Shown here piece after piece: positions 1-64,000 of a DNA stretch of 64,000 bases (the first letter of the stretch is position 1; the number at the start of each line of letters is the position of its first letter). Position numbers and translations under genes: made by a program. Below the pieces are notes generated by a model that saw nothing but the letters and a program-made list of their open reading frames with translations, was not told the origin of the DNA and did not search any database. This DNA comes from Nitrospira sp. (GTDB lineage Bacteria; Nitrospirota; Nitrospiria; Nitrospirales; Nitrospiraceae), in contig JAEURX010000038.1 in the NCBI GenBank assembly GCA_016788885.1, forward strand, positions 62,001-126,000. The letters run 5' to 3'.

Positions 1-845
1 GCAAGCTTAATCACGTCCATTGTGGCCATGGCCAACCCGGCTCCATTCACCATACAGCCAATGTTGCCATCGAGCTTCACGTAATTGAGATTGTTCGCCG
101 TTGCCTCGATCTCCAAAGGATCCTCTTCGTTCAAGTCGCGCATGCTCTGCACGTCCGCGTGCTTGAAAATACCATTGTCATCAAACGAGACCTTGCCGTC
201 CAATGCCACCAACGTTTTTTCTTTCGTGATGATCAGGGGGTTGATCTCTACCAATGCCGCATTCTTCTCCATAAAGAGACGGTAAAGATTCCCCAGCAAC
301 TGGACAAAGGGGTTGATGACTGCCGGTTCGATGTGTTGCAGCCCAAGCGCAAACGCAACATTCCGACCATTGTGGCCCTGAAATCCAACCGCAGGATCAA
401 CGGCCTCCTTGATGATCTTCTCTGGGGATTTCTCGGCGACCTCTTCGATTTCCATGCCACCTTCAGTGCTCGCGATAAAGGTGGCCCACCCGGTGTCTCG
501 ATCAACCAGGATGCTGAGATACAGCTCCTTGGCAATATTAGCTCCCTCTTCCATAAGGAGGCGATGGACCGTGCGACCCTTCGGTCCCGTCTGATGAGTG
601 ACCAGCGTCTTCCCGATGAGTTCTTTGGCCAAACCGGCGACCGCTGCCTTGTCCTTGGTAATCTTGACGCCTCCGGCCTTACCCCGTCCACCAGCGTGAA
701 TCTGTGCCTTGACGACAAGCACCGGTGTATTCAGTTCATTAGCCCAGGTGGTGGCCGCCTCAGGAGACGTGATTTCCTTCCCGCGCGGGACTGGTACGCC
801 GAATTGCGCGAACAACGACTTGGCTTGAAATTCATGAACGTTCAT
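1..845 (-). CDS. sucC: Succinyl-CoA synthetase (ADP-forming) beta subunit, 3' part cut by window edge
   Basis: The first 281 residues of about 390 are visible; the gene runs off the window at base 1. It begins with the typical MNVHEFQAK and carries the ATP-grasp glycine-rich loop HAGGRGKAGG near residues 50-59. The enzyme interconverts succinyl-CoA and succinate with ATP. In the reductive TCA cycle it activates succinate before reductive carboxylation to 2-oxoglutarate. It lies 87 bp downstream of the fumarate reductase-like flavoprotein gene on the same strand, so it is probably the last visible gene of the rTCA cluster; the alpha subunit would be expected just outside. The ATG at 845 is chosen because it gives the family N-terminus and follows an AGAGGAAT Shine-Dalgarno-like stretch. 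Confidence 0.93.
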   Translation of the reverse strand, partial: MNVHEFQAKSLFAQFGVPVPRGKEITSPEAATTWANELNTPVLVVKAQIHAGGRGKAGGVKITKDKAAVAGLAKELIGKTLVTHQTGPKGRTVHRLLMEEGANIAKELYLSILVDRDTGWATFIASTEGGMEIEEVAEKSPEKIIKEAVDPAVGFQGHNGRNVAFALGLQHIEPAVINPFVQLLGNLYRLFMEKNAALVEINPLIITKEKTLVALDGKVSFDDNGIFKHADVQSMRDLNEEDPLEIEATANNLNYVKLDGNIGCMVNGAGLAMATMDVIKL

Positions 846-932
846 TGATTCCTCTTAGGAGCTAGTGGCTCATGACAAATAACGTAACCCGTGCAGACGT
901 CAACGTGGTTGCGCGGCCGCAACCTTGCGCTT

Positions 933-2534
933 TCACGTCGTCACGACACGGTCTGCTTCTTTACGCGTATACGCAGGAAGAATCATCGGGGAAATCACAC
1001 CGCTGGAGTTGCCATGCCTCTTGGCTTCAGCTCTGAACCGTTGCAGGTGGTTGAGCGTCAATTTCCCTTGCTGCATGGAGCTCGCTCGAGCGGCAGCCGT
1101 CAACCCTGACCGCTTGCCGAACACCATGAGATCGAGCAGAGAATTGCCCATCAATCGATTCCGCCCGTGTAATCCTCCGGATGCTTCTCCCGCGACAAAT
1201 AGATTTTTGACGTTGGTTTCTGAATTCGCGTCGATCTTCACCCCGCCGTTCTGATAGTGCAACGTGGGATAGATGAGCACGGGGTCTTTACTGATATCGA
1301 TTCCAAATCGCTCGAATTGCATCATCATGGCAGGGAAGTGCTTCTCCACAGTGCCCGGACCATGTTCGGCATCGAGCAGTGGAGTGTCCAGCCAGACCCC
1401 GACCCGTCCGGACATCGTACGAATCCCCCGTCCTTCCTCGCATTCTCGGATGATGGAGGAGGACACGACATCCCGCGTGTCCAATTCGTTGACGAATCGC
1501 TCGCCCTTGGCGTTCACCAAGTGTCCGCCCTCGGAGCGAATACCTTCGGTCACCAGCGCCCCAATCAATTGCTCGGGATACACCGCGCCGGAAGGATGGT
1601 ACTGAAATGTATCGATATGATCGAGCTTCGCGCCCATCCGATAGGACAGGCACAAACCATCGCCGGTGGCACCATAGTGATTGCTTGTTGGGAACCCCTG
1701 AATGTGTAACCGCCCGATTCCGCCAGTCGCCAGGATCACAGATTTCGCTGCAACGACGACATGACGCTGATTGTCGAGATCTTTAAAGATCGCACCGCTG
1801 CAGTGACCTTGGTCATCACTCAGCAGCTCTACCGCTGCACAAAACTCGAGCAGCTGTATCTTTTGATTCAGGACCTCGTCCTTCAATACACGCATAATCT
1901 CGAGGCCGGTGTAGTCAGAGCAGGTGAGAAGGCGCGGCTTGGAACTTCCGCCGCCCTTTTTCACATGCAGATTGCCGTCAACCTGGCGATCAAAGAGCAC
2001 GCCGAGCTCAATGAGCCACTTGGCAATGGACGGCCCCTCCTCGACCATGACCTTCAGCAGTTCGTGGTCATTTTGCATGTGACCACCCTTGAGGGTGTCA
2101 AGAAAGTGGGTGACCGGGGAGTCTTCCGGAGCCACTGAAATTTGCATCCCGCCTTGCGCCATCACGCTGTTCGAGTCGCCCAGGCGAAGTTTCGTGGCTA
2201 GGATGACCTTGGCTCCGCTGGCGTGGGCGTGAAGCGCTGCTGCGCACCCGGCACCACCGCCGCCGATAACAAGGACGTCCGTCGTATACTGCGGAGTCAC
2301 GTCGAGATTCTCAGGAATTGAGCTATCACCTTCCAGCAGGGCAGCCAATTCCACAACGGTTTTGTCATTGGCATTTGGACCAAATCGAATTGGTCGATAG
2401 GCACTGGCCCGATAGTCCGGGTGATACTTATGAATGAGTTGATCTCGGTCTGCGGGGGAGAACTTCTGGATCGTCTGCTTGCGGCGAGCGTCCCGCGTTT
2501 GATGAACAATCTGCTGGAGTGCGTGAATATCCAT
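933..2534 (-). CDS. Fumarate reductase/succinate dehydrogenase-type flavoprotein subunit
   Basis: A 533-residue FAD enzyme. The dinucleotide-binding motif DVLVIGGGGAGCAAAL lies at about residues 86-101, after an unusual N-terminal extension of some 85 residues. Family motifs follow: MAQGGMQ, a TEGIRSEGG active-site region, a THYxxGG-like LHYQNGG, and GRNRLMGNSLLD near the C-terminus. The His that binds FAD covalently in most SdhA/FrdA (HTxxAQGG) is replaced (DSNSVMAQGG), so FAD is probably non-covalent. Together with the FeS protein encoded 68 bp upstream it would reduce fumarate to succinate in the rTCA cycle, or run in reverse. No membrane-anchor subunit is adjacent, suggesting a soluble enzyme, possibly like the soluble FRD of Hydrogenobacter. 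I give no symbol because sdhA and frdA cannot be separated by eye. Confidence 0.85.
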   Translation of the reverse strand: MDIHALQQIVHQTRDARRKQTIQKFSPADRDQLIHKYHPDYRASAYRPIRFGPNANDKTVVELAALLEGDSSIPENLDVTPQYTTDVLVIGGGGAGCAAALHAHASGAKVILATKLRLGDSNSVMAQGGMQISVAPEDSPVTHFLDTLKGGHMQNDHELLKVMVEEGPSIAKWLIELGVLFDRQVDGNLHVKKGGGSSKPRLLTCSDYTGLEIMRVLKDEVLNQKIQLLEFCAAVELLSDDQGHCSGAIFKDLDNQRHVVVAAKSVILATGGIGRLHIQGFPTSNHYGATGDGLCLSYRMGAKLDHIDTFQYHPSGAVYPEQLIGALVTEGIRSEGGHLVNAKGERFVNELDTRDVVSSSIIRECEEGRGIRTMSGRVGVWLDTPLLDAEHGPGTVEKHFPAMMMQFERFGIDISKDPVLIYPTLHYQNGGVKIDANSETNVKNLFVAGEASGGLHGRNRLMGNSLLDLMVFGKRSGLTAAARASSMQQGKLTLNHLQRFRAEAKRHGNSSGVISPMILPAYTRKEADRVVTT

Positions 2535-2602
2535 GGTTTCGCTTTCGGTGCAGCGCTCAATCCCCGAACAACGTGTCCGTGACCGGCGGAGGGCACAATG
2601 CG

Positions 2603-3313
2603 TTATTTCACTGTTGCGCAGTGGTCGGCCAATTCCTGTTCACTCATGCCGAGCACCTTCTTCCACTCGTCGTTATAGCGACCTTCTTGAATTTCCTTGA
2701 TGCGGATATCGAGGCCCTGCGGTTTTTCCGTAAAATACGCACCTTGCGCCCGGCTGACATACAAGGCGACCAGATTAGGAGCAATATCCGCAATACAGAC
2801 CGGCGTGCACATGCCACACATTACACAGTCCATGAACATCTCGGAGACGCTTTTGAAGTCTCCGAAGACGGCTTTCCATACGCCTTCCCGTACGTCGATT
2901 TTCTGCGGGCAGGCTTCCGTACAGGCGTTACAGTTCCTGCACAGCGGCGCCTCCGGGTACAAATTGAAGAGATCTTGCTTGGGATCTTTCAGCGACTGAA
3001 TGTCATACAGGGCTTTACGCGCTGGAAACGGAGGCATGATGGTAAAGGACATGCCGTCTCCAACAGCCATCTGACAGGCCAAACAGGTTCGAACCTTCGG
3101 GTCGTCCTTGGTGCGATAATATGTGGCACAGGCGCCGCAGAATCCCCCGAGACATCCAGCACCTCGCACCACCTCTTGGCCGGTATGCCACAACGCCTTG
3201 ATCACCGTAATACCTTCCGGCACTTCATACTTCTTACCGGAAATTTCTATCGTCACCATTTTGTGGCGCAACACTTCCGGCTGATCAATCACATTGGTGT
3301 CTTCTTGTGCCAT
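2603..3313 (-). CDS. Fumarate reductase/succinate dehydrogenase-type iron-sulfur subunit
   Basis: A 236-residue protein starting at MAQEDTN; the longer reading from 3358 lacks support. The N-terminal half is a 2Fe-2S ferredoxin domain with C54, C59, C62 and C77 in a GCLGGFCGAC context. Two complete CxxCxxCxxxC motifs follow (C125-C135 and C163-C173), so two 4Fe-4S clusters are predicted. Classical SdhB/FrdB has one 4Fe-4S and one 3Fe-4S cluster. The protein should pass electrons to the flavoprotein encoded just downstream. It is the electron-transfer half of the rTCA fumarate-reducing step; its electron donor cannot be read from the sequence. Confidence 0.85.
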   Translation of the reverse strand: MAQEDTNVIDQPEVLRHKMVTIEISGKKYEVPEGITVIKALWHTGQEVVRGAGCLGGFCGACATYYRTKDDPKVRTCLACQMAVGDGMSFTIMPPFPARKALYDIQSLKDPKQDLFNLYPEAPLCRNCNACTEACPQKIDVREGVWKAVFGDFKSVSEMFMDCVMCGMCTPVCIADIAPNLVALYVSRAQGAYFTEKPQGLDIRIKEIQEGRYNDEWKKVLGMSEQELADHCATVK

Positions 3314-3341
3314 GGCTCTCTCGTGAATCGTGAAAAGGTGC

Positions 3342-3374
3342 GGCGCAAAGAAGACCAAAAGTCTTCCTTGCGCC
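3342..3374 (-). terminator. 14-bp hairpin between icd and the FeS subunit gene
   Basis: GGCGCAAAGAAGAC (3342-3355) and GTCTTCCTTGCGCC (3361-3374) pair with one mismatch around the 5-base loop CAAAA. Read on the minus strand the mismatch becomes a G-U pair, so the RNA stem is continuous. A TTTT run follows five bases after the stem on the minus strand. This could be a weak terminator or a processing/stability hairpin that lowers expression of the downstream fumarate reductase genes. Confidence 0.5.
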
Positions 3375-3397
3375 TGACCGGATCAAATCATGACCGC

Positions 3398-7898
<4,501 letters not shown>

Positions 7899-7942
7899 AG
7901 TGGGTTCTCCGTCTGTTAGTACGATCTATGGGGTGCGCGACC

Positions 7943-7990
7943 CATCGTCCGTGAGGCGCCCTTGCAGGGCTCATCGCCTCACGGACGATG
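7943..7990. repeat. 16-bp perfect inverted repeat in the aclA-acn gap
   Basis: CATCGTCCGTGAGGCG (7943-7958) is the exact reverse complement of CGCCTCACGGACGATG (7975-7990). The 16-base loop itself holds CCCT-TGC-AGGG. No T-run follows on the minus strand, so it looks like an RNA stability, processing or attenuation element inside the rTCA transcript rather than an intrinsic terminator. Confidence 0.8.
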
Positions 7991-8004
7991 CATCACGGGT
8001 TGTG

Positions 8005-9825
8005 CTACTTCAGCGGCGGTACCTCACGACGCTTGGGCGCCGCATAGTTCACCAGATAATCAAACAACCGAATCAAACGGCTTTCCTGGCGCTTCTGATC
8101 CACCCAGTGCCCGATCAAACCGATCGTCCGGGAGAGGATAAAGAAACCGTTCAAGCTGTCGACCGGGAATCCGATATCGACCAGGACGGCTGCCATGGTG
8201 CCGTCGACATTCAGAATCAGATTGTCTTTCTTGACCGCCGTGACTTTCTCGACCTCCAACGCAAAGTCGAGACACGGAGTCTTGAGATTCAGGCTCTTCA
8301 CGTACCCAACCAGTTCCTTTACACGCTTGTCAGGGTTACGCAAGCTCTTTACCCGATGGCCGATACCTGGGACTGGCCCATGATTCTTTTTCATGTAGGC
8401 CAGAAATTCATCCACCGCCATCTTGTTATCGACAGCATACTTGAAGAACCGACCGGCGTCCGTGACGGCGCCGCCGAATCGAGGACCGATCATGATCAGA
8501 CCGGCAGCCACCGCCTGCGACAGGCCGATACCAGCACAGGCTGCCAAAATGGTGGCATAGGCGCCACTCACGCAGGGACCGTGATCGGCAGAGAGCATCA
8601 TGATACGCTTGATGATTTCCGCTTCCTGCTTGGAAATGAGCCGCTTGTCCCACAGCAACCCGATGACGTGCGGAATCTCGTAGCCCTTATTGATGAGTTC
8701 GGAAGCTGGGTATCCGTCGTAGCAAGGTTCGTCGCCGCGGTCATCGCTGATCGTGGTACGGATCAGCGGAGCCACCATGACTTCGTCGGCCTTCATCGCT
8801 TCTTCGATGGACTTCGGGAGCTTTGGCAGGGTCACCGGCTCAACCACCGGTTTCACTTGGCCGGACTTGAGCAACTCTTCGTACGTTTCCTTGATGACCG
8901 GGCCTAACGCCCCGAACGTCGGCGGAACAATCGCGCCCGCCTTCTTGAGCGCATCTGATTTGGAGCGGGCCGATCCTTCGCCCTTCATGCCTTCCTTGGC
9001 GCCCGCATGCCCAAACTTCATACCTTTCGGCAAGCTTTCCTGACAGAATCCGGACACGACGCCGATCAACTTAACCCGGCGCTTCTTCGCGCCATACCAC
9101 TCGGCCGCGCGCTCCTCCAAGTCCCCGCCCATTTCGCCCACAATGACGACCGCCTTGGTCTGCGGATCGTTTTCAAACATCTCCAAGTAGCTGACATAGT
9201 CAGTCCCGGGATAGGCATCACCGCCAATACCGATGGCCGTGGTGATACCGTCGGCGAACTGGGAGCAGATCCAGATGATCTCGTTGGAGAGACCACCCGA
9301 CTTCGTAATAACACCGAACGAGCCTTCTCGATACAGCTTGGAAAGAACGAGGTTGTCGAAGGCACCACCAATGACGCCCAACCGACAGGCGCCGGCTGAG
9401 ATGATGCCGATGGAGGACGGACCATTGAACACCTTACCAAGCTTACGGGCATGGGCACCCAGTAACTTGGCATCCTTTTCTGGCACACCCTCGGTGATCA
9501 TCGAGACCACCTTGATATGGGAATCGTCCAGGGCCTCCATCCCGCCCTTCATGGCGCGATCGGCACCGATGTAGACAAGGCTGGTGTTGATGGCAGGATG
9601 GTGCTTGGTCGCTTCCGCGATGCTCTTGTAGATGGGAATGGCGATCAATCCGCTGCCGTAGGGAATTTCGTTCGCTTTGCCGGCGTCCGGCGGATAGACG
9701 AAGGCTTCCACATTCAAAGGCCGCTTGATCAGATAGCAAAACTCCGCCATCCGGCGCGCCGCGTTGACACCTGCCTGACCACCCTGAATCACTACGCGGG
9801 TGTCTTTGTTTGCCAGAATACTCAT
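8005..9825 (-). CDS. aclA: ATP-citrate lyase, large (alpha) subunit
   Basis: 606 residues, matching the bacterial AclA of rTCA organisms (about 608). The N-terminal CoA-binding domain is followed by the phosphohistidine site FGHAGAKEG (H273). The C-terminal third is a citrate-synthase-like domain with GIGHRVKS and LNVDGTMAAVLVDIGFP. With AclB it cleaves citrate with ATP and CoA to acetyl-CoA and oxaloacetate, the defining step of this form of the reductive TCA cycle. The start is preceded by AGAGGGAGA. It lies 106 bp after aclB on the same strand; acn follows. Confidence 0.96.
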   Translation of the reverse strand: MSILANKDTRVVIQGGQAGVNAARRMAEFCYLIKRPLNVEAFVYPPDAGKANEIPYGSGLIAIPIYKSIAEATKHHPAINTSLVYIGADRAMKGGMEALDDSHIKVVSMITEGVPEKDAKLLGAHARKLGKVFNGPSSIGIISAGACRLGVIGGAFDNLVLSKLYREGSFGVITKSGGLSNEIIWICSQFADGITTAIGIGGDAYPGTDYVSYLEMFENDPQTKAVVIVGEMGGDLEERAAEWYGAKKRRVKLIGVVSGFCQESLPKGMKFGHAGAKEGMKGEGSARSKSDALKKAGAIVPPTFGALGPVIKETYEELLKSGQVKPVVEPVTLPKLPKSIEEAMKADEVMVAPLIRTTISDDRGDEPCYDGYPASELINKGYEIPHVIGLLWDKRLISKQEAEIIKRIMMLSADHGPCVSGAYATILAACAGIGLSQAVAAGLIMIGPRFGGAVTDAGRFFKYAVDNKMAVDEFLAYMKKNHGPVPGIGHRVKSLRNPDKRVKELVGYVKSLNLKTPCLDFALEVEKVTAVKKDNLILNVDGTMAAVLVDIGFPVDSLNGFFILSRTIGLIGHWVDQKRQESRLIRLFDYLVNYAAPKRREVPPLK

Positions 9826-9853
9826 CGGGGTCTCCCTCTTAAAAGGCCGTGAA

Positions 9854-9923
9854 GAGTGACGGGTGACAAGTGACGAGAAGGAGCCAGCGCCCCTGCAGTC
9901 CTGTCACACGTAACGCGTCACTC
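9854..9923. repeat. Imperfect inverted repeat with GTGAC motifs between aclB and aclA
   Basis: GAGTGACG (9854-9861) pairs with CGTCACTC (9916-9923), and an inner GTGACA pairs with TGTCAC. The left arm contains three closely spaced GTGAC units. The element fills most of the aclB-aclA gap. Its function is unknown; an intercistronic RNA structure is the simplest reading. Confidence 0.55.
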
Positions 9924-9931
9924 GGTACGCA

Positions 9932-11131
9932 TCATTTCGTTTGGAGCGCCTTGTCAACAATGTCGGTCAGCGGCGTGTTCCGGTCGAAGACATGAATGTC
10001 GAAGCCTTCTTCCTTCAAGGTTCGCATCGCGTCCAGACCTTCCTTCTCGCGCGGCCCGCCGCGGCGGACCCAAATCTTCACGCCCTTCAACTTGCCATCC
10101 GTCTTAGCCTTGCGGAAACCGTTGATGATGCCGCCGAATGTCTTCTTCACGTCAGTGAAGTTTGCGATCGCACCGCCAACGATGATGTTCTTGATGCCAG
10201 GCAATGAGCAGACCTTCTCCGTCAATACCTCTACCGCCCAGTCAGGCGGATCGCCTGAATATTCGGCATAGTTCGCCAATTTTCCACCACGCGCGACCAC
10301 CGCGTCCGAGTAGTACACACTGGCTCCGCCGCCGGCAGGCAGCATTGCCGTATCACCACCAGGGATTTCGATGAATTTCACCGAGCCCTTGATTTTGCTG
10401 TCCACCGCCATGACTTCAACTTCATCTTTGGAGTAGGCTCTTCCGAATTCGGCCGCAAAGGCAAAATTCCAGTCCGGATGACGGAATTTGGCGTCACCGT
10501 CAAGCAGCGTCACGGCATCGAGCGCGACCAATTCACCGTCGCCCTCGCGGGTGACGACCGGATTCACTTCGAGATACTGGGCATCCTCGCTGTCGAAGCA
10601 GGTGAACATCTTCCCTGCGAACTCAGCCATTTTTTTGGCCAAGGCTCCTGTGAATCCAGCCTCCTTGGCCAGCTTCTCCAATCCCTCGGGCGTCGGCTGC
10701 TGCCCCACGTCCAAACACAAACGTTTCACACGCTCCCAGTTCGACTCCACCTCAATGCCGCCGCAGTTGGCGACGAGGATTTCACTGCCTTCCCGCGTCG
10801 ACTTTACCGCACAGTAGTATTCTTCCTTGTGCGGCACCATCTCGGACACGATGACTTGAGACACCGTGATGCTTCCGACCTGGCGACCGATCATTTCCTT
10901 GGTCGCGGCAATGGCACCTTGCAAATCCAAGCCGACCTTGACCAGGCCAAGCTTGAATCGTGAACCCAATGCTTCATGCGCCTTGGCCACCAACTTGGAT
11001 GCTTTCATCCAGTCATTAGCCTGTCCAAGCTTGGTCAATTCATCCGCAGAGGTCACCACCACATAGTTCGGAACGTGGATCCCCCACTTCTTCATCAGCC
11101 CCATGCCGGGGCCTTCGAGCACTTTTGCCAT
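9932..11131 (-). CDS. aclB: ATP-citrate lyase, small (beta) subunit
   Basis: 399 residues, the length of bacterial AclB (about 398). It is an ATP-grasp protein resembling succinyl-CoA synthetase beta, with MAKVLEGPGMGLMKKWGI at the start and LEVNPVVTREGDGELVALDA in the metal/ATP region. It supplies the nucleotide-binding and citryl-phosphate-forming half of the lyase and precedes aclA, the known aclBA order. The ATG follows AAGGAG at 10 bases. It is the first gene of the rTCA run. The 200-bp upstream gap, which contains an AT-rich island, separates it from mutM. Confidence 0.95.
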   Translation of the reverse strand: MAKVLEGPGMGLMKKWGIHVPNYVVVTSADELTKLGQANDWMKASKLVAKAHEALGSRFKLGLVKVGLDLQGAIAATKEMIGRQVGSITVSQVIVSEMVPHKEEYYCAVKSTREGSEILVANCGGIEVESNWERVKRLCLDVGQQPTPEGLEKLAKEAGFTGALAKKMAEFAGKMFTCFDSEDAQYLEVNPVVTREGDGELVALDAVTLLDGDAKFRHPDWNFAFAAEFGRAYSKDEVEVMAVDSKIKGSVKFIEIPGGDTAMLPAGGGASVYYSDAVVARGGKLANYAEYSGDPPDWAVEVLTEKVCSLPGIKNIIVGGAIANFTDVKKTFGGIINGFRKAKTDGKLKGVKIWVRRGGPREKEGLDAMRTLKEEGFDIHVFDRNTPLTDIVDKALQTK

Positions 11132-11271
11132 GGTTGAGGACTCCTTGTATGTGAACGGGCAGAGAAAAGGATGGACAGAGTACCGAATTCTGACGATGAG
11201 CTCAATCCGCCAAAGGGCCTAAACTATGAGCACAGAAGTCCTACCACAATCGGCACCGAAGATTCATCAGC

Positions 11272-11298
11272 ATAAATTATTGATAATATTAAATTGTC
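11272..11298. promoter_or_regulatory. AT-rich island with small palindrome upstream of aclB
   Basis: About 27 bases of nearly pure A/T stand out in this GC-rich DNA, including the palindrome ATTATTGATAAT (11276-11287). It lies 145 bases upstream of the aclB start and just after mutM. I could not find a convincing -35/-10 pair, so it may be a regulator site or an UP-like element for the rTCA operon. Confidence 0.3.
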
Positions 11299-11331
11299 AT
11301 CGAAAAGAACCCCGCAGGGCAACCCACGCGA

Positions 11332-12177
11332 CTATGCAGGACGTTGACGCCTCATCTTCTGGCAAAGCGGGCAATAGAAGGAACTTCGTTCGCCAACGGA
11401 TCGTTGAATGGTCGCGCCACAAGCATTCGGACAGCGCTCGCCAGTCTTACCGTAGACTAAATGTTTCTGTTTATACCGCCCCTCCGTGCCATCGGGGGAA
11501 AAATAGTCGCGTACGCTGGAGCCGCCCATTAGAATGGCTTCTTGTAAGACCTCTCCCATCACCTCGTGGAGACGCATCGCTACCACATCCGCTATCTGAT
11601 TTGCTGGCTGGTCGGGGTGAAGCTTGAGACGAAACAAAATCTCGTTCGCGTAAATATTGCCGATTCCCGCAATGACTTGTTGGTGCATCAGAAGTGTCTT
11701 GAGCCTGCTTCGCGTAGAAGCGAGAATCTGAACAAATTGGTCTCGACTGATCGTGAGGGGATCGTAGCCGAAGCGACGCGAGGTATACTCATCCAAGCCT
11801 GATTGGTCTAAGAAAGACAGCCGTCCGAATCGACGTGGATTCCAATAGCGAACTTCCGGCTCATCCACGCCCTCTAGCCGCAGAATACAATGCGTATGTT
11901 GCGGGTGCTTGGTGTGAGCCCCTCGGAAAAGAAGTAATCCCGTCATGCCCAATTCTGCCGCAAGGAATCGGGCTTGCTTCGCACGAGTAAACGTTAGAAT
12001 CACACTTTTCCCGCGGCGCTCCACCCCTGCTATTTTCGCCCCATGATACCACCCGAGCGACGCAAGTCCCTCCCGTACAATATCTCCACGTCCAACCCAA
12101 CAATCTCGCACGGTAGCCCCCGTCACGCGAGCGCGGAGCTGGCAGGCAGCAACTTCTGCTTCCGGCAATTCAGGCAT
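11332..12177 (-). CDS. mutM: Formamidopyrimidine-DNA glycosylase
   Basis: 281 residues. It starts MPELPEAE, whose Pro (after Met removal) and Glu are the catalytic pair of Fpg/MutM, and carries a Lys in RRGKSVIL. The C-terminal zinc finger has C249, C253, C269 and C272; the first pair is CxxxC rather than the usual CxxC. The enzyme removes 8-oxoguanine and ring-opened purines and nicks the abasic site. It is on the same strand as the upstream phosphatase and downstream aclB but is probably independent of the rTCA function. Nei-like glycosylases are less likely, given the overall length and N-terminus. Confidence 0.92.
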   Translation of the reverse strand: MPELPEAEVAACQLRARVTGATVRDCWVGRGDIVREGLASLGWYHGAKIAGVERRGKSVILTFTRAKQARFLAAELGMTGLLLFRGAHTKHPQHTHCILRLEGVDEPEVRYWNPRRFGRLSFLDQSGLDEYTSRRFGYDPLTISRDQFVQILASTRSRLKTLLMHQQVIAGIGNIYANEILFRLKLHPDQPANQIADVVAMRLHEVMGEVLQEAILMGGSSVRDYFSPDGTEGRYKQKHLVYGKTGERCPNACGATIQRSVGERSSFYCPLCQKMRRQRPA

Positions 12178-12360
12178 TGAAATAGATTCCTCAGGAAACT
12201 GGATCTAACAACATCAATCGAACGAGATTACGCCACGAGCCAAACACAAAATGCAACCCTGGCGCGGCGCGCTCAAGCGGCTCCTGCACAAGAGATCAGC
12301 TCTGTAGTACATGTCGAAGGAAACGGAGGGACTGTCGGACAGGACTGCTTGCCCGGGATA

Positions 12361-12798
12361 CTAGTCGATGTTGCCCGTTGGCGAGACCGATCGGTTTCGC
12401 CGATAGCCACTCACCACATCAATCACTTCCTGTAGACGGGGCAACGGCATTCCACCAGGCCGTCTGGTGAGGACAAGCTTGACGGCATCGGCATAAGCCA
12501 TTCCCTCTACGCAACACAGATACGCAATCACCACAGAGACCGACCGTCCCATCCCAGCCCGACAACACACCATCAACCGCTGGTCCGGCAGGTTCGCTGC
12601 AATCCATTCCACAGCCTGGGAAATCGCCGCAGCCGTTGGCTCCCCGAATTCTTTGAGCGGAATTTTGGCAAAGAGCACACGATCGGGAACCGCCACATTT
12701 TGTTCCTCGGCAACCATGAGAACGGCGCCCACCTGGGGCGGCGGATTCCGCGCATCATCGGCATTACCCACGAGTAGTCGCTTATTAATCATATGCAT
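12361..12798 (-). CDS. Atypical dual-specificity protein phosphatase
   Basis: A 145-residue single-domain protein of the cysteine-phosphatase fold. The signature loop reads VCCRAGMGRS, so the CX5R nucleophile and arginine are C79 and R85. The His that normally precedes the Cys is itself Cys (C78), and the general-acid Asp of the IPLxD loop appears as Glu (IPLKEFGEP). The substrate is unknown; phosphoprotein or phospholipid/RNA substrates are all possible for this family. The first ATG lies only nine bases from a good -10 box, suggesting a leaderless mRNA. Confidence 0.75.
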   Translation of the reverse strand: MHMINKRLLVGNADDARNPPPQVGAVLMVAEEQNVAVPDRVLFAKIPLKEFGEPTAAAISQAVEWIAANLPDQRLMVCCRAGMGRSVSVVIAYLCCVEGMAYADAVKLVLTRRPGGMPLPRLQEVIDVVSGYRRNRSVSPTGNID

Positions 12799-12807
12799 AG
12801 TGTTGTT

Positions 12808-12835
12808 AGTATAGAAGGCACCGGCTGGGGGTCAA
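12808..12835 (-). promoter_or_regulatory. Sigma70-type promoter of the phosphatase gene
   Basis: On the minus strand TTGACC (12835-12830) and TATACT (12813-12808) are separated by 16 bases. The predicted start point is about three bases before the ATG at 12798, leaving almost no 5' leader and no ribosome-binding site. Confidence 0.6.
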
Positions 12836-12863
12836 GGAATTCCCACGATTTCTGGACATACGG

Positions 12864-12893
12864 TTGAAGATCTTTTCATACGCTGCGTATACT
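12864..12893 (+). promoter_or_regulatory. Sigma70-type promoter of the zinc-ribbon gene
   Basis: TTGAAG (12864-12869), an 18-base spacer, and TATACT (12888-12893). The expected start near 12900 leaves a short leader containing GGGAGCAGGA before the ATG at 12921. Confidence 0.55.
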
Positions 12894-12920
12894 CTGATCG
12901 TTCAACATAGGGGAGCAGGA

Positions 12921-13280
12921 ATGCCTCGTATCTCACTCGAACAAGTAGAAAAGCGGCTATCAAGCGTGCACTGCGCCATTTGTAAGGGCAGCATCTTCGG
13001 CATCGATCGACGGACCCTTCAGTCGGATGGGGAATGTCGGGGGGTGTGCTTAAAATGCCGGTATAATTTTCCGGTCTATACGGATATGGAGTTTTATCTG
13101 AGAACTCAGCCGGATATCCCCTATCGATTGAAAGAGATCTCGTGTCCATCCTGTCAGCATCGTGGCGTATCACTCGACTTCCGCATTACCATGTCCGTCC
13201 GTGAGGCGGTCTATTTCGTGACCTGCACCGCCTGTCAGACTCAGTTTGCCGAACGATCCTCCCTGGAGGCATTTGAATAG
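12921..13280 (+). CDS. Small protein with two zinc ribbons (four CxxC pairs), unknown function
   Basis: 119 residues from the ATG at 12921, which follows GGGAGCAGGA; an upstream in-frame start lies within the promoter and is unlikely. CxxC pairs are at C18/C21, C43/C46, C75/C78 and C102/C105, with an extra C39. Two treble-clef or ribbon zinc sites are therefore likely. I do not recognise a named family. The small size and Cys spacing would suit an RNA- or protein-binding adaptor. It is divergent from the phosphatase gene and has its own promoter. Confidence 0.75.
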   Translation: MPRISLEQVEKRLSSVHCAICKGSIFGIDRRTLQSDGECRGVCLKCRYNFPVYTDMEFYLRTQPDIPYRLKEISCPSCQHRGVSLDFRITMSVREAVYFVTCTACQTQFAERSSLEAFE

Positions 13281-13318
13281 GCTTTTTCTCAGCATTTTGG
13301 TGTATACTGATAATTGCT

Positions 13319-13513
13319 ATGAATGACATACCAACCCCAAAAGAACCAGTGTCACAGACCTCCGCTTCGGAGCCAACACCTAAGCCCCGGAAGGAGATTC
13401 CCCTCATTTCCGTGCCTAACGATCGCGACATGATCGCCGCCGAGATGGCGGAGCTTTTTGATGAAGATCGGGTGTCCCATCAGCACGGCTCATCCGAGCC
13501 AGAAGCTGACTAA
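13319..13513 (+). CDS. Small acidic hypothetical protein
   Basis: A 64-residue reading frame, rich in Pro, Ser, Glu and Asp and probably disordered, with no recognisable domain. It fits exactly between the zinc-ribbon gene and the convergent Rsm22-like gene. A TATACT box (13303-13308) lies ten bases before the ATG but no good -35 is visible, and there is no ribosome-binding site. It may be a real small gene or a chance frame. Confidence 0.45.
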   Translation: MNDIPTPKEPVSQTSASEPTPKPRKEIPLISVPNDRDMIAAEMAELFDEDRVSHQHGSSEPEAD

Positions 13514-13515
13514 CC

Positions 13516-14721
13516 CTACGCTGAACGAATAATTTCTGCGGTGGCTTGCGGGGGAATTCGTCCCACAGTGGAAAGCTTGCCTTTGCGTTCCTTTCTGACA
13601 ATCTCACTGATCTTGATAATCGCACCTCGGTGGAACTGCTCAAACGCCGCATTCGACGCGGAGCGATCCTTGTCCTGACGCCCGAGTTCTGACCTCCCGC
13701 CTGCCTCACACAACCACACTCGCTTTTCTCCCTTCATCACCCGCAATTCGCTCACGACCCGATGGTACGGCTCATTTCTTGGCACTATCGTTCTCCCATC
13801 TTTGCGTATGATGGCATAAGAAAACTTGAGGGCATCCTTAATGAGCCCCGCCGCTTTATCGATTTGCTCAATCCAGACAGGACGTGCCCAGTTCCTTTCT
13901 TCATGGCACCAATCATCCGGCCGCGCTAATGCGGGGCAGGTCTGATCATGAAGGCAGGGGCTGTAGACGGAACAGGCATAGTTCGCCAGAAGGTTGTTTC
14001 GCACCTCATGCAGCGCCCTGGAGGTCGCCCGAAGGGCTGGCTCAATCAGCATCAAACAGCCGTCCTCTGCCAAGGCACTCAGAAGTTTTCCCACTAGAGC
14101 CGTTCGTTTCACCACCGCCTCGGAACTCCCGCAGTAGAGCTCTGAAAGCACATTCTGGACGACGATCAAGTGAAATCCTCCCCCGTCGACTCCTGTTTCA
14201 ACGCGGATGGGAAACGTGCGTTCGAGATTGCACTCGACCGTCTGCAATGGAAGTTTCTGACCCGCTAACACTTGCGCAAGGTACCCATGCCACAGTTCGG
14301 TGCATGCCTTCAACACAGCTGGCGACCGGTCCACCACTGTCATACGCAATGCCTCGAGAGCTGGGGTCGACGTGGAAGAGACCCAATCCAGTAGCGCAAG
14401 GGACCCGGTACCGGGTCCACCGCCTACGTCCAGGACTCGGAACTCCTTCCATGTCTGGCCTTTGAGCAGCGGCTCCACCTCGGATAAAAGGATCTGCACT
14501 TTCGCAAGATTTACCGGAACATAGTAAGCGAGATAGGCTTGACGTAATTGGGCATCCTCCAGATAGCTGGTGCCAATCCCTGAACCGCCACGCGTAAACA
14601 TTTCCGAAAGGCGACTCACGCCAGCAGCTATGTCCCGCAACGTACATTCCCGCAGTCCAGCCGTATCGAGATGTGTGGCCGACGCAATGAGCTGTGAAAT
14701 CCGCGAAGATACTTGGTACAT
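13516..14721 (-). CDS. Rsm22/METTL17-type methyltransferase-like protein with cysteine cluster
   Basis: 401 residues. A Rossmann-type SAM site LDVGGGPGTGS lies at residues 97-107. A cysteine cluster follows: C250, C256, C262 and C272 in the context SPCLHDQTCP and DDWCHEE. That pattern marks the Rsm22 family, associated with the small ribosomal subunit. The mitochondrial homologue METTL17 binds a 4Fe-4S cluster through such cysteines and acts in small-subunit assembly. By analogy this protein would bind nascent 30S particles. Whether it methylates anything is unclear for the family. It is convergent with a small gene on the left and divergent from another on the right. Confidence 0.75.
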   Translation of the reverse strand: MYQVSSRISQLIASATHLDTAGLRECTLRDIAAGVSRLSEMFTRGGSGIGTSYLEDAQLRQAYLAYYVPVNLAKVQILLSEVEPLLKGQTWKEFRVLDVGGGPGTGSLALLDWVSSTSTPALEALRMTVVDRSPAVLKACTELWHGYLAQVLAGQKLPLQTVECNLERTFPIRVETGVDGGGFHLIVVQNVLSELYCGSSEAVVKRTALVGKLLSALAEDGCLMLIEPALRATSRALHEVRNNLLANYACSVYSPCLHDQTCPALARPDDWCHEERNWARPVWIEQIDKAAGLIKDALKFSYAIIRKDGRTIVPRNEPYHRVVSELRVMKGEKRVWLCEAGGRSELGRQDKDRSASNAAFEQFHRGAIIKISEIVRKERKGKLSTVGRIPPQATAEIIRSA

Positions 14722-14738
14722 AACGCGCTGCCCCTTTG

Positions 14739-14768
14739 TTGACCCTAAAATCTGAGCTGAGGTATCCT
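14739..14768 (+). promoter_or_regulatory. Sigma70-type promoter of the 82-residue gene
   Basis: TTGACC (14739-14744), an 18-base spacer, and TATCCT (14763-14768). The gene start at 14792 follows GAGGAGAGGAG. Confidence 0.5.
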
Positions 14769-14791
14769 GACCGAGGAGAGGAGTACTTCAC

Positions 14792-15040
14792 ATGACCGAT
14801 CATATTTTGCAAGCTTACCGTGAGGTGGAAATGGCCATGGAGCGATATACCATGGTCTTGGATGAGCATGTTGCTGCTCTGCAAAGCACGGAGCCGATCG
14901 ACCAAGAACGCCTGGAACGCATGACCCACGGAGCGAAGGCCATGCGTGACAGCAGCCTCATCTATTTGTCATATGCAAAATTTATTGCCTGCGGCATGCC
15001 TGAAAGCCCAGATCTGGTGGAGGACGACCTCCAAGGTTGA
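14792..15040 (+). CDS. Small conserved-looking helical protein, unknown function
   Basis: 82 residues, acidic and predicted to be almost entirely helical. It has a strong ribosome-binding site, its own promoter upstream and a perfect terminator downstream, so it is very likely a real monocistronic gene. No catalytic motif or membrane segment is visible, and I do not recognise the family. The charged heptad-like pattern would suit a small coiled-coil or regulator-binding protein. Confidence 0.7.
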   Translation: MTDHILQAYREVEMAMERYTMVLDEHVAALQSTEPIDQERLERMTHGAKAMRDSSLIYLSYAKFIACGMPESPDLVEDDLQG

Positions 15041-15062
15041 CAGGTGCCACCCGCCAAAATGC

Positions 15063-15099
15063 AGAGGGCCCGTTCGGTTATGCCGAACGGGCCCTCTTT
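15063..15099. terminator. Bidirectional intrinsic terminator
   Basis: A 15-bp perfect stem, AGAGGGCCCGTTCGG (15063-15077) with CCGAACGGGCCCTCT (15083-15097), around the loop TTATG and followed by TTT. On the minus strand the stem is followed by an ATTTT stretch. It separates the plus-strand small gene from the end of the convergent oxidoreductase operon and probably serves both. Confidence 0.9.
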
Positions 15100-15122
15100 G
15101 CTTCATGAGCGAACGTCTTAAA

Positions 15123-16469
15123 TTAGATGCTGCGCATAAAGTGGCCCATGGCGTCATGGTCCGAAGCCGACGCGCCCATAACCTGAGAAATGGCCACATT
15201 CGTTGACTTCTTACCAGTCAATCCGGATTCGACTTCATCAACGATCAATTCCACAGGCATCGATTGCCCGCCATAAACACGCGGTCCGCCAATAATCTTG
15301 GCATTAGAAAAGCCGTAAATGGCGGTGGCAACTTCTTTCGCCAACCATCCGACATAGTTAAACTCTGGCACAACGATCAACTTGGCTTTTCCGCAGAGTT
15401 TGCGTAACTCTTGAGTCGGGAATGGCCGCAGGGATCTCACCTTAATCAAGCCAATCTTGATACCCTTTTCCGCGCAAATACGAACGGCTTCGCGAGATTG
15501 GGCCGCTGCGCTACCTGAAGCGATAATGATCGCCTCGGCATCCTCAACATTTTCAGCGGTAAGCAGCCCCCCCATGTACTGATTGATGTACTTCCGAGAA
15601 CGTTCGACGGCTGCCCACACTTCCTGTTGCCAGACAGCGTGAATGTTGTAGGCCATGAAATTTGACTTTTGGACGGGGGCGTCACGAGAGAGACGAGCCG
15701 GAGGATTCTCAGCATCCAGAACTGGCACAGCTCCACGCCACGGCTCACGGGGCGGCAGTTTCATGCTGCGATCCTGCATCCGCACATAACCGCGGGCGTG
15801 GGTTACAAAAAATCCGTCGCAACACACTCCAACCGGCAAGGTCACGTCATTTTTTTCGCTGATGGTGAACCCAGCCAGAGTAAAATCGAACATGTCTTGC
15901 TGGTTCTCAGCGTGGAACACAATCATGCCACAGTTCAAGAGATAGGAGACTTCGATGTTATCGGGCTGAATGGCCAATGGTGCATTCACGACTCGGCATG
16001 TGAACATCGCCACCACTGGGAGCCGATGCCCTGGCCAGGAAGCAATTCCCTCCAAGCCCCTTAAGGTTCCAGGACCGGCAGTCGCCGTATAACAACGAAC
16101 GCCGGCTCGCGAGCCACCTGCAATTGCTGCCATGACGCCGACTTCTTCCTCACCACGGTAGTATTCCTTCACATACCCTTCGCCATACAGGACACCGACT
16201 AACTGCATGGTTTCGCTTTGCGGGGTGATAGGGTATGCAATCGCAAGGTCTACGTTAGACCGACGAATAGCCTCCTTGGCTGCCTCGCTCCCGGTAATGA
16301 ACTCCTTAGTCCGGGGAGCCTCCAAGAACAGATATTCCGGAGTGACGACTTTTTGCTGCTTCGCCGCCGCATGTGGGTCTTGCTTCACTTGTGCCTTGGG
16401 GGCCGACACACCCGTGGCTGGTTCAGCCTGGGTACCGGTCTTTTGCTTGGGGTCCAATGCTTCACTCAT
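15123..16469 (-). CDS. 2-oxoacid:ferredoxin oxidoreductase, alpha subunit (five-subunit type)
   Basis: 448 residues. The core is a pyrimidine-binding domain of the thiamine-diphosphate oxidoreductases (AIAYPITPQSETMQ, YYRGEEEVGVMAAIAG, TATAGPGTLRGLEG) followed by a transketolase-C-like domain (GLIKVRSLRPFP). The first 45 residues or so are a low-complexity, probably disordered tail absent from most homologues. With the beta subunit it forms the catalytic centre that reductively carboxylates acetyl-CoA or succinyl-CoA with reduced ferredoxin. Pyruvate versus 2-oxoglutarate specificity cannot be decided from the sequence. It is the last gene of the operon, 37 bp after the epsilon gene and behind an AGAGGTG site. 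Confidence 0.88.
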   Translation of the reverse strand: MSEALDPKQKTGTQAEPATGVSAPKAQVKQDPHAAAKQQKVVTPEYLFLEAPRTKEFITGSEAAKEAIRRSNVDLAIAYPITPQSETMQLVGVLYGEGYVKEYYRGEEEVGVMAAIAGGSRAGVRCYTATAGPGTLRGLEGIASWPGHRLPVVAMFTCRVVNAPLAIQPDNIEVSYLLNCGMIVFHAENQQDMFDFTLAGFTISEKNDVTLPVGVCCDGFFVTHARGYVRMQDRSMKLPPREPWRGAVPVLDAENPPARLSRDAPVQKSNFMAYNIHAVWQQEVWAAVERSRKYINQYMGGLLTAENVEDAEAIIIASGSAAAQSREAVRICAEKGIKIGLIKVRSLRPFPTQELRKLCGKAKLIVVPEFNYVGWLAKEVATAIYGFSNAKIIGGPRVYGGQSMPVELIVDEVESGLTGKKSTNVAISQVMGASASDHDAMGHFMRSI

Positions 16470-16506
16470 GGTTGCACCTCTTGCCTGTATCGCTGTAGCC
16501 TAAAAC

Positions 16507-17271
16507 TTAGCCTTCACGCTTCATTTGATCAGCAGAATGACCAAAAACCGCAGCGCTGCCCATACCGCCGGCTGAAGGCATGAAAGTCATAGGATTAGTA
16601 TGCGTCTTGCCGCTGTGGACCTTTGATTGAGTACCAGTAAAACGGACGTTTTCGCCGTTATCCGGCAACTTAATGCCCAATTCCTCACGAACCTTCTTGA
16701 ATATTTGAGCAGTCTTCTTCAACTTCAGGGTGTCCGAATCGCGGATTGTCAGCATGGCATCTTCGTGCCCTTGCTCGGCGCAAATGGCCATGGTGCAGCA
16801 ATTGGTTCCCGCACGGATCATCTTGAGGGTGAGATTGGCATAGTGGCAATGCACACCGATAAAGATGCACGCTTCGATCTTGTTCCCCCAGATCGTGAGA
16901 TTGGGGTGATTAGGATTGATGACCTCTTCCGGATCGATTTTCGGATACTTAGGACGATAGTCCGGCATCGGGATAATCATGACGTCGGGAATCTGAGCGG
17001 CAATCTCCAACACAGCCTGCGCCTTTTCGACAGCATGGTTGTTCCATGCCCACAGGACGAGAGGGCCCGGGAATATCGTTGCGTTGGGGCTCGTCAGCAT
17101 TTTTCGAGCCATCTCTTCGATGACGACGTCTTCATTCGTCTCCAAAAGTCCATAATACAGGCCCTGCCCGGGATCAGGCAGCGACACGCCCAACTGGGCC
17201 GCTGACGGCGGATGGAACCCTGCCGGCCCCGGCACGATAATCCGTTCTCTCGTATCTTGTGTCGTTCCCAC
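16507..17271 (-). CDS. 2-oxoacid:ferredoxin oxidoreductase, epsilon-type subunit
   Basis: 254 residues from a GTG start preceded by AAGGGGA. No classical cofactor motif is visible. The central part (IFPGPLVLWAWNNHAVEKA) resembles the CO dehydrogenase/acetyl-CoA synthase accessory-subunit fold, as I recall for the ForE/PorE subunits of Hydrogenobacter-type five-subunit enzymes. Cysteines cluster in FIGVHCHYANL and TNCCTMAICAEQ. Its place between the ferredoxin-like and alpha genes supports a structural role in the complex. Assignment rests mainly on context. Confidence 0.65.
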   Translation of the reverse strand: MGTTQDTRERIIVPGPAGFHPPSAAQLGVSLPDPGQGLYYGLLETNEDVVIEEMARKMLTSPNATIFPGPLVLWAWNNHAVEKAQAVLEIAAQIPDVMIIPMPDYRPKYPKIDPEEVINPNHPNLTIWGNKIEACIFIGVHCHYANLTLKMIRAGTNCCTMAICAEQGHEDAMLTIRDSDTLKLKKTAQIFKKVREELGIKLPDNGENVRFTGTQSKVHSGKTHTNPMTFMPSAGGMGSAAVFGHSADQMKREG

Positions 17272-17292
17272 GCCCGTTCCCCTTTCGTACGA

Positions 17293-17616
17293 TTACCCAA
17301 CGACAGGGCTGACCAATGTCGCCGTCGTGCTCTTTTCCCCATAGGTAATGTTGTCTGTCAATGCCGCTACTGGCAACTGGTCGATCATGATCATCTTAAT
17401 GGCGTTATTCTTGGCCATGTTGTCACAGACCCACACGCACTGTGCACAGCCCTTGCACCGATCTACCGCTACATAGGCCGAACCGTACTTGAAACCTTTG
17501 TCCTTCCCCATTTCGTCGCTATATAGAATGGTATTGGCTTCAGGACAGTACTGTGTACACAGCTTGCAACTTTTCGCGGCGCAAATCTCAATATTGATAT
17601 CGGCTACGAGATACAT
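17293..17616 (-). CDS. 2-oxoacid:ferredoxin oxidoreductase, delta subunit (2[4Fe-4S] ferredoxin type)
   Basis: 107 residues starting at MYLVADINIEIC; a longer frame to 17721 would overlap the gamma gene and is rejected. Two cluster motifs are visible: CAAKSCKLCTQYCPE and CKGCAQCVWVCDN. It should carry electrons between external ferredoxin and the catalytic subunits. It lies 20 bp after the gamma gene and 21 bp before the epsilon gene, inside the operon. Confidence 0.85.
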   Translation of the reverse strand: MYLVADINIEICAAKSCKLCTQYCPEANTILYSDEMGKDKGFKYGSAYVAVDRCKGCAQCVWVCDNMAKNNAIKMIMIDQLPVAALTDNITYGEKSTTATLVSPVVG

Positions 17617-17636
17617 GAACGCTCCTTCCGCATTAC

Positions 17637-18356
17637 CTATTTCGCGGCGGCCGCTGCCACCGGCTCTTCCGCACGCTTCACTTCCGAAGCAGCCCAACCG
17701 TGGTCTACCGCGTAGTTCCAACCAGCCCGCATAACAGCGACGTTCTTCTCGATCAGTTCTTGCTTCTTCTTGAACTTCCGCTCGACGACACTGTCCAATG
17801 CCGCAGTACCGCCTGACACCACGAATCCTTTGCCTAGGAAGCGGTCCTTAACTGCCTGCTCCAACCCAGCCATGTTCGTCAAACCAGTGATAGCGCCAAT
17901 ACAGCCCATGAGCGCCATATTAGTGGCAAGGTCCATCCCGGCAACATCAAGGGAGATCTTGGTAGCCGGGAAGTAGTACAGCTTGGCGCGCCGCTCTTCG
18001 AGCTCACGGGCCTGATCCTTATGCAATTTCATCGGCCCATCGTTGTTGATCAGCGCAATGCCGTCTTCCTTTAGACCGAAATAGAAAGGCATCGTGTACG
18101 ACTTGCCGTGAGTAATGACCTGAGGATGGAAAATAATGATAATGTGCGGAAAGGTGATCTCACCAATTTCATAAATTGGCTCATCGGAAACCCGCACATA
18201 ACTTTCGACCGGAGCCATCCGCTTCTCTGATCCGTAGAACGGAACAATGGTGCTTTCTCCGCCCGCGTTGATCACCGCCGTACTCAGAATGTGTGAGCCG
18301 GTGACCACGCCCTGACCACCCACCCCGGCCATACGGATGTTGAATCGTTTCGCCAT
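17637..18356 (-). CDS. 2-oxoacid:ferredoxin oxidoreductase, gamma subunit
   Basis: 239 residues with the family hallmark MAGVGGQGVVTGSHIL at the N-terminus, then FYGSEKRMAPVESYVRVSD, typical of the gamma domain that binds CoA and helps shape the active site. The C-terminal 60 residues are charged and alanine-rich. It follows the beta gene by 27 bp and precedes the ferredoxin-like delta gene. Confidence 0.9.
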   Translation of the reverse strand: MAKRFNIRMAGVGGQGVVTGSHILSTAVINAGGESTIVPFYGSEKRMAPVESYVRVSDEPIYEIGEITFPHIIIIFHPQVITHGKSYTMPFYFGLKEDGIALINNDGPMKLHKDQARELEERRAKLYYFPATKISLDVAGMDLATNMALMGCIGAITGLTNMAGLEQAVKDRFLGKGFVVSGGTAALDSVVERKFKKKQELIEKNVAVMRAGWNYAVDHGWAASEVKRAEEPVAAAAAK

Positions 18357-18383
18357 GCTCGATCCTCCTTAAGGAAATCCGCC

Positions 18384-19283
18384 CTATGCCTTCGGAAGGC
18401 TCTGGGTCTGGGCCGCCGGCTTCGGCAAGAACTCTTTGTAGCCGTACCGTTCAGTCAGATACTGCTTCGCTTCGTCGCTGATGTACTCCGTGAACTGATA
18501 CCGATCGTTTTCCACATTCTTCGCGTCTTCCATAACCTTGTCGGTCGGAATCGCGTACTCGATGTTGCAGGAGGTGTAGGCTTGAATATAGGTCGAGCCA
18601 ACCTCTCTGGCGATCAGCACAGCTTTCTTAATCACGCTCTCTACCCGGCGAGGATTATTAGGGACCACGGTGGCAACGTATGCACACCCCGCAACCTTGG
18701 CCATCTGCAACATATCCATCTTTTCAAACTTCTTGCCCAACGGAGCCATTTTCAATACGGCACCGCGATTTGTCATGCCGCTTTCCTGCCCACCGGTGTT
18801 TCCATAAACTTCGTTATCCAGCATGATTGTCGTGAACCGCTCCTTACGGAACCAGGAGTGAAGCACTTGCTGGAACCCAATGTCAGCCGTGCCGCCATCG
18901 CCGGCCATCACAACCACGTCCTTCGGCTTGTCACCGAAACGGAGCCGCAGGCCGCGAGACAGACCGCTCGCCACGCCGTTTTGGTCACCATAGTTCCCGT
19001 ACACAAACGGGATAGCGGCCTGCGAAATCGCCAAGCGTCCGCAACCGGCCGTTCCGACAGTGATGGTATCTTCAGGGTTGGGGAATGCGATCATGGCAAG
19101 GCGAATAAAGAGGGTCATGGCGCAACCAGCGCACATGGGATGCTCCTCGAGCACCTCCTTAAAGGATCCCATCTGCGACACAGAGACCTTTTTCCCGAAG
19201 GGACCGTGCTCGACCATATCCCGATATTCTTTCGGCATAAACTTCTCAAAGCCGTTTGAAAACTTGACGTAATCAAGGCTCAT
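18384..19283 (-). CDS. 2-oxoacid:ferredoxin oxidoreductase, beta subunit
   Basis: 299 residues. It holds the thiamine-diphosphate/Mg motif (MAGDGGTADIGFQ) and LDNEVYGNTGGQ. Cysteines in MCAGCAMT, GTAGCGR and SCNIEYA are placed like ligands of the proximal 4Fe-4S cluster in beta subunits. First gene of the operon; the ATG follows AAGGAGGG. The operon is preceded by a TTGACA promoter and an approximately 155-base leader. Confidence 0.92.
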   Translation of the reverse strand: MSLDYVKFSNGFEKFMPKEYRDMVEHGPFGKKVSVSQMGSFKEVLEEHPMCAGCAMTLFIRLAMIAFPNPEDTITVGTAGCGRLAISQAAIPFVYGNYGDQNGVASGLSRGLRLRFGDKPKDVVVMAGDGGTADIGFQQVLHSWFRKERFTTIMLDNEVYGNTGGQESGMTNRGAVLKMAPLGKKFEKMDMLQMAKVAGCAYVATVVPNNPRRVESVIKKAVLIAREVGSTYIQAYTSCNIEYAIPTDKVMEDAKNVENDRYQFTEYISDEAKQYLTERYGYKEFLPKPAAQTQSLPKA

Positions 19284-19445
19284 AGGATTCCCTCCTTATT
19301 ATGCGCTGGCGGCTCTGGTCCGGCCCATGCGCACGACCGGAAAAGCCAGGTGCAGATTATATCGACGTTGTTGGGCCTGAGTACTGAACTGCGTTTCTGA
19401 AACGGAAAGGAATGTTCGAGTGCTTCTGAATTCGAACCGGTGCCG

Positions 19446-19475
19446 AGTGTAACAAAGCACGAAAAAATCTGTCAA
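19446..19475 (-). promoter_or_regulatory. Promoter of the oxidoreductase operon
   Basis: Minus strand: consensus TTGACA (19475-19470), 18-base spacer, TACACT (19451-19446). A second, perfect TATAAT (19361-19356) sits closer to the gene but has no recognisable -35. The leader between promoter and ATG is about 155 bases. Confidence 0.6.
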
Positions 19476-19616
19476 TCGCATCAGCACAGCAAAATCAGAA
19501 CAGCACGTCATTCCAACTCGAAGGGCATCGTAATCGACTGCGCAAAAGCATTGCAACTTTTCAGAAGGCCCACACCAGACGAAAGAAGGCCTACTACGCG
19601 CAGGCCCTCTAGGTCC

Positions 19617-19997
19617 ATGGCCCTAAATGCGCTTGAACGCGAAGTTTTTGCGCCGACGACCACTGGAAGACAAGGCTCAATTCAGTTGCAGTTCGACGGC
19701 GAAGCGGGTAAAGATTATCGCTTAACGTCATTGGATAGCCACGACATCATGCCGATACGAGTCCTAGTCCCGGGCGAAGAACATGGCGATCAGCATATGG
19801 GAGGTGTCCATAAGCGGCCACCGATCCCGGACGGCGCCCTCAAGGCCGAATGTCCAAAATTCATGAGTCACGGCCCATGTGGGGGGGTCCGCCGAGGGGG
19901 CTTTTGCGAAGTCTACCCAGATATGACGTGCCCCTGGGTGACCCTCTACCACAAGCTTCAAGAGCTAGGGCAATTGGAATGGATGAAACAAGTCTAA
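19617..19997 (+). CDS. Stand-alone MTHFR C-terminal (MetV-like) protein
   Basis: 126 residues from ATG 19617; an upstream extension would be low-complexity and overlap the divergent promoter. The C-terminal half holds the methylenetetrahydrofolate reductase C-terminal signature with C79, C88, C97 and C105 (KFMSHGPCGG, GGFCEVYPDMTCPW). In acetogens MetV carries this domain and partners MetF in a ferredoxin/NADH-linked reductase. A MetF-type protein is encoded separately at 37755-38645. A role in methyl-THF synthesis with that MetF is inference. It is followed by queF after 27 bases and is divergent from the oxidoreductase operon. Confidence 0.65.
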   Translation: MALNALEREVFAPTTTGRQGSIQLQFDGEAGKDYRLTSLDSHDIMPIRVLVPGEEHGDQHMGGVHKRPPIPDGALKAECPKFMSHGPCGGVRRGGFCEVYPDMTCPWVTLYHKLQELGQLEWMKQV

Positions 19998-20024
19998 TTG
20001 TGCAAGTCTGCGAGAGGTGATGGT

Positions 20025-20453
20025 GTGAGCGAAATGGGCCGCAAGAAACCGACACGTAAAGGAACAACCACCAGGCTTGGCTACAATGAGCGTCATGCAA
20101 AGAGCGGGATTACCACGGCACTGCCCACAATCGAAACGTTTCCCAATCAATACAAGGGGTATGAGATTACGATTGTCATCCCGGAGTACACAGCCATCTG
20201 CCCTAAGACCAATCTCCCGGACTTCGGCACCATTACCCTCCACTACAAGCCAAATAAAGCCTGCCTTGAGCTCAAAGCGCTGAAAATGTATATCCACGCC
20301 TATCGAAATGTTGGGATTTTCTACGAAAATGCCGTAAACCGCATTCTTCATGACGTTGTCGCATCCTGCCGTCCGATCTGGGCCAAAGTCACAGGCGAGT
20401 TTGCTGCCCGTGGCGGGCTTCGGAGCGTCATTGAAGCCAGATATCCGGAATAG
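20025..20453 (+). CDS. queF: NADPH-dependent 7-cyano-7-deazaguanine reductase
   Basis: 142 residues, a type I (short) QueF. The catalytic region EYTAICPKTNLPDFG contains the nucleophilic Cys (C59) and the Asp (D66). The family also shows the Glu-bearing FYENAVNRI. It reduces preQ0 to preQ1 in queuosine synthesis. GTG 20025 is preferred because AGAGGTG lies five bases upstream; ATG 20034 is the alternative. No other queuosine gene is in the window. It probably shares a transcript with the MetV-like gene. Confidence 0.9.
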   Translation: MSEMGRKKPTRKGTTTRLGYNERHAKSGITTALPTIETFPNQYKGYEITIVIPEYTAICPKTNLPDFGTITLHYKPNKACLELKALKMYIHAYRNVGIFYENAVNRILHDVVASCRPIWAKVTGEFAARGGLRSVIEARYPE

Positions 20454-20701
20454 AAGGCCCTGCCCCCTGCCCCACAGCACGAAACAGCCACGTCAAACCG
20501 GGTTATTTCCTCATCACATCTTTCGCCACTAGCTAGTACCTAGGGGTCTGAGCGGCTCTCCGATCAAGCGCCGCCCCCTAAGCTTGCCTAAAGTCCTGCA
20601 CCAAATTCACCGACATCAGACTGTCGAACTACATGACCACCGGGTCCTGGGTTCGCCCGCGTCGTCGCGTGACCGCACACCGGTAAGCAGAGGGTACTGT
20701 T
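20454..20701. other. Non-coding gap with a CTAG-rich palindrome
   Basis: No gene seen. ACTAGCTAGT (20528-20537) is a perfect 10-bp palindrome followed at once by CCTAGG (20539-20544), giving three CTAG tetramers within 15 bases. CTAG is usually rare in bacterial DNA. No convincing -35/-10 pair was found, so the promoter of the redox module is not identified. Confidence 0.4.
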
Positions 20702-22081
20702 TTGATCACACAGTCGCGGGGAGCGGCAATTGCCCGAATTGCAATGACGGTACTCGCCCTCGTGTCGGGAACCCATGCGGTGTCCGTACCAACGGCGGAG
20801 GCTATTCCTGCCTTCGCAAGGAAGTACACGCTCGATTGCGCCGCCTGCCACACGGCGCCCCCTCGGCTGAATACATTCGGAGAACGTTTTCTCGAAAACG
20901 GGTATCAGCTGCCTGGAACCGAAGATGGTGCCACGACCGGCAAGAAAGGCTTCGGCAGTCTGAGCTTGGACGATTTCGCCAACTATACCGGGGTCCGGCT
21001 CCGGGGCAATGTGCTGCGCTCTCACCACTTTAAGCAACAGAATCCGCCCACCGCAGAAGCGGGAACCGTCCACAACAATAGCGAGCTGGGGTTCCCGGAG
21101 GTATTCAGCCTCTTCACCGCAGGCACCGTCACGAAAAACATCGGCTTCTTTGTCGAGCTCGAATCCAACTTGGAAGAGTCGTCGACAGGCATCGAGCGGG
21201 CCTTCATGACGTTCAACAATCTCGGCGGGAACAATCTCGCCAATATTCGCGTGGGAAGAATCGACCCCTCGGCAACGTTCTCGTTTTCCACTCTTCGACA
21301 GCAATTGGATTTTGTCGGAGAACGCACCAACTCCTCCACCAACACAGTCCAACGTGCCGGACTGTTTCCGCTTGCAGCATCAGCCAAGGTTTACGGCCTG
21401 TACAATCGGTCGGGCACTGCTATCTCACCCTACGCCCCCTCGCTCTACAACGCGGTCGCAGAAACAGGCATTGAGGTGCGGGGACGCCCCTTCGGCGATT
21501 GGTTCATGTATCAGGTCGGCATCCTGAACGGTGCCAACGAAGCATTTGGCGACTCGAATAAGGGCAAAGATTTCTACGGAGCCGTGCGGTTCGATTACGC
21601 CCGGTCCGCAAACTTTTCCGCAAGTCTGTCCGGATTTGCGTACCTCGGCAACAGCAATGCAACCGTCCTCACTGGAAGCGGCCTGGCAGACGTGAACTGG
21701 AATCGCTACGGCATCGCGGCGCACTTGCGCTACAAAATGTTCGACCTCCACGGCATGTACACCCTCGACCGCATTGCCCACGTGCCGACTGCGACCTTGG
21801 CCAACTTTGACAAAAGCGCCAGCGGATTGTCCGTGGCGTTGGATACGTATGTGACCACCCACACCCTCCTGTCTTTGCGATACGACAATATGGATGCCGG
21901 GGGTGATCTCAGTCAGCGCACATCCCAAAGCTTCTTGGGAATGCAGGTCAAACAGTACCTGCGGTCCAACGTGGCCCTGTTCGCTCGAAACGATCTCAAC
22001 TTGCGACGGGCAGAAGACGGCAACGCGGCAGCCCGTAATTTACGACACGCCTTTTTCGTGGGGATCGACATCGCGTACTAG
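20702..22081 (+). CDS. Outer-membrane beta-barrel-like protein with N-terminal c-type haem site
   Basis: 459 residues from a TTG start, supported by AGAGGG upstream and by a complete signal peptide (residues 1-34). One haem site CAACH (C46, C49, H50) follows in an ARKYTLDCAACHTAPPRLN context. The rest (about 90-459) is rich in alternating polar/apolar strands, Gly and aromatic residues, ends in an aromatic residue (FVGIDIAY), and looks like a porin-type barrel. A haem-bearing plug on a barrel would suit electron or substrate exchange across the outer membrane; this is inference. It heads a run with a dihaem cytochrome and a cupredoxin-like protein. Confidence 0.7.
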   Translation: MITQSRGAAIARIAMTVLALVSGTHAVSVPTAEAIPAFARKYTLDCAACHTAPPRLNTFGERFLENGYQLPGTEDGATTGKKGFGSLSLDDFANYTGVRLRGNVLRSHHFKQQNPPTAEAGTVHNNSELGFPEVFSLFTAGTVTKNIGFFVELESNLEESSTGIERAFMTFNNLGGNNLANIRVGRIDPSATFSFSTLRQQLDFVGERTNSSTNTVQRAGLFPLAASAKVYGLYNRSGTAISPYAPSLYNAVAETGIEVRGRPFGDWFMYQVGILNGANEAFGDSNKGKDFYGAVRFDYARSANFSASLSGFAYLGNSNATVLTGSGLADVNWNRYGIAAHLRYKMFDLHGMYTLDRIAHVPTATLANFDKSASGLSVALDTYVTTHTLLSLRYDNMDAGGDLSQRTSQSFLGMQVKQYLRSNVALFARNDLNLRRAEDGNAAARNLRHAFFVGIDIAY

Positions 22082-22102
22082 GGGACCGAGGCACAGAACA
22101 CG

Positions 22103-22876
22103 ATGCATGCGAACGGCTTGAAATACCTAGTCCTACTGGTTGTCACAGGGCTCTGCGCATCCACCGCACAAGCCGTCAAACCCGCCATCAACCGGGACTC
22201 TCTGCTGGAAGGACGACGAGTCTACGAACAAGCCTGCGCTTGGTGTCATGGCATCAAGGGCGAAGGAGATGGGCCAGCCGGTTGGTTCATCGGCCGCTAT
22301 TCCAGTCCACGCCCCCGCAACTTCGTAAAAGACGGGTACAAGCTGCGCAGCACAGCGTCAGGCGACCTTCCAACGGATCAGGACCTCTTCAGAACCATCA
22401 CCCACGGCATTCCTGGTGTCATGCCCGCCTATTCCTCACTCAGCGAACGGGACCGCTGGCAAGTCATTGCCTACCTCAAATCATGGAATACCGCATTCGA
22501 AGAAGAGACGCCCGTTCCGCTCACATTTCCTTCACCGTCCGCTTCGCCGAGCGAGGCCAGCATAGACAACGGCCGTAAGCTCTACGTGAAATACGACTGT
22601 CGGGCCTGTCACGGAGACAATGGCGAGGGAGACGGGCCGGAGTCAATCGCTGGTCACTTACGCGATGCGGACACCCTCCCCATCCGAGCCACGAATCTCA
22701 CCGCACCGTCGTCATGGAAAAACGGGGCTTCCTCGCAGGATCTCTTCCGCACACTGATGACCGGGCTGGACGGTACACCGATGCCATCCTATGCCAATGA
22801 ATTTGCCGGACAGGCGGAGGCGCTGTGGGATTTGGTCTGGTACCTCCAATCGTTATCTGATCACCAGGGGAGATAA
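22103..22876 (+). CDS. Periplasmic dihaem cytochrome c
   Basis: 257 residues with a signal peptide (cleavage near residue 24) and two cytochrome c domains. Haem sites are CAWCH (C45, C48, H49) and CRACH (C166, C169, H170). Each is followed by a Met in a MPxY context (PGVMPAY, GTPMPSY) as likely sixth ligand. A Pro/Ser linker (about 136-152) joins the domains. It should shuttle electrons in the periplasm, perhaps to or from the haem-barrel protein encoded 21 bp upstream. The partner is inferred from order only. Confidence 0.85.
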   Translation: MHANGLKYLVLLVVTGLCASTAQAVKPAINRDSLLEGRRVYEQACAWCHGIKGEGDGPAGWFIGRYSSPRPRNFVKDGYKLRSTASGDLPTDQDLFRTITHGIPGVMPAYSSLSERDRWQVIAYLKSWNTAFEEETPVPLTFPSPSASPSEASIDNGRKLYVKYDCRACHGDNGEGDGPESIAGHLRDADTLPIRATNLTAPSSWKNGASSQDLFRTLMTGLDGTPMPSYANEFAGQAEALWDLVWYLQSLSDHQGR

Positions 22877-22879
22877 CTC

Positions 22880-23674
22880 ATGGCCATGCGCAGCTCACGG
22901 AACGCTTTCGGACAGTCGGACTCGGCGCATCGCCATAAAAAAGGACTCTCTCCGATGAACACCATCCTGATCCTCGCCACCGCGTTGGTGGCCATTCAAG
23001 GAGCCTCGCTCGTGCACGCGGAACCACCTACCGGCGCATTGGTCGGTCGAGTCCTGTATATCGGCCAAGCCATTCCAGACCAAGTGATCGAGGTGAGCCG
23101 CGACTCAGCTTTCTGCGGGACACAGGCCACAATTAAGAGCGTCGCGGTTCATGTGAAAACGCGCGGCCTCGAAGGCGCAGTCGTCAGCATCGACGGTGTC
23201 GCCCTGCCCATATCCGAGCCTTCGCTTCCACCGCTCGTATTGACGAATACCCATTGTACCTTCACCCCGCGCATTGCCGTCGGCATGGTTGGGCAACAGG
23301 TAGAAATCCGCAACGACGACCCGGTCATGCATAACACCCACATCTCGATGGGGCCACGCACCTTCGTGAATGTCGCGATGATCCCCTCCAGCCGACCGGT
23401 CGGAAAGCCTCTCAAACAGCCGGGGATCTACACGGTCAAGTGCGACGCGCACAAATTCATGCAGGCGCACGTGCTCGCATTCGCACACCCCTTTTTCAGT
23501 GTAACGGACGAGACCGGCGCGTTCCGGATCCCCAATCTCTCGGCAGGCGAACATCAGGTGACCATTTGGCATGACACATTGGGAGCATTCCAACAAACCG
23601 TGACCGTTTCAGCACAAGGGGAAACCAGCATCACGCTCGAGTATCCGAATCATGCCGACGCCAGAAAAAAATAA
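22880..23674 (+). CDS. Exported cupredoxin-like protein with carboxypeptidase-regulatory-like domain
   Basis: 264 residues from ATG 22880 (AGGGGAG upstream); an internal ATG at 22955 would give a more normal signal peptide ([17 protein letters not shown]). The middle part has type-1 copper ligands: His in MHNTH (151/154) and C188, H191, M194 in KCDAHKFM. The C-terminus ([18 protein letters not shown]) is a transthyretin-like regulatory fold. Similar proteins occur beside cytochromes in methylamine-utilisation-like loci. It may be a copper electron carrier or copper sensor in the periplasm. Its last 23 bases overlap the hybrid kinase gene. Confidence 0.75.
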
Positions 23675-26600
23675 GCCGTCTTGGCTAAGCCGCCCCCGGG
23701 CCATGTGGCAAGGGAGTCTTCGTCTCCGTCTCAGCGTCGGGATGGCGGTGATGATCACTCTGGGCATGGCCCTCTTCGCGACGCTCCGACTGATTGAGAT
23801 CCAGCGCGTCGTCCAAGATGCCGCGCAGACGCGCGCGCTGGCGGTCAGTCGGACGTTCGCCATGATGGGAGCGGCGGCTGTCTTGGACAATCTATTCCGC
23901 ATTCAAGAGGCCCTGGTTCGCTACGCCCAGGACGCCGACATCGTCAGCATTATGCTCGTTGATCCCGACAATATGATCGTAGCGGCCACCGATCCCAGCA
24001 AGATCGGTGGCCAACTGGCAGATCACACGCTGTCGCAAGCGCGGGAGACGGGAGCGGAAACCATCACCCAGAACGTACAGCCGGATGGAACGCCGACACT
24101 GGTAGTCGCCACGCCACTCTTGGACGAACAGACGATTGCGGCCTGGGTCCGATTGGAGTTCTCGCTCGCGACGATGAAGCAGGAGGTGGCGCGAGAATTT
24201 CGTCAGTTGCTCATATTCTCCGCCCTGCTGATGGCCATGGCGATTCTCGTCAGCCAGCTGGGCATCCGACGCATGTCGGCACTGTTTCGCGACACGGCCA
24301 AAACACTGCAAGACACGTTGCAGTCCCTGCACCACCCGTCGGAGCAAGAGCAGCCCATGAATGAAGTGGGAGGCTCCGCCGACTCAGGCGCCACGGCGCC
24401 CCATGAAGGTGAACTCGAACAGATGGTATCCCTCGTGGAAACCACCACGACACTGCTCACCACCCAGGCCCAACGGCTCCAATTGTTCACCCACTCCCTG
24501 GAACAAGCTGTGCGGGAGCGAACAGTCGAACTTCGCCATGCGGTGGAAGCCGCTGAGACGGCCAATCAGGCGAAATCACAATTTCTCGCCAATATGAGCC
24601 ATGAGATTCGAACCCCCATGAACGGCGTCTTGGGAATGGCCGAACTGCTGCTGACGACAGCACTGACACCCAAACAACGCTCCCTGACTGAAACGCTTCA
24701 CCGGTCCGGCACCGGTCTCCTGGACATCATAAACGAGATTCTGGATTTCTCCAAAATCGAAGCCGGAAAGTTGCACCTTGAACGCATTGAATTCGGATTG
24801 CGACAAACCATCGAGGACGCCGTCGACCTCCTGGCAGAGTCCGCGAACCGCAAGCACCTGGAACTGACCTGCTTCGTGCCGGACGAAATTCCGGATGCCG
24901 TGGTCGGCGACCCGGTGCGACTCCGCCAGATCGTGCTGAATCTGGTCGGCAACGCCATCAAGTTCACACGGACGGGGGAGGTCTCGGTCACCCTCGCGCT
25001 CCTGGCGCGAGACTCCGCCAACGTGACGCTGAAATGTGCCGTCCGCGACACCGGCGTCGGCATTTCCGAATCCGCCCGGGCGCGACTCTTTCAGGCGTTC
25101 TCCCAGGCGGATGGGTCCACCACCAGACAGTTCGGCGGCACCGGACTCGGCCTTGCGATCGTGAAGCAACTCACCCACTTGATGAAGGGCGACGTAGGGG
25201 TCGACAGCATTCCCGGGCAGGGTTCGACCTTCTGGTTTACGGCAACACTGGAAACCGTCGCCGCAACCGAGTCCACGGCAGAGACTCAGCCGGCGACGTT
25301 GTCGGGCATGTCCGTCCTGATCGTCGACGACAATCCCACGAATCGGTACATTCTCGAAGCGCACCTGACCAGCTGGGGCGCCAACGTGCACTCGGCAAGT
25401 TCCGCCAGGGAGGCCTTGCACTTCCTTGAGGGACAAGAACCCTCGCATCCCAAAGTCCGACTCGCCGTCTTGGATATTCATATGCCGGACATGGACGGCA
25501 TTGATCTCGCCCAGGCCATCAGGAACGCCCCTGGACTGCACGACCTTCTGTTGGTGGCATTGAGCTCTGTCAGCCATTCAAACCAGGATCCCCGCCTTTC
25601 ACCGACACTGTTTAATGCCTGGTTGAGGAAGCCGGTCCACCAATCGTTGCTGAAAGACTGTCTCTTACGGGTCTGCCGGAACGCTCCGGAGGATGAGCCA
25701 CAGACACCGGTCCAACCACAAAGTCAGGCGCAAACGTTCGTCGGCCATGTTCTGCTGGCGGAAGATAATCCCGTGAATCGAGAAGTAGCCTGCACCATGC
25801 TCGAACTCCTCGGCTGCACCACGGCCATCGCGGAGAACGGCAAAGAAGCGGTGTCCGCAGTCGAGCGCGGTTCGTTTGATCTCGTCCTCATGGATTGCCA
25901 TATGCCAGAGATGGACGGTATGACCGCCACAAGCGTGATCCGCACTCATGAAGGGAAGCAAGAACACCCCAGCCACACCACCATCGTCGCCCTCACCGCC
26001 AATGCGCTGGAAGGCGACCGTCAACGGTGTCTCGCCGCCGGCATGGATGACTATCTCACCAAACCGTTTACGCTGGCCCAGCTCACCGCATTGCTCCAGC
26101 GTTGGCTGCCAACCGCTCCTGGGGCCACCCCTGTAGCCGCTTCGACCGCGGCACCTCCTTCGTCGCAACCGGGGAGCACGACGCGTCCCGTTGAGCAACC
26201 TGCCTCCGTTGTGCCAAGACCGACAACCATCGATGAACACCTTGACGTCAGCGCCTGGCAGGCCATCCGTGCCCACCAACGGCCGGGACAACCAGACTTC
26301 TTGCTCAAAGCGCTCGCCCTCTATATTCCGCATGCCGAGGCGCAGCTGACCCAACTCGAAAAACACCTGAACAGCGGTGACATCAAAGCACTCACGACCA
26401 TCGCGCATACCCTAAAATCTTCCTCTGCACAACTCGGCGCGCACCGTCTCGCCGGCCTCTATGCGGAAGTTGAGTCTGCCGGACGTGCCGGAAAAGCCCG
26501 TGAGCTTCCCGCGCTCTCCCAACGTCTCCGCCCGGAGCACAACGCCGTCTGCGCCCTCATGCAGGAAGAGCTCACCCGATCAGGACGGTCTGCCGCATGA
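23652..26600 (+). CDS. Hybrid histidine kinase: periplasmic sensor, HisKA, HATPase, two REC, HPT
   Basis: 982 residues. TM1 is about 27-47, a periplasmic sensor about 48-183, TM2 about 184-203. HisKA follows with phospho-acceptor H317 ([11 protein letters not shown]). The HATPase has the G-box [17 protein letters not shown]1 phospho-acceptor is D608, REC2 is D748, and the C-terminal HPT has H919 ([11 protein letters not shown]). This is a complete four-step phosphorelay without a DNA-binding output. It overlaps the cupredoxin gene (22 codons in part) and its stop overlaps the next kinase by ATGA. Sensing of periplasmic redox or metal state is inferred from neighbours. Confidence 0.92.
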
Positions 26601-29530
26601 CGGAACCACGCGAACAAAATGGGCTGCTCCCGGTCCGTGCCGACACCAGACAAACAATCGACCGGCAGCAATTCGAGTCGAGCCTGCACGAGAGCGAAGA
26701 GAAGTACCGGCGCCTCTTCGAGTCCTCGCGCGACGCGATCATGATTTTGTATCCGCCCAACTGGAATTTTATCGCCTGCAACCCGGCCACGGTAGAACTG
26801 TTCGGAGCACGAGACGAGGCGCACTTCACCTCCCTCGGCCCCGGCGATGTGTCCCCCGAATATCAACCGGACGGTGAGTTATCCATGGTCAAGGCGCCCA
26901 AGGCCATTGAAGCAGCCATGCGTGAAGGCTTTCACCTGTTCGAATGGATGCACCAACGCGTCGGTGGGACCGCCTTTTTGGCAAGCGTACAATTGACCCG
27001 CATCTCCCTCCAAGGCGTCGAGGGGCTGCAGGCGACCGTTCGCGACATTACCGAACAACGCCGGGCCGAAACCGAACTCCGCGCCTATGCGACCTTTCAA
27101 CGGGCCATACTGGACAACGCCGGCTCCGCCATTATCTCCTGCCACCCCGACGGTATCATTCAACTGTTTAATCCGGCAGCAGAAGCCCTGCTCGGCTACA
27201 CAGCCGATGAACTGATCGGCCGCCAACATCCGGGCATCTTCCACGTTCGCGAGGAAATCGTGGAACGGGCCAAACAACTCTCCGAGGAGTTCGGCTGCAC
27301 CATTGCACCCGGGTTCGACGTCTTTATTGAAAAATCCCGGCGCAATCTACCCAATGAACATGAGTGGACCTACATCAGAAAAGACGGCACCAGACGAACG
27401 GTGTTGTTAAATGTCACGGCGCTGCGGGACGCCGACGGCAAGATCACGGGATACCTCGCCGTCGCCTCCGACATCACCCCACTCAAACGCACCGCCCAGG
27501 AACTCCTGCTGGCGAAGGAAGCCGCGGAGGCCGCCAGCCGCACGAAGTCACAATTCCTCGCCAACATGAGCCATGAAATCCGAACCCCGATGAACGGCGT
27601 CCTCGGCATGACCGAGCTCCTGCTCACCACCGCGCTCGATACCCGCCAACGCCACCTGACACGGACCATTCAGCAATCGGGCGAATCGCTCCTGGCGATC
27701 ATCAATGACATCCTCGACTTCTCCAAAATCGAAGCCGGCAAGCTCCAACTGGAGCAACTGGACTTCGATCTGCAAGACACGGTGGATAACGCCGTGGAAC
27801 TCTTTGCCACTCCGGCTCAGCGTAAAGGCTTGGAACTCACCTGCCACATGCCGAGTTCGATTCCACGCACCCTCCGCGGCGACCCGATCAGGCTTCGGCA
27901 GGCACTGCTGAACCTGATCAGCAATGCGCTCAAGTTCACGGCGGCCGGGGAAATCAACGTGCGCATCGACGCGGTGGCGGAGAAGGACAGCCGCGTCACC
28001 CTGCGATTCGCGGTCAAGGATTCCGGCGTCGGCATTCCGGTCGAGGCCCAACAACGCATCTTCGAAGCCTTCTCACAAGCCGACGGGACAACGACCCGCC
28101 GTTTCGGCGGAACAGGCCTCGGCCTCACCATCGTCAAGGAACTCGTGGCACTCATGCGGGGCCAGGTCGGCGTGGAAAGTCAGGTCGGCCAAGGGTCTAC
28201 CTTTTGGTTTACCGCCGTCTTTGAGCGACAACCACGACTTGGCCAGGACTCGCATCCGGAATATGCGCTGCTCCAACGACGGATTCTGGTCGTCGACGAT
28301 ACCCCCGCCAATCGCGAAATTTTGGACGATCATCTCCGCTCCTGGGGAGCAATCCCTGCGCTCGCCGCCTCTGCGAGCGATGCGCTCGCACAGCTTCGAG
28401 CCGCCGCCGTGCACCAACCGTTCGAGTTGGCCATTCTGGATTTTCAGATGCCCGACATGGACGGGATGCAACTGGCGCAGGCGATCCGGGCTGACCCACA
28501 AGTGGCCGCGCTACCTCTGTTGATACTCACCTCGGTCGGGTATGACGCCGGAGCGCCGGGCGTACCCGCCGTCGACGGCTGGGTCACCAAGCCCGTACGG
28601 AAATCGTTACTACAACAAGCCGTCCTCGGCCTGCTCCGGACGGGACATCGTCCCCCTGCTCGCCGCCCAGACCCCGTCGCGTCAGCGTCTACGGTAACAG
28701 CGGCCCACTCCGCCCGTCTCCTCCTCGTCGAAGACACACCGGTCAACCGGGAGGTAGCCACTGGGATGTTGAGCATCTTGGGGTACTCCGTGCACGCCGT
28801 CGAGAATGGGCGGCTCGCCCTTGAGGCCCTCGCGAGGGAGCGATTCGATCTCGTTCTGATGGATTGCCAAATGCCCGAAATGGACGGCTTTACCGCCACC
28901 GCCGCCATTCGCCGGCAGGAGAGTGAGACGGAAGCGGTCCACCGCGTGCCGGTCATCGCCCTGACCGCAAATGCAATGGAGGGCGATCGCACCCGCTGTC
29001 TGGCTGCCGGGATGGACGATTATCTGGCCAAGCCGTTTACCGTCGCGCAACTCAACGCGGTCCTCGCGCAATGGTTGACGCCGGTCACGGCTGACAGCAC
29101 AGGTTCCTCCACAGCGCCACATACTGCAGCGCAGGGCCCGACGCCTGCGAAAGACCACGCGGCCCAGGAGCCGGCCATCGACAAAGCTGCGTGGAAGGCG
29201 ATTCGCTCGCTTCAACGGCCGGGACGCCCCGATTTTCTTGCCAAGGTGCTCACGACCTATCTGAACGATTCCCGTGTCCTGGTGGAGGAGATTCGCGCCG
29301 CACTGGAAACCCAAGACGCCGAGTCCCTCGCCAAAGCCGCGCATCGATTAAAATCCAGCAGCGCGCAACTCGGCTTCGTGGCTACAGCAGCTCACTGCAA
29401 AGAGCTGGAAGCCCTCGGACGCCTTGCGCATCTCGAGAACGCCGCCCGCCTGCTGGCTCAACTTGTCGAGACCCATCAACTGGCCTGCTCCACCATCACC
29501 GAAGAGCTGCAGCAACACACAGAACACTGA
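26597..29530 (+). CDS. Hybrid histidine kinase: two PAS, HisKA, HATPase, two REC, HPT
   Basis: 977 residues with no membrane segment, so cytosolic. Two PAS domains (about 30-155 and 165-300) precede HisKA with H326. HATPase (G-box [14 protein letters not shown]), REC1 (D615), REC2 (D756) and HPT (H916) follow. Translationally coupled to the preceding kinase by an ATGA overlap. From HisKA to the end it is strikingly similar to the kinase at 32705-35542 (my eye estimate about 80% over the kinase core), showing recent duplication. Its signal and output regulator are unknown; it may take phosphate from, or form mixed relays with, the upstream kinase. Confidence 0.92.
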
Positions 29531-29876
29531 TCGCTCATTTCTCAACGTCGTACGTGCTTGCCCCCGTTTAAGCTCGCGCCACAGGCGCCTTCACCGACAA
29601 GAAGAGGACTTTCCGGGCGAATCGAAGCAGGTCGCTTGCACTACGTCGTCGTTGATCGCCCCCCACTGTTTCTGCCTCCGAGCACATACGCAATTCCCTG
29701 TATTACCGGCGCATTCCACGCTCAACGTCTCGTGCCTGCCCACACCCGCTTCCTCAAGTTGAGGCCATCAACTGCCGATATTGAGCCCGGACAGTTACGC
29801 ACTCGGCGAGTGCCTTGTGCATGTTCACTGCCTGCCTCACCCTTCATTCACCTTCGACGGAGATGTCCTGCAACCC
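29531..29876. other. 346-bp non-coding gap before the TonB-dependent receptor
   Basis: Short overlapping frames here have no ribosome-binding site or family resemblance. One small hairpin, GCACTC-GGC-GAGTGC (29799-29813), is visible. No clear terminator or consensus promoter was found, although the receptor gene should have a promoter here. Confidence 0.4.
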
Positions 29877-31913
29877 ATGAAAATTGATATGAGCACCCGG
29901 AGCGCCTTTGTCGTTGCGAGTTATTGCCTGTCGGTCACGATGGCGCTTGGGGCAAACATCGATCCGACCTTGGAACCATCAACAGACTTGACGGACCTGC
30001 CGCTTGAACAACTCATGTCAATCGAAGTCACCTCTGTCGCCAAGCAAGCACAGCCATTGTCACAAGCCGCCGCAGCCATCTTCGTCATCTCACAAGAAGA
30101 CATCCGCCGCTCCGGCGCCACCTCGATTCCAGAAACACTCCGAATGGTTCCAGGGCTGCAAGTGGCTCGACTCGACGCGAACAAATGGGCCATCAGTGCA
30201 CGTGGATTCAATGAGCGCTTTGCCAACAAGCTGTTGGTACTGATCGACGGTCGGACCGTCTACACCCCGCTGTTTTCCGGTGTGTACTGGGACGTGCAAG
30301 ACACCTTGCTGGAGGACGTCGATCGCATCGAGGTGATTCGAGGTCCTGGGGCGACACTCTGGGGCGCCAATGCCGTCAACGGGGTCATCAACATTATCAC
30401 GAAAAAAGTAAAAGACACGCAGGGCGCGCTGCTCGTTGCGGGGGCAGGAACCGAAGAACGCGGGTCCGTCGGCATGCGCTACGGCATGGAACTCTCACGC
30501 AACACCCATATGCGCGTCTATGGAAAATTCTTTGCGCGTGATGATCAGGCGACGCCCACCGGCGATCCTGCAACCGACCATTGGAATCAGGCCAGAAGCG
30601 GCATGCGAATCGACCACACCACCGATCGCGGCAATCAATTCACCCTGCAGGGCGATTATTACACTGGGCGAATCCATGATCGCTTGACGACCCCCACGCT
30701 GACGGCGCCGTTTTTCAATACTTCGGACAACAGTGGGCAAGTGACCGGAGGCAATTTATTGGGCCGCTGGACCCACACCCTCTCTCCAACCTCCAGCTAT
30801 ACGCTCCAGCTCTATTATGATCGCAGTGAGCGGAACGCGGTGCAATTGGCTGAGAAACGAGACATCGCCGACATCGACTTTCAATATAACTTCTCCCTGG
30901 GCGATCGACACCATCTCCTGTGGGGGTTGGGGTACCGGTTTACGAACGACCAGCTCGTCAGCAGCTCAACCATTGTGGTGACGCCGTATAGCCGCCTTCT
31001 CAATCTGTGGAGCAGCTTCATCCAGGACGAAATCACGCTCGTGCCGAAAACCGTAGCACTCACGATCGGAACCAAAGTGGAGCACAACGATCTGACCGGT
31101 TTCGTCGTGCAACCGAATGCGCGTCTTCGGTGGACGCCGACGCCCCGCCAAACTTTGTGGACAGCCGTTTCTCGAGCCGTCCGTACCCCCTCACGGGCTG
31201 AAGACGATATGCGTATCAATCAGGCAACGCAGCCGCCAAGCCCGGCGACATCGGGTTTGCCGGTCCTTGCTTCCGTGTTCGGCAATAGGGCGTATGGCAA
31301 CGAGAACACCCTCGCCTATGAAGCAGGCTATCGCACCCAACTGACCGAAACACTCTCGCTCGATATTGCGACCTACTACAATTCCGTTAAAGATCTCCGC
31401 ACGTTTGAACAGGGGCCGATCAGGCTTGAAACAAGTCCAACACCGGTCCATCTGCTCGCACCGTTCAACATCGCCAACCGGCTTCGCGCCGAAACGTACG
31501 GCATTGAGGTTGCCGTGGAATGGCGGCCGGTCGAGTGGTGGCGCATTCAACCGTCCTATACCTATTTGCATATGAACCTCTATACGGATCGCACGACCGA
31601 TCGAACAGCCAACGCGGCAACGGGGCAAAGCCCAACCCATCAAGCATCGCTCCGCTCATTGATGTCGCTTCCTCACAATTTCGAGATCGATCTGTGGGGA
31701 CGCTATGTCGACAGGCTGACAACGCCACAAATTCCTTCCTACTTCAACCTCGATGTTCGTATCGGCTGGCGGCCAAGCAAACAATTGGAGCTATCCTTGG
31801 TGGGGCAAACTTTGCTCGATTCGCATCGACCGGAATATAGAGAGGCGCTTATTTCAACCGCACCGACGGAAATTCAACGATCCGTCTATGGGAAAGTCAC
31901 ATGGCATTTCTAG
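29877..31913 (+). CDS. TonB-dependent outer-membrane receptor
   Basis: 678 residues from ATG 29877 (MKIDMSTRS), chosen because it gives a signal peptide; an earlier frame start adds 32 unlikely residues. The plug domain spans about 45-165 with LSQAAAAIFVISQEDIRRSG, GLQVARLDANKWAISARGF and IRGPGATLWGANAVNGVINI. A 22-strand-type barrel fills the rest and ends in TWHF, the typical aromatic end. It imports an unknown ligand (siderophore, vitamin, metal complex) using TonB energy. No biosynthetic or ABC transporter gene is near. The next genes, a YfiR-like protein and a kinase, suggest signalling rather than uptake alone. Confidence 0.88.
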   Translation: MKIDMSTRSAFVVASYCLSVTMALGANIDPTLEPSTDLTDLPLEQLMSIEVTSVAKQAQPLSQAAAAIFVISQEDIRRSGATSIPETLRMVPGLQVARLDANKWAISARGFNERFANKLLVLIDGRTVYTPLFSGVYWDVQDTLLEDVDRIEVIRGPGATLWGANAVNGVINIITKKVKDTQGALLVAGAGTEERGSVGMRYGMELSRNTHMRVYGKFFARDDQATPTGDPATDHWNQARSGMRIDHTTDRGNQFTLQGDYYTGRIHDRLTTPTLTAPFFNTSDNSGQVTGGNLLGRWTHTLSPTSSYTLQLYYDRSERNAVQLAEKRDIADIDFQYNFSLGDRHHLLWGLGYRFTNDQLVSSSTIVVTPYSRLLNLWSSFIQDEITLVPKTVALTIGTKVEHNDLTGFVVQPNARLRWTPTPRQTLWTAVSRAVRTPSRAEDDMRINQATQPPSPATSGLPVLASVFGNRAYGNENTLAYEAGYRTQLTETLSLDIATYYNSVKDLRTFEQGPIRLETSPTPVHLLAPFNIANRLRAETYGIEVAVEWRPVEWWRIQPSYTYLHMNLYTDRTTDRTANAATGQSPTHQASLRSLMSLPHNFEIDLWGRYVDRLTTPQIPSYFNLDVRIGWRPSKQLELSLVGQTLLDSHRPEYREALISTAPTEIQRSVYGKVTWHF

Positions 31914-32035
31914 CTCGCACGTCTCTGATCGGCATACCGAGGCTGCGCGACAGCACACCGGCCATCGGCGGAGGCTTGATCGCGGCGTCCATGCGACGCA
32001 CAGCAATTCTCATAATGGGTACGTAACCGATACGA

Positions 32036-32683
32036 ATGATCTCGCATTCATTGCATATGGACATAGCGGTACCATCGCGAGCGACGACACGCTCGCTCGC
32101 ACGATCAACGCGAAGGAAGAGATCTGCCCTTACGTATAGACTCCACACGCTCCTCATGGCCACTCTTGCCCTGGCGTTACAACTTGCCGCCGTGACGCAG
32201 ACGGCTCATAGCGATGAGAGCAGCGGAGAATACATACTCAAAGCGGCGTTTCTCTATAACTTTTCAAAATTCGTGGAATGGCCTGACGGCGCAAGCCACG
32301 ACAGGGAACACCACTTCGTGATTTGCATGGTCGGCACCGATCCCTTCGGCGATGCCCTGGATGCGATCGGAAAGAAAACCGTCAACGGCCATCCGATCGC
32401 CATCAGACGCCTGCGATCCTCCGAGACGCTTCACACTTGCCACATCACGTTCATCAGTGCATCGGAACGTGCCCATCTCGAGACGATCGTCTCGTCATTG
32501 AAAGGACTGCCGACCCTCACCGTCTGCGATCTGGCATCCTGTATCGAGCAGGGCGCAATGATCGGCCTGCGGCTGGTCGGAAACAAAATACACATGGATG
32601 TGAATCTCGAAGCTGCGCAGCACGCTTCGCTACATATCAGTTCTCAGTTACTGCGCCTGGCCACAGTCATCAAGCAGCCATGA
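32036..32683 (+). CDS. YfiR-like periplasmic protein (DUF4154)
   Basis: Up to 215 residues; the start is uncertain. ATG 32036 gives a long charged leader before the hydrophobic LLMATLALALQLAAV, while ATG 32156 gives only a short hydrophobic start. The mature part shows the YfiR/DUF4154 signature YILKAAFLYNFSKFVEWP, ICMVGTDPFGDAL and, near the C-terminus, LRLVGNKIHMDVNLEAA. YfiR in Pseudomonas is a periplasmic repressor that holds the diguanylate cyclase YfiN (TpbB) in check. Here the next gene is a hybrid kinase with a YfiN-like periplasmic/HAMP input, so the kinase is the likely partner. Confidence 0.8.
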   Translation: MISHSLHMDIAVPSRATTRSLARSTRRKRSALTYRLHTLLMATLALALQLAAVTQTAHSDESSGEYILKAAFLYNFSKFVEWPDGASHDREHHFVICMVGTDPFGDALDAIGKKTVNGHPIAIRRLRSSETLHTCHITFISASERAHLETIVSSLKGLPTLTVCDLASCIEQGAMIGLRLVGNKIHMDVNLEAAQHASLHISSQLLRLATVIKQP

Positions 32684-32704
32684 CCATCAAAGGAGCAGAG
32701 ACCT

Positions 32705-35542
32705 ATGTTTCGTGATTGGGCCATTCAGCGAAAACTGACCGCTATCACGATGCTCATCAGCGGGTTGGTCTTGATTTTCTCCTCACTGACGTTTGTCGTG
32801 AATGACACACGGATTCTTCGTCAAAGCTTGATGCATCGAGTGACAACCCTGGCCAATGTGGTCGGCCTGCATAGCGCAGCCGCGCTCAGTTTCAACGACC
32901 ATGAGGTGGCGACGGAAACACTCGCGGCACTGGAACAAGAACCGCACATTGTCAGCGCCGACCTTTTCACGAAAGACCACTCGCTCTTTGCGCAGTATAT
33001 CCGCTCGCATCCTCTCCGCGTGTCCGAGCGCACACCTTCATTCCCATATTCTTTTCCTCCAGAGATCGCGTTCGTCTTCACCGACGACTCTCTTGATCTC
33101 ACCACACCGATTCATCTGCGCGGTGAGATCATCGGATGGATTCACATCCGCTCGGATCTCACGGAATTGGACGACGCCATTCGCGCATTTCTCGGGATCG
33201 CCGGCACGTTCCTCTTTATTGTCGGGCTTTTGGCCTATGTACTCACGTCTCAACTCCAACGCATCGTCTCCAAACCACTCACAGACCTCGTCCAAACCGT
33301 GACGCATGTCTCGCTCACACGGAATTATCATGTCCGCGCACCGACCTCCGACAGTCGAGACGAAATTGGAATGCTCATCGAGCAATTCAATATGATGATC
33401 GGCCAAATCAGAGAGCGTGATGATCAGTTGCAACGCTATGGAGAACGATTGGAAGAGGAGGTCATCCAACAAACACAAGAATTGTTTCAGACCGTTCAAG
33501 CCCTGCAGCAGGCCAAAGACTCTGCCGAAGCAGCCAACAGTGCGAAATCTCAATTTTTGGCCAACATGAGCCATGAGATCCGGACGCCGATGAATGGCGT
33601 CCTGGGCATGACCGAGCTCTTGCTCACGACCACGCTCGACACCCGGCAACGTCATCTGACCAGGACCATTCAACAATCCGGCGAAGCCCTTCTGTCCATC
33701 ATCAACGATATTCTCGACTTCTCCAAAATCGAAGCGGGGAAACTCCATCTGGAGCAATTGGATTTCAATGTGCAGGAAACCGTCGAAAGCGCCGTGGAGC
33801 TCTTTGCCGGACCTGCCCAGCGGAAACAGGTGGAATTGACCTGTCAGCTACTCGGCCCGTTTCCGCGTGCCCTCCGGGGTGACCCCATCCGGCTTCGGCA
33901 GGCATTGCTCAATCTGATCAGTAACGCCTTAAAGTTCACCGCAACAGGCGAGATCAACGTGCGAGTCTTTGCGTTGACTGAGACGAACCAGACCGTCACC
34001 CTTCGATTCGAGGTGAAAGATTCCGGCGTCGGCATTCCGGCTGAAGCCCATCAGCGCATTTTCGAGGCCTTCTCCCAGGCCGACGGCACCACCACCAGAC
34101 GTTTCGGTGGAACCGGTCTCGGCCTCACGATCGTCAAGGAACTGGTCGCGCTCATGCAGGGACAGATCGGCGTGGAGAGCCAAGTGGGACAAGGCTCCAC
34201 CTTTTGGTTCACGGCGGACTTCGAACGGCAACCCGCGGCGGCTCCGGGCCAGGAACCGGCCACTGAGCAAGCGCTGCTGAACAAGCGAATCCTGGTCGTC
34301 GACGACACACCCGCCAACCGCGAGATCCTGGACGAACATCTCCGCACCTGGGGCGCGCTTCCGACCGTAGCCGCCTCGGCACAAGAGGCCTTGCTGTTGC
34401 TCGGAACCACTCTCGACTCGCCCCAGCCGTTCGACCTGGCCATCCTGGATCTGCATATGCCGGACATGGACGGGCTGGCCCTGGCGAAGGCTATCCGAAC
34501 TGATCCACGCCTGGCAGGCTTGCCGCTTCTGATGCTCACGTCGGTGGGATATGATGCCAGTGCACCGGACGCGCCTCATGTGAACGCATGGGTCACCAAA
34601 CCCATCCGGAGCATGCTGTTCCGCCAAGCCCTGCTCGGCCTGCTTCAATCCAGGCCTCGCGTGCCGGTTCATGTCCCGGCGCCGCCCCCCTCGACCCCTG
34701 GCCCAATACCCTTTCAAGCCGCTCGCCTCCTCCTGGTCGAAGATACGCCCGTCAACCGGGAGGTGGCTCTCGGCATGCTGGACATGCTGGGACACATCAC
34801 GCAAGCCGTCGAAAACGGCCGGCTCGCTGTCGAAGCGGTGATGCGGGAACGGTTCGACTTGATTCTAATGGATTGCCAAATGCCGGAGATGGACGGCTTC
34901 ACCGCCACCGCCACGATACGGCAACAGGAAGGGGACGCAGCAGACCACCGCCACGTGCCCATCATCGCCCTCACGGCCAATGCGATGGAGGGTGACCGCG
35001 CCCGCTGTCTGGCCGCCGGGATGGACGATTACCTGGCAAAACCCTTTACCCTGACACAGCTCAGCGAGATGCTGAAGAAATGGGTGCCAGTACCGACGAA
35101 TGGTGACACGACGAAGCCCGCATCCTCCCCTTCGGCCGACCAGGAAGAATCCCCTGCTGATCAAGCATTCTCTCCAGCCCCTGCCGAAATCGATAAGGCG
35201 GCCTGGGAAGCGATCCTGGCACTTCAACGGCCGGGACGTCCTGATATCCTCGCGAAGGTTCTGACGGCTTATCTGAATGATTCCCGCACTCTGGTTGAGG
35301 AGATCCGCGCGGCCGTCCAGAGTCAGGATGCGGTGGCCCTTGCCAAGGCAGCGCATCGTTTAAAGTCCAGTAGCGCACAGCTTGGGGCCTTGGCCACGTC
35401 GGCCCACTGCAAGGAACTGGAAAGTCTGGGACGCCTCGCACGCCTCGACGGTGCGGCCGCACTGCTGGCACAGCTCACGGATGCTCATCAAGCGGCCTGC
35501 GCCGAGATCACCAGCGAGCTCTTGCAACGCACGGCGACATGA
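32705..35542 (+). CDS. Hybrid histidine kinase with CHASE8-like sensor, HAMP, two REC and HPT
   Basis: 945 residues. TM1 is about 11-32. A periplasmic region (33-155) resembles the CHASE8 sensor of YfiN-type proteins ([17 protein letters not shown]). TM2 is about 160-182 and a HAMP linker about 183-240. HisKA has H290, then HATPase, REC1 D582, REC2 D723 and HPT H884. Downstream of the TonB receptor and YfiR-like genes with only 21 bp spacing and an AAAGGAG site. It replaces the diguanylate cyclase of the YfiBNR system with a phosphorelay. From HisKA onwards it is a close paralogue of the kinase at 26597-29530. Confidence 0.92.
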
Positions 35543-35608
35543 TTCTTCGTTCGGTGCTCCGCACATGACTTGCGAACCAGGCCGGTCCGCGCTAGTCTTG
35601 GCGCAGTC

Positions 35609-36427
35609 ATGGGCACCTATGCAATCGGTGACGTCCAAGGCTGCTTCAAATCTCTGACGCAGCTCACGAAGACCGTTCAATTCAATCCGAAGCAGGACCG
35701 CCTCTGGTTTGTCGGCGACCTCGTCAACCGTGGACCCGACTCCCTCAAGGTGCTGCGCTACATTCGTGAACTCGGCCCGTCGGCCGTCGCAGTCCTCGGC
35801 AATCACGATGTCTTTCTCCTCGCCGTCGCCGCGGGCCTCGCGAATCTTCGTCCCAGTGATACCTTGACGCAGATCCTAGACGCCCCGGATCGCGATGAAT
35901 TGATGGATTGGCTACGGCAGCAACCGCTACTGTATCGGGAGGGCGACTTTCTGTTGGTCCATGCGGGACTGCTGCCTGGCTGGACAGTGGAACAGGCCGA
36001 GGAACTGGCCGGTGAGGCCCACACGGCGATGCGGGGAGACCAGTGCTTGCCCACCTTGCGCGCGCTCCACCCCAGCGGCGCTTTGCAATGGCACCCGGAC
36101 CTGACAGGCCCGGTTCGCCTGGCCACCATCATCAAGGTACTGACCAGACTGAGAGCCTGCTCAAGCGAAGGCATCATGGAATCTTCCTTCTCGGGGCCAC
36201 CGGACCGGACCCCGGAAGGGTTTCAACCCTGGTTCGACGTATCCGGTAGACGCAGCACGAACACCACCATCGTCTGCGGACATTGGGCGGCCATGGGGTT
36301 GAGGCTCACGCCGAACATGTTGGCCCTGGATAGCGGCTGCGTGTATGGCAGACAACTGACGGCGGTACGACTGGAAGATCGGAAGGTGTTCCAGGTACGG
36401 TGCGAGGAAACTCGTGGCGGAGGGTGA
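35609..36427 (+). CDS. apaH: Bis(5'-nucleosyl)-tetraphosphatase, symmetrical
   Basis: 272 residues (E. coli ApaH 280). The metallophosphatase motifs are clear: AIGDVQGC, GDLVNRGPDS, GNHD and LVHAGLLPGW. GHWAAMGL and LDSGCVYG near the end are family features. It hydrolyses Ap4A to two ADP and can decap Np4-capped RNA. The ATG at 35609 is chosen because MGTYAIGD is the family start. The end overlaps the DUF309 gene by 14 bases. Confidence 0.93.
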   Translation: MGTYAIGDVQGCFKSLTQLTKTVQFNPKQDRLWFVGDLVNRGPDSLKVLRYIRELGPSAVAVLGNHDVFLLAVAAGLANLRPSDTLTQILDAPDRDELMDWLRQQPLLYREGDFLLVHAGLLPGWTVEQAEELAGEAHTAMRGDQCLPTLRALHPSGALQWHPDLTGPVRLATIIKVLTRLRACSSEGIMESSFSGPPDRTPEGFQPWFDVSGRRSTNTTIVCGHWAAMGLRLTPNMLALDSGCVYGRQLTAVRLEDRKVFQVRCEETRGGG

Positions 36428-36944
36428 CCGGACGACCAGAGCCGATCGGCCGCGGTACACGAACAGAACATTTCCCACCTACCGATTTCTTCCCGGGCAC
36501 AGCCCGCATCCCCGTCGGAATCCGAAGGGCCATTCGTTTGCACAACCCGAACCCGAACCACGCCCGTTCGAGCCAGGGCGATGGATGAACTCCGAGGATT
36601 ATCTGTACGGCATCGACCTCTACAACTGGACCTATTGGTGGGAAGCGCACGAAATCTTCGAGGGGTTCTGGCATGCCTACGGACGCGACACGCAGGCAGG
36701 CAACTTCTTCCAAGCGCTCATTCACTGTGCCGCTGCCCATCTCAAACGCGAGCTTGGCAACGAGCAGGCGACCAGGAACCTCGTTTCACATGCGCTCGGC
36801 CGCCTACGCCTGAGCCCCGATCTGTACATGGGCCTGAACACTGCCGCCATCTGCGAACAGCTCACATATTGGCTGAGCCGGAGCAAGGGGAACACGCAGG
36901 TGTTGTTCGAGCTATCGAACGAACGTGAGACTGGTGACGGCTGA
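36414..36944 (+). CDS. DUF309 family protein
   Basis: 176 residues from a GTG start (GAGGA upstream) that overlaps the end of apaH. The conserved core is NWTYWWEAHEIFEGFWHAYG followed by FFQALIHCAAAHLK, an all-helical DUF309 fold with buried Trp, His and Glu. The family has no established activity. The N-terminal 55 residues are Pro/Arg-rich and probably disordered. Coupling to apaH is suggestive only. Confidence 0.8.
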   Translation: MAEGDRTTRADRPRYTNRTFPTYRFLPGHSPHPRRNPKGHSFAQPEPEPRPFEPGRWMNSEDYLYGIDLYNWTYWWEAHEIFEGFWHAYGRDTQAGNFFQALIHCAAAHLKRELGNEQATRNLVSHALGRLRLSPDLYMGLNTAAICEQLTYWLSRSKGNTQVLFELSNERETGDG

Positions 36945-36966
36945 ACCAGGGAAGTGTCGAGGCTGA

Positions 36967-37758
36967 TCAGTGGTAGCTTTCGGAATCGGAGGGGAACACA
37001 CCTTTCTCCACGTCCTCTTTGTACCGACGAAGCGCCTGAAGGGCATCGACCTTGAGATGCCCGTAGGGCTTCACAAACTTCGGGACAAAATCATCGAACA
37101 ATCCCAGAAGATCGTAGAGCACCAGCACTTGCCCGTCACAGTGCGGGCCCGCGCCAATGCCGATGGTCGGAATCGCGATGCTCTCGCTGACCGTCTTGGC
37201 CAATCCCGCAGGAATCGCCTCCAAGACGATGGCGGCAGCACCGGCGCCTTCTAGTGCACGAGCATCCTCCAACACCTGTTGCGCCCGGTCCTTGCCCTTT
37301 CCCTGAACCTTGTAACCGCCGTACTGCTGGACTGATTGAGGGGTCATGCCGAGATGGCCGATGACAGGAATGCCGACGTTCGCCATCGCCGTCACACGGT
37401 CGACCATCGCCGCGCCCCCTTCCAGCTTCACCGCATGGGCTCCGACTTGAAGGAAGCGCCCGGCATTGCGAAGCGCCTCTTCCTGGCTGACCTGATAGGA
37501 GAGAAACGGCATGTCGCCGATGACCAATGAGCGCTGGACTGCGCCTGCCACGAGCTTGGTGTGGTAGAGCATGTCCTCCATGGTGACGGCGAGCGTATTC
37601 GGCTTGCCTTGCACCACCACGCCCAACGAATCGCCCACCAAGATAACGTCGATCCCTGCCTGCTCCACGATACGCGCAAACAGCGCATCGTAGGCCGTCG
37701 CCACCGCAATCTTCCGTCCATCGCGCTTGCACTTCTGCAAGTCCGGGACCGTCATCAC
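36967..37758 (-). CDS. panB: 3-methyl-2-oxobutanoate hydroxymethyltransferase
   Basis: 263 residues, the usual PanB length. Motifs seen are ATAYDALFARIVEQAGID, LVGDSLGVVVQG, KLEGGAAM, PVIGHLGMTPQSV and GAGPHCDGQVLVLYDLLG. It transfers a hydroxymethyl group from 5,10-methylene-THF to ketoisovalerate for pantothenate synthesis. Its start overlaps the metF stop by ATGA, so translation is coupled; the pairing makes sense because both enzymes consume methylene-THF. Confidence 0.95.
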   Translation of the reverse strand: MMTVPDLQKCKRDGRKIAVATAYDALFARIVEQAGIDVILVGDSLGVVVQGKPNTLAVTMEDMLYHTKLVAGAVQRSLVIGDMPFLSYQVSQEEALRNAGRFLQVGAHAVKLEGGAAMVDRVTAMANVGIPVIGHLGMTPQSVQQYGGYKVQGKGKDRAQQVLEDARALEGAGAAAIVLEAIPAGLAKTVSESIAIPTIGIGAGPHCDGQVLVLYDLLGLFDDFVPKFVKPYGHLKVDALQALRRYKEDVEKGVFPSDSESYH

Positions 37759-38645
37759 CCGAGCTCGGCTTTCGTGAGAATTTCCGGCAGCCGTTCCGTG
37801 GATTTGATGGCCATGATGTGGACCCCGTCGCAGTAGGGACGCACCGCCTTGATCGTCCGTACCGCAATCTCGACGCCCGCATCGAGCGCGCGTTTGTCAC
37901 CGGCCGCACGCATCTCGTCGATCATCTCCTGCGGCACACAGACGCCGGGGATGTTGGCGTTCATGAACTCGGCCATCTTGGCATTGCGCAGCAGCAGAAT
38001 CCCCGCGAGCACCTTCACCTTTAACGGACGCACCGCTTCCATGAACGTCTTGAACTGGTCCGGCTGATAAATCGCTTGGGTTTGGAAAAACTGCGCCCCG
38101 GCGCGCACCTTGACTTCGAACTTGACCAGCATCGGCCCCAGCGGATCCGCCTCCGGCGTGACGGCGCCGCCGATCGTGAAGTCGGTCGATCCGTCGAGCT
38201 TGTTCCCCGCATAGTCCTTGCCGCCGTTCAACCCCGTCACCAGCTGCATGACTTGCACGGAATCCAGGTCATACACCGGCTTTGCGTCCTTATGGTCGCC
38301 AACCGTGGGATAGTCGCCGGTCAGGCAAAGAATGTTCCGGATGCCCAGCATGTGTGCGCCCATGAGGTCGGATTGCATCGCGATACGATTGCGGTCCCGG
38401 CAGGTCAACTGCATGACCGGATCATGGCCCAGTTCATACAAGACCCGGCACACGGGCAAGGATCCGGCCCGCACGATCGCCGCAGTGTTATCCGTGACGT
38501 TGACCCCATGCACACGGCCCACGAGCGATTTTGCGCTCTCGACCACATGGGTGAGGTTCGTGCCCTTCGGCGGGTTATACTCCACCGTCACGGCGAACTG
38601 CCCCTGCGCCAGCACATCCTTCAGTCGCCGCGGCTCCCGGCTCAT
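37755..38645 (-). CDS. metF: 5,10-methylenetetrahydrofolate reductase (MetF-type)
   Basis: 296 residues from ATG 38645, which follows a strong AGAGGAG; a longer frame is rejected. A TIM-barrel MTHFR: FAVTVEYNPPKGTN, LTCRDRNRIAMQSDLMGA, ILCLTGDYPTVGDH and AGAQFFQTQAIY. It reduces methylene-THF to methyl-THF with FAD. The C-terminal cysteine domain found fused or next to some MetF proteins is absent here but encoded alone at 19617-19997. It lies between folD and panB in a C1 operon, separated from folD by a 97-bp nested palindrome. Confidence 0.88.
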   Translation of the reverse strand: MSREPRRLKDVLAQGQFAVTVEYNPPKGTNLTHVVESAKSLVGRVHGVNVTDNTAAIVRAGSLPVCRVLYELGHDPVMQLTCRDRNRIAMQSDLMGAHMLGIRNILCLTGDYPTVGDHKDAKPVYDLDSVQVMQLVTGLNGGKDYAGNKLDGSTDFTIGGAVTPEADPLGPMLVKFEVKVRAGAQFFQTQAIYQPDQFKTFMEAVRPLKVKVLAGILLLRNAKMAEFMNANIPGVCVPQEMIDEMRAAGDKRALDAGVEIAVRTIKAVRPYCDGVHIMAIKSTERLPEILTKAELG

Positions 38646-38690
38646 ACGAGTCTCCTCTTTCTGTCCATCCTCTCTCACCCCCATGAATTG

Positions 38691-38787
38691 CAGCGGTCAG
38701 GCGGCGTGCTCCTGACTGCGCGCGTCCAACGAGGGCCTTCGGAGGCCGCGCGTTGCGCGAGCAACAGGAGGATGCCGCCTGACGCTG
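38691..38787. repeat. Nested palindromic element between folD and metF
   Basis: Outer arms GTCAGGCGGCGTGCTCCTG (38696-38714) and CAGGAGGATGCCGCCTGAC (38765-38783) pair over 19 bases with two mismatches. CAGC/GCTG extends the stem past one bulge. Inside are further short palindromes (GGCCTTCGGAGGCC region). It fills the whole folD-metF gap and looks like a REP/MITE-like intergenic element able to form a long RNA hairpin. Confidence 0.75.
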
Positions 38788-39648
38788 TTACTTCATCCCT
38801 GCCATTCTCTTAGCAGATTCAACGGTATTGTCGAGCAACATCGCAATCGTCATCGGCCCGACTCCGCCCGGCACCGGGCTGATCCATCCGGCCTTGTGGC
38901 TCACCGGTTCAAAATCCACATCGCCGCACAGCTTGCCGTCCGGCCCCTTGTTGGTGCCCACATCGATGACCACCGCACCCTCTCGAACCATATCTGCCGT
39001 CACAAACTTCGCCTTTCCGATCGCCACCAACAAGAGATCGGCCTCACGGCAGACGGCCGCGAGGTCCTTGGTCTTCGAGTGACAAATCGTGACGGTCGCA
39101 TTCCGCTGAAGCAGCATCAAGGCCAGCGGCTTGCCCACGATATTACTCCTCCCGACGACCACGGCGCGCTTGCCCTCGATGGACACGCCTGCCGATTCGA
39201 TCATCTTGATGACCCCTTTCGGCGTACAGGCTTCGAAGACCGGGTTGCCTTCGACCAACCGGCCGAAATTATAGGGGTGAAACCCGTCGGCATCCTTATT
39301 CGGCGACACCGCCTCCAACACCACGCGACTCTCGATGTGTTTGGGCAGCGGCAGCTGAACCAAAATGCCATGAATCTTCGGATCCGCATTTTTCTTTTCG
39401 ATCAACGCCAACAGCTCCGCCTGTGTTGTGCTGGCCGGCAGCTTGTGATCGTCGACATAAATCCCTGCCAATTCGCAGGCCTTCTGTTTATTCCTGACGT
39501 AGACGTGCGACGCAGGATCGTCTCCCACCAAAATCGTCGCCAGTCCCGGTTTGACTCCCGTTTTGGCCAGCACCGCGGCCGAGTCTACGGCCAGCCGTTC
39601 CCGGACCTGCTGTGCTAACGCTTTCCCATCGATCATTCGTGCCGCCAC
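38788..39648 (-). CDS. folD: Methylenetetrahydrofolate dehydrogenase / methenyl-THF cyclohydrolase
   Basis: 286 residues from GTG 39648, preferred because AGGGAGGATATT precedes it at ideal spacing; ATG 39636 (MIDGK) is the alternative. Family motifs: [14 protein letters not shown] with the catalytic Lys, [32 protein letters not shown] and [14 protein letters not shown]. It interconverts methylene-, methenyl- and formyl-THF using NADP. First gene of the folD-metF-panB run, with a TTGACT promoter upstream. Confidence 0.95.
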
Positions 39649-39688
39649 AATATCCTCCCTGGCCTGAATAGAAGCGAAAAGTGAGGGC

Positions 39689-39718
39689 ACCATAGCAGGC
39701 AATTTTTCAACAAGTCAA
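39689..39718 (-). promoter_or_regulatory. Promoter of folD
   Basis: Minus strand TTGACT (39718-39713), 18-base spacer, TATGGT (39694-39689). The expected start is about 35 bases before the GTG. Confidence 0.55.
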
Positions 39719-39840
39719 CGCTGGAGGCGGTGAGAAACTCCTGCTGGAAGCCCTCGACGCAAGAGGGTCCTCACACGATCATCCGGCTGCTTATGTATCA
39801 GGTCTGTTGGCCGCCTCTCGCGTGTGATTCGGCGGCTTCC

Positions 39841-39870
39841 TTGACAGTCTTCGAGACCCTTGGCTACGAT
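39841..39870 (+). promoter_or_regulatory. Promoter of the beta-propeller gene
   Basis: TTGACA (39841-39846), 18-base spacer, TACGAT (39865-39870). The expected start near 39877 leaves about 29 bases before the ATG at 39906. Confidence 0.5.
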
Positions 39871-39905
39871 GCACCAGAACAATCTTCTGTGCGACATCTT
39901 CGTTG

Positions 39906-40937
39906 ATGATTTCCATGACCATCTTGTCCTTCTTCCCCGAGCGGCTGCAACGCCGCGGCAACCTTGGACTGGCTCTCGCCTGGGCCGTAGGGCTGTCGCT
40001 GACCTCGTCATGGGCCTGGGCCCTGCAAGTCAGCGGATTAGAATCGCCGCACAGCTTTCTGGCCGATCCCGCGTCACGGTCGTATTTTATTTCGAACATC
40101 AATGGCGAAACCGACGCCCGCGACAATAATGGCTTCATCACCAAACTCAGCGACGATGGCCGGATCACCGCCTTCAAGTTCATCGAAGGGGGCCGGGATG
40201 GCGTCACCCTCCATGCCCCCAAGGGCATGGCCGTCGTCGATCAGGTCCTGTACGTCACAGACTTGGATACGCTGCACGCTTTCGACAAGACGAGTGGAAA
40301 ACTTCTCACAAGCCTGCTGCTTCCCCGCCCCGCCGACGGCAAGACCACCCAGTCGCTCGTGGACGTCGCACCGGACGGGCAAGGCCGTCTCTATCTGGCC
40401 GACCAAGGCGGCAACGCAATTTACCGGGTCGATCTCACACCGACGCCGACCCTTGCGCTCGTGCTTTCCGGAGCGCAGTTGGCGGGACCGTCGGGTATCG
40501 CCGTGAATCCTAAGACGGGGCACTTGGCCGTGGTCAGTTATGACTCGGGGAAGATCTTCGACATCACTCCGGAAGGAGCGCTCACCGAGCTGGCCTCCAA
40601 CGGATTTTTTACCGGACGTTTCCAAAACCTCAGCGGGGTGGATTTCGACCGATGGGGCAGCATGTATGTCTCCGATGTGACGAAGGGGAAAATCTGGCGG
40701 ATGCTCCCCAATAACAAGTTCCAGGTGATCGCAGAATACCTCCCAGGCCCCTCGGACCTGGGCATTGACCGTGTGAACCATCTGATTCTGGTTCCCTACC
40801 AGGACTCCAACGCCGCCGAAGTCAACGGCCTTGAGTCTCCCACCGTCTCGACGGGTGACCGCGCCAAACGCACGCTGGCAGACTATGGGTTTGTGGAGCC
40901 GAAAAAATCTGACAAGGAAGGATCACCGAGAAAATGA
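39906..40937 (+). CDS. Exported six-bladed beta-propeller (SMP-30/NHL-like) protein
   Basis: 343 residues. The signal peptide has a hydrophobic core LGLALAWAVGLSLTSSWAWA. Repeating blade units follow, such as VLYVTDLDTLHAF, RLYLADQGGNAIYRV and GSMYVSDVTKGKIWRM, as in gluconolactonase/NHL-type propellers. No catalytic set could be confirmed. TTG 39903 is a possible alternative start. The stop overlaps the next gene by ATGA, coupling it to a Cys/His-rich protein, so the two may act together despite different predicted locations. Confidence 0.75.
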   Translation: MISMTILSFFPERLQRRGNLGLALAWAVGLSLTSSWAWALQVSGLESPHSFLADPASRSYFISNINGETDARDNNGFITKLSDDGRITAFKFIEGGRDGVTLHAPKGMAVVDQVLYVTDLDTLHAFDKTSGKLLTSLLLPRPADGKTTQSLVDVAPDGQGRLYLADQGGNAIYRVDLTPTPTLALVLSGAQLAGPSGIAVNPKTGHLAVVSYDSGKIFDITPEGALTELASNGFFTGRFQNLSGVDFDRWGSMYVSDVTKGKIWRMLPNNKFQVIAEYLPGPSDLGIDRVNHLILVPYQDSNAAEVNGLESPTVSTGDRAKRTLADYGFVEPKKSDKEGSPRK

Positions 40938-41635
40938 GCCAGTGTGTCTATTGCAAGCAACGCAAAGGGAAACGTTCCTGTCCCGCTCTAACCGGACTGA
41001 TTTGCAGCCAATGTTGCGGAGAGCATCGCCTGGCACGCATCACCTGCCCTCCCGACTGCGAATATCTCGATACCGGCAGCGACTACCAGCAAAAGCGCCT
41101 AGGCGAACAATTCGCCCCCGTCCGGCGTGAACTCTACCGACAGCTCAGCGTGGCCGGCGGCGAAAAAGCGGCGGCGCTGTTCAACCTGATCGAGGTCGTC
41201 ACATTCGGCTATTTCCATGACCGGCGGGACGGTCAGGACGCCGAAGTGTTTGCGGCCATCCAAGCGTTGCGCCGCACGCTCAGCCCGCTCCATGTGCCGG
41301 CTGCTCCGATGCCGGTCTTTGCGGAACGTCTCAAGAAGGAATATGACACGTTCGTCAAACAGCAACCTCAGCAGATCGCCGACGCCGGCTCGGCCCCTGA
41401 AATTCTGGATCGCGCATTGGCGATCCTGACGGAATTCTCCGGACAGGGATTCCAATCACGCCGGTTTCTTCTGGGCATGATCGGCTATGTCAAAACTTTC
41501 CATCCCGAAATTGCAGAACATCTAACCAAGCAGCACGAAGCCGGTCGAATTGTGCTTCCCGGCCAGCTCACTCCGCCCCCCCAGGAACCGGCCCCCCATG
41601 TTCACGGCCCCGGATGCCAACATCACCACCACTGA
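40934..41635 (+). CDS. Cys-cluster protein with His-rich tail, unknown function
   Basis: 233 residues. The first 45 hold eight or more cysteines (CVYCKQRKGKRSC, CSQCCGEHR, CPPDCEYL), a probable double zinc or FeS site. The middle is helical with no known motif. The end is HVHGPGCQHHHH, a natural metal-binding tail. I have the impression of a conserved family in Nitrospirota and deltaproteobacteria but cannot name it. Translation is coupled to the propeller gene. Metal trafficking or nucleic-acid binding are both possible. Confidence 0.7.
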   Translation: MSQCVYCKQRKGKRSCPALTGLICSQCCGEHRLARITCPPDCEYLDTGSDYQQKRLGEQFAPVRRELYRQLSVAGGEKAAALFNLIEVVTFGYFHDRRDGQDAEVFAAIQALRRTLSPLHVPAAPMPVFAERLKKEYDTFVKQQPQQIADAGSAPEILDRALAILTEFSGQGFQSRRFLLGMIGYVKTFHPEIAEHLTKQHEAGRIVLPGQLTPPPQEPAPHVHGPGCQHHHH

Positions 41636-41828
41636 CCTCACGACGCTAGCCACAAGACCTCCTGGCTCTCACGACCCCTTCCGATAGACGGTCCACCACT
41701 CGTCTCCACGCTCGTTTTTCCCAGTTTTCTCTTTAGTTATAACGCGCTTCTGCCGATACAGGCGGGTCAGGACTTTCACCTGCGCAAGAAGCTGAAGCCG
41801 GACTGCACGCGCAACCCGTTGAAATTTC

Positions 41829-43565
41829 ATGCACTCATTTTTCAGTAATCTTTTAGCCGCTTTGCCGAAGGGAGATGCACTGGACGAGCCGGCCTGGGCC
41901 GTCCGTCACCGGGGTATTTTGTACGTCCTTTGGTTACACGTACTGGGTGTTCCCCTCTATGGCGCCTATATGGGTGCCGAGCTAGGCCTCTACCTCGGCA
42001 GCGGAGCCCTTCTCGGAGCCATCGCCATCGCCGCACAGCTTCCCGCCATCGGCCGTCGGATTCAAGCCGCCATTGCCACCTATGGATTGGTGATGGCCTC
42101 GGCGCTGCTGGTGCATCTCTCGGGCGGACGCATCGAGCTGCACTTCCATTTCTTTGTCATGATGTCCGTGATCGTGTTGTACCAGGATTGGCTGCCGTTT
42201 CTGGTCGGACTGCTGTTCATCGTCATCGATCATGGGATTATAGGCACCCTCCTGCCGAGCATGGTGTACGTCCATGCCGAAGGGCAGACGCACCCATGGA
42301 CCTGGGCACTGATTCACGGCAGCTTCATTTTGGCTCAATGCGCAGCCCTGCTCTACTTTTGGCGCGTGAATGAGCTGGCCCGCGAGGAAGCCCTGCAGAG
42401 TGAGGCCCGCACTCGAATGATCATCGAAACCGCCCTCGACGCGGTGGTCACAACCAACGCCTCGGGAATCATTACCGACTGGAATACCCAGGCGGAAATC
42501 ATGTTTGACATTCCCCGCACCGACGCCATCGGACAACCCCTGACGACCTACCTCACCAGCGGTCATGCTCCTTCCGTGGCCGCCGCCGGCCTGGCGCGTT
42601 CCGGGCTCGTGCCTGGAGCGATTCTCAACCGCCGTGTCGACAGCATCGGTCGGAGCGGTTCCGGCCAGGAATTTCCCGTCGAAATCGCCACCAGTTGCCT
42701 GGCCATCGCGGGTTCTCAGCAGTTCACCACGTTCATACAGGACATTTCCGAGCGCAAGCAGCATGAACAAGCCCTTCGCCAGGCCAAGGACGCCGCCGAA
42801 GCGGCCAGTCAGGCCAAGTCCCAATTCCTGGCCAACATGAGTCACGAGATCAGAACCCCGATGAACGGTGTGCTCGGCATGACGGAACTGCTCCTGGCGA
42901 CCCCGCTCAACGACAGACAACGACGCTATGCCGATACCGTCCACACGTCCGGAACCAACCTCCTGCACATCATCAATGACATCCTGGATTTTTCGAAGAT
43001 CGAAGCCGGCCGTTTAGTCCTGGAACACATCCCTTTCGACTTCCGGACGCTCCTGACCGAGACCTCAACAATTTTTCAGGAACAGGCGCTCAAAAAAGGT
43101 CTGACGTTCACCGTCACCGTCGCCCACGACATTCCCGTCAGCCTCTACGGAGACCCTCACCGACTCCGCCAGATCCTGACCAACCTCATCAGCAATGCCC
43201 TCAAATTCACGGCCACCGGACGTATTACAGTCTCAGCCGCCATGGAGGAGGACCACCCCGGTCACGTGCGCATCGACGTGGCCGACACGGGGATCGGCAT
43301 CCCGCGCGACGCGCAGGATCGAATCTTCGATTGCTTTGCGCAGGCCGACGGATCAACCACGAGAAAATACGGCGGGACCGGCCTTGGCCTCGCCATTGTG
43401 AAGCAATTAGTCGGCCTGATGGGCGGGCACATGGGGCTGAACAGTGTGTCCGGAGAGGGTTCCACCTTCTGGTTTACGATCTCCGCGTATGCCACCGCAA
43501 CAGGATCGACTGCTTCGGACCAATCCATGGCTTCCACGGAGACGCTGCCGCGCCCACATTCCTAA
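41829..43565 (+). CDS. Membrane histidine kinase with PAS domain
   Basis: 578 residues. About six membrane helices lie in residues 28-190, with a conserved-looking ELHFHFFVMMSVIVLYQDW stretch of the kind that precedes PAS and kinase domains in other membrane sensors. A PAS domain (about 195-320) follows, then HisKA with H339 ([11 protein letters not shown]) and HATPase with G-box [14 protein letters not shown]. No receiver domain, so it must phosphorylate a separate one, possibly in the two kinases encoded just downstream. No ribosome-binding site is obvious. The FIST gene starts 14 bases after the stop. Confidence 0.9.
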   Translation: MHSFFSNLLAALPKGDALDEPAWAVRHRGILYVLWLHVLGVPLYGAYMGAELGLYLGSGALLGAIAIAAQLPAIGRRIQAAIATYGLVMASALLVHLSGGRIELHFHFFVMMSVIVLYQDWLPFLVGLLFIVIDHGIIGTLLPSMVYVHAEGQTHPWTWALIHGSFILAQCAALLYFWRVNELAREEALQSEARTRMIIETALDAVVTTNASGIITDWNTQAEIMFDIPRTDAIGQPLTTYLTSGHAPSVAAAGLARSGLVPGAILNRRVDSIGRSGSGQEFPVEIATSCLAIAGSQQFTTFIQDISERKQHEQALRQAKDAAEAASQAKSQFLANMSHEIRTPMNGVLGMTELLLATPLNDRQRRYADTVHTSGTNLLHIINDILDFSKIEAGRLVLEHIPFDFRTLLTETSTIFQEQALKKGLTFTVTVAHDIPVSLYGDPHRLRQILTNLISNALKFTATGRITVSAAMEEDHPGHVRIDVADTGIGIPRDAQDRIFDCFAQADGSTTRKYGGTGLGLAIVKQLVGLMGGHMGLNSVSGEGSTFWFTISAYATATGSTASDQSMASTETLPRPHS

Positions 43566-43579
43566 AAGGAGATGACCTC

Positions 43580-44728
43580 ATGCATGTCGCGACCACCTGT
43601 CTCAAAACCGGCCAGTCCGGAATACCTGCTGAACTGACCGCCCTGGATTCGGAGACCAGCCTCCTGTTGCTGTTCGGAGGCTCACGCTTGATTGACCGTC
43701 CGGCGCTCATCCAGCAGGTGTTGGACGCATGTCCTCGCAGCCATGTGATGGGCTGCTCCACCGCCGGAGAAATTCACGGATGCGAGATCTCGGACGACAG
43801 TCTGGTCGTGGCGGCCGCACGGTTCGACCACACCGCTCTTCGCACCGCCCAAGCCACCGTCCAGGCGCCAACGGACTCCTATACCGCGGGATGTACCATC
43901 GCCGAGCAACTCACACACTCCTCACTTCGAGGCGTGTTTGTGCTCTCGGACGGACTGAACGTCAACGGGAGCGAGCTCGTGAAGGGCCTCAACGATACGC
44001 TGGGAGGAGCGGTCGTGGTCACCGGTGGCCTGGCCGGAGACGGGACCGACTTCAAGCGGACATGGGTCATCAAAGATCGGATGCCGATCGGCGGCTATGT
44101 CACGGCCATCGGCTTCTATGGTGACCACGTTAAGCTCGGACACGGCTCCAAGGGCGGATGGGATAAGTTCGGACCGGAGCGGTTGGTCACCAAGTCCAAG
44201 GGGAACATCCTGTACGAGTTGGACGGTCGCCCTGCACTGCAGTTGTACAAAGAATATCTCGGTGACCGCGCCGCCGGTCTTCCGGCCACAGGCCTACTTT
44301 TCCCCCTCGCGATCAGAAGCTCGAACACGGACGGGAAAATCCTGGTTCGCACCATCCTGGCCGTCGACGAGGCTGCTCAATCCATGACCTTCGCGGGTGA
44401 TCTGCCGGAAGGTGTCCTCGCCCAATTGATGCGCGCGAATTTTGATCGATTGGTGCAGGGCGCATCAGATGCAGCCACGCTTGCGGTCAACGGCCGGGAC
44501 GATACGTCCAGCCCCTCGCCCACACTCTCTATTGCCATCAGTTGCGTGGGGCGACGACTGGTCCTCGGGGAACGGACGGAAGAGGAAATCGAAGCCGCGT
44601 TGGATATTCTGCCAAAGGGCAGCAGTCAGGTCGGATTCTACTCCTATGGCGAAATCTCGCCGTATAAGAGCGGTGCCTGCGATCTCCATAACCAAACCAT
44701 GACGTTGACGACCATTACCGAACACTAA
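43580..44728 (+). CDS. FIST domain sensor protein
   Basis: 382 residues from ATG 43580 (AAAGGAG upstream); the open frame further upstream is a shadow of the kinase. It has FIST-N (SHVMGCSTAGEIHG, VFVLSDGLNVNGSELVKGL, VTGGLAGDGTDFKRTWV) and FIST-C (VSCVGRRLVLGERTEEEIE, QVGFYSYGEISPY) regions. FIST domains are thought to bind small ligands such as amino acids and sit in signal-transduction proteins. Placed between two kinases in one transcript, it probably modulates one of them. There is no enzymatic motif. Confidence 0.88.
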   Translation: MHVATTCLKTGQSGIPAELTALDSETSLLLLFGGSRLIDRPALIQQVLDACPRSHVMGCSTAGEIHGCEISDDSLVVAAARFDHTALRTAQATVQAPTDSYTAGCTIAEQLTHSSLRGVFVLSDGLNVNGSELVKGLNDTLGGAVVVTGGLAGDGTDFKRTWVIKDRMPIGGYVTAIGFYGDHVKLGHGSKGGWDKFGPERLVTKSKGNILYELDGRPALQLYKEYLGDRAAGLPATGLLFPLAIRSSNTDGKILVRTILAVDEAAQSMTFAGDLPEGVLAQLMRANFDRLVQGASDAATLAVNGRDDTSSPSPTLSIAISCVGRRLVLGERTEEEIEAALDILPKGSSQVGFYSYGEISPYKSGACDLHNQTMTLTTITEH

Positions 44729-44733
44729 CACCG

Positions 44734-47700
44734 ATGCATCCGCTGCTGAAACGACAACTGAAGCGACTGGGGCTGGACGACGTCTCCGCCCCTCACTCCC
44801 CCGAGATCTGGCAACAGCTGCTCGAACGGGTGAGCCGCAGCTATCTGGAATCCGACCAGGGCCGCGAACTCCTCGAACGTTCGATCGCGCTGTCCGCCAC
44901 GGAAATGCAGGCGTTGAACGAACAATTGCGTCGCACCTCGGAGAGCCGGCTGACTGAGGAACGGGATAAGCTTCAGACCGTGCTTCGCTCGATGGGAGAC
45001 GGACTCTGCGTGGTGGATGCCAACTGGGACATCGTGTTGCTTAATCCCGAAGCCGCGCGACTCTGCGGCCTGTCCGAACACGAGGTTGTCGGTCGACGGC
45101 TTCATGACACAATTTCGGTGTCGTCAAGAACACATTCCGGGGAGACACTGTTCGCCGAGCTACTTCAGAGCGCATCGACACAGGGACAATCCTTCCGTAC
45201 CGACGACGGCGTTCTCACCGCGACCACCGGCCGATCGTTTCCCGTCGCCTGCGTCCTCGCCCCCATCGTGCGAGACAATCACCCAGTCGGTGCCGTCCTG
45301 GTCTTTCGCGATATCACCGAACGCAAACACATTGAAGATCGTCGTCGAGAAACCGAACACCTGCTCCGACAACAGCAAACCGCCCTATTCGAGTTGACGA
45401 GCAACAGCGTCATCCAGAGCGGTGTACTCGAGCCAGCCCTTCGTGAGATCACCCGCGTCGCAGCGGCGACACTGAAGGTGCGCCGGTGCAGCGTCTGGCT
45501 GCTACAAGAAGCCTCTGCCGCCCTGCACTGCAAAGATCTCTATGATGCAGACAACCAGCTCCATTCTTCAGGAATGGAGCTCCTTGCACGGGACTTCCCG
45601 AGCTATTTCGGCGAGGTTCTCTCCGAACGCGTCATCGACGCGACCGACGCGCGGACCGATCCCCGCACGTCCGAATTCACCGACGCCTACCTAACCCCGC
45701 TGGGTATCGGCGCCATGCTCGATATTCCGATTCGTTTCAAAGGGAAACTGGTCGGGGTGCTCTGCAATGAGCATGTGGGACCGCCTCGCGCGTGGATGCT
45801 GGAGGAACAGCAGTTCGGTCACGCAATCGGCTCGCAAGTCTCACTGGCGCTCGAAGCCGTCGAGCGCCTCCATGCTGAAGGTGCATTGCGCAAAAGCGAA
45901 GGCCGAACCAGGCTGATCATCGACACGGCGCTGAGTGCGGTCATCAGCATGGATGAGCAGGGACGCATTATCGGATGGAATGCGCAGGCCGAACAGACAT
46001 TCGGGTGGACTCGCCGGGAAGCGATCGGCCGGATGATGACAGAGACCATCATTCCGTACGCTCATCGCGAAGCCCATCAACAAGGGCTTGAGCGGTTCAT
46101 CAAGACCGGTGAGGGCCAGGTCATGAACAAACGGATCGAAACCACTGCCTTGCGCCGCGACGGCACAGAATTTCCCATTGAGTTGGCCGTCACTCCGCTT
46201 CGTCTAGAAAATGCGTATTCGTTCACGGCTTTCGTCGTGGATATTTCAGAGCGCAAACAAGCGGAAGAAGCCTTGCGCACCAGCGAAGCCCGCCTCATGA
46301 TGACGGTGCAGGGATCTCACATCGGGATCTGGGACTGGAACCTCACGACCGGCTCGATCTATTTCTCTCCGCAATGGAAAAGCCAGCTCGGCCATGACGA
46401 CCACACACTCACCAACGCATTCGAGGAATGGCGAATGCGCATTCATCCGGAGGACCAGCCATTTGTTCATAAGACCATTCAATCCTGCCTTGATGGCGAC
46501 CAGTCGCACTTCGAGATCGAACACCGTCTGCACCATCAAGACGGCAACTACCGGTGGATCCTCTCTCGCGGCAGCGTCATCCGGGACGTCTACGGCGTGG
46601 CGTCGCGCATGGTCGGCATCCATATCGATACCACCGAACGAAAGCGAAGCGAGGAAGAACTCCGCGCGGCCAAGGAATCGGCCGAAGCGGCCAGCAAGGC
46701 CAAGAGCGAATTCCTGGCCAATATGAGCCATGAAATTCGCACCCCCATGAACGGCGTGCTGGGCACGACCGAACTTCTGCTCAATAGCGCGCTGACGGAC
46801 AAACAGCGCCATCTGGCTTCGACGGTGCATCGGTCGGGTCGTACACTGCTTGCGATCATCAATGACATTCTGGATTTTTCAAAAATCGAGGCGGGCAAAC
46901 TCGATCTGGAGTGTGTCGGTTTCGACCTGCTACAGGTGCTCGAAGAATCACTCGAACTGTTCATGGAGGCGGGCCGACGCAAGAAGCTTGAACTCACCCA
47001 ACAGATCGATGAGCGGGTTCCACGCTACCTGAAAGGCGACCCGGTGCGCTTTCGCCAGATTCTCATGAATCTTCTGAGCAATGCCATCAAGTTCACGGAG
47101 ACCGGCGGCATCACCCTAGTCGCTGAATTCTTGAGTGGCACGACCACCCACGCACTGTTGCGCTTTGCCGTCTCCGATACCGGAATCGGAATTCCTGCCG
47201 CAGCCAAGTTGCGCATATTCGACGCCTTTTCCCAGGCGGACGGGTCGACCACCAGGCGATTCGGTGGGACCGGACTCGGCCTGTCCATCGCCAAGCAGCT
47301 GGTCGCACTGATGGGTGGAGCGATCACCGTAGAAAGCGAACCGGGGCGAGGCTCCACGTTCGCATTTTCCGCCCAATTCGAGTTGCAACCACTAAGCACA
47401 GGATCCGACACAACCGTCGCATGCTATTCGCCGCCTCCTCATTCGTACCTTGTGCCTGACCACGCCGGGGGCTCGACGCATCCACTCGGCTCACCCTCTC
47501 AAGCGGATGCTCAGCCGGACGGACAAGCCGCCGGATGCATTTTGTTGGCAGAAGACAGTCCGGTGAACCGAGAAGTGGCCGTCGGCATGCTCGAACAACT
47601 CGGCTATCAGGTGGAAATCGCCGAGAACGGACGGCAGGCGCTCCTGGCGACGGAGCATGCTCATTTCGATCTGATACTCATGGATTGTCAGATGCCTGAG

Positions 47701-48372
47701 ATGGACGGTCTCACCGCCACCTCAGAAATTCGCCAACGTGAAACCGAGGCCGGGCGAAGCAGATTGCCCATCATCGCGCTCACGGCCAATGCCATGCAGG
47801 GTGATCGCGAACTGTGCCTCTCGGCCGGGATGGATGACTACCTCACGAAGCCGTATACGCAAATGCAACTGCGCGAGATCATCCAGAAATGGCTGAGCAA
47901 ACGGAACCCCCTCGTGCCCGCATCAGTCACAAACAACCAGGCAGCAACTGACCCCGGGGTCGCCACGCACGTCGCGCAGGCCACTTCCGAGTCAGCCACT
48001 ACAGGCACCGGACATACCATCGACCTCAAAGCCTTGGACGCCATTCGTGCGTTACAGCGTCCCAATAGGCCGGCCGTGCTGGCCTCCGTGCTTCGCAAAT
48101 ACCTGGACAATTCCCGAGACAGTGTCGACGCACTCCGCGACGCCCTCCGTGCCAATGATCCGGCCGGACTTCAAGCTGTCGCGCACCGACTCAAATCAAG
48201 CAGCGCGCAGCTAGGTGCCATTGCCCTTGCCGCCCGCTGCAAAGAACTGGAGTTGATGGGGGCCACCAAGAATCTCGTCGATGCCGATCGAACGCTTGCA
48301 GCATTGCAAAGTGAGTATGCCAACGCCTGTACGGTCTTTCGAAATGAGATCGCCAAGGAGAAACAAGCATGA
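44734..48372 (+). CDS. Large hybrid histidine kinase: PAS, GAF, two PAS, HisKA, HATPase, REC, HPT
   Basis: 1212 residues, cytosolic. PAS1 is about 70-190, GAF about 215-375, PAS2 about 385-505 and PAS3 about 515-640. HisKA has H666, HATPase the G-box [14 protein letters not shown] near 842, REC D984 and HPT H1151 ([11 protein letters not shown]). It begins five bases after the FIST stop and its stop overlaps the next gene by ATGA. Four sensor domains allow several cytosolic signals to be integrated; ligands cannot be read. The phosphorelay has a single receiver, unlike the three other HPT-bearing kinases here. Confidence 0.92.
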
Positions 48373-49616
48373 ACACTCTCTTACCCGGTCAATCGCCCTA
48401 TGCCTTGATCACGGATGACGACATCATCATCCGCATGTTTGCCCGCGAAGCCCTGGAGCAAGTGGGATGGGAGGTGGAAGAGGCGGAGAATGGACGAGAA
48501 GCCTGCATCGCATTCGAGAAGCGGACACCCGACGTGGTGTTGCTGGACGTGATGATGCCGGAGATGGATGGCTTCGCTACCTGTGCGGCACTGCGACGTC
48601 TCCCGGGCGGGGAACATACCCCCATTCTGATTATGACCGGACTTGATGACTTCGAATCCATCACGAAGGCCTACGATGCGGGCGCGACGGATTTTATCGT
48701 CAAACCGCTGAACGCAATGCTTCTGACTCATCGTATCCGTTATATGGTTCGGGCAAACCAGGTCCTGCAAGAGCTCCGGTCCAGCCAGGCGACACTTACG
48801 CAGGCCCGAGATGCCGCGATCGAGGGCACCAGACTCAAATCGGAATTCCTGGCGACCATGAGCCACGAAATTCGCACGCCCATGAATGGTGTACTGGGAA
48901 TGGCCGATTGGCTGTTAGAGACCGATTTGACGCCGGAGCAGCTGGATTGTGCTCAAACAATACGGTCTTCAGGAGATGCGTTGATGGTCATCATCAACGA
49001 TATTTTAGATTTCTCGAAGATCGAGTCGGGGAAACTCTCACTCGAGTTGTTGGATTTCGAACTTCCAGTGTTTCTCGATCGTGTCATGGCCTTGTTTGGT
49101 GAGCGGGCACAACGCAAAGGGCTGGTCCTGAGTTCACGCATTGCGGAGGATGTCCCACCCCTGTTGTGCGGAGACCCGAACCGACTGCAACAAGTCCTGA
49201 GCAATCTGCTGGCAAACGCGATTAAATTCAGTGAGCGCGGCACGGTCTCCGTGCTGGTCGATCTTGATCAACGACCTCCGGAGCAGCGCCTGGAGTTTCC
49301 TGCCACCACGTACAATGAATCGGCGGCGGATCAGTCACCGGTGACTCATGTCCGGTTTTCCGTCGTCGATAATGGGATAGGCATTGCTCCCGGCGCCTTC
49401 AGCAAACTGTTTCAGCCGTTCGTCCAGGCCGACGGTTCCACGACCAGAAAATATGGAGGGACTGGCCTGGGATTGGCGATCTGCAAACAGCTCGTGGAAT
49501 TGATGGGGGGACACATCGGAGCAGAAAGCGAACCCGGTGTCGGCTCGATATTTCGTTTTACCGTACCACTCCAACTTCCCCAAGCTGACATCAACGGAAA
49601 ACAACAAGCCGCCTGA
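48369..49616 (+). CDS. REC-histidine kinase (receiver first)
   Basis: 415 residues. The N-terminal receiver (about 12-130) has D60 ([13 protein letters not shown]) and KP for the conserved lysine. A linker follows, then HisKA with H166 and HATPase with [14 protein letters not shown]. The receiver-before-kinase order suggests it is activated by phosphotransfer, probably from the HPT of the kinase encoded just upstream (ATGA overlap). It then acts on another receiver. No output domain. Confidence 0.9.
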
Positions 49617-49930
49617 CGACATGCTTCTCACCGCCACTGCTTGACGTGCCCCCTGACATCTGGGCCCGCCCAGATGGGTGTATCCAGCAGGATACATCTT
49701 GGCAAATTCTTCGATACAGTCACCTGAAATCAACAGCAAAAGTACCCTCATCATACTGATATTACAAGGCAAAGTGAATGGCTCAAACTTTGCTTTACTT
49801 CGTCGCGCGCTCATAGTATACAAAGCACGTCGAAAAGGGCAGCCGCTGTGGATTTCCCTCCACTGTCAACACAATCACCCTCGCCCCTTCCGGCTTTGTA
49901 GGCAAAACCCTACACATAAGGAACGCGACA
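49617..49930. other. 314-bp non-coding gap with tandem hairpins
   Basis: Two perfect hairpins sit next to each other: CATCTGGGC/GCCCAGATG (49657-49665 and 49668-49676) and TGTATCC/GGATACA (49679-49685 and 49690-49696). No T-run follows. A third small hairpin, TGTAGG/CCTACA (49897-49902, 49909-49914), lies just before the ribosome-binding site of the next gene. No coding region is seen. Confidence 0.6.
49794..49822 (+). promoter_or_regulatory. Possible promoter of the polysaccharide deacetylase gene
   Basis: TTTACT (49794-49799), 17-base spacer, TATACA (49817-49822). It would give a leader of about 100 bases containing the TGTAGG/CCTACA hairpin. Confidence 0.35.
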
Positions 49931-50824
49931 TTGCATTGCCTCACATTCGATATTGAAGAACATTTTCAGGTTTCGCGATTTGATTCCCCGATCCGTCGTC
50001 GGCACTGGGGAGCATTTGAAAGCCGAGTGACGGCCAACACCTGCAAGGTCTTGGAGCTGCTTGCCAGACATCAAACCAGAGCGACGTTCTTCGTACTCGG
50101 TTGGGTAGCGGAGCGGCACCCCGGCCTCATCAAGCAAATTGCCGAGTGTGGTCATGAAATCGCGTCCCACGGGTATGGGCATGAATTGGTCACCGCCCAA
50201 ACACCGGAACTATTTCGAGCCGACGTCAGGAAGTCCAAGCAGCTCCTTGAAGATCTGACAGGATCGCCGATTCTAGGGTACCGTGCTCCTGGCTTCACGA
50301 TCACTCGAGAAACGCTTTGGGCGCTTCCGATTCTTGCGGAAGAAGGGTACACGTACGACTCCAGCCTTGTTCCCATCCGGCACGAGCACTGTGGACTCCC
50401 TGGATCCGACCCCTGGCACCATTTGAAGCAGACTTCGTCCGGCCCCATTTGGGAAGTGCCTCCCTCCACCGTCAATCTTGGAGGAGTTCGTATTCCCATC
50501 GCGGGGGGAAGCTACTTCCGGCTGCTCCCCTTTGCGGCGCTCTGCGGGCAGATGCGCCGCATCGAAGCCAAAGGCCGCCCGTTGGTGATGTATTTCCATC
50601 CGTGGGAGCTTGACCCTCAGCAGCCTCGAATGGAAGGACCATTTTTCTCACAACTCGCGCACTACCTGAACCTGGACAAGATGGAATCGCGGATTACCAC
50701 CCTCCTCACGAGCTTCCGGTTTGGTCCTATTTCCGAACAGATTGACCTCTCCCCGATTCTCCCCCTCGAGCCAACAGCCTTTCCGGCCGTCCCCCCGGCG
50801 GAGATCGCTCAGGACGTGGCTTGA
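49931..50824 (+). CDS. Polysaccharide deacetylase (NodB-like, XrtA/PEP-CTERM-associated type)
   Basis: 297 residues from a TTG start with AAGGA eight bases upstream; TFDIEEHFQVS at the start is typical of the exosortase-associated deacetylase family. The NodB core includes D7, ATFFVLGWVAE, HEIASHGYGHE and YRAPGFTI. MYFHPWELD belongs to the DUF3473-type C-terminal part. It removes N-acetyl groups from an exopolysaccharide. In other genomes it sits in exopolysaccharide/exosortase clusters, but none of those genes is adjacent here. Confidence 0.85.
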   Translation: MHCLTFDIEEHFQVSRFDSPIRRRHWGAFESRVTANTCKVLELLARHQTRATFFVLGWVAERHPGLIKQIAECGHEIASHGYGHELVTAQTPELFRADVRKSKQLLEDLTGSPILGYRAPGFTITRETLWALPILAEEGYTYDSSLVPIRHEHCGLPGSDPWHHLKQTSSGPIWEVPPSTVNLGGVRIPIAGGSYFRLLPFAALCGQMRRIEAKGRPLVMYFHPWELDPQQPRMEGPFFSQLAHYLNLDKMESRITTLLTSFRFGPISEQIDLSPILPLEPTAFPAVPPAEIAQDVA

Positions 50825-50967
50825 CCCTGCTCCCCGGCAAGCCTGCGCCTCCATCGTTCACGAAATATGGTACGCCATATCGGCAACACGTTGAGCCGAA
50901 CGAGTATGCGTGTAGTGACTGGACGATTTTAGTACGGTAGGATCGACGCGGGAGGTGAGGGGGGCAC

Positions 50968-51546
50968 ATGATGGAAACGCAACGGACTATTCTTCAACGG
51001 CACCTGTTGCTCATGGCCGGTCTGGCCTTCGTATCCACGGCGCTACTTCTCTTCCCTTCGCCGAGTCTGAGCCAGACGCTCGAGGACACCGTGCAGTTCA
51101 TCAGCGACATGGCGAATACGCACGGCTTTGTCCGCAGTCTCAGTTGTCGGAATCCCAAAGCAGGGAAACCGACGAAAATCACTGAGATATACAGCGTAAT
51201 TCCCACTGGCACAAGACTCGGTACCGTCGAACTGAATCATGGGCATGATGAGGTCAACACCGGCTTCACCCATTTCGATCTGCACGATATCCAAACGATC
51301 GAGTATCAAGGTCAGGACACGCGGGACAACAATCTGGTCCTCTACGGCGTACGGCTCGCCTGCACGAGTACCGGCCCCTGCATCATGAAAGCCACCTTTT
51401 GCACTGGCGCCGTGGCTTCGCTTGAGGCGCAATTCGCGGAAGATACATTGCTGTTCCGTTCTGCGTCCCATGCGGAACGCATGACCAAAGCACTCTCCCA
51501 CCTTCTCAGTCTGGTGCGAGCACAACAGCAGAATCAACCATTCTAA
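50968..51546 (+). CDS. Exported hypothetical protein
   Basis: 192 residues with an N-terminal signal peptide or anchor (LLLMAGLAFVSTALLLF, about 13-30). The mature part has four cysteines, three of them in ACTSTGPCIMKATFC, which could form disulfides. It is preceded by GGGAGGTGAGGGG. I do not recognise the family. It is convergent with the cyclophilin gene; a short inverted repeat GAGTCG/CGACTC (51566-51594) lies in the gap. Confidence 0.7.
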   Translation: MMETQRTILQRHLLLMAGLAFVSTALLLFPSPSLSQTLEDTVQFISDMANTHGFVRSLSCRNPKAGKPTKITEIYSVIPTGTRLGTVELNHGHDEVNTGFTHFDLHDIQTIEYQGQDTRDNNLVLYGVRLACTSTGPCIMKATFCTGAVASLEAQFAEDTLLFRSASHAERMTKALSHLLSLVRAQQQNQPF

Positions 51547-51613
51547 ATTGATTGTCGATGAGTCCGAGTCGGCCGATCCTCACACGATCGACTCGAACTG
51601 TTGCCCCACCACT

Positions 51614-52270
51614 TCATTCGAGAAGCGTCACCGTCATCTCAACCCGATCAATCGGATTGTCACAGGGTCCTTTGTCTGCAGGACTCGGTGCTCCGGCCTG
51701 ACACATAACTCTGGGCAAGGCCACGATTTTGTCGGCCACGCCGATACCTTTGACGACTTCTCCGAAAATCGTATATTTCCGGTCTAAAAATCGTGAGTCT
51801 TCCACGACGATAAAGAATTGTGATCCCGCACTATCCGGGTCTTGCGCGCGTGCCATCGACACCACACCTCGTTTGTGCGGCAGATCGCTGAACTCGGCTT
51901 TGACGTTCTGCCCAGGACCGCCTTGACCATAGGCCCCCTTTTTCAGGGAATCCTTGGTGTTCGGATCTCCCCCCTGAATCATGAACCCCGGGATCACACG
52001 GTGAAAAATCGTACCGTTGTAGAATCCGGTTTTGGCCAACTTGATGAAGTTGTCAACATGCTTCGGCGCCACATCGGGCAGGAACTTGATCTCAATGTCT
52101 CCAAACTTGGTCTTGATCACCGCACGCATGTTACCCGCATTTGTGACTTCGCCACCCGATGACGGGGCAGGGTCGGCGGCCCAACCGTTCCCCCCTAGGC
52201 CGACTGCCAGCACCACACCGAACATTCCCGCAAGTCTCAACCGGTTGCACCATTGTCCTCGTGCCATCAT
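51614..52270 (-). CDS. Cyclophilin-type peptidyl-prolyl cis-trans isomerase, exported
   Basis: 218 residues from ATG 52270, directly after AAAGGAGGC. The signal peptide has core LAGMFGVVLAVGLGGNGWA. The cyclophilin domain is complete: FYNGTIFHRVIPGFMIQGGD, GSQFFIVVED and YTIFGEVVKG. It catalyses proline isomerisation of periplasmic proteins. It is the last gene of the long rpsF-to-cyclophilin run, 31 bp after rnc. A disulfide is possible between the two cysteines near the end. Confidence 0.9.
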   Translation of the reverse strand: MMARGQWCNRLRLAGMFGVVLAVGLGGNGWAADPAPSSGGEVTNAGNMRAVIKTKFGDIEIKFLPDVAPKHVDNFIKLAKTGFYNGTIFHRVIPGFMIQGGDPNTKDSLKKGAYGQGGPGQNVKAEFSDLPHKRGVVSMARAQDPDSAGSQFFIVVEDSRFLDRKYTIFGEVVKGIGVADKIVALPRVMCQAGAPSPADKGPCDNPIDRVEMTVTLLE

Positions 52271-52301
52271 GCCTCCTTTCAACCATCCACGGCCGGCCGT
52301 G

Positions 52302-53009
52302 CTAGGCCGTTAACTGTGCCAGCGCTTCCTTCGCGGCCATCTGTTCTGCCTCTTTTTTGCTATGCCCACAGCCAATTCCCCGCATCACGCCCAAAATCGT
52401 CAGCTCAACTTCAAACACCTTTTCGTGGTCCGGCCCCGATTCCCGCACCGTCGCGTACTGCGGCAGACTATCGAAGCGCTTTTGACACAACTCCTGCAGC
52501 TGCGTTTTGTAATCGTCCATCCCCGGGCGAGCCCGTTCCGCACGCGCTGCCAGCAACTCTTCTTCCAACACCCGCAAGGTGAAGGCTCGGCTCGCCTCGA
52601 GCCCCCCGTCGAGATAGACGGCCGCGATCAATGCTTCGAGCGCATCGGCCAACAAGGAATGTTTTTCTCGTCCCTTCGACAGCTCTTCGCCTTTTCCCAA
52701 GCGCAAGAGTCGGCCCAGCTTCATGCGTCTGGCGGCCTTAGCCAGCGAAGCCTCACTGACGAGATGCGCTTTCAGCTTGGAAAGCCCCCCTTCATTGCTC
52801 CCCGGGAATTCCGTCGCGAGATATTCGCTCATGACCAGAGATAGGACGGCATCCCCGAGAAACTCGAGACGCTCGTTCTGGGTGCGCTCTTTAGTGCGCC
52901 GCTCGTTGGAATACGATTTGTGGGTCAGGGCTTCTTCCAAGAGCCGCGGCTGATGGAAATGGTAGCCCAACAGGCGCTGGACCGCCTCAATTGACGTTGC
53001 GGGCGTCAT
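52302..53009 (-). CDS. rnc: Ribonuclease III
   Basis: 235 residues. The catalytic signature NERLEFLGDAVLSLVMSEYL is at about 45-64, with the second acidic site LLADALEALIAAVYLDGG. The C-terminal double-stranded RNA-binding domain (DYKTQLQELCQKR ... GHSKKEAEQMAAKEAL) is present. It processes rRNA precursors and structured mRNAs. The fabF-rnc order is a common arrangement. Confidence 0.95.
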   Translation of the reverse strand: MTPATSIEAVQRLLGYHFHQPRLLEEALTHKSYSNERRTKERTQNERLEFLGDAVLSLVMSEYLATEFPGSNEGGLSKLKAHLVSEASLAKAARRMKLGRLLRLGKGEELSKGREKHSLLADALEALIAAVYLDGGLEASRAFTLRVLEEELLAARAERARPGMDDYKTQLQELCQKRFDSLPQYATVRESGPDHEKVFEVELTILGVMRGIGCGHSKKEAEQMAAKEALAQLTA

Positions 53010-53035
53010 ACCACCTGGCTCACACCCTGGAAGGA

Positions 53036-54286
53036 TTACTGATCACACCTGCGAAAGATCAGGCAGGCATTGACCCCGCCGAAACCGAACGAATTCGAAA
53101 GGGCCACCTGGACCTGAGCTGGACGAGCCTGATTGGGCACGTAATCAAGATCGCAGGCGGGATCAGGATGATCAAGGTTGATGGTCGGAGGCAGGATGCC
53201 ATGGTGCAATGCAAGAATGCTGAACACAGCCTCAATTCCGCCGGCGGCACCGAGTAAATGCCCGGTCATGGACTTCGTCGAACTGACGGGAATACGGTAG
53301 GCCTGCTCCCCAAACACATGCTTAATGGCCTTCGTCTCAATGGCATCTGCCATCGTCGATGTGCCATGGGCATTAATGTACCCAATGTCCGTCTTCGCGA
53401 CGCCGGCATTCTTGAGCGCCATGTCCATACAGCGCACCGCGCCTTCGCCTTCTTCTGGCGGCGCGGTGATATGGTACGCATCACTGTTCATCGCATAGCC
53501 GATCAGCTCAGCATATATGCGTGCGCCGCGGGCACGGGCGTGCTCCAATTCTTCGAGGACCACCACCCCAGCCCCTTCGCCCAAGACAAACCCGTCACGA
53601 TCCTTGTCGAACGGCCGGCTGGCCTTGGTTGGCTCACTGTTTCTGAAGGAGAGCGCTTTGGCCGAGGCAAACCCCGCGACACCCAGTGGGGTGATCGCCG
53701 CTTCCGCGCCACCGGCGATCATGACATCCGCGTCGTTCCGCTGAATGAGCCGATACGCATCGCCGATACAGTGATTGCCCGTCGCACAGGCCGTCACTGC
53801 GCAGGAGTTCGGTCCCTTTGCCCCAACCCGAATCGCCACTTGCCCTGAGGCCAGGTTGATGATCGTCATCGGAATGAAGAACGGAGAAACTCGGCCAGGC
53901 CCCTTCTCCTTCAGGACATCATGATAGTGTTCGATCGATCCCAGTCCGCCGATACCCGATCCGATGTACACACCGACTCTCGTGGCCTCTTCGGGCGCCA
54001 CTTTGAGGTTCGCATCATCCACCGCAAGCTGGCTGGCGCCAACCGCATAGTGGATGAAGGTGTCCATCTTCTTGATTTCTTTTTTCTCGATGAACTGAGC
54101 CGGATCGAAGTCTTTGACTTCTCCCGCAATCTGCGCATCGTAACCGGTCGGATCGAATCGCGTGATGCGGCCGATACCCGACTCCCCGGCGCACAGCGCC
54201 TTCCAAGTCTTGTCTACCCCGGTGCCCAACGGGGTCACCAGTCCAAGGCCGGTTATCACGACACGTCTGACGGGTCGATCCTGCAT
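53036..54286 (-). CDS. fabF: 3-oxoacyl-ACP synthase II
   Basis: 416 residues. KAS II motifs: [13 protein letters not shown], active-site Cys in [10 protein letters not shown], and the His pair in [10 protein letters not shown] and [12 protein letters not shown]. It elongates acyl-ACP with malonyl-ACP. It follows acpP by 12 bp in the fatty-acid cluster. Confidence 0.96.
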
Positions 54287-54298
54287 AGGTAGCGTCCG

Positions 54299-54532
54299 TT
54301 AGGCCTTCTCTTTAATGTAATCCAACGCCTTGCCGACCGTGAGAATTTTTTCCGCATCCTCATCGGGGATCTCAATTTCAAATTCTTCCTCAAGCGCCAT
54401 CACCAACTCAACGGTGTCGAGTGAATCCGCACCCAAGTCTTCGACGAAGTGTGCCTCAGGAGTCACCTCTTCTTCTTCGACCCCTAACTGTTCCGCAATA
54501 ATTTTCTTCACCCGTTCATCTACTGTTGCCAT
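54299..54532 (-). CDS. acpP: Acyl carrier protein
   Basis: 77 residues, highly acidic. [20 protein letters not shown] carries the Ser that receives phosphopantetheine. The start [10 protein letters not shown] follows GGAAGGAGG. It carries growing acyl chains for the neighbouring Fab enzymes. Confidence 0.97.
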
Positions 54533-54632
54533 GGACTTGCCCACCTCCTTCCCCAATCGTACTTTGCTGCCACAATCTCCGCCGGGACATCCGAACCGGC
54601 CACAGCCGATCCGGCGACCCGACACGCCTACC

Positions 54633-55376
54633 TTATACCATGAGCATGCCGCCGTTCACGTGCAACACCTGTCCCGTGATGTACGACGCGGCATCAGACA
54701 CCAAAAACCGCACTGCCGCAGCAATGTCGGAGGGAAGCCCCAAGCGTCCCAATGGAATCTGCTTCTGCAAGGCATCCTTGACCTCCGGCGGTAACCCCTG
54801 GGTCATCGCCGTATCGATAAAGCCCGGCGCCACCGCATTGACCGTCACCGCACGGCTCGCATACTCGCGCGCCACGGTTTTGGTAAACCCCATCACCGCT
54901 GCCTTGGAGGCCGAGTAATTAGCCTGACCGACATTTCCCATCGCCCCCACAATCGAGGCGATGTTGACGATCCGCCCATATCGCTGCTTCGTCATTGGAA
55001 GGAGCACGGCCTTCGTGCAATGAAAGGTCCCGTTCAAGTTGACTTGAAGGACAAGATTCCAGTCCTCCTCCTTCATACGCAGCAACAATCCGTCCCGCGT
55101 GATACCGGCATTGTTCACCAGAATGTCGATCCGCCCCCACTCTTGCATCACCTGATCGGCCATGGCCTTGGCATCATTCCAATCGGCCACGTTGACCTTC
55201 ACACTCAATGTCCGCCTTCCCAATTTTTGAATCGCCGCCACAGCATCCTGTGAACGAGCGGGATCGAGGTCCGCCACCACAATGTCGGCACCATCTTCCG
55301 CCAAGCCCTCCGCGATGGCGCGTCCAATCCCCTGAGCCCCACCGGTGACGATTGCTACTTTTCCCTGTAATGACAT
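54633..55376 (-). CDS. fabG: 3-oxoacyl-ACP reductase
   Basis: 247-residue short-chain dehydrogenase: [13 protein letters not shown] for NADPH binding, [11 protein letters not shown], a catalytic Ser in [10 protein letters not shown], and [11 protein letters not shown] with Tyr and Lys. It reduces 3-oxoacyl-ACP with NADPH. It lies between fabD and acpP. Confidence 0.96.
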
Positions 55377-55404
55377 CAGCCTGTTCTCCGCAGCCTCTCC
55401 CGAA

Positions 55405-56358
55405 CTACCCTTGCCCCTTCACACCTAAGGTCACCAGCGTGGCATCCAACGACTTCGGATCGTGGACATTCGCTGTCACCGCACCCGGAAGGATCCGCTT
55501 CACCAATCCGGTGAGGACAGTCCCCGGTCCGATTTCTACGAAGGTCGTGACCCCCAGCTGGGCCATCTTCTGCACCGATTCTTCCCATCGAACGGACGAC
55601 GGCAGTTGTCGAACCAAGGACGCCCGGATCTCATCGGCCCGTTGCAATGCTACCGCCTCGGCATTATTCACCAAGGGCACGTGCAAGTCATGCCAGGACA
55701 CCCCAGCGAATTCCGAGGCCAACCGGTCCGCCGCCTTCTGCATGAGCGGCGTATGCACCGGCACACTGACTGGGAGCGGGATCGCTTTTTTGCATCCCTT
55801 GGTCTTGGCGATCTCAATAGTCCGTTCGACGGCAGCCTTCTCCCCGGCAATCACGACCTGTCCGGGAGAATTGAAATTCGCAGCGGCAACCACTCCAGCC
55901 GGAGCGGCTTCCTGGCATGCAGCCTTGACGACCTCTGCAGACAAACCCAGCAAGGCTGCCACCAACCCCGTACCCGGCGGCACGGCCTCGGACATGTACC
56001 GGCCCCGTTTCTGGACCAGGGCGACCGCATCACGGAACGAGACCCCGCCCGCGGCATACAAGGCCGAATACTCGCCCAGGCTATGCCCGGCGACCGCCAC
56101 TGGTTGTATACCTGCTGGTTCAAGGGCTTTCAGTGCTGCCGCACTACTCACTAACAGCGCCGGCTGGGTGTGTTCCGTCAGGTTCAACCGTTCAGCCGGC
56201 CCCTCGAAACAGAGTTGCGCAATGTCGTACCCCAGGATGGAGGAGGCATCGTCATAGAGGGCCTTCACGGTCGGGAACGCGTCATAGAATCCGCGTCCCA
56301 TGCCCACCGACTGCGACCCCTGTCCGGGAAACAAAAATCCGATTCCTGAAGCTGTCAT
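55405..56358 (-). CDS. fabD: Malonyl-CoA:ACP transacylase
   Basis: 317 residues from ATG 56358 (MTASGIGFLFPGQGSQ); ATG 56385 adds nine residues and cannot be excluded, since neither has a clear ribosome-binding site. Motifs are FPGQGSQSVGMG and GHSLGEYSAL with the catalytic Ser, plus PVHTPLMQKAAD with the His. It loads malonate onto ACP. Confidence 0.93.
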   Translation of the reverse strand: MTASGIGFLFPGQGSQSVGMGRGFYDAFPTVKALYDDASSILGYDIAQLCFEGPAERLNLTEHTQPALLVSSAAALKALEPAGIQPVAVAGHSLGEYSALYAAGGVSFRDAVALVQKRGRYMSEAVPPGTGLVAALLGLSAEVVKAACQEAAPAGVVAAANFNSPGQVVIAGEKAAVERTIEIAKTKGCKKAIPLPVSVPVHTPLMQKAADRLASEFAGVSWHDLHVPLVNNAEAVALQRADEIRASLVRQLPSSVRWEESVQKMAQLGVTTFVEIGPGTVLTGLVKRILPGAVTANVHDPKSLDATLVTLGVKGQG

Positions 56359-56467
56359 AGCCGCGTAAGGTATCGTAGAAACCATGCTCAATGTCAACGG
56401 GAAAAAGCTGGACGGGAGATGCCGGCTACACCCGCCGCGCCTGCCTCTCCTACCCACCCTATCGTCG

Positions 56468-57445
56468 CTACCAACGCACCAATGCCGAGGCCCAGGTGAG
56501 CCCCGCGCCGAATGCTCCGAACATCACCAACTGGCCATCCTTGACCCGCCCGTCACGCACGGCTTCGTCCAACGCGATGGGGATGGAGGCGGCAGACGTG
56601 TTGCCGTAACGATCCATGTTCAAGACCACTTTTTCGAGTGGCAGGCCCAGGCGATCGGCCACCGCCTTAATAATGCGCAGGTTGGCCTGATGAGGAATAT
56701 ACAGGTCCAGATCTTCCACTGAGAGATGGTGCGCCGCCAGGGTCTCTCGCGCCACATCCTCGAGCGTGCGCACCGCCACCTTGAAGGTTTCATTGCCCTT
56801 CATTTTGATGTACTGCGCCCGGTCGTTCATCATGGGTTCCGACGGTGGTATCCTGGTCCCACCACCCGGCACCACGATGAGATCGGAGAGGCTCCCATCG
56901 GAATGCAAATGCGTGGAGAGGATCCCTCGATCACCGTCTGACGCACTCACCACGGCCGCACCGGCACCATCCCCGAATAAAATGCAGGTATTGCGGTCGG
57001 TCCAATCGGTGATCGTGGACATCACTTCCGACCCCACGACCAACACATGGCGCATTCCGGTCCGAACATACGCATCGGCCACACCCAGCGCATAAACGAA
57101 CCCGCAGCAGGCCGCAGACAAGTCGCAAGCCGCCGCGCGGGTTGCGCCCAAGCGATGTTGGAGCAGACAGGCCGTCGAGGGCAACGGCATATCCCCGGTG
57201 CAGGTCGCCAGGAGGATCAGATCGAGATCACTGCCGGACAGGCCGGCAGCTTTCAAAGCACGCTCTGCGGCAATCAGTCCCAGATCCGAGCAGGCCTGCC
57301 CTTGAGCCGCAATGCGGCGCTCACGAATCCCTGTGCGCTCGCGAATCCACTCATCGGAGGTCGCAACCAACTGTTCCAGGTCGGCGTTGGTCATCACCCG
57401 TTCGGGAGCATACGAGCCGGTTCCGGTGATTCGCGCACGTCTCAC
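56468..57445 (-). CDS. fabH: 3-oxoacyl-ACP synthase III
   Basis: 325 residues from a GTG start that overlaps the plsX stop (GTGA). The catalytic triad is visible: Cys in CDLSAACCGFVYAL, His in YIPHQANLRI and Asn in YGNTSAASIP. It condenses acetyl-CoA with malonyl-ACP to start fatty-acid synthesis. Confidence 0.96.
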   Translation of the reverse strand: MRRARITGTGSYAPERVMTNADLEQLVATSDEWIRERTGIRERRIAAQGQACSDLGLIAAERALKAAGLSGSDLDLILLATCTGDMPLPSTACLLQHRLGATRAAACDLSAACCGFVYALGVADAYVRTGMRHVLVVGSEVMSTITDWTDRNTCILFGDGAGAAVVSASDGDRGILSTHLHSDGSLSDLIVVPGGGTRIPPSEPMMNDRAQYIKMKGNETFKVAVRTLEDVARETLAAHHLSVEDLDLYIPHQANLRIIKAVADRLGLPLEKVVLNMDRYGNTSAASIPIALDEAVRDGRVKDGQLVMFGAFGAGLTWASALVRW

Positions 57446-58473
57446 GCCTGCTTTCCTTCCGGCCGCTCATCCTGATGCCGCCGCAGACTCTCTTCAATGT
57501 CACGCTGAATCAACTCGTCCAGGCGGGTTTCAGCCAGACCCTTCGCCCGGCGAATGGCATTCTTGATGGCCTTGGCAGATGAGCGACCGTGACAAATCAT
57601 CGTCGTCCCGTTGACGCCTAGCAGAGGCGCTCCGCCAAATTCGGCATAATCGATTTTTCGCTTCAGGTTCAGCAGCGGCTTGGCAATCAACGGATACGCC
57701 AACCGCCCAAGCCACGAACCCGAGAGTTCCTTCATCAGCAGCTTCTTAATGACATCTGCCACGCCTTCGGAAATCTTCAGAGCCACATTTCCGATAAATC
57801 CGTCGCACACCACCACATCCGCGCTTCCGCTGTAGACGTCCCGCCCCTCGATGTTTCCAATAAAGTTCAGCGGGCTGGCCTTCAACAACTTGAACGCTTC
57901 CTTGGTGACCTCGTTCCCCTTGCTGTCTTCCTCGCCAATGCTCAAGAGTCCCACGCGAGGGTTGGGCTTGGCATAGGCATGCCGGGCAAATTCATTGCCC
58001 ATCAAAGCGAATTGCTCCAGATGCTGCGCCGAACAATCGACATTGGCACCCACATCGAGCATCACCGCGCTCCCCGTCAACGTCGGTAACATCGTGGCAA
58101 TCGCCGGTCGCTCGACGCCCTTGATCAACCCCAACACGAAAAACGCCGACACCATGCTGGCGCCCGTGTTGCCCGGGCTCACCACTGCATCGGCCTCCCC
58201 AGACTTGACCAACTCGGTCGCAACCCAGATGGAGGAGTCCCGCTTCTTTCGCGCCACGGCGGCCGGCGACTCGTGCATCTCGACCACTTGCGGCGCATGG
58301 TGGATGGTGATCCGTTCGTCGTGACAGTTGAGTTTGCGGCATGCAGCGGTCAGCTCATCTTCTCTGCCGACCAGGATGATGCCGACACCCAGCTCCTGCG
58401 CGGCTTGCATCGCGCCTTCAATGACCGGGGCCGGTCCGTGGTCTCCGCCCATCGCATCGACGGCAATCTTCAT
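57442..58473 (-). CDS. plsX: Phosphate acyltransferase
   Basis: 343 residues from ATG 58473 (MKIAVDAMGGDHGP); a GTG six codons upstream is possible. Other motifs are SPGNTGASM, LDVGANVDCS and GFIGNVALKISEG. It converts acyl-ACP to acyl-phosphate for phospholipid synthesis. It lies between rpmF and fabH, the widespread rpmF-plsX-fabH order. The 151-bp gap to rpmF could hold an internal promoter. Confidence 0.95.
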   Translation of the reverse strand: MKIAVDAMGGDHGPAPVIEGAMQAAQELGVGIILVGREDELTAACRKLNCHDERITIHHAPQVVEMHESPAAVARKKRDSSIWVATELVKSGEADAVVSPGNTGASMVSAFFVLGLIKGVERPAIATMLPTLTGSAVMLDVGANVDCSAQHLEQFALMGNEFARHAYAKPNPRVGLLSIGEEDSKGNEVTKEAFKLLKASPLNFIGNIEGRDVYSGSADVVVCDGFIGNVALKISEGVADVIKKLLMKELSGSWLGRLAYPLIAKPLLNLKRKIDYAEFGGAPLLGVNGTTMICHGRSSAKAIKNAIRRAKGLAETRLDELIQRDIEESLRRHQDERPEGKQA

Positions 58474-58624
58474 ATGCGGTGAACGGTCCACGGATAGAGA
58501 GGTGAAGAGTCGTGTAGAGACGCCCTGCCGGCCAGGCCCTGAACGGCCTCACGCATGACATGGCGTCGGATCGTGATCACGGTGGACGATTGTACCCGAA
58601 TCACGTCAGGAAAATAAAACTCAG

Positions 58625-58810
58625 CTAGGATTCCTCGACGACGATCACGGCCTTGCCCTTATACGTACCGCAGTTCATACACGTATAATGCGGCAGTTTC
58701 AATTCGTGACACTGCGGGCACAGCGAAAACCCTGGAGGAACCAGCCTCATCTTGGCCGTTCTCCGCATATCCCGCCGAGATCGTGAATGTTTATGTTTTG
58801 GATTTGCCAT
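58625..58810 (-). CDS. rpmF: 50S ribosomal protein L32
   Basis: 61 residues starting MANPKHKHSRSRRD, with AAGGAG seven bases upstream. It keeps the zinc-binding cysteines (CPQC ... CMNC), so it is the zinc-containing form. It follows the yceD-like gene, a conserved pair. Confidence 0.97.
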   Translation of the reverse strand: MANPKHKHSRSRRDMRRTAKMRLVPPGFSLCPQCHELKLPHYTCMNCGTYKGKAVIVVEES

Positions 58811-58848
58811 GACGACTCCTTCAACGGGCACATGACCCGGTTAGCAAA

Positions 58849-59529
58849 CTACGCGTTTCCACTCTGGGATTGGCGCCCCCGCAACATGCGGAACGGACTG
58901 GGCGCCTGCTCAGGCGGGCAACCACAGCGGCGCTCGTTCAAATTCTGTCCACATTGGGAGCACAGTCCGAGACACTCCTCTCGACACAAGGGCTGCATCG
59001 GAGCGGCCAGAATCACCTGCTCACGCAACATCGGGGCCAAATCGAGATGGTCCCCTTGGTACCAATACATTTCGTCTTCTTCGTCGGCTTCCTCCACAGG
59101 CTCGACCGGTTGCGCGTCGCGTCTCGCACGCTTCCGGCCCTGCTCTGCCGGAGCCGATTTAGAGGGAGCGCCGACCTGCGGAAGATACTCTGCATAGAGA
59201 TTGACGTACAGAGGATCAGCATAATCCGCAAGACACCGGACACACTGTCGGATTGCCGTGCCCTCCAGCGTGCCGGTCACACTGATCGGACCGTCCTGCC
59301 TGGCGAGTTCCAGGTGAATATCGAGCGATCCCTCGAACGTGTCTTCCGACTCATTCAAACCCAACTGTGCCCCTGTCGCCGCACACGACACAGTCAAGCC
59401 ATCCGGGCCGATATCGGCAATCGCTGGGTTGAGCATATCCATGGGCATGGTCATCACAGAAAGCACTGCCGCTAACCGAGACGGACGAGAGACTACGCCG
59501 CCGAGTGATCCAAGACGAACCAACAGCAA
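58849..59529 (-). CDS. YceD/DUF177 family protein
   Basis: Up to 226 residues; the TTG start at 59529 has AAGGCGAGGGG just before it, but ATG 59454 would shorten it by 25 residues. DUF177 features are CVRCLADYADPLYV and the C-terminal CREECLGLCSQCG. YceD is linked to 23S rRNA accumulation in other bacteria and is usually encoded beside rpmF, as here. Between the two halves lies an acidic, low-complexity insert (about 120-155). Confidence 0.85.
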   Translation of the reverse strand: MLLVRLGSLGGVVSRPSRLAAVLSVMTMPMDMLNPAIADIGPDGLTVSCAATGAQLGLNESEDTFEGSLDIHLELARQDGPISVTGTLEGTAIRQCVRCLADYADPLYVNLYAEYLPQVGAPSKSAPAEQGRKRARRDAQPVEPVEEADEEDEMYWYQGDHLDLAPMLREQVILAAPMQPLCREECLGLCSQCGQNLNERRCGCPPEQAPSPFRMLRGRQSQSGNA

Positions 59530-59538
59530 CCCCTCGCC

Positions 59539-59796
59539 TTACCGCTCTTCTGCGAAACTGACCAGCGCAATCTGTCGCGCCCGCTTGACCGCCACCGTCA
59601 ACACGCGTTGGTGCTGCAGGCAATTGCCGGAAATGCGGCGTGGGACAATCCGTCCCCGCTCGGTCAAAAAATTCCGCAAGAGGCCGATGTCCTTGAAATC
59701 AATCGGGGCTTTGTCGACGCAAAACCGGCACGGTTTCCGGCGCTGAAAAAACCGACCGCCGCCCCCTCCGCTGTTTCCACGATCTCCTCGTTCCAT
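59539..59796 (-). CDS. rpsR: 30S ribosomal protein S18
   Basis: 85 residues. Core motifs are [26 protein letters not shown] and [17 protein letters not shown] Gly-rich N-terminal tail precedes them. GGAGGCGATC lies before the ATG. It follows ssb in the classical rpsF-ssb-rpsR order. Confidence 0.97.
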
Positions 59797-59811
59797 GATC
59801 GCCTCCGTCTC

Positions 59812-60207
59812 CTACAACTGTTCGTCTTCGTATGAAGGTGGTTCTTCATGAAAGCCGCCGCCCTCGCCTCCGGCCTCGCCACGCTTCGGTAGAAAGGTCA
59901 CACCTTGGGCCACGACTTCGTGCTTGCTACGTTTCTGGCCGTCTTCCGTCTCCCACCGGCGCTGCTGCAGACGCCCGTCGATGATCACCCCGTTGCCTTT
60001 GCTCAGGTATTGCCCACAATGTTCGGCCTGTTTGCCGAAGACGACGATGTCGATGAAGCAGACTTCTTCCTTCAGCTCCTCGCCTTGCTTGAAGCGTCGA
60101 CTGGTCGCCAAGCCGAAACTGGCGACCGGCGTCCCGCTTGGCGTATACCGCAGCTCAGGATTCCGGGTCAGATTTCCGACCAGAATAACTTTATTGAACC
60201 CCGCCAA
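59812..60207 (-). CDS. ssb: Single-stranded DNA-binding protein
   Basis: 131 residues. The OB fold shows KVILVGNLTRNPELRYTPSG, FIDIVVFGKQAEHC and GVIIDGRLQQRRWE. It overlaps the end of rpsF by 17 bases. The C-terminal tip reads PPSYEDEQL instead of the usual DDDIPF-type end that recruits partner proteins. It is short for an SSB, with a brief Gly-rich linker. It protects single-stranded DNA during replication and repair. Confidence 0.95.
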   Translation of the reverse strand: MAGFNKVILVGNLTRNPELRYTPSGTPVASFGLATSRRFKQGEELKEEVCFIDIVVFGKQAEHCGQYLSKGNGVIIDGRLQQRRWETEDGQKRSKHEVVAQGVTFLPKRGEAGGEGGGFHEEPPSYEDEQL

Positions 60208-60550
60208 CGGTGGCTCCTTGTGCGGCTGGTGTGGCCACGGGGGCGCCTCTGGGCGGAGCAGGCTCCTGCTCCAATTTCACCGTGAGGAACTTGATGATGG
60301 AGTCTTCAAGCCGATAGGCGCGTTCTAGTTCGGCGATAGTCGAACCAGGCCCCTGGAAATAGAAATACACGTAGGTGCCCTTCCGTTCACGCTTGATTTC
60401 ATACGCAAGCTTCTTGCGGCCCCAATTCTCGGCCCGGACGAGGTTGGCGCCGTTCTTTGTCACGGTGCCCTTCATCTTTTCAATCAGCGCAGTGGTTTCT
60501 TCGTCGCTTAAAGTCGGACGAATAATGAACAGGGACTCGTAGAGCTCCAT
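60191..60550 (-). CDS. rpsF: 30S ribosomal protein S6
   Basis: 119 residues. YESLFIIRPTLSDEE at the start and NWGRKKLAYEIKRERKGTYV in the middle are family motifs. The C-terminal tail is Pro/Ala-rich. First gene of the operon, with AGGAGGAAT before the ATG and a promoter at 60633-60662. The leader of about 77 bases includes the small hairpin CCCAT/ATGGG (60575-60590). Confidence 0.96.
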   Translation of the reverse strand: MELYESLFIIRPTLSDEETTALIEKMKGTVTKNGANLVRAENWGRKKLAYEIKRERKGTYVYFYFQGPGSTIAELERAYRLEDSIIKFLTVKLEQEPAPPRGAPVATPAAQGATVGGVQ

Positions 60551-60632
60551 GCAGATTCCTCCTGAACAATGGCCCCCATTCGCAGATGGGAGCGAGGTGT
60601 AGGCATGCCGGTCCAGCCGACATGAGCCGTGG

Positions 60633-60662
60633 AAAATATCATACGAATTTCAAACCTGTCAA
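60633..60662 (-). promoter_or_regulatory. Promoter of the rpsF operon
   Basis: Minus strand: consensus TTGACA (60662-60657), 18-base spacer, TATTTT (60638-60633). The leader to the rpsF ATG is about 77 bases, long enough for the S6:S18 autoregulatory structure known in other bacteria. Confidence 0.6.
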
Positions 60663-60729
60663 CCATGCCGCTCCCCCGAGACGCTCTCTGATCGGTCGTT
60701 TCACAGCTCCGACCTTCCGGGATGAGGCG

Positions 60730-62349
60730 TCATGGATCCCCTTCCGGCATCATCCAATCCGTCAATGGTGAAACGTACGGCGGATTTTGGGTCAGACCGA
60801 CAACTTTTGATGCCACATGTCCCAAACGACGCTGCGCTCCAAACGTCACGGAAAACCCTGCACCGGTGTCCTGGTCGAGAAATGTCTCCAGCGCTTCAAT
60901 GACCGCATGACGACTGAGGTCTCGACCAGCCCGCTTGAGTGATTCGCCCAGCACCGATACGGCACCCTGGCTCATACGAGCAAAGCCGACACTTGTTACG
61001 GTAGCCTGCTCACTCAACGCCCGCAACGATGTCAGCTCCCGCTCCGTAGGAGGGTCGATCGGGGTTACGAGCACTACCCGCGAGCGAAGACCGGACGGAA
61101 CGGTATGAGCGTGTGCGCCCACCATGCCGATCGCACTCAGCACAATCGGCGAAAGTTCCCGACGGGCAAGTTCATTGGCCATCGAGACAAGACCTTCTCC
61201 GTCTCCTATGAACAGGACGGCATCGATTCCCTGCTGTTCCAATTGCGTGACAAGAGCCACAACATCCTGGCGCCCTTTTGAATATTCATAATTCATGGCT
61301 AGATTCAAGCCATGATGCCGAACTTGCGCCAGCGCCCCCCGCAACGCCTCGCCGTTTCCTCCCCCGTTCCTATGCACGAGTGCCAAACGAGGCTGTGATG
61401 TGCCCGTGAGGGCCTTCGCTCGGGACGCAAAAAAATCGAGCAATGATCGGAATTGAAGATCGAAACCAGGCAAGGCATAAAATAGGGAAGGGCTAGGCGG
61501 ATCATATAGCTGGGGGGATTGAGTCAGAGGAAAAATCGAGGGGATATGGTACTGCTCCAGGCGCTCACGGGCGCCTACCTCTCCCGCCGGCTCAAAGCTT
61601 CCCACGAGGGCGAAGACGTGATGTGTCTCGATGAGGCGAGCAACGGCCTGCTCCGTGAGTGCAGGCTCCCCCCGGGAATCTTCCACAATCAACTCGATGT
61701 GCCGGCCGTACACACCCCCCTGCTCGTTCAGACGCTGTATAGCCCCTCTCAAGATCGCGGCCACATCCTGGCCTATCCGTGCAAGCGGCCCCGTCAAGGG
61801 GAGCGCCGCTCCGACCGTGACAGCAGTCGCGGTCACTCCGAGATCCGTGTCCGACTCCCCTCCGATCCGGTTCAAATACGCGATCACCCCTGCCAATTGG
61901 TCGGAGGTTAGCTGATACCGCGGCATACTCGGGTGTAACGCATGGTGGGACGCATCAATGCCTTGCGTGATGGCGTTCGCCAGCCCCTCGTCCGTGTATC
62001 CGGGACGAGCCCCTCCGGCACTGACACCTTCCCGCGCCTGCCTGAGCGCCAGTGGCGTGAGAGGAGGGACTCGCAGCCCCCCCTCTTGCGTTCCCTGTCC
62101 ACGGTGGCCATGACACCCCGCGCACCGAAAAAGAGTCGGCGGCAGGCCTCCCTTGACTCCCTCCAAGCTCACGCGAACATGATCCGCATGTCCGTCCGCG
62201 CCATACTGATAGAAATCGCGCCCCTGCCGCTCCTGTGGCGTGAGCGGATCGATCCATGCCGCGGTCGAAGGCCGCACCATACAACACACCACCATGAACA
62301 GGCCGACGGTAACACAGACTCTGGGCACTCGGAGCAGTCGACGAGCCAT
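60730..62349 (-). CDS. Cytochrome c fused to a periplasmic substrate-binding (branched-chain amino acid ABC-type) protein
   Basis: 539 residues. A signal peptide (about 1-31) is followed by a monohaem cytochrome c domain (about 35-165) with CAGCH (C76, C79, H80) and a likely Met ligand in HPSMPRYQL. From about 170 to the end runs a type-I periplasmic-binding-protein domain with VGAALPLTGPLARIGQD, LIVEDSRGEPALTEQAVARL and VFALVGSFEPAGE, as in LivJ-type receptors. No ABC permease or ATPase is adjacent. The fusion suggests electron transfer linked to, or gated by, a small periplasmic ligand; this is inference. It lies ten bases after the SCO1-like gene. Confidence 0.82.
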   Translation of the reverse strand: MARRLLRVPRVCVTVGLFMVVCCMVRPSTAAWIDPLTPQERQGRDFYQYGADGHADHVRVSLEGVKGGLPPTLFRCAGCHGHRGQGTQEGGLRVPPLTPLALRQAREGVSAGGARPGYTDEGLANAITQGIDASHHALHPSMPRYQLTSDQLAGVIAYLNRIGGESDTDLGVTATAVTVGAALPLTGPLARIGQDVAAILRGAIQRLNEQGGVYGRHIELIVEDSRGEPALTEQAVARLIETHHVFALVGSFEPAGEVGARERLEQYHIPSIFPLTQSPQLYDPPSPSLFYALPGFDLQFRSLLDFFASRAKALTGTSQPRLALVHRNGGGNGEALRGALAQVRHHGLNLAMNYEYSKGRQDVVALVTQLEQQGIDAVLFIGDGEGLVSMANELARRELSPIVLSAIGMVGAHAHTVPSGLRSRVVLVTPIDPPTERELTSLRALSEQATVTSVGFARMSQGAVSVLGESLKRAGRDLSRHAVIEALETFLDQDTGAGFSVTFGAQRRLGHVASKVVGLTQNPPYVSPLTDWMMPEGDP

Positions 62350-62359
62350 GATGCAGGAC

Positions 62360-62941
62360 CTATTGAGCGACGTCAGAGGGAATGGGGTCGGGTCGGCCGA
62401 CGGCAGCGTCGAGGCGTTCCATTACCATCGGAACAGAGGCCTCGCCGTACAGGCGCGTCCATGTCCCAGCGGCTTCGTTTCCAATGACCACGATGGCCGG
62501 ATGGTCCGCTTTGTTCGATGCGAAGACCTGCAGGGATGCCAAAATGCGGGCGACATCTGCCGGGGTGCCGGTGAGGAAGCGCCATCCCTTCCCCGCGCCA
62601 AATTGCGCGGCATAGGCTTTGAGTCGGGACGGCCGGTCGTGGACGGGGTCGACAGTCACAGATAGTAGGGTAACCGGTTGGTCCGTTGCTCGTACCCGGT
62701 GGTACACACCGCTCAGCAACCCGGTTGCCGCAGGGCAACTGGTGTTACAGGTCGTGTACATGAAGTTGATGACCACAATGTTCCCCTTCACCAAATCCTT
62801 ATAGAAGCGGTGCGCGATACCGTCTTGGTCGATCACCTCGACATCGGGAATGGAAGGCAGGGTGACATCGGACCAGGCCGGCGCGGCAACCGCGCTACAC
62901 AACCACACCATCATCATGACGGCAACGTTCCTCAGCCTCAT
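62360..62941 (-). CDS. SCO1/SenC-like copper thioredoxin-fold protein
   Basis: 193 residues from ATG 62941 (GAGGG nine bases upstream); ATG 62950 adds three residues, and longer frames overlap the neighbouring gene. A signal peptide or anchor precedes the thioredoxin fold. The SCO copper ligands are present: C65 and C69 in YTTCNTSCP and H147 in NKADHPAIVV. SCO proteins deliver copper to the CuA centre of terminal oxidases or act as thiol reductases. No oxidase gene is in view; the next gene is the cytochrome/substrate-binding fusion. Confidence 0.85.
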   Translation of the reverse strand: MRLRNVAVMMMVWLCSAVAAPAWSDVTLPSIPDVEVIDQDGIAHRFYKDLVKGNIVVINFMYTTCNTSCPAATGLLSGVYHRVRATDQPVTLLSVTVDPVHDRPSRLKAYAAQFGAGKGWRFLTGTPADVARILASLQVFASNKADHPAIVVIGNEAAGTWTRLYGEASVPMVMERLDAAVGRPDPIPSDVAQ

Positions 62942-62954
62942 CAAGCACATGCCC

Positions 62955-64000
62955 TCATGGCTTTCCCGCCTCTCCCAGAGCCTCCGGAGAAGACGACATC
63001 GGTGGCCCGACCGTGAGCAGAACGGGACGGCTATCTGCAAAACGCACCTGCCTGGAGGATGATTGCACCAGCACCCGATATTCTCCCGCATGCGGAAAAG
63101 ACTGTGTGATCACATAGTGTCCGGCGTGTTCTTCTTTGGCCCACCGTCGTTGTTGCCATGTGCCCGGCGGCTCGAAGAGCAATACCTGCACGTCATGGAG
63201 TCCCGTGACCGGCTCCTGAGTATCGGCATCCAGCAAGTCGAACGACAAGGAGGCTGGAACGTGCGCCGGCACGAGTTTGCCCTCAAACCGCACCTGAATA
63301 CGTCCCGGTCGAGCGCTCGGCTCCCCGGCCGTGGACATCGGGGATTGCTGAACCGCCACCTGAAAACAGTGGGACACGCGAGGTTGGTCAAGTAACACGG
63401 GAACGTCGAATCGACCGGAGTGCGGAAGCGTCACGGTCGCCTGGTACACCCCGGGAGTCAGCTCTTTCAGGCTTCGATCCAGCACGAGGATGCCACGCGG
63501 CATCCGACGGTAATTCGAAAAGGTCCCCGTCGGAGCCATCATGCCTTCCTGATAATAATGGAGCGTCGCATCCGGTGCATTGGCGATCATCACGGCATTG
63601 CCTTCGGGTGTCGCGACAATCATAGGGGCAACACCCAGTTCCTGCGGCGCGGCACTCGGCGCTTGCCGTCCGGCCTGCACATCCAGTGGAGCCAGCTTTC
63701 CCTTCCGAGCCTCACGGAGATCGAGGAGGGTGAACTTTTCCGATTCGATGCCACGCACATAGGCATACCGTTGCGTGAACACGATTTGATCCGGATCTTT
63801 GACCACCTTCGTGGTGGCCGTCACCGTGTTCGTGGCGGTATCGATGATGGACAGGCTGCTCTCGACTTGATTGACGGCAAAGACAAAGCGCCCCTGAGGC
63901 TCCACAGCCAAGGCGACGACGCCCGGCGCCAGGGACATCTGAGCGACAGGGCGATGTGTCGAGGGATCAATCGCCACAATCTCCGAGCCATTGACCCCTC
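62955..64000 (-). CDS. YncE-like beta-propeller protein with C-terminal FixH/YtkA-like domain, 5' part outside window
   Basis: About 347 C-terminal residues are visible; the frame stays open to base 64000, so the true start lies outside. Blade-like units (VALAVEPQGRFVFAVN, SLSIIDTATNTV) resemble surface/periplasmic YncE propellers. From about residue 190 of the visible part an Ig-like domain follows (FEGKLVPAHVPASLSFDLLD, FPHAGEYRVLVQSSSRQV) similar to FixH/YtkA domains found with copper and oxidase proteins. It precedes the SCO1-like gene by 13 bases, implying a common periplasmic process. Confidence 0.7.
   Translation of the reverse strand, partial: GVNGSEIVAIDPSTHRPVAQMSLAPGVVALAVEPQGRFVFAVNQVESSLSIIDTATNTVTATTKVVKDPDQIVFTQRYAYVRGIESEKFTLLDLREARKGKLAPLDVQAGRQAPSAAPQELGVAPMIVATPEGNAVMIANAPDATLHYYQEGMMAPTGTFSNYRRMPRGILVLDRSLKELTPGVYQATVTLPHSGRFDVPVLLDQPRVSHCFQVAVQQSPMSTAGEPSARPGRIQVRFEGKLVPAHVPASLSFDLLDADTQEPVTGLHDVQVLLFEPPGTWQQRRWAKEEHAGHYVITQSFPHAGEYRVLVQSSSRQVRFADSRPVLLTVGPPMSSSPEALGEAGKP

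Follow-up and report, generated by a model that had tools for sequence, protein, structure and literature searches.

The two-domain gene analyzed here has a described counterpart in Pseudomonas putida GB-1, where the mnxG operon comprises mnxG, a gene for a 40-residue YVTN beta-propeller, two consecutive SCO1 genes, a gene combining a substrate-binding protein (SBP) with cytochrome c, and SurA (PMC11409713, Table 4). The SBP/cytochrome c gene (IMG 641547574) is annotated there as "amino acid/amide ABC transporter substrate-binding protein, cytochrome c domain" (PMC11409713), the same operon has been drawn with an "ABC" gene (PMC8218464, Fig. 2 legend), and we have found no use of the GB-1 locus tags 2448-2452 in the literature. 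The combination of both domains in MofC-like proteins was pointed out in 2017 (PMC5566968, section 13), and MnxG has been reported from Nitrospira MAGs of a drinking-water filter (PMC12070406). Thus, neither the architecture nor the occurrence of MnxG in Nitrospira is new (PMC11409713, PMC5566968, PMC12070406), and the present analysis adds a link of the fusion architecture to Nitrospira MnxG, together with an analysis of the binding domain.

The window (the whole analyzed stretch of 64,000 nucleotides, positions 62001-126000 on a Nitrospira sp. contig of 154,798 bases) contains the fusion as an ORF of 539 aa with an ATG start (Table 1). A preliminary description of this DNA, made from the sequence alone, had proposed a secreted single-haem domain followed by a complete LivJ-like binding domain and had suggested a domain search, which recovered both halves by Pfam: Cytochrom_C at residues 73-160 (E 5.7e-7) and Peripla_BP_6 at residues 177-506 (E 8.9e-36), each exceeding its Pfam gathering cut-off. 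The N-terminus resembles a Sec signal peptide (judged by eye), and the protein has a single CxxCH motif (CAGCH). The residues C76, C79, H80 and M142 are invariant in an alignment of 15 sequences, with Met142 located 62 residues past the haem His and the equivalent Met found 57-63 residues past it across 17 homologues. In the AlphaFold2 model (mean pLDDT 82), residues 163-539 form a complete type-I periplasmic binding protein (PBP-I) fold with structural matches (VIA-align) to 4n03 (Z 35.5), to 4n0q with leucine (Z 32.2) and to 2liv (Z 29.7). This analysis confirmed the gene product as a predicted secreted monohaem cytochrome c joined to a PBP-I fold.

Table 1. Features of the fusion gene and its upstream neighbors (positions in the window)
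Feature	Position	Strand	Basis
Cytochrome c - periplasmic-binding-protein fusion (MofC-like)	60730..62349	-	ORF, Pfam, 17 homologues in MnxG clusters
Putative signal peptide, ~residues 1-32 (STAA/W)	62254..62349	-	By eye; same pattern in homologues
Class I cytochrome c domain, ~residues 38-165	61855..62238	-	Pfam Cytochrom_C and AlphaFold2 model
Haem attachment motif CAGCH, residues 76-80	62110..62124	-	Sequence
Met142, predicted distal haem ligand	61924..61926	-	Invariant in 15 sequences
Type-I periplasmic binding (LivJ-like) domain, residues 173-539	60733..61833	-	Peripla_BP_6, structural match to 4n03
SCO1/SenC copper chaperone	62360..63091	-	SCO1-SenC 1.2e-19; conserved neighbor
672 aa YVTN beta-propeller and YtkA protein, 3' part	62955..64000	-	Gene continues to ~64973
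MnxG-family multicopper oxidase, 2005 aa	~64928-70945, beyond window		NCBIfam match and copper motifs

The fusion is the last gene of an operon encoding, in this order, a 527 aa protein, a 2005 aa MnxG-family protein, a 672 aa YVTN beta-propeller protein with a YtkA domain as its C-terminal part, SCO1 (with its gene 10 nt upstream of the fusion) and the fusion itself; the genes 3' of it (rpsF, ssb and fatty-acid synthesis genes, as read from translations) are functionally unrelated. The oxidase was overlooked in the preliminary description because its gene begins just past the window edge. The 2005 aa protein has no match in Pfam; in NCBIfam, it hits NF041487 (manganese-oxidising multicopper oxidase MnxG) in three stretches (938 bits, E 7.6e-282), and it retains four copper-ligand motifs (HxH, HxH, HxxHxH and HCHxxxH...M), the type 1, 2 and 3 copper-ligand motifs reading HIH, HDH, HVFHLHAH and HCHLYPHFAQGM. 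Judged by its sequence, it is an MnxG-family homologue that falls short of the equivalog, and its substrate at this locus is uncertain since 938 bits are far under the equivalog cut-off of 3100 bits. In the window organism, it would probably act on Mn(II) but may use another metal. The 527 aa protein encoded upstream of it (L017:16986-18569 (-), approximately window position 70986-72569, beyond the window) has no match in Pfam or NCBIfam; it is conserved in several Nitrospira MnxG clusters and has a homologue in a Roseomonas plasmid operon.

No ABC transporter genes were found near the fusion, as had been pointed out before, and a search of the genome's contigs did not reveal a cognate LivHMGF-type transporter: the sole LivH/LivM-type permease pair is located on another contig (C40), adjoining a different SBP match. 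An uptake SBP with a stray haem was ruled out by this lack of a cognate transporter. A PQQ-dehydrogenase-type SBP system, considered because the neighboring propeller resembles TIGR03866, was also ruled out, as TIGR03863 gave no match to the fusion (NCBIfam, E 0.1).

The positions that we take to be the amino-acid contacts of LivJ (Ser79, Thr102, Tyr150, Tyr202 and Glu226) are occupied by Pro, Gln, Gly, Asp and Ile, respectively, in the fusion (alignment to E. coli LivJ), with the backbone contacts at S79, T102 and E226 (here P, Q and I) not kept. These columns are mostly variable across the 17 fusion homologues; at the Tyr202 column, most Nitrospira members keep the Asp, which is part of a GDGE-like motif. 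Since all five checked contact residues are replaced and their columns mostly vary, the LivJ amino-acid site is lost, which is the kind of finding (a lost pocket) that the preliminary description had named as speaking against its own proposal. Elsewhere in the PBP-I group, ligands such as urea, amides, aromatic acids or fatty acids are held by different residues. The replacements argue against amino-acid binding by this domain, and another ligand may be bound instead.

Beyond the pocket, the domain as a whole is reduced in some lineages. In G122, G232 and three alphaproteobacterial relatives, it has shrunk to 263-311 aa, below Pfam detection. The pooled C-termini of the alphaproteobacterial and two Nitrospirota relatives still match a PBP profile (hhalign probability 96) and thus look like a reduced PBP domain; in G122, where the AlphaFold2 model is poor (pLDDT 55), a PBP fold is suggested by the hhalign profile match only. 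The loci with a shrunken binding domain, all with the cytochrome kept, are L063:2723-4123 (-), L068:16535-17974 (+), L092, L093 and L094. A Pfam match confined to the first lobe is observed in G228 and G015 (L098:8953-10494 (+) and L023:10084-11559 (+)), suggesting that the second lobe has partly decayed even within the same bacterial family. In 69 of 78 pairs, conservation is stronger in the cytochrome c domain than in the PBP domain.

These observations bear on the idea of a ligand-gated electron carrier, in which the PBP domain would bind a molecule other than a branched-chain amino acid and its closure would alter haem potential or docking. Such gating would be in keeping with the complete PBP fold in Nitrospira, with the lack of a transporter for the fusion, with the Asp retained at the Tyr202 position in most Nitrospira members, and with the existence of transporter-free PBP-I sensors, one of which (AmiC) is among the structural matches. 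We nevertheless consider it unlikely, because the LivJ contacts are replaced, most of these positions being variable, and because the receptor domain degenerates in several lineages in which the operon persists; conservation, moreover, is not focused on the PBP domain.

The distribution of the fusion across nitrite oxidisers, a check that had also been proposed, amounts to 7 of the 29 genomes of the genus Nitrospira. A phylum-wide profile search detected it in 14 of 396 sampled genomes (15 matches, one of which, in G156, spans the PBP part only). All 17 fusion-carrying Nitrospirota genomes examined have an MnxG-family gene in the same cluster. A single-genome accident, raised earlier as a potential objection, or an assembly artefact is ruled out by the occurrence of the fusion in 17 genomes, in several of them on long contigs. 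The one-strand order MnxG > propeller > SCO > fusion is found in 11 of the 17; with two SCO genes (MnxG > propeller > SCO > SCO > fusion), the order in G150 equals that of the P. putida GB-1 operon. The fusion of G145 and G268 lies nearby on the opposite strand, and in G321, G360 and G364 it directly follows MnxG and carries an additional N-terminal region. An ordinary-sized PhsA/CueO-like multicopper oxidase lies between the fusion and the propeller in G145 (L027:11004-13157 (-)). Several MnxG clusters in Nitrospirota (G117, G219, G026, G029) have no fusion.

Outside the phylum, the order MnxG > hypothetical protein > SCO > cytochrome recurs on alphaproteobacterial plasmids (Sphingobium, Roseomonas, Shinella), the hypothetical protein after MnxG being a propeller homologue in the Roseomonas operon. 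The cytochrome proteins of these plasmid operons (400-436 aa) have no Pfam binding domain; they were found by a plasmid search with MnxG as a query, and the search with the whole fusion returned only unfused SBPs. Indioceanicola carries MnxG, the propeller and a pair of SCO genes; a cytochrome was not found nearby.

Another option is that the fusion together with SCO1 serves as a redox or copper-handling chaperone in maturation of the oxidase rather than as an electron carrier. This would agree with the invariable location of the fusion in a multicopper oxidase cluster, with SCO1 adjoining it in 12 of 17 genomes, and with a CusF-like copper-binding domain in the additional N-terminal region of the fusion in order-level relatives (G321). 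We regard it as quite unlikely, given that the window protein has no CusF domain and that the invariant haem motif and distal Met suggest electron transfer. The fusions of these order-level relatives (913-954 aa; L095:8291-11038 (+), L096:5197-8061 (-) and L097:7575-10316 (+)) are located directly 3' of an MnxG-like gene, and their extra N-terminal region, with the CusF-like domain shown in L095, precedes the cytochrome c and binding domains.

Overall, the fusion is rather likely an accessory c-type cytochrome, i.e., a redox or assembly partner, of an MnxG/MofA-type operon, with the PBP fold used for docking. This reading is based on its invariable location in an MnxG-family cluster, on the MnxG match and copper motifs of the oxidase, on the stronger conservation of the cytochrome c domain, on the retention of the cytochrome where the PBP domain shrinks, on the lost LivJ contacts, on the lack of a cognate transporter and on the need for cytochrome c maturation genes in Mn oxidation by Pseudomonas (cited in PMC11409713); the invariance of the haem motif and distal Met suggests electron transfer. 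MofC was reportedly proposed in 2000 as an electron-transfer protein in Mn oxidation, as a putative role. The divergence of the fusion correlates with that of the propeller (r 0.95), SCO (0.94) and MnxG (0.77), all of these values being inflated by common descent. In the proposed mechanism, SCO1 would load copper into the MnxG-family oxidase, which would draw electrons from a metal that is probably Mn(II). The cytochrome domain would either swap electrons with the oxidase or relay them to the periplasmic chain. For the PBP-like domain, we infer that its uptake role is gone and that it would act mainly as a docking/assembly module placing the haem beside the oxidase or the propeller. The existence of several Nitrospirota MnxG clusters without a fusion weakens the partner-cytochrome reading. 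Known MnxG-type oxidases hand electrons to O2, and a cytochrome partner is therefore not obligatory.

A more far-reaching variant would turn the fusion into an energy-conserving outlet, relaying Mn(II)-derived electrons from the oxidase into respiration so that some Nitrospira gain energy from Mn oxidation. Seven of the 29 Nitrospira genomes carry the fusion together with MnxG, which is compatible with it, as are the implication of mnxG-bearing Nitrospira MAGs in Mn removal by sand filters (PMC12070406) and the consideration that Mn lithotrophy based on a multicopper oxidase would require a periplasmic carrier such as cytochrome c (PMC9040806). The presence of the operon in Pseudomonas, which PMC9040806 in general classes with the nonlithotrophic Mn oxidisers, and on alphaproteobacterial plasmids makes this variant improbable in our estimation; we have found no literature on the physiology of operon-carrying Nitrospira. 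Still further along this line, the PBP domain might capture a soluble metal chelate or an organic ligand of Mn and the haem relay the oxidase electrons to the respiratory chain, yielding a second, manganese-based energy source for some nitrite-oxidising Nitrospira, a combination that we consider very unlikely.

The partner-cytochrome reading also touches on a long-standing observation in Pseudomonas. Work going back to 1998 (de Vrind et al. and Caspi et al., cited in both PMC11409713 and PMC11930936) ties the cytochrome c maturation (ccm) genes to Mn oxidation in this genus, and they are required for it, according to the citation in PMC11409713; we have found no paper naming the cytochrome behind it. 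A fusion-type gene underlying the ccm phenotype is a candidate link, and the mnxG-operon cytochrome, whose gene stays with MnxG homologues even in distant phyla, may be the cytochrome that has long been missing, for which it is a concrete candidate. For Nitrospira, the fusion bears on whether the MnxG-carrying strains, suspected Mn removers in drinking-water filters (PMC12070406), oxidise Mn, and on whether Mn electrons reach a cytochrome rather than O2 alone.

With respect to novelty, the fusion gene is already known to accompany genes of giant copper enzymes associated with Mn oxidation and is not a new stand-alone sensor. The earlier statement that no characterized example exists holds insofar as we have found no functional or biochemical study of the SBP-cytochrome c architecture, and does not hold for the architecture as such, which is on record (PMC11409713, PMC5566968). 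The notion of an isolated small-molecule-gated carrier of a novel kind is not supported: the gene is already known from mnxG/mofA clusters, and the LivJ amino-acid contacts of its product are lost.

A side-by-side comparison with known systems places the fusion as follows. It shares with LivJ/LivK the PBP-I fold (Z ~30-35 over ~340 residues) and differs from them in the attached haem domain, the lack of transporter genes and the replaced amino-acid contacts. The amide receptor AmiC of Pseudomonas aeruginosa likewise has a PBP-I fold without a transporter (Z 30-31) but, unlike the fusion, resides in the cytoplasm, where it binds AmiR, and lacks a haem. The GB-1 protein (IMG 641547574), as likened by its description, has the same two domains, and both genes follow mnxG, a YVTN beta-propeller gene and SCO1. 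The two loci differ in the number of SCO1 genes (two in GB-1, one in the window locus) and in the SurA-like gene of GB-1, no counterpart of which adjoins the fusion; the window locus, in turn, encodes a propeller protein with a YtkA domain and the 527 aa protein upstream of MnxG. The mof operon includes a peptidyl-prolyl isomerase, MofB, and none was found adjoining the fusion. MofC and MofC-like proteins of mofA/ompB clusters (Leptothrix discophora, Geobacter GSU1397, iron oxidisers; PMC5566968) have a cytochrome c domain, as does the fusion, and the homologues in iron oxidisers are described with an explicit periplasmic binding domain, again as in the fusion (PMC5566968; likened by description). 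Finally, MofC-like genes neighbor a gene for a giant multicopper oxidase, often with SCO1 also present (PMC5566968), which resembles the clustering of the Nitrospira fusion with MnxG and SCO1.
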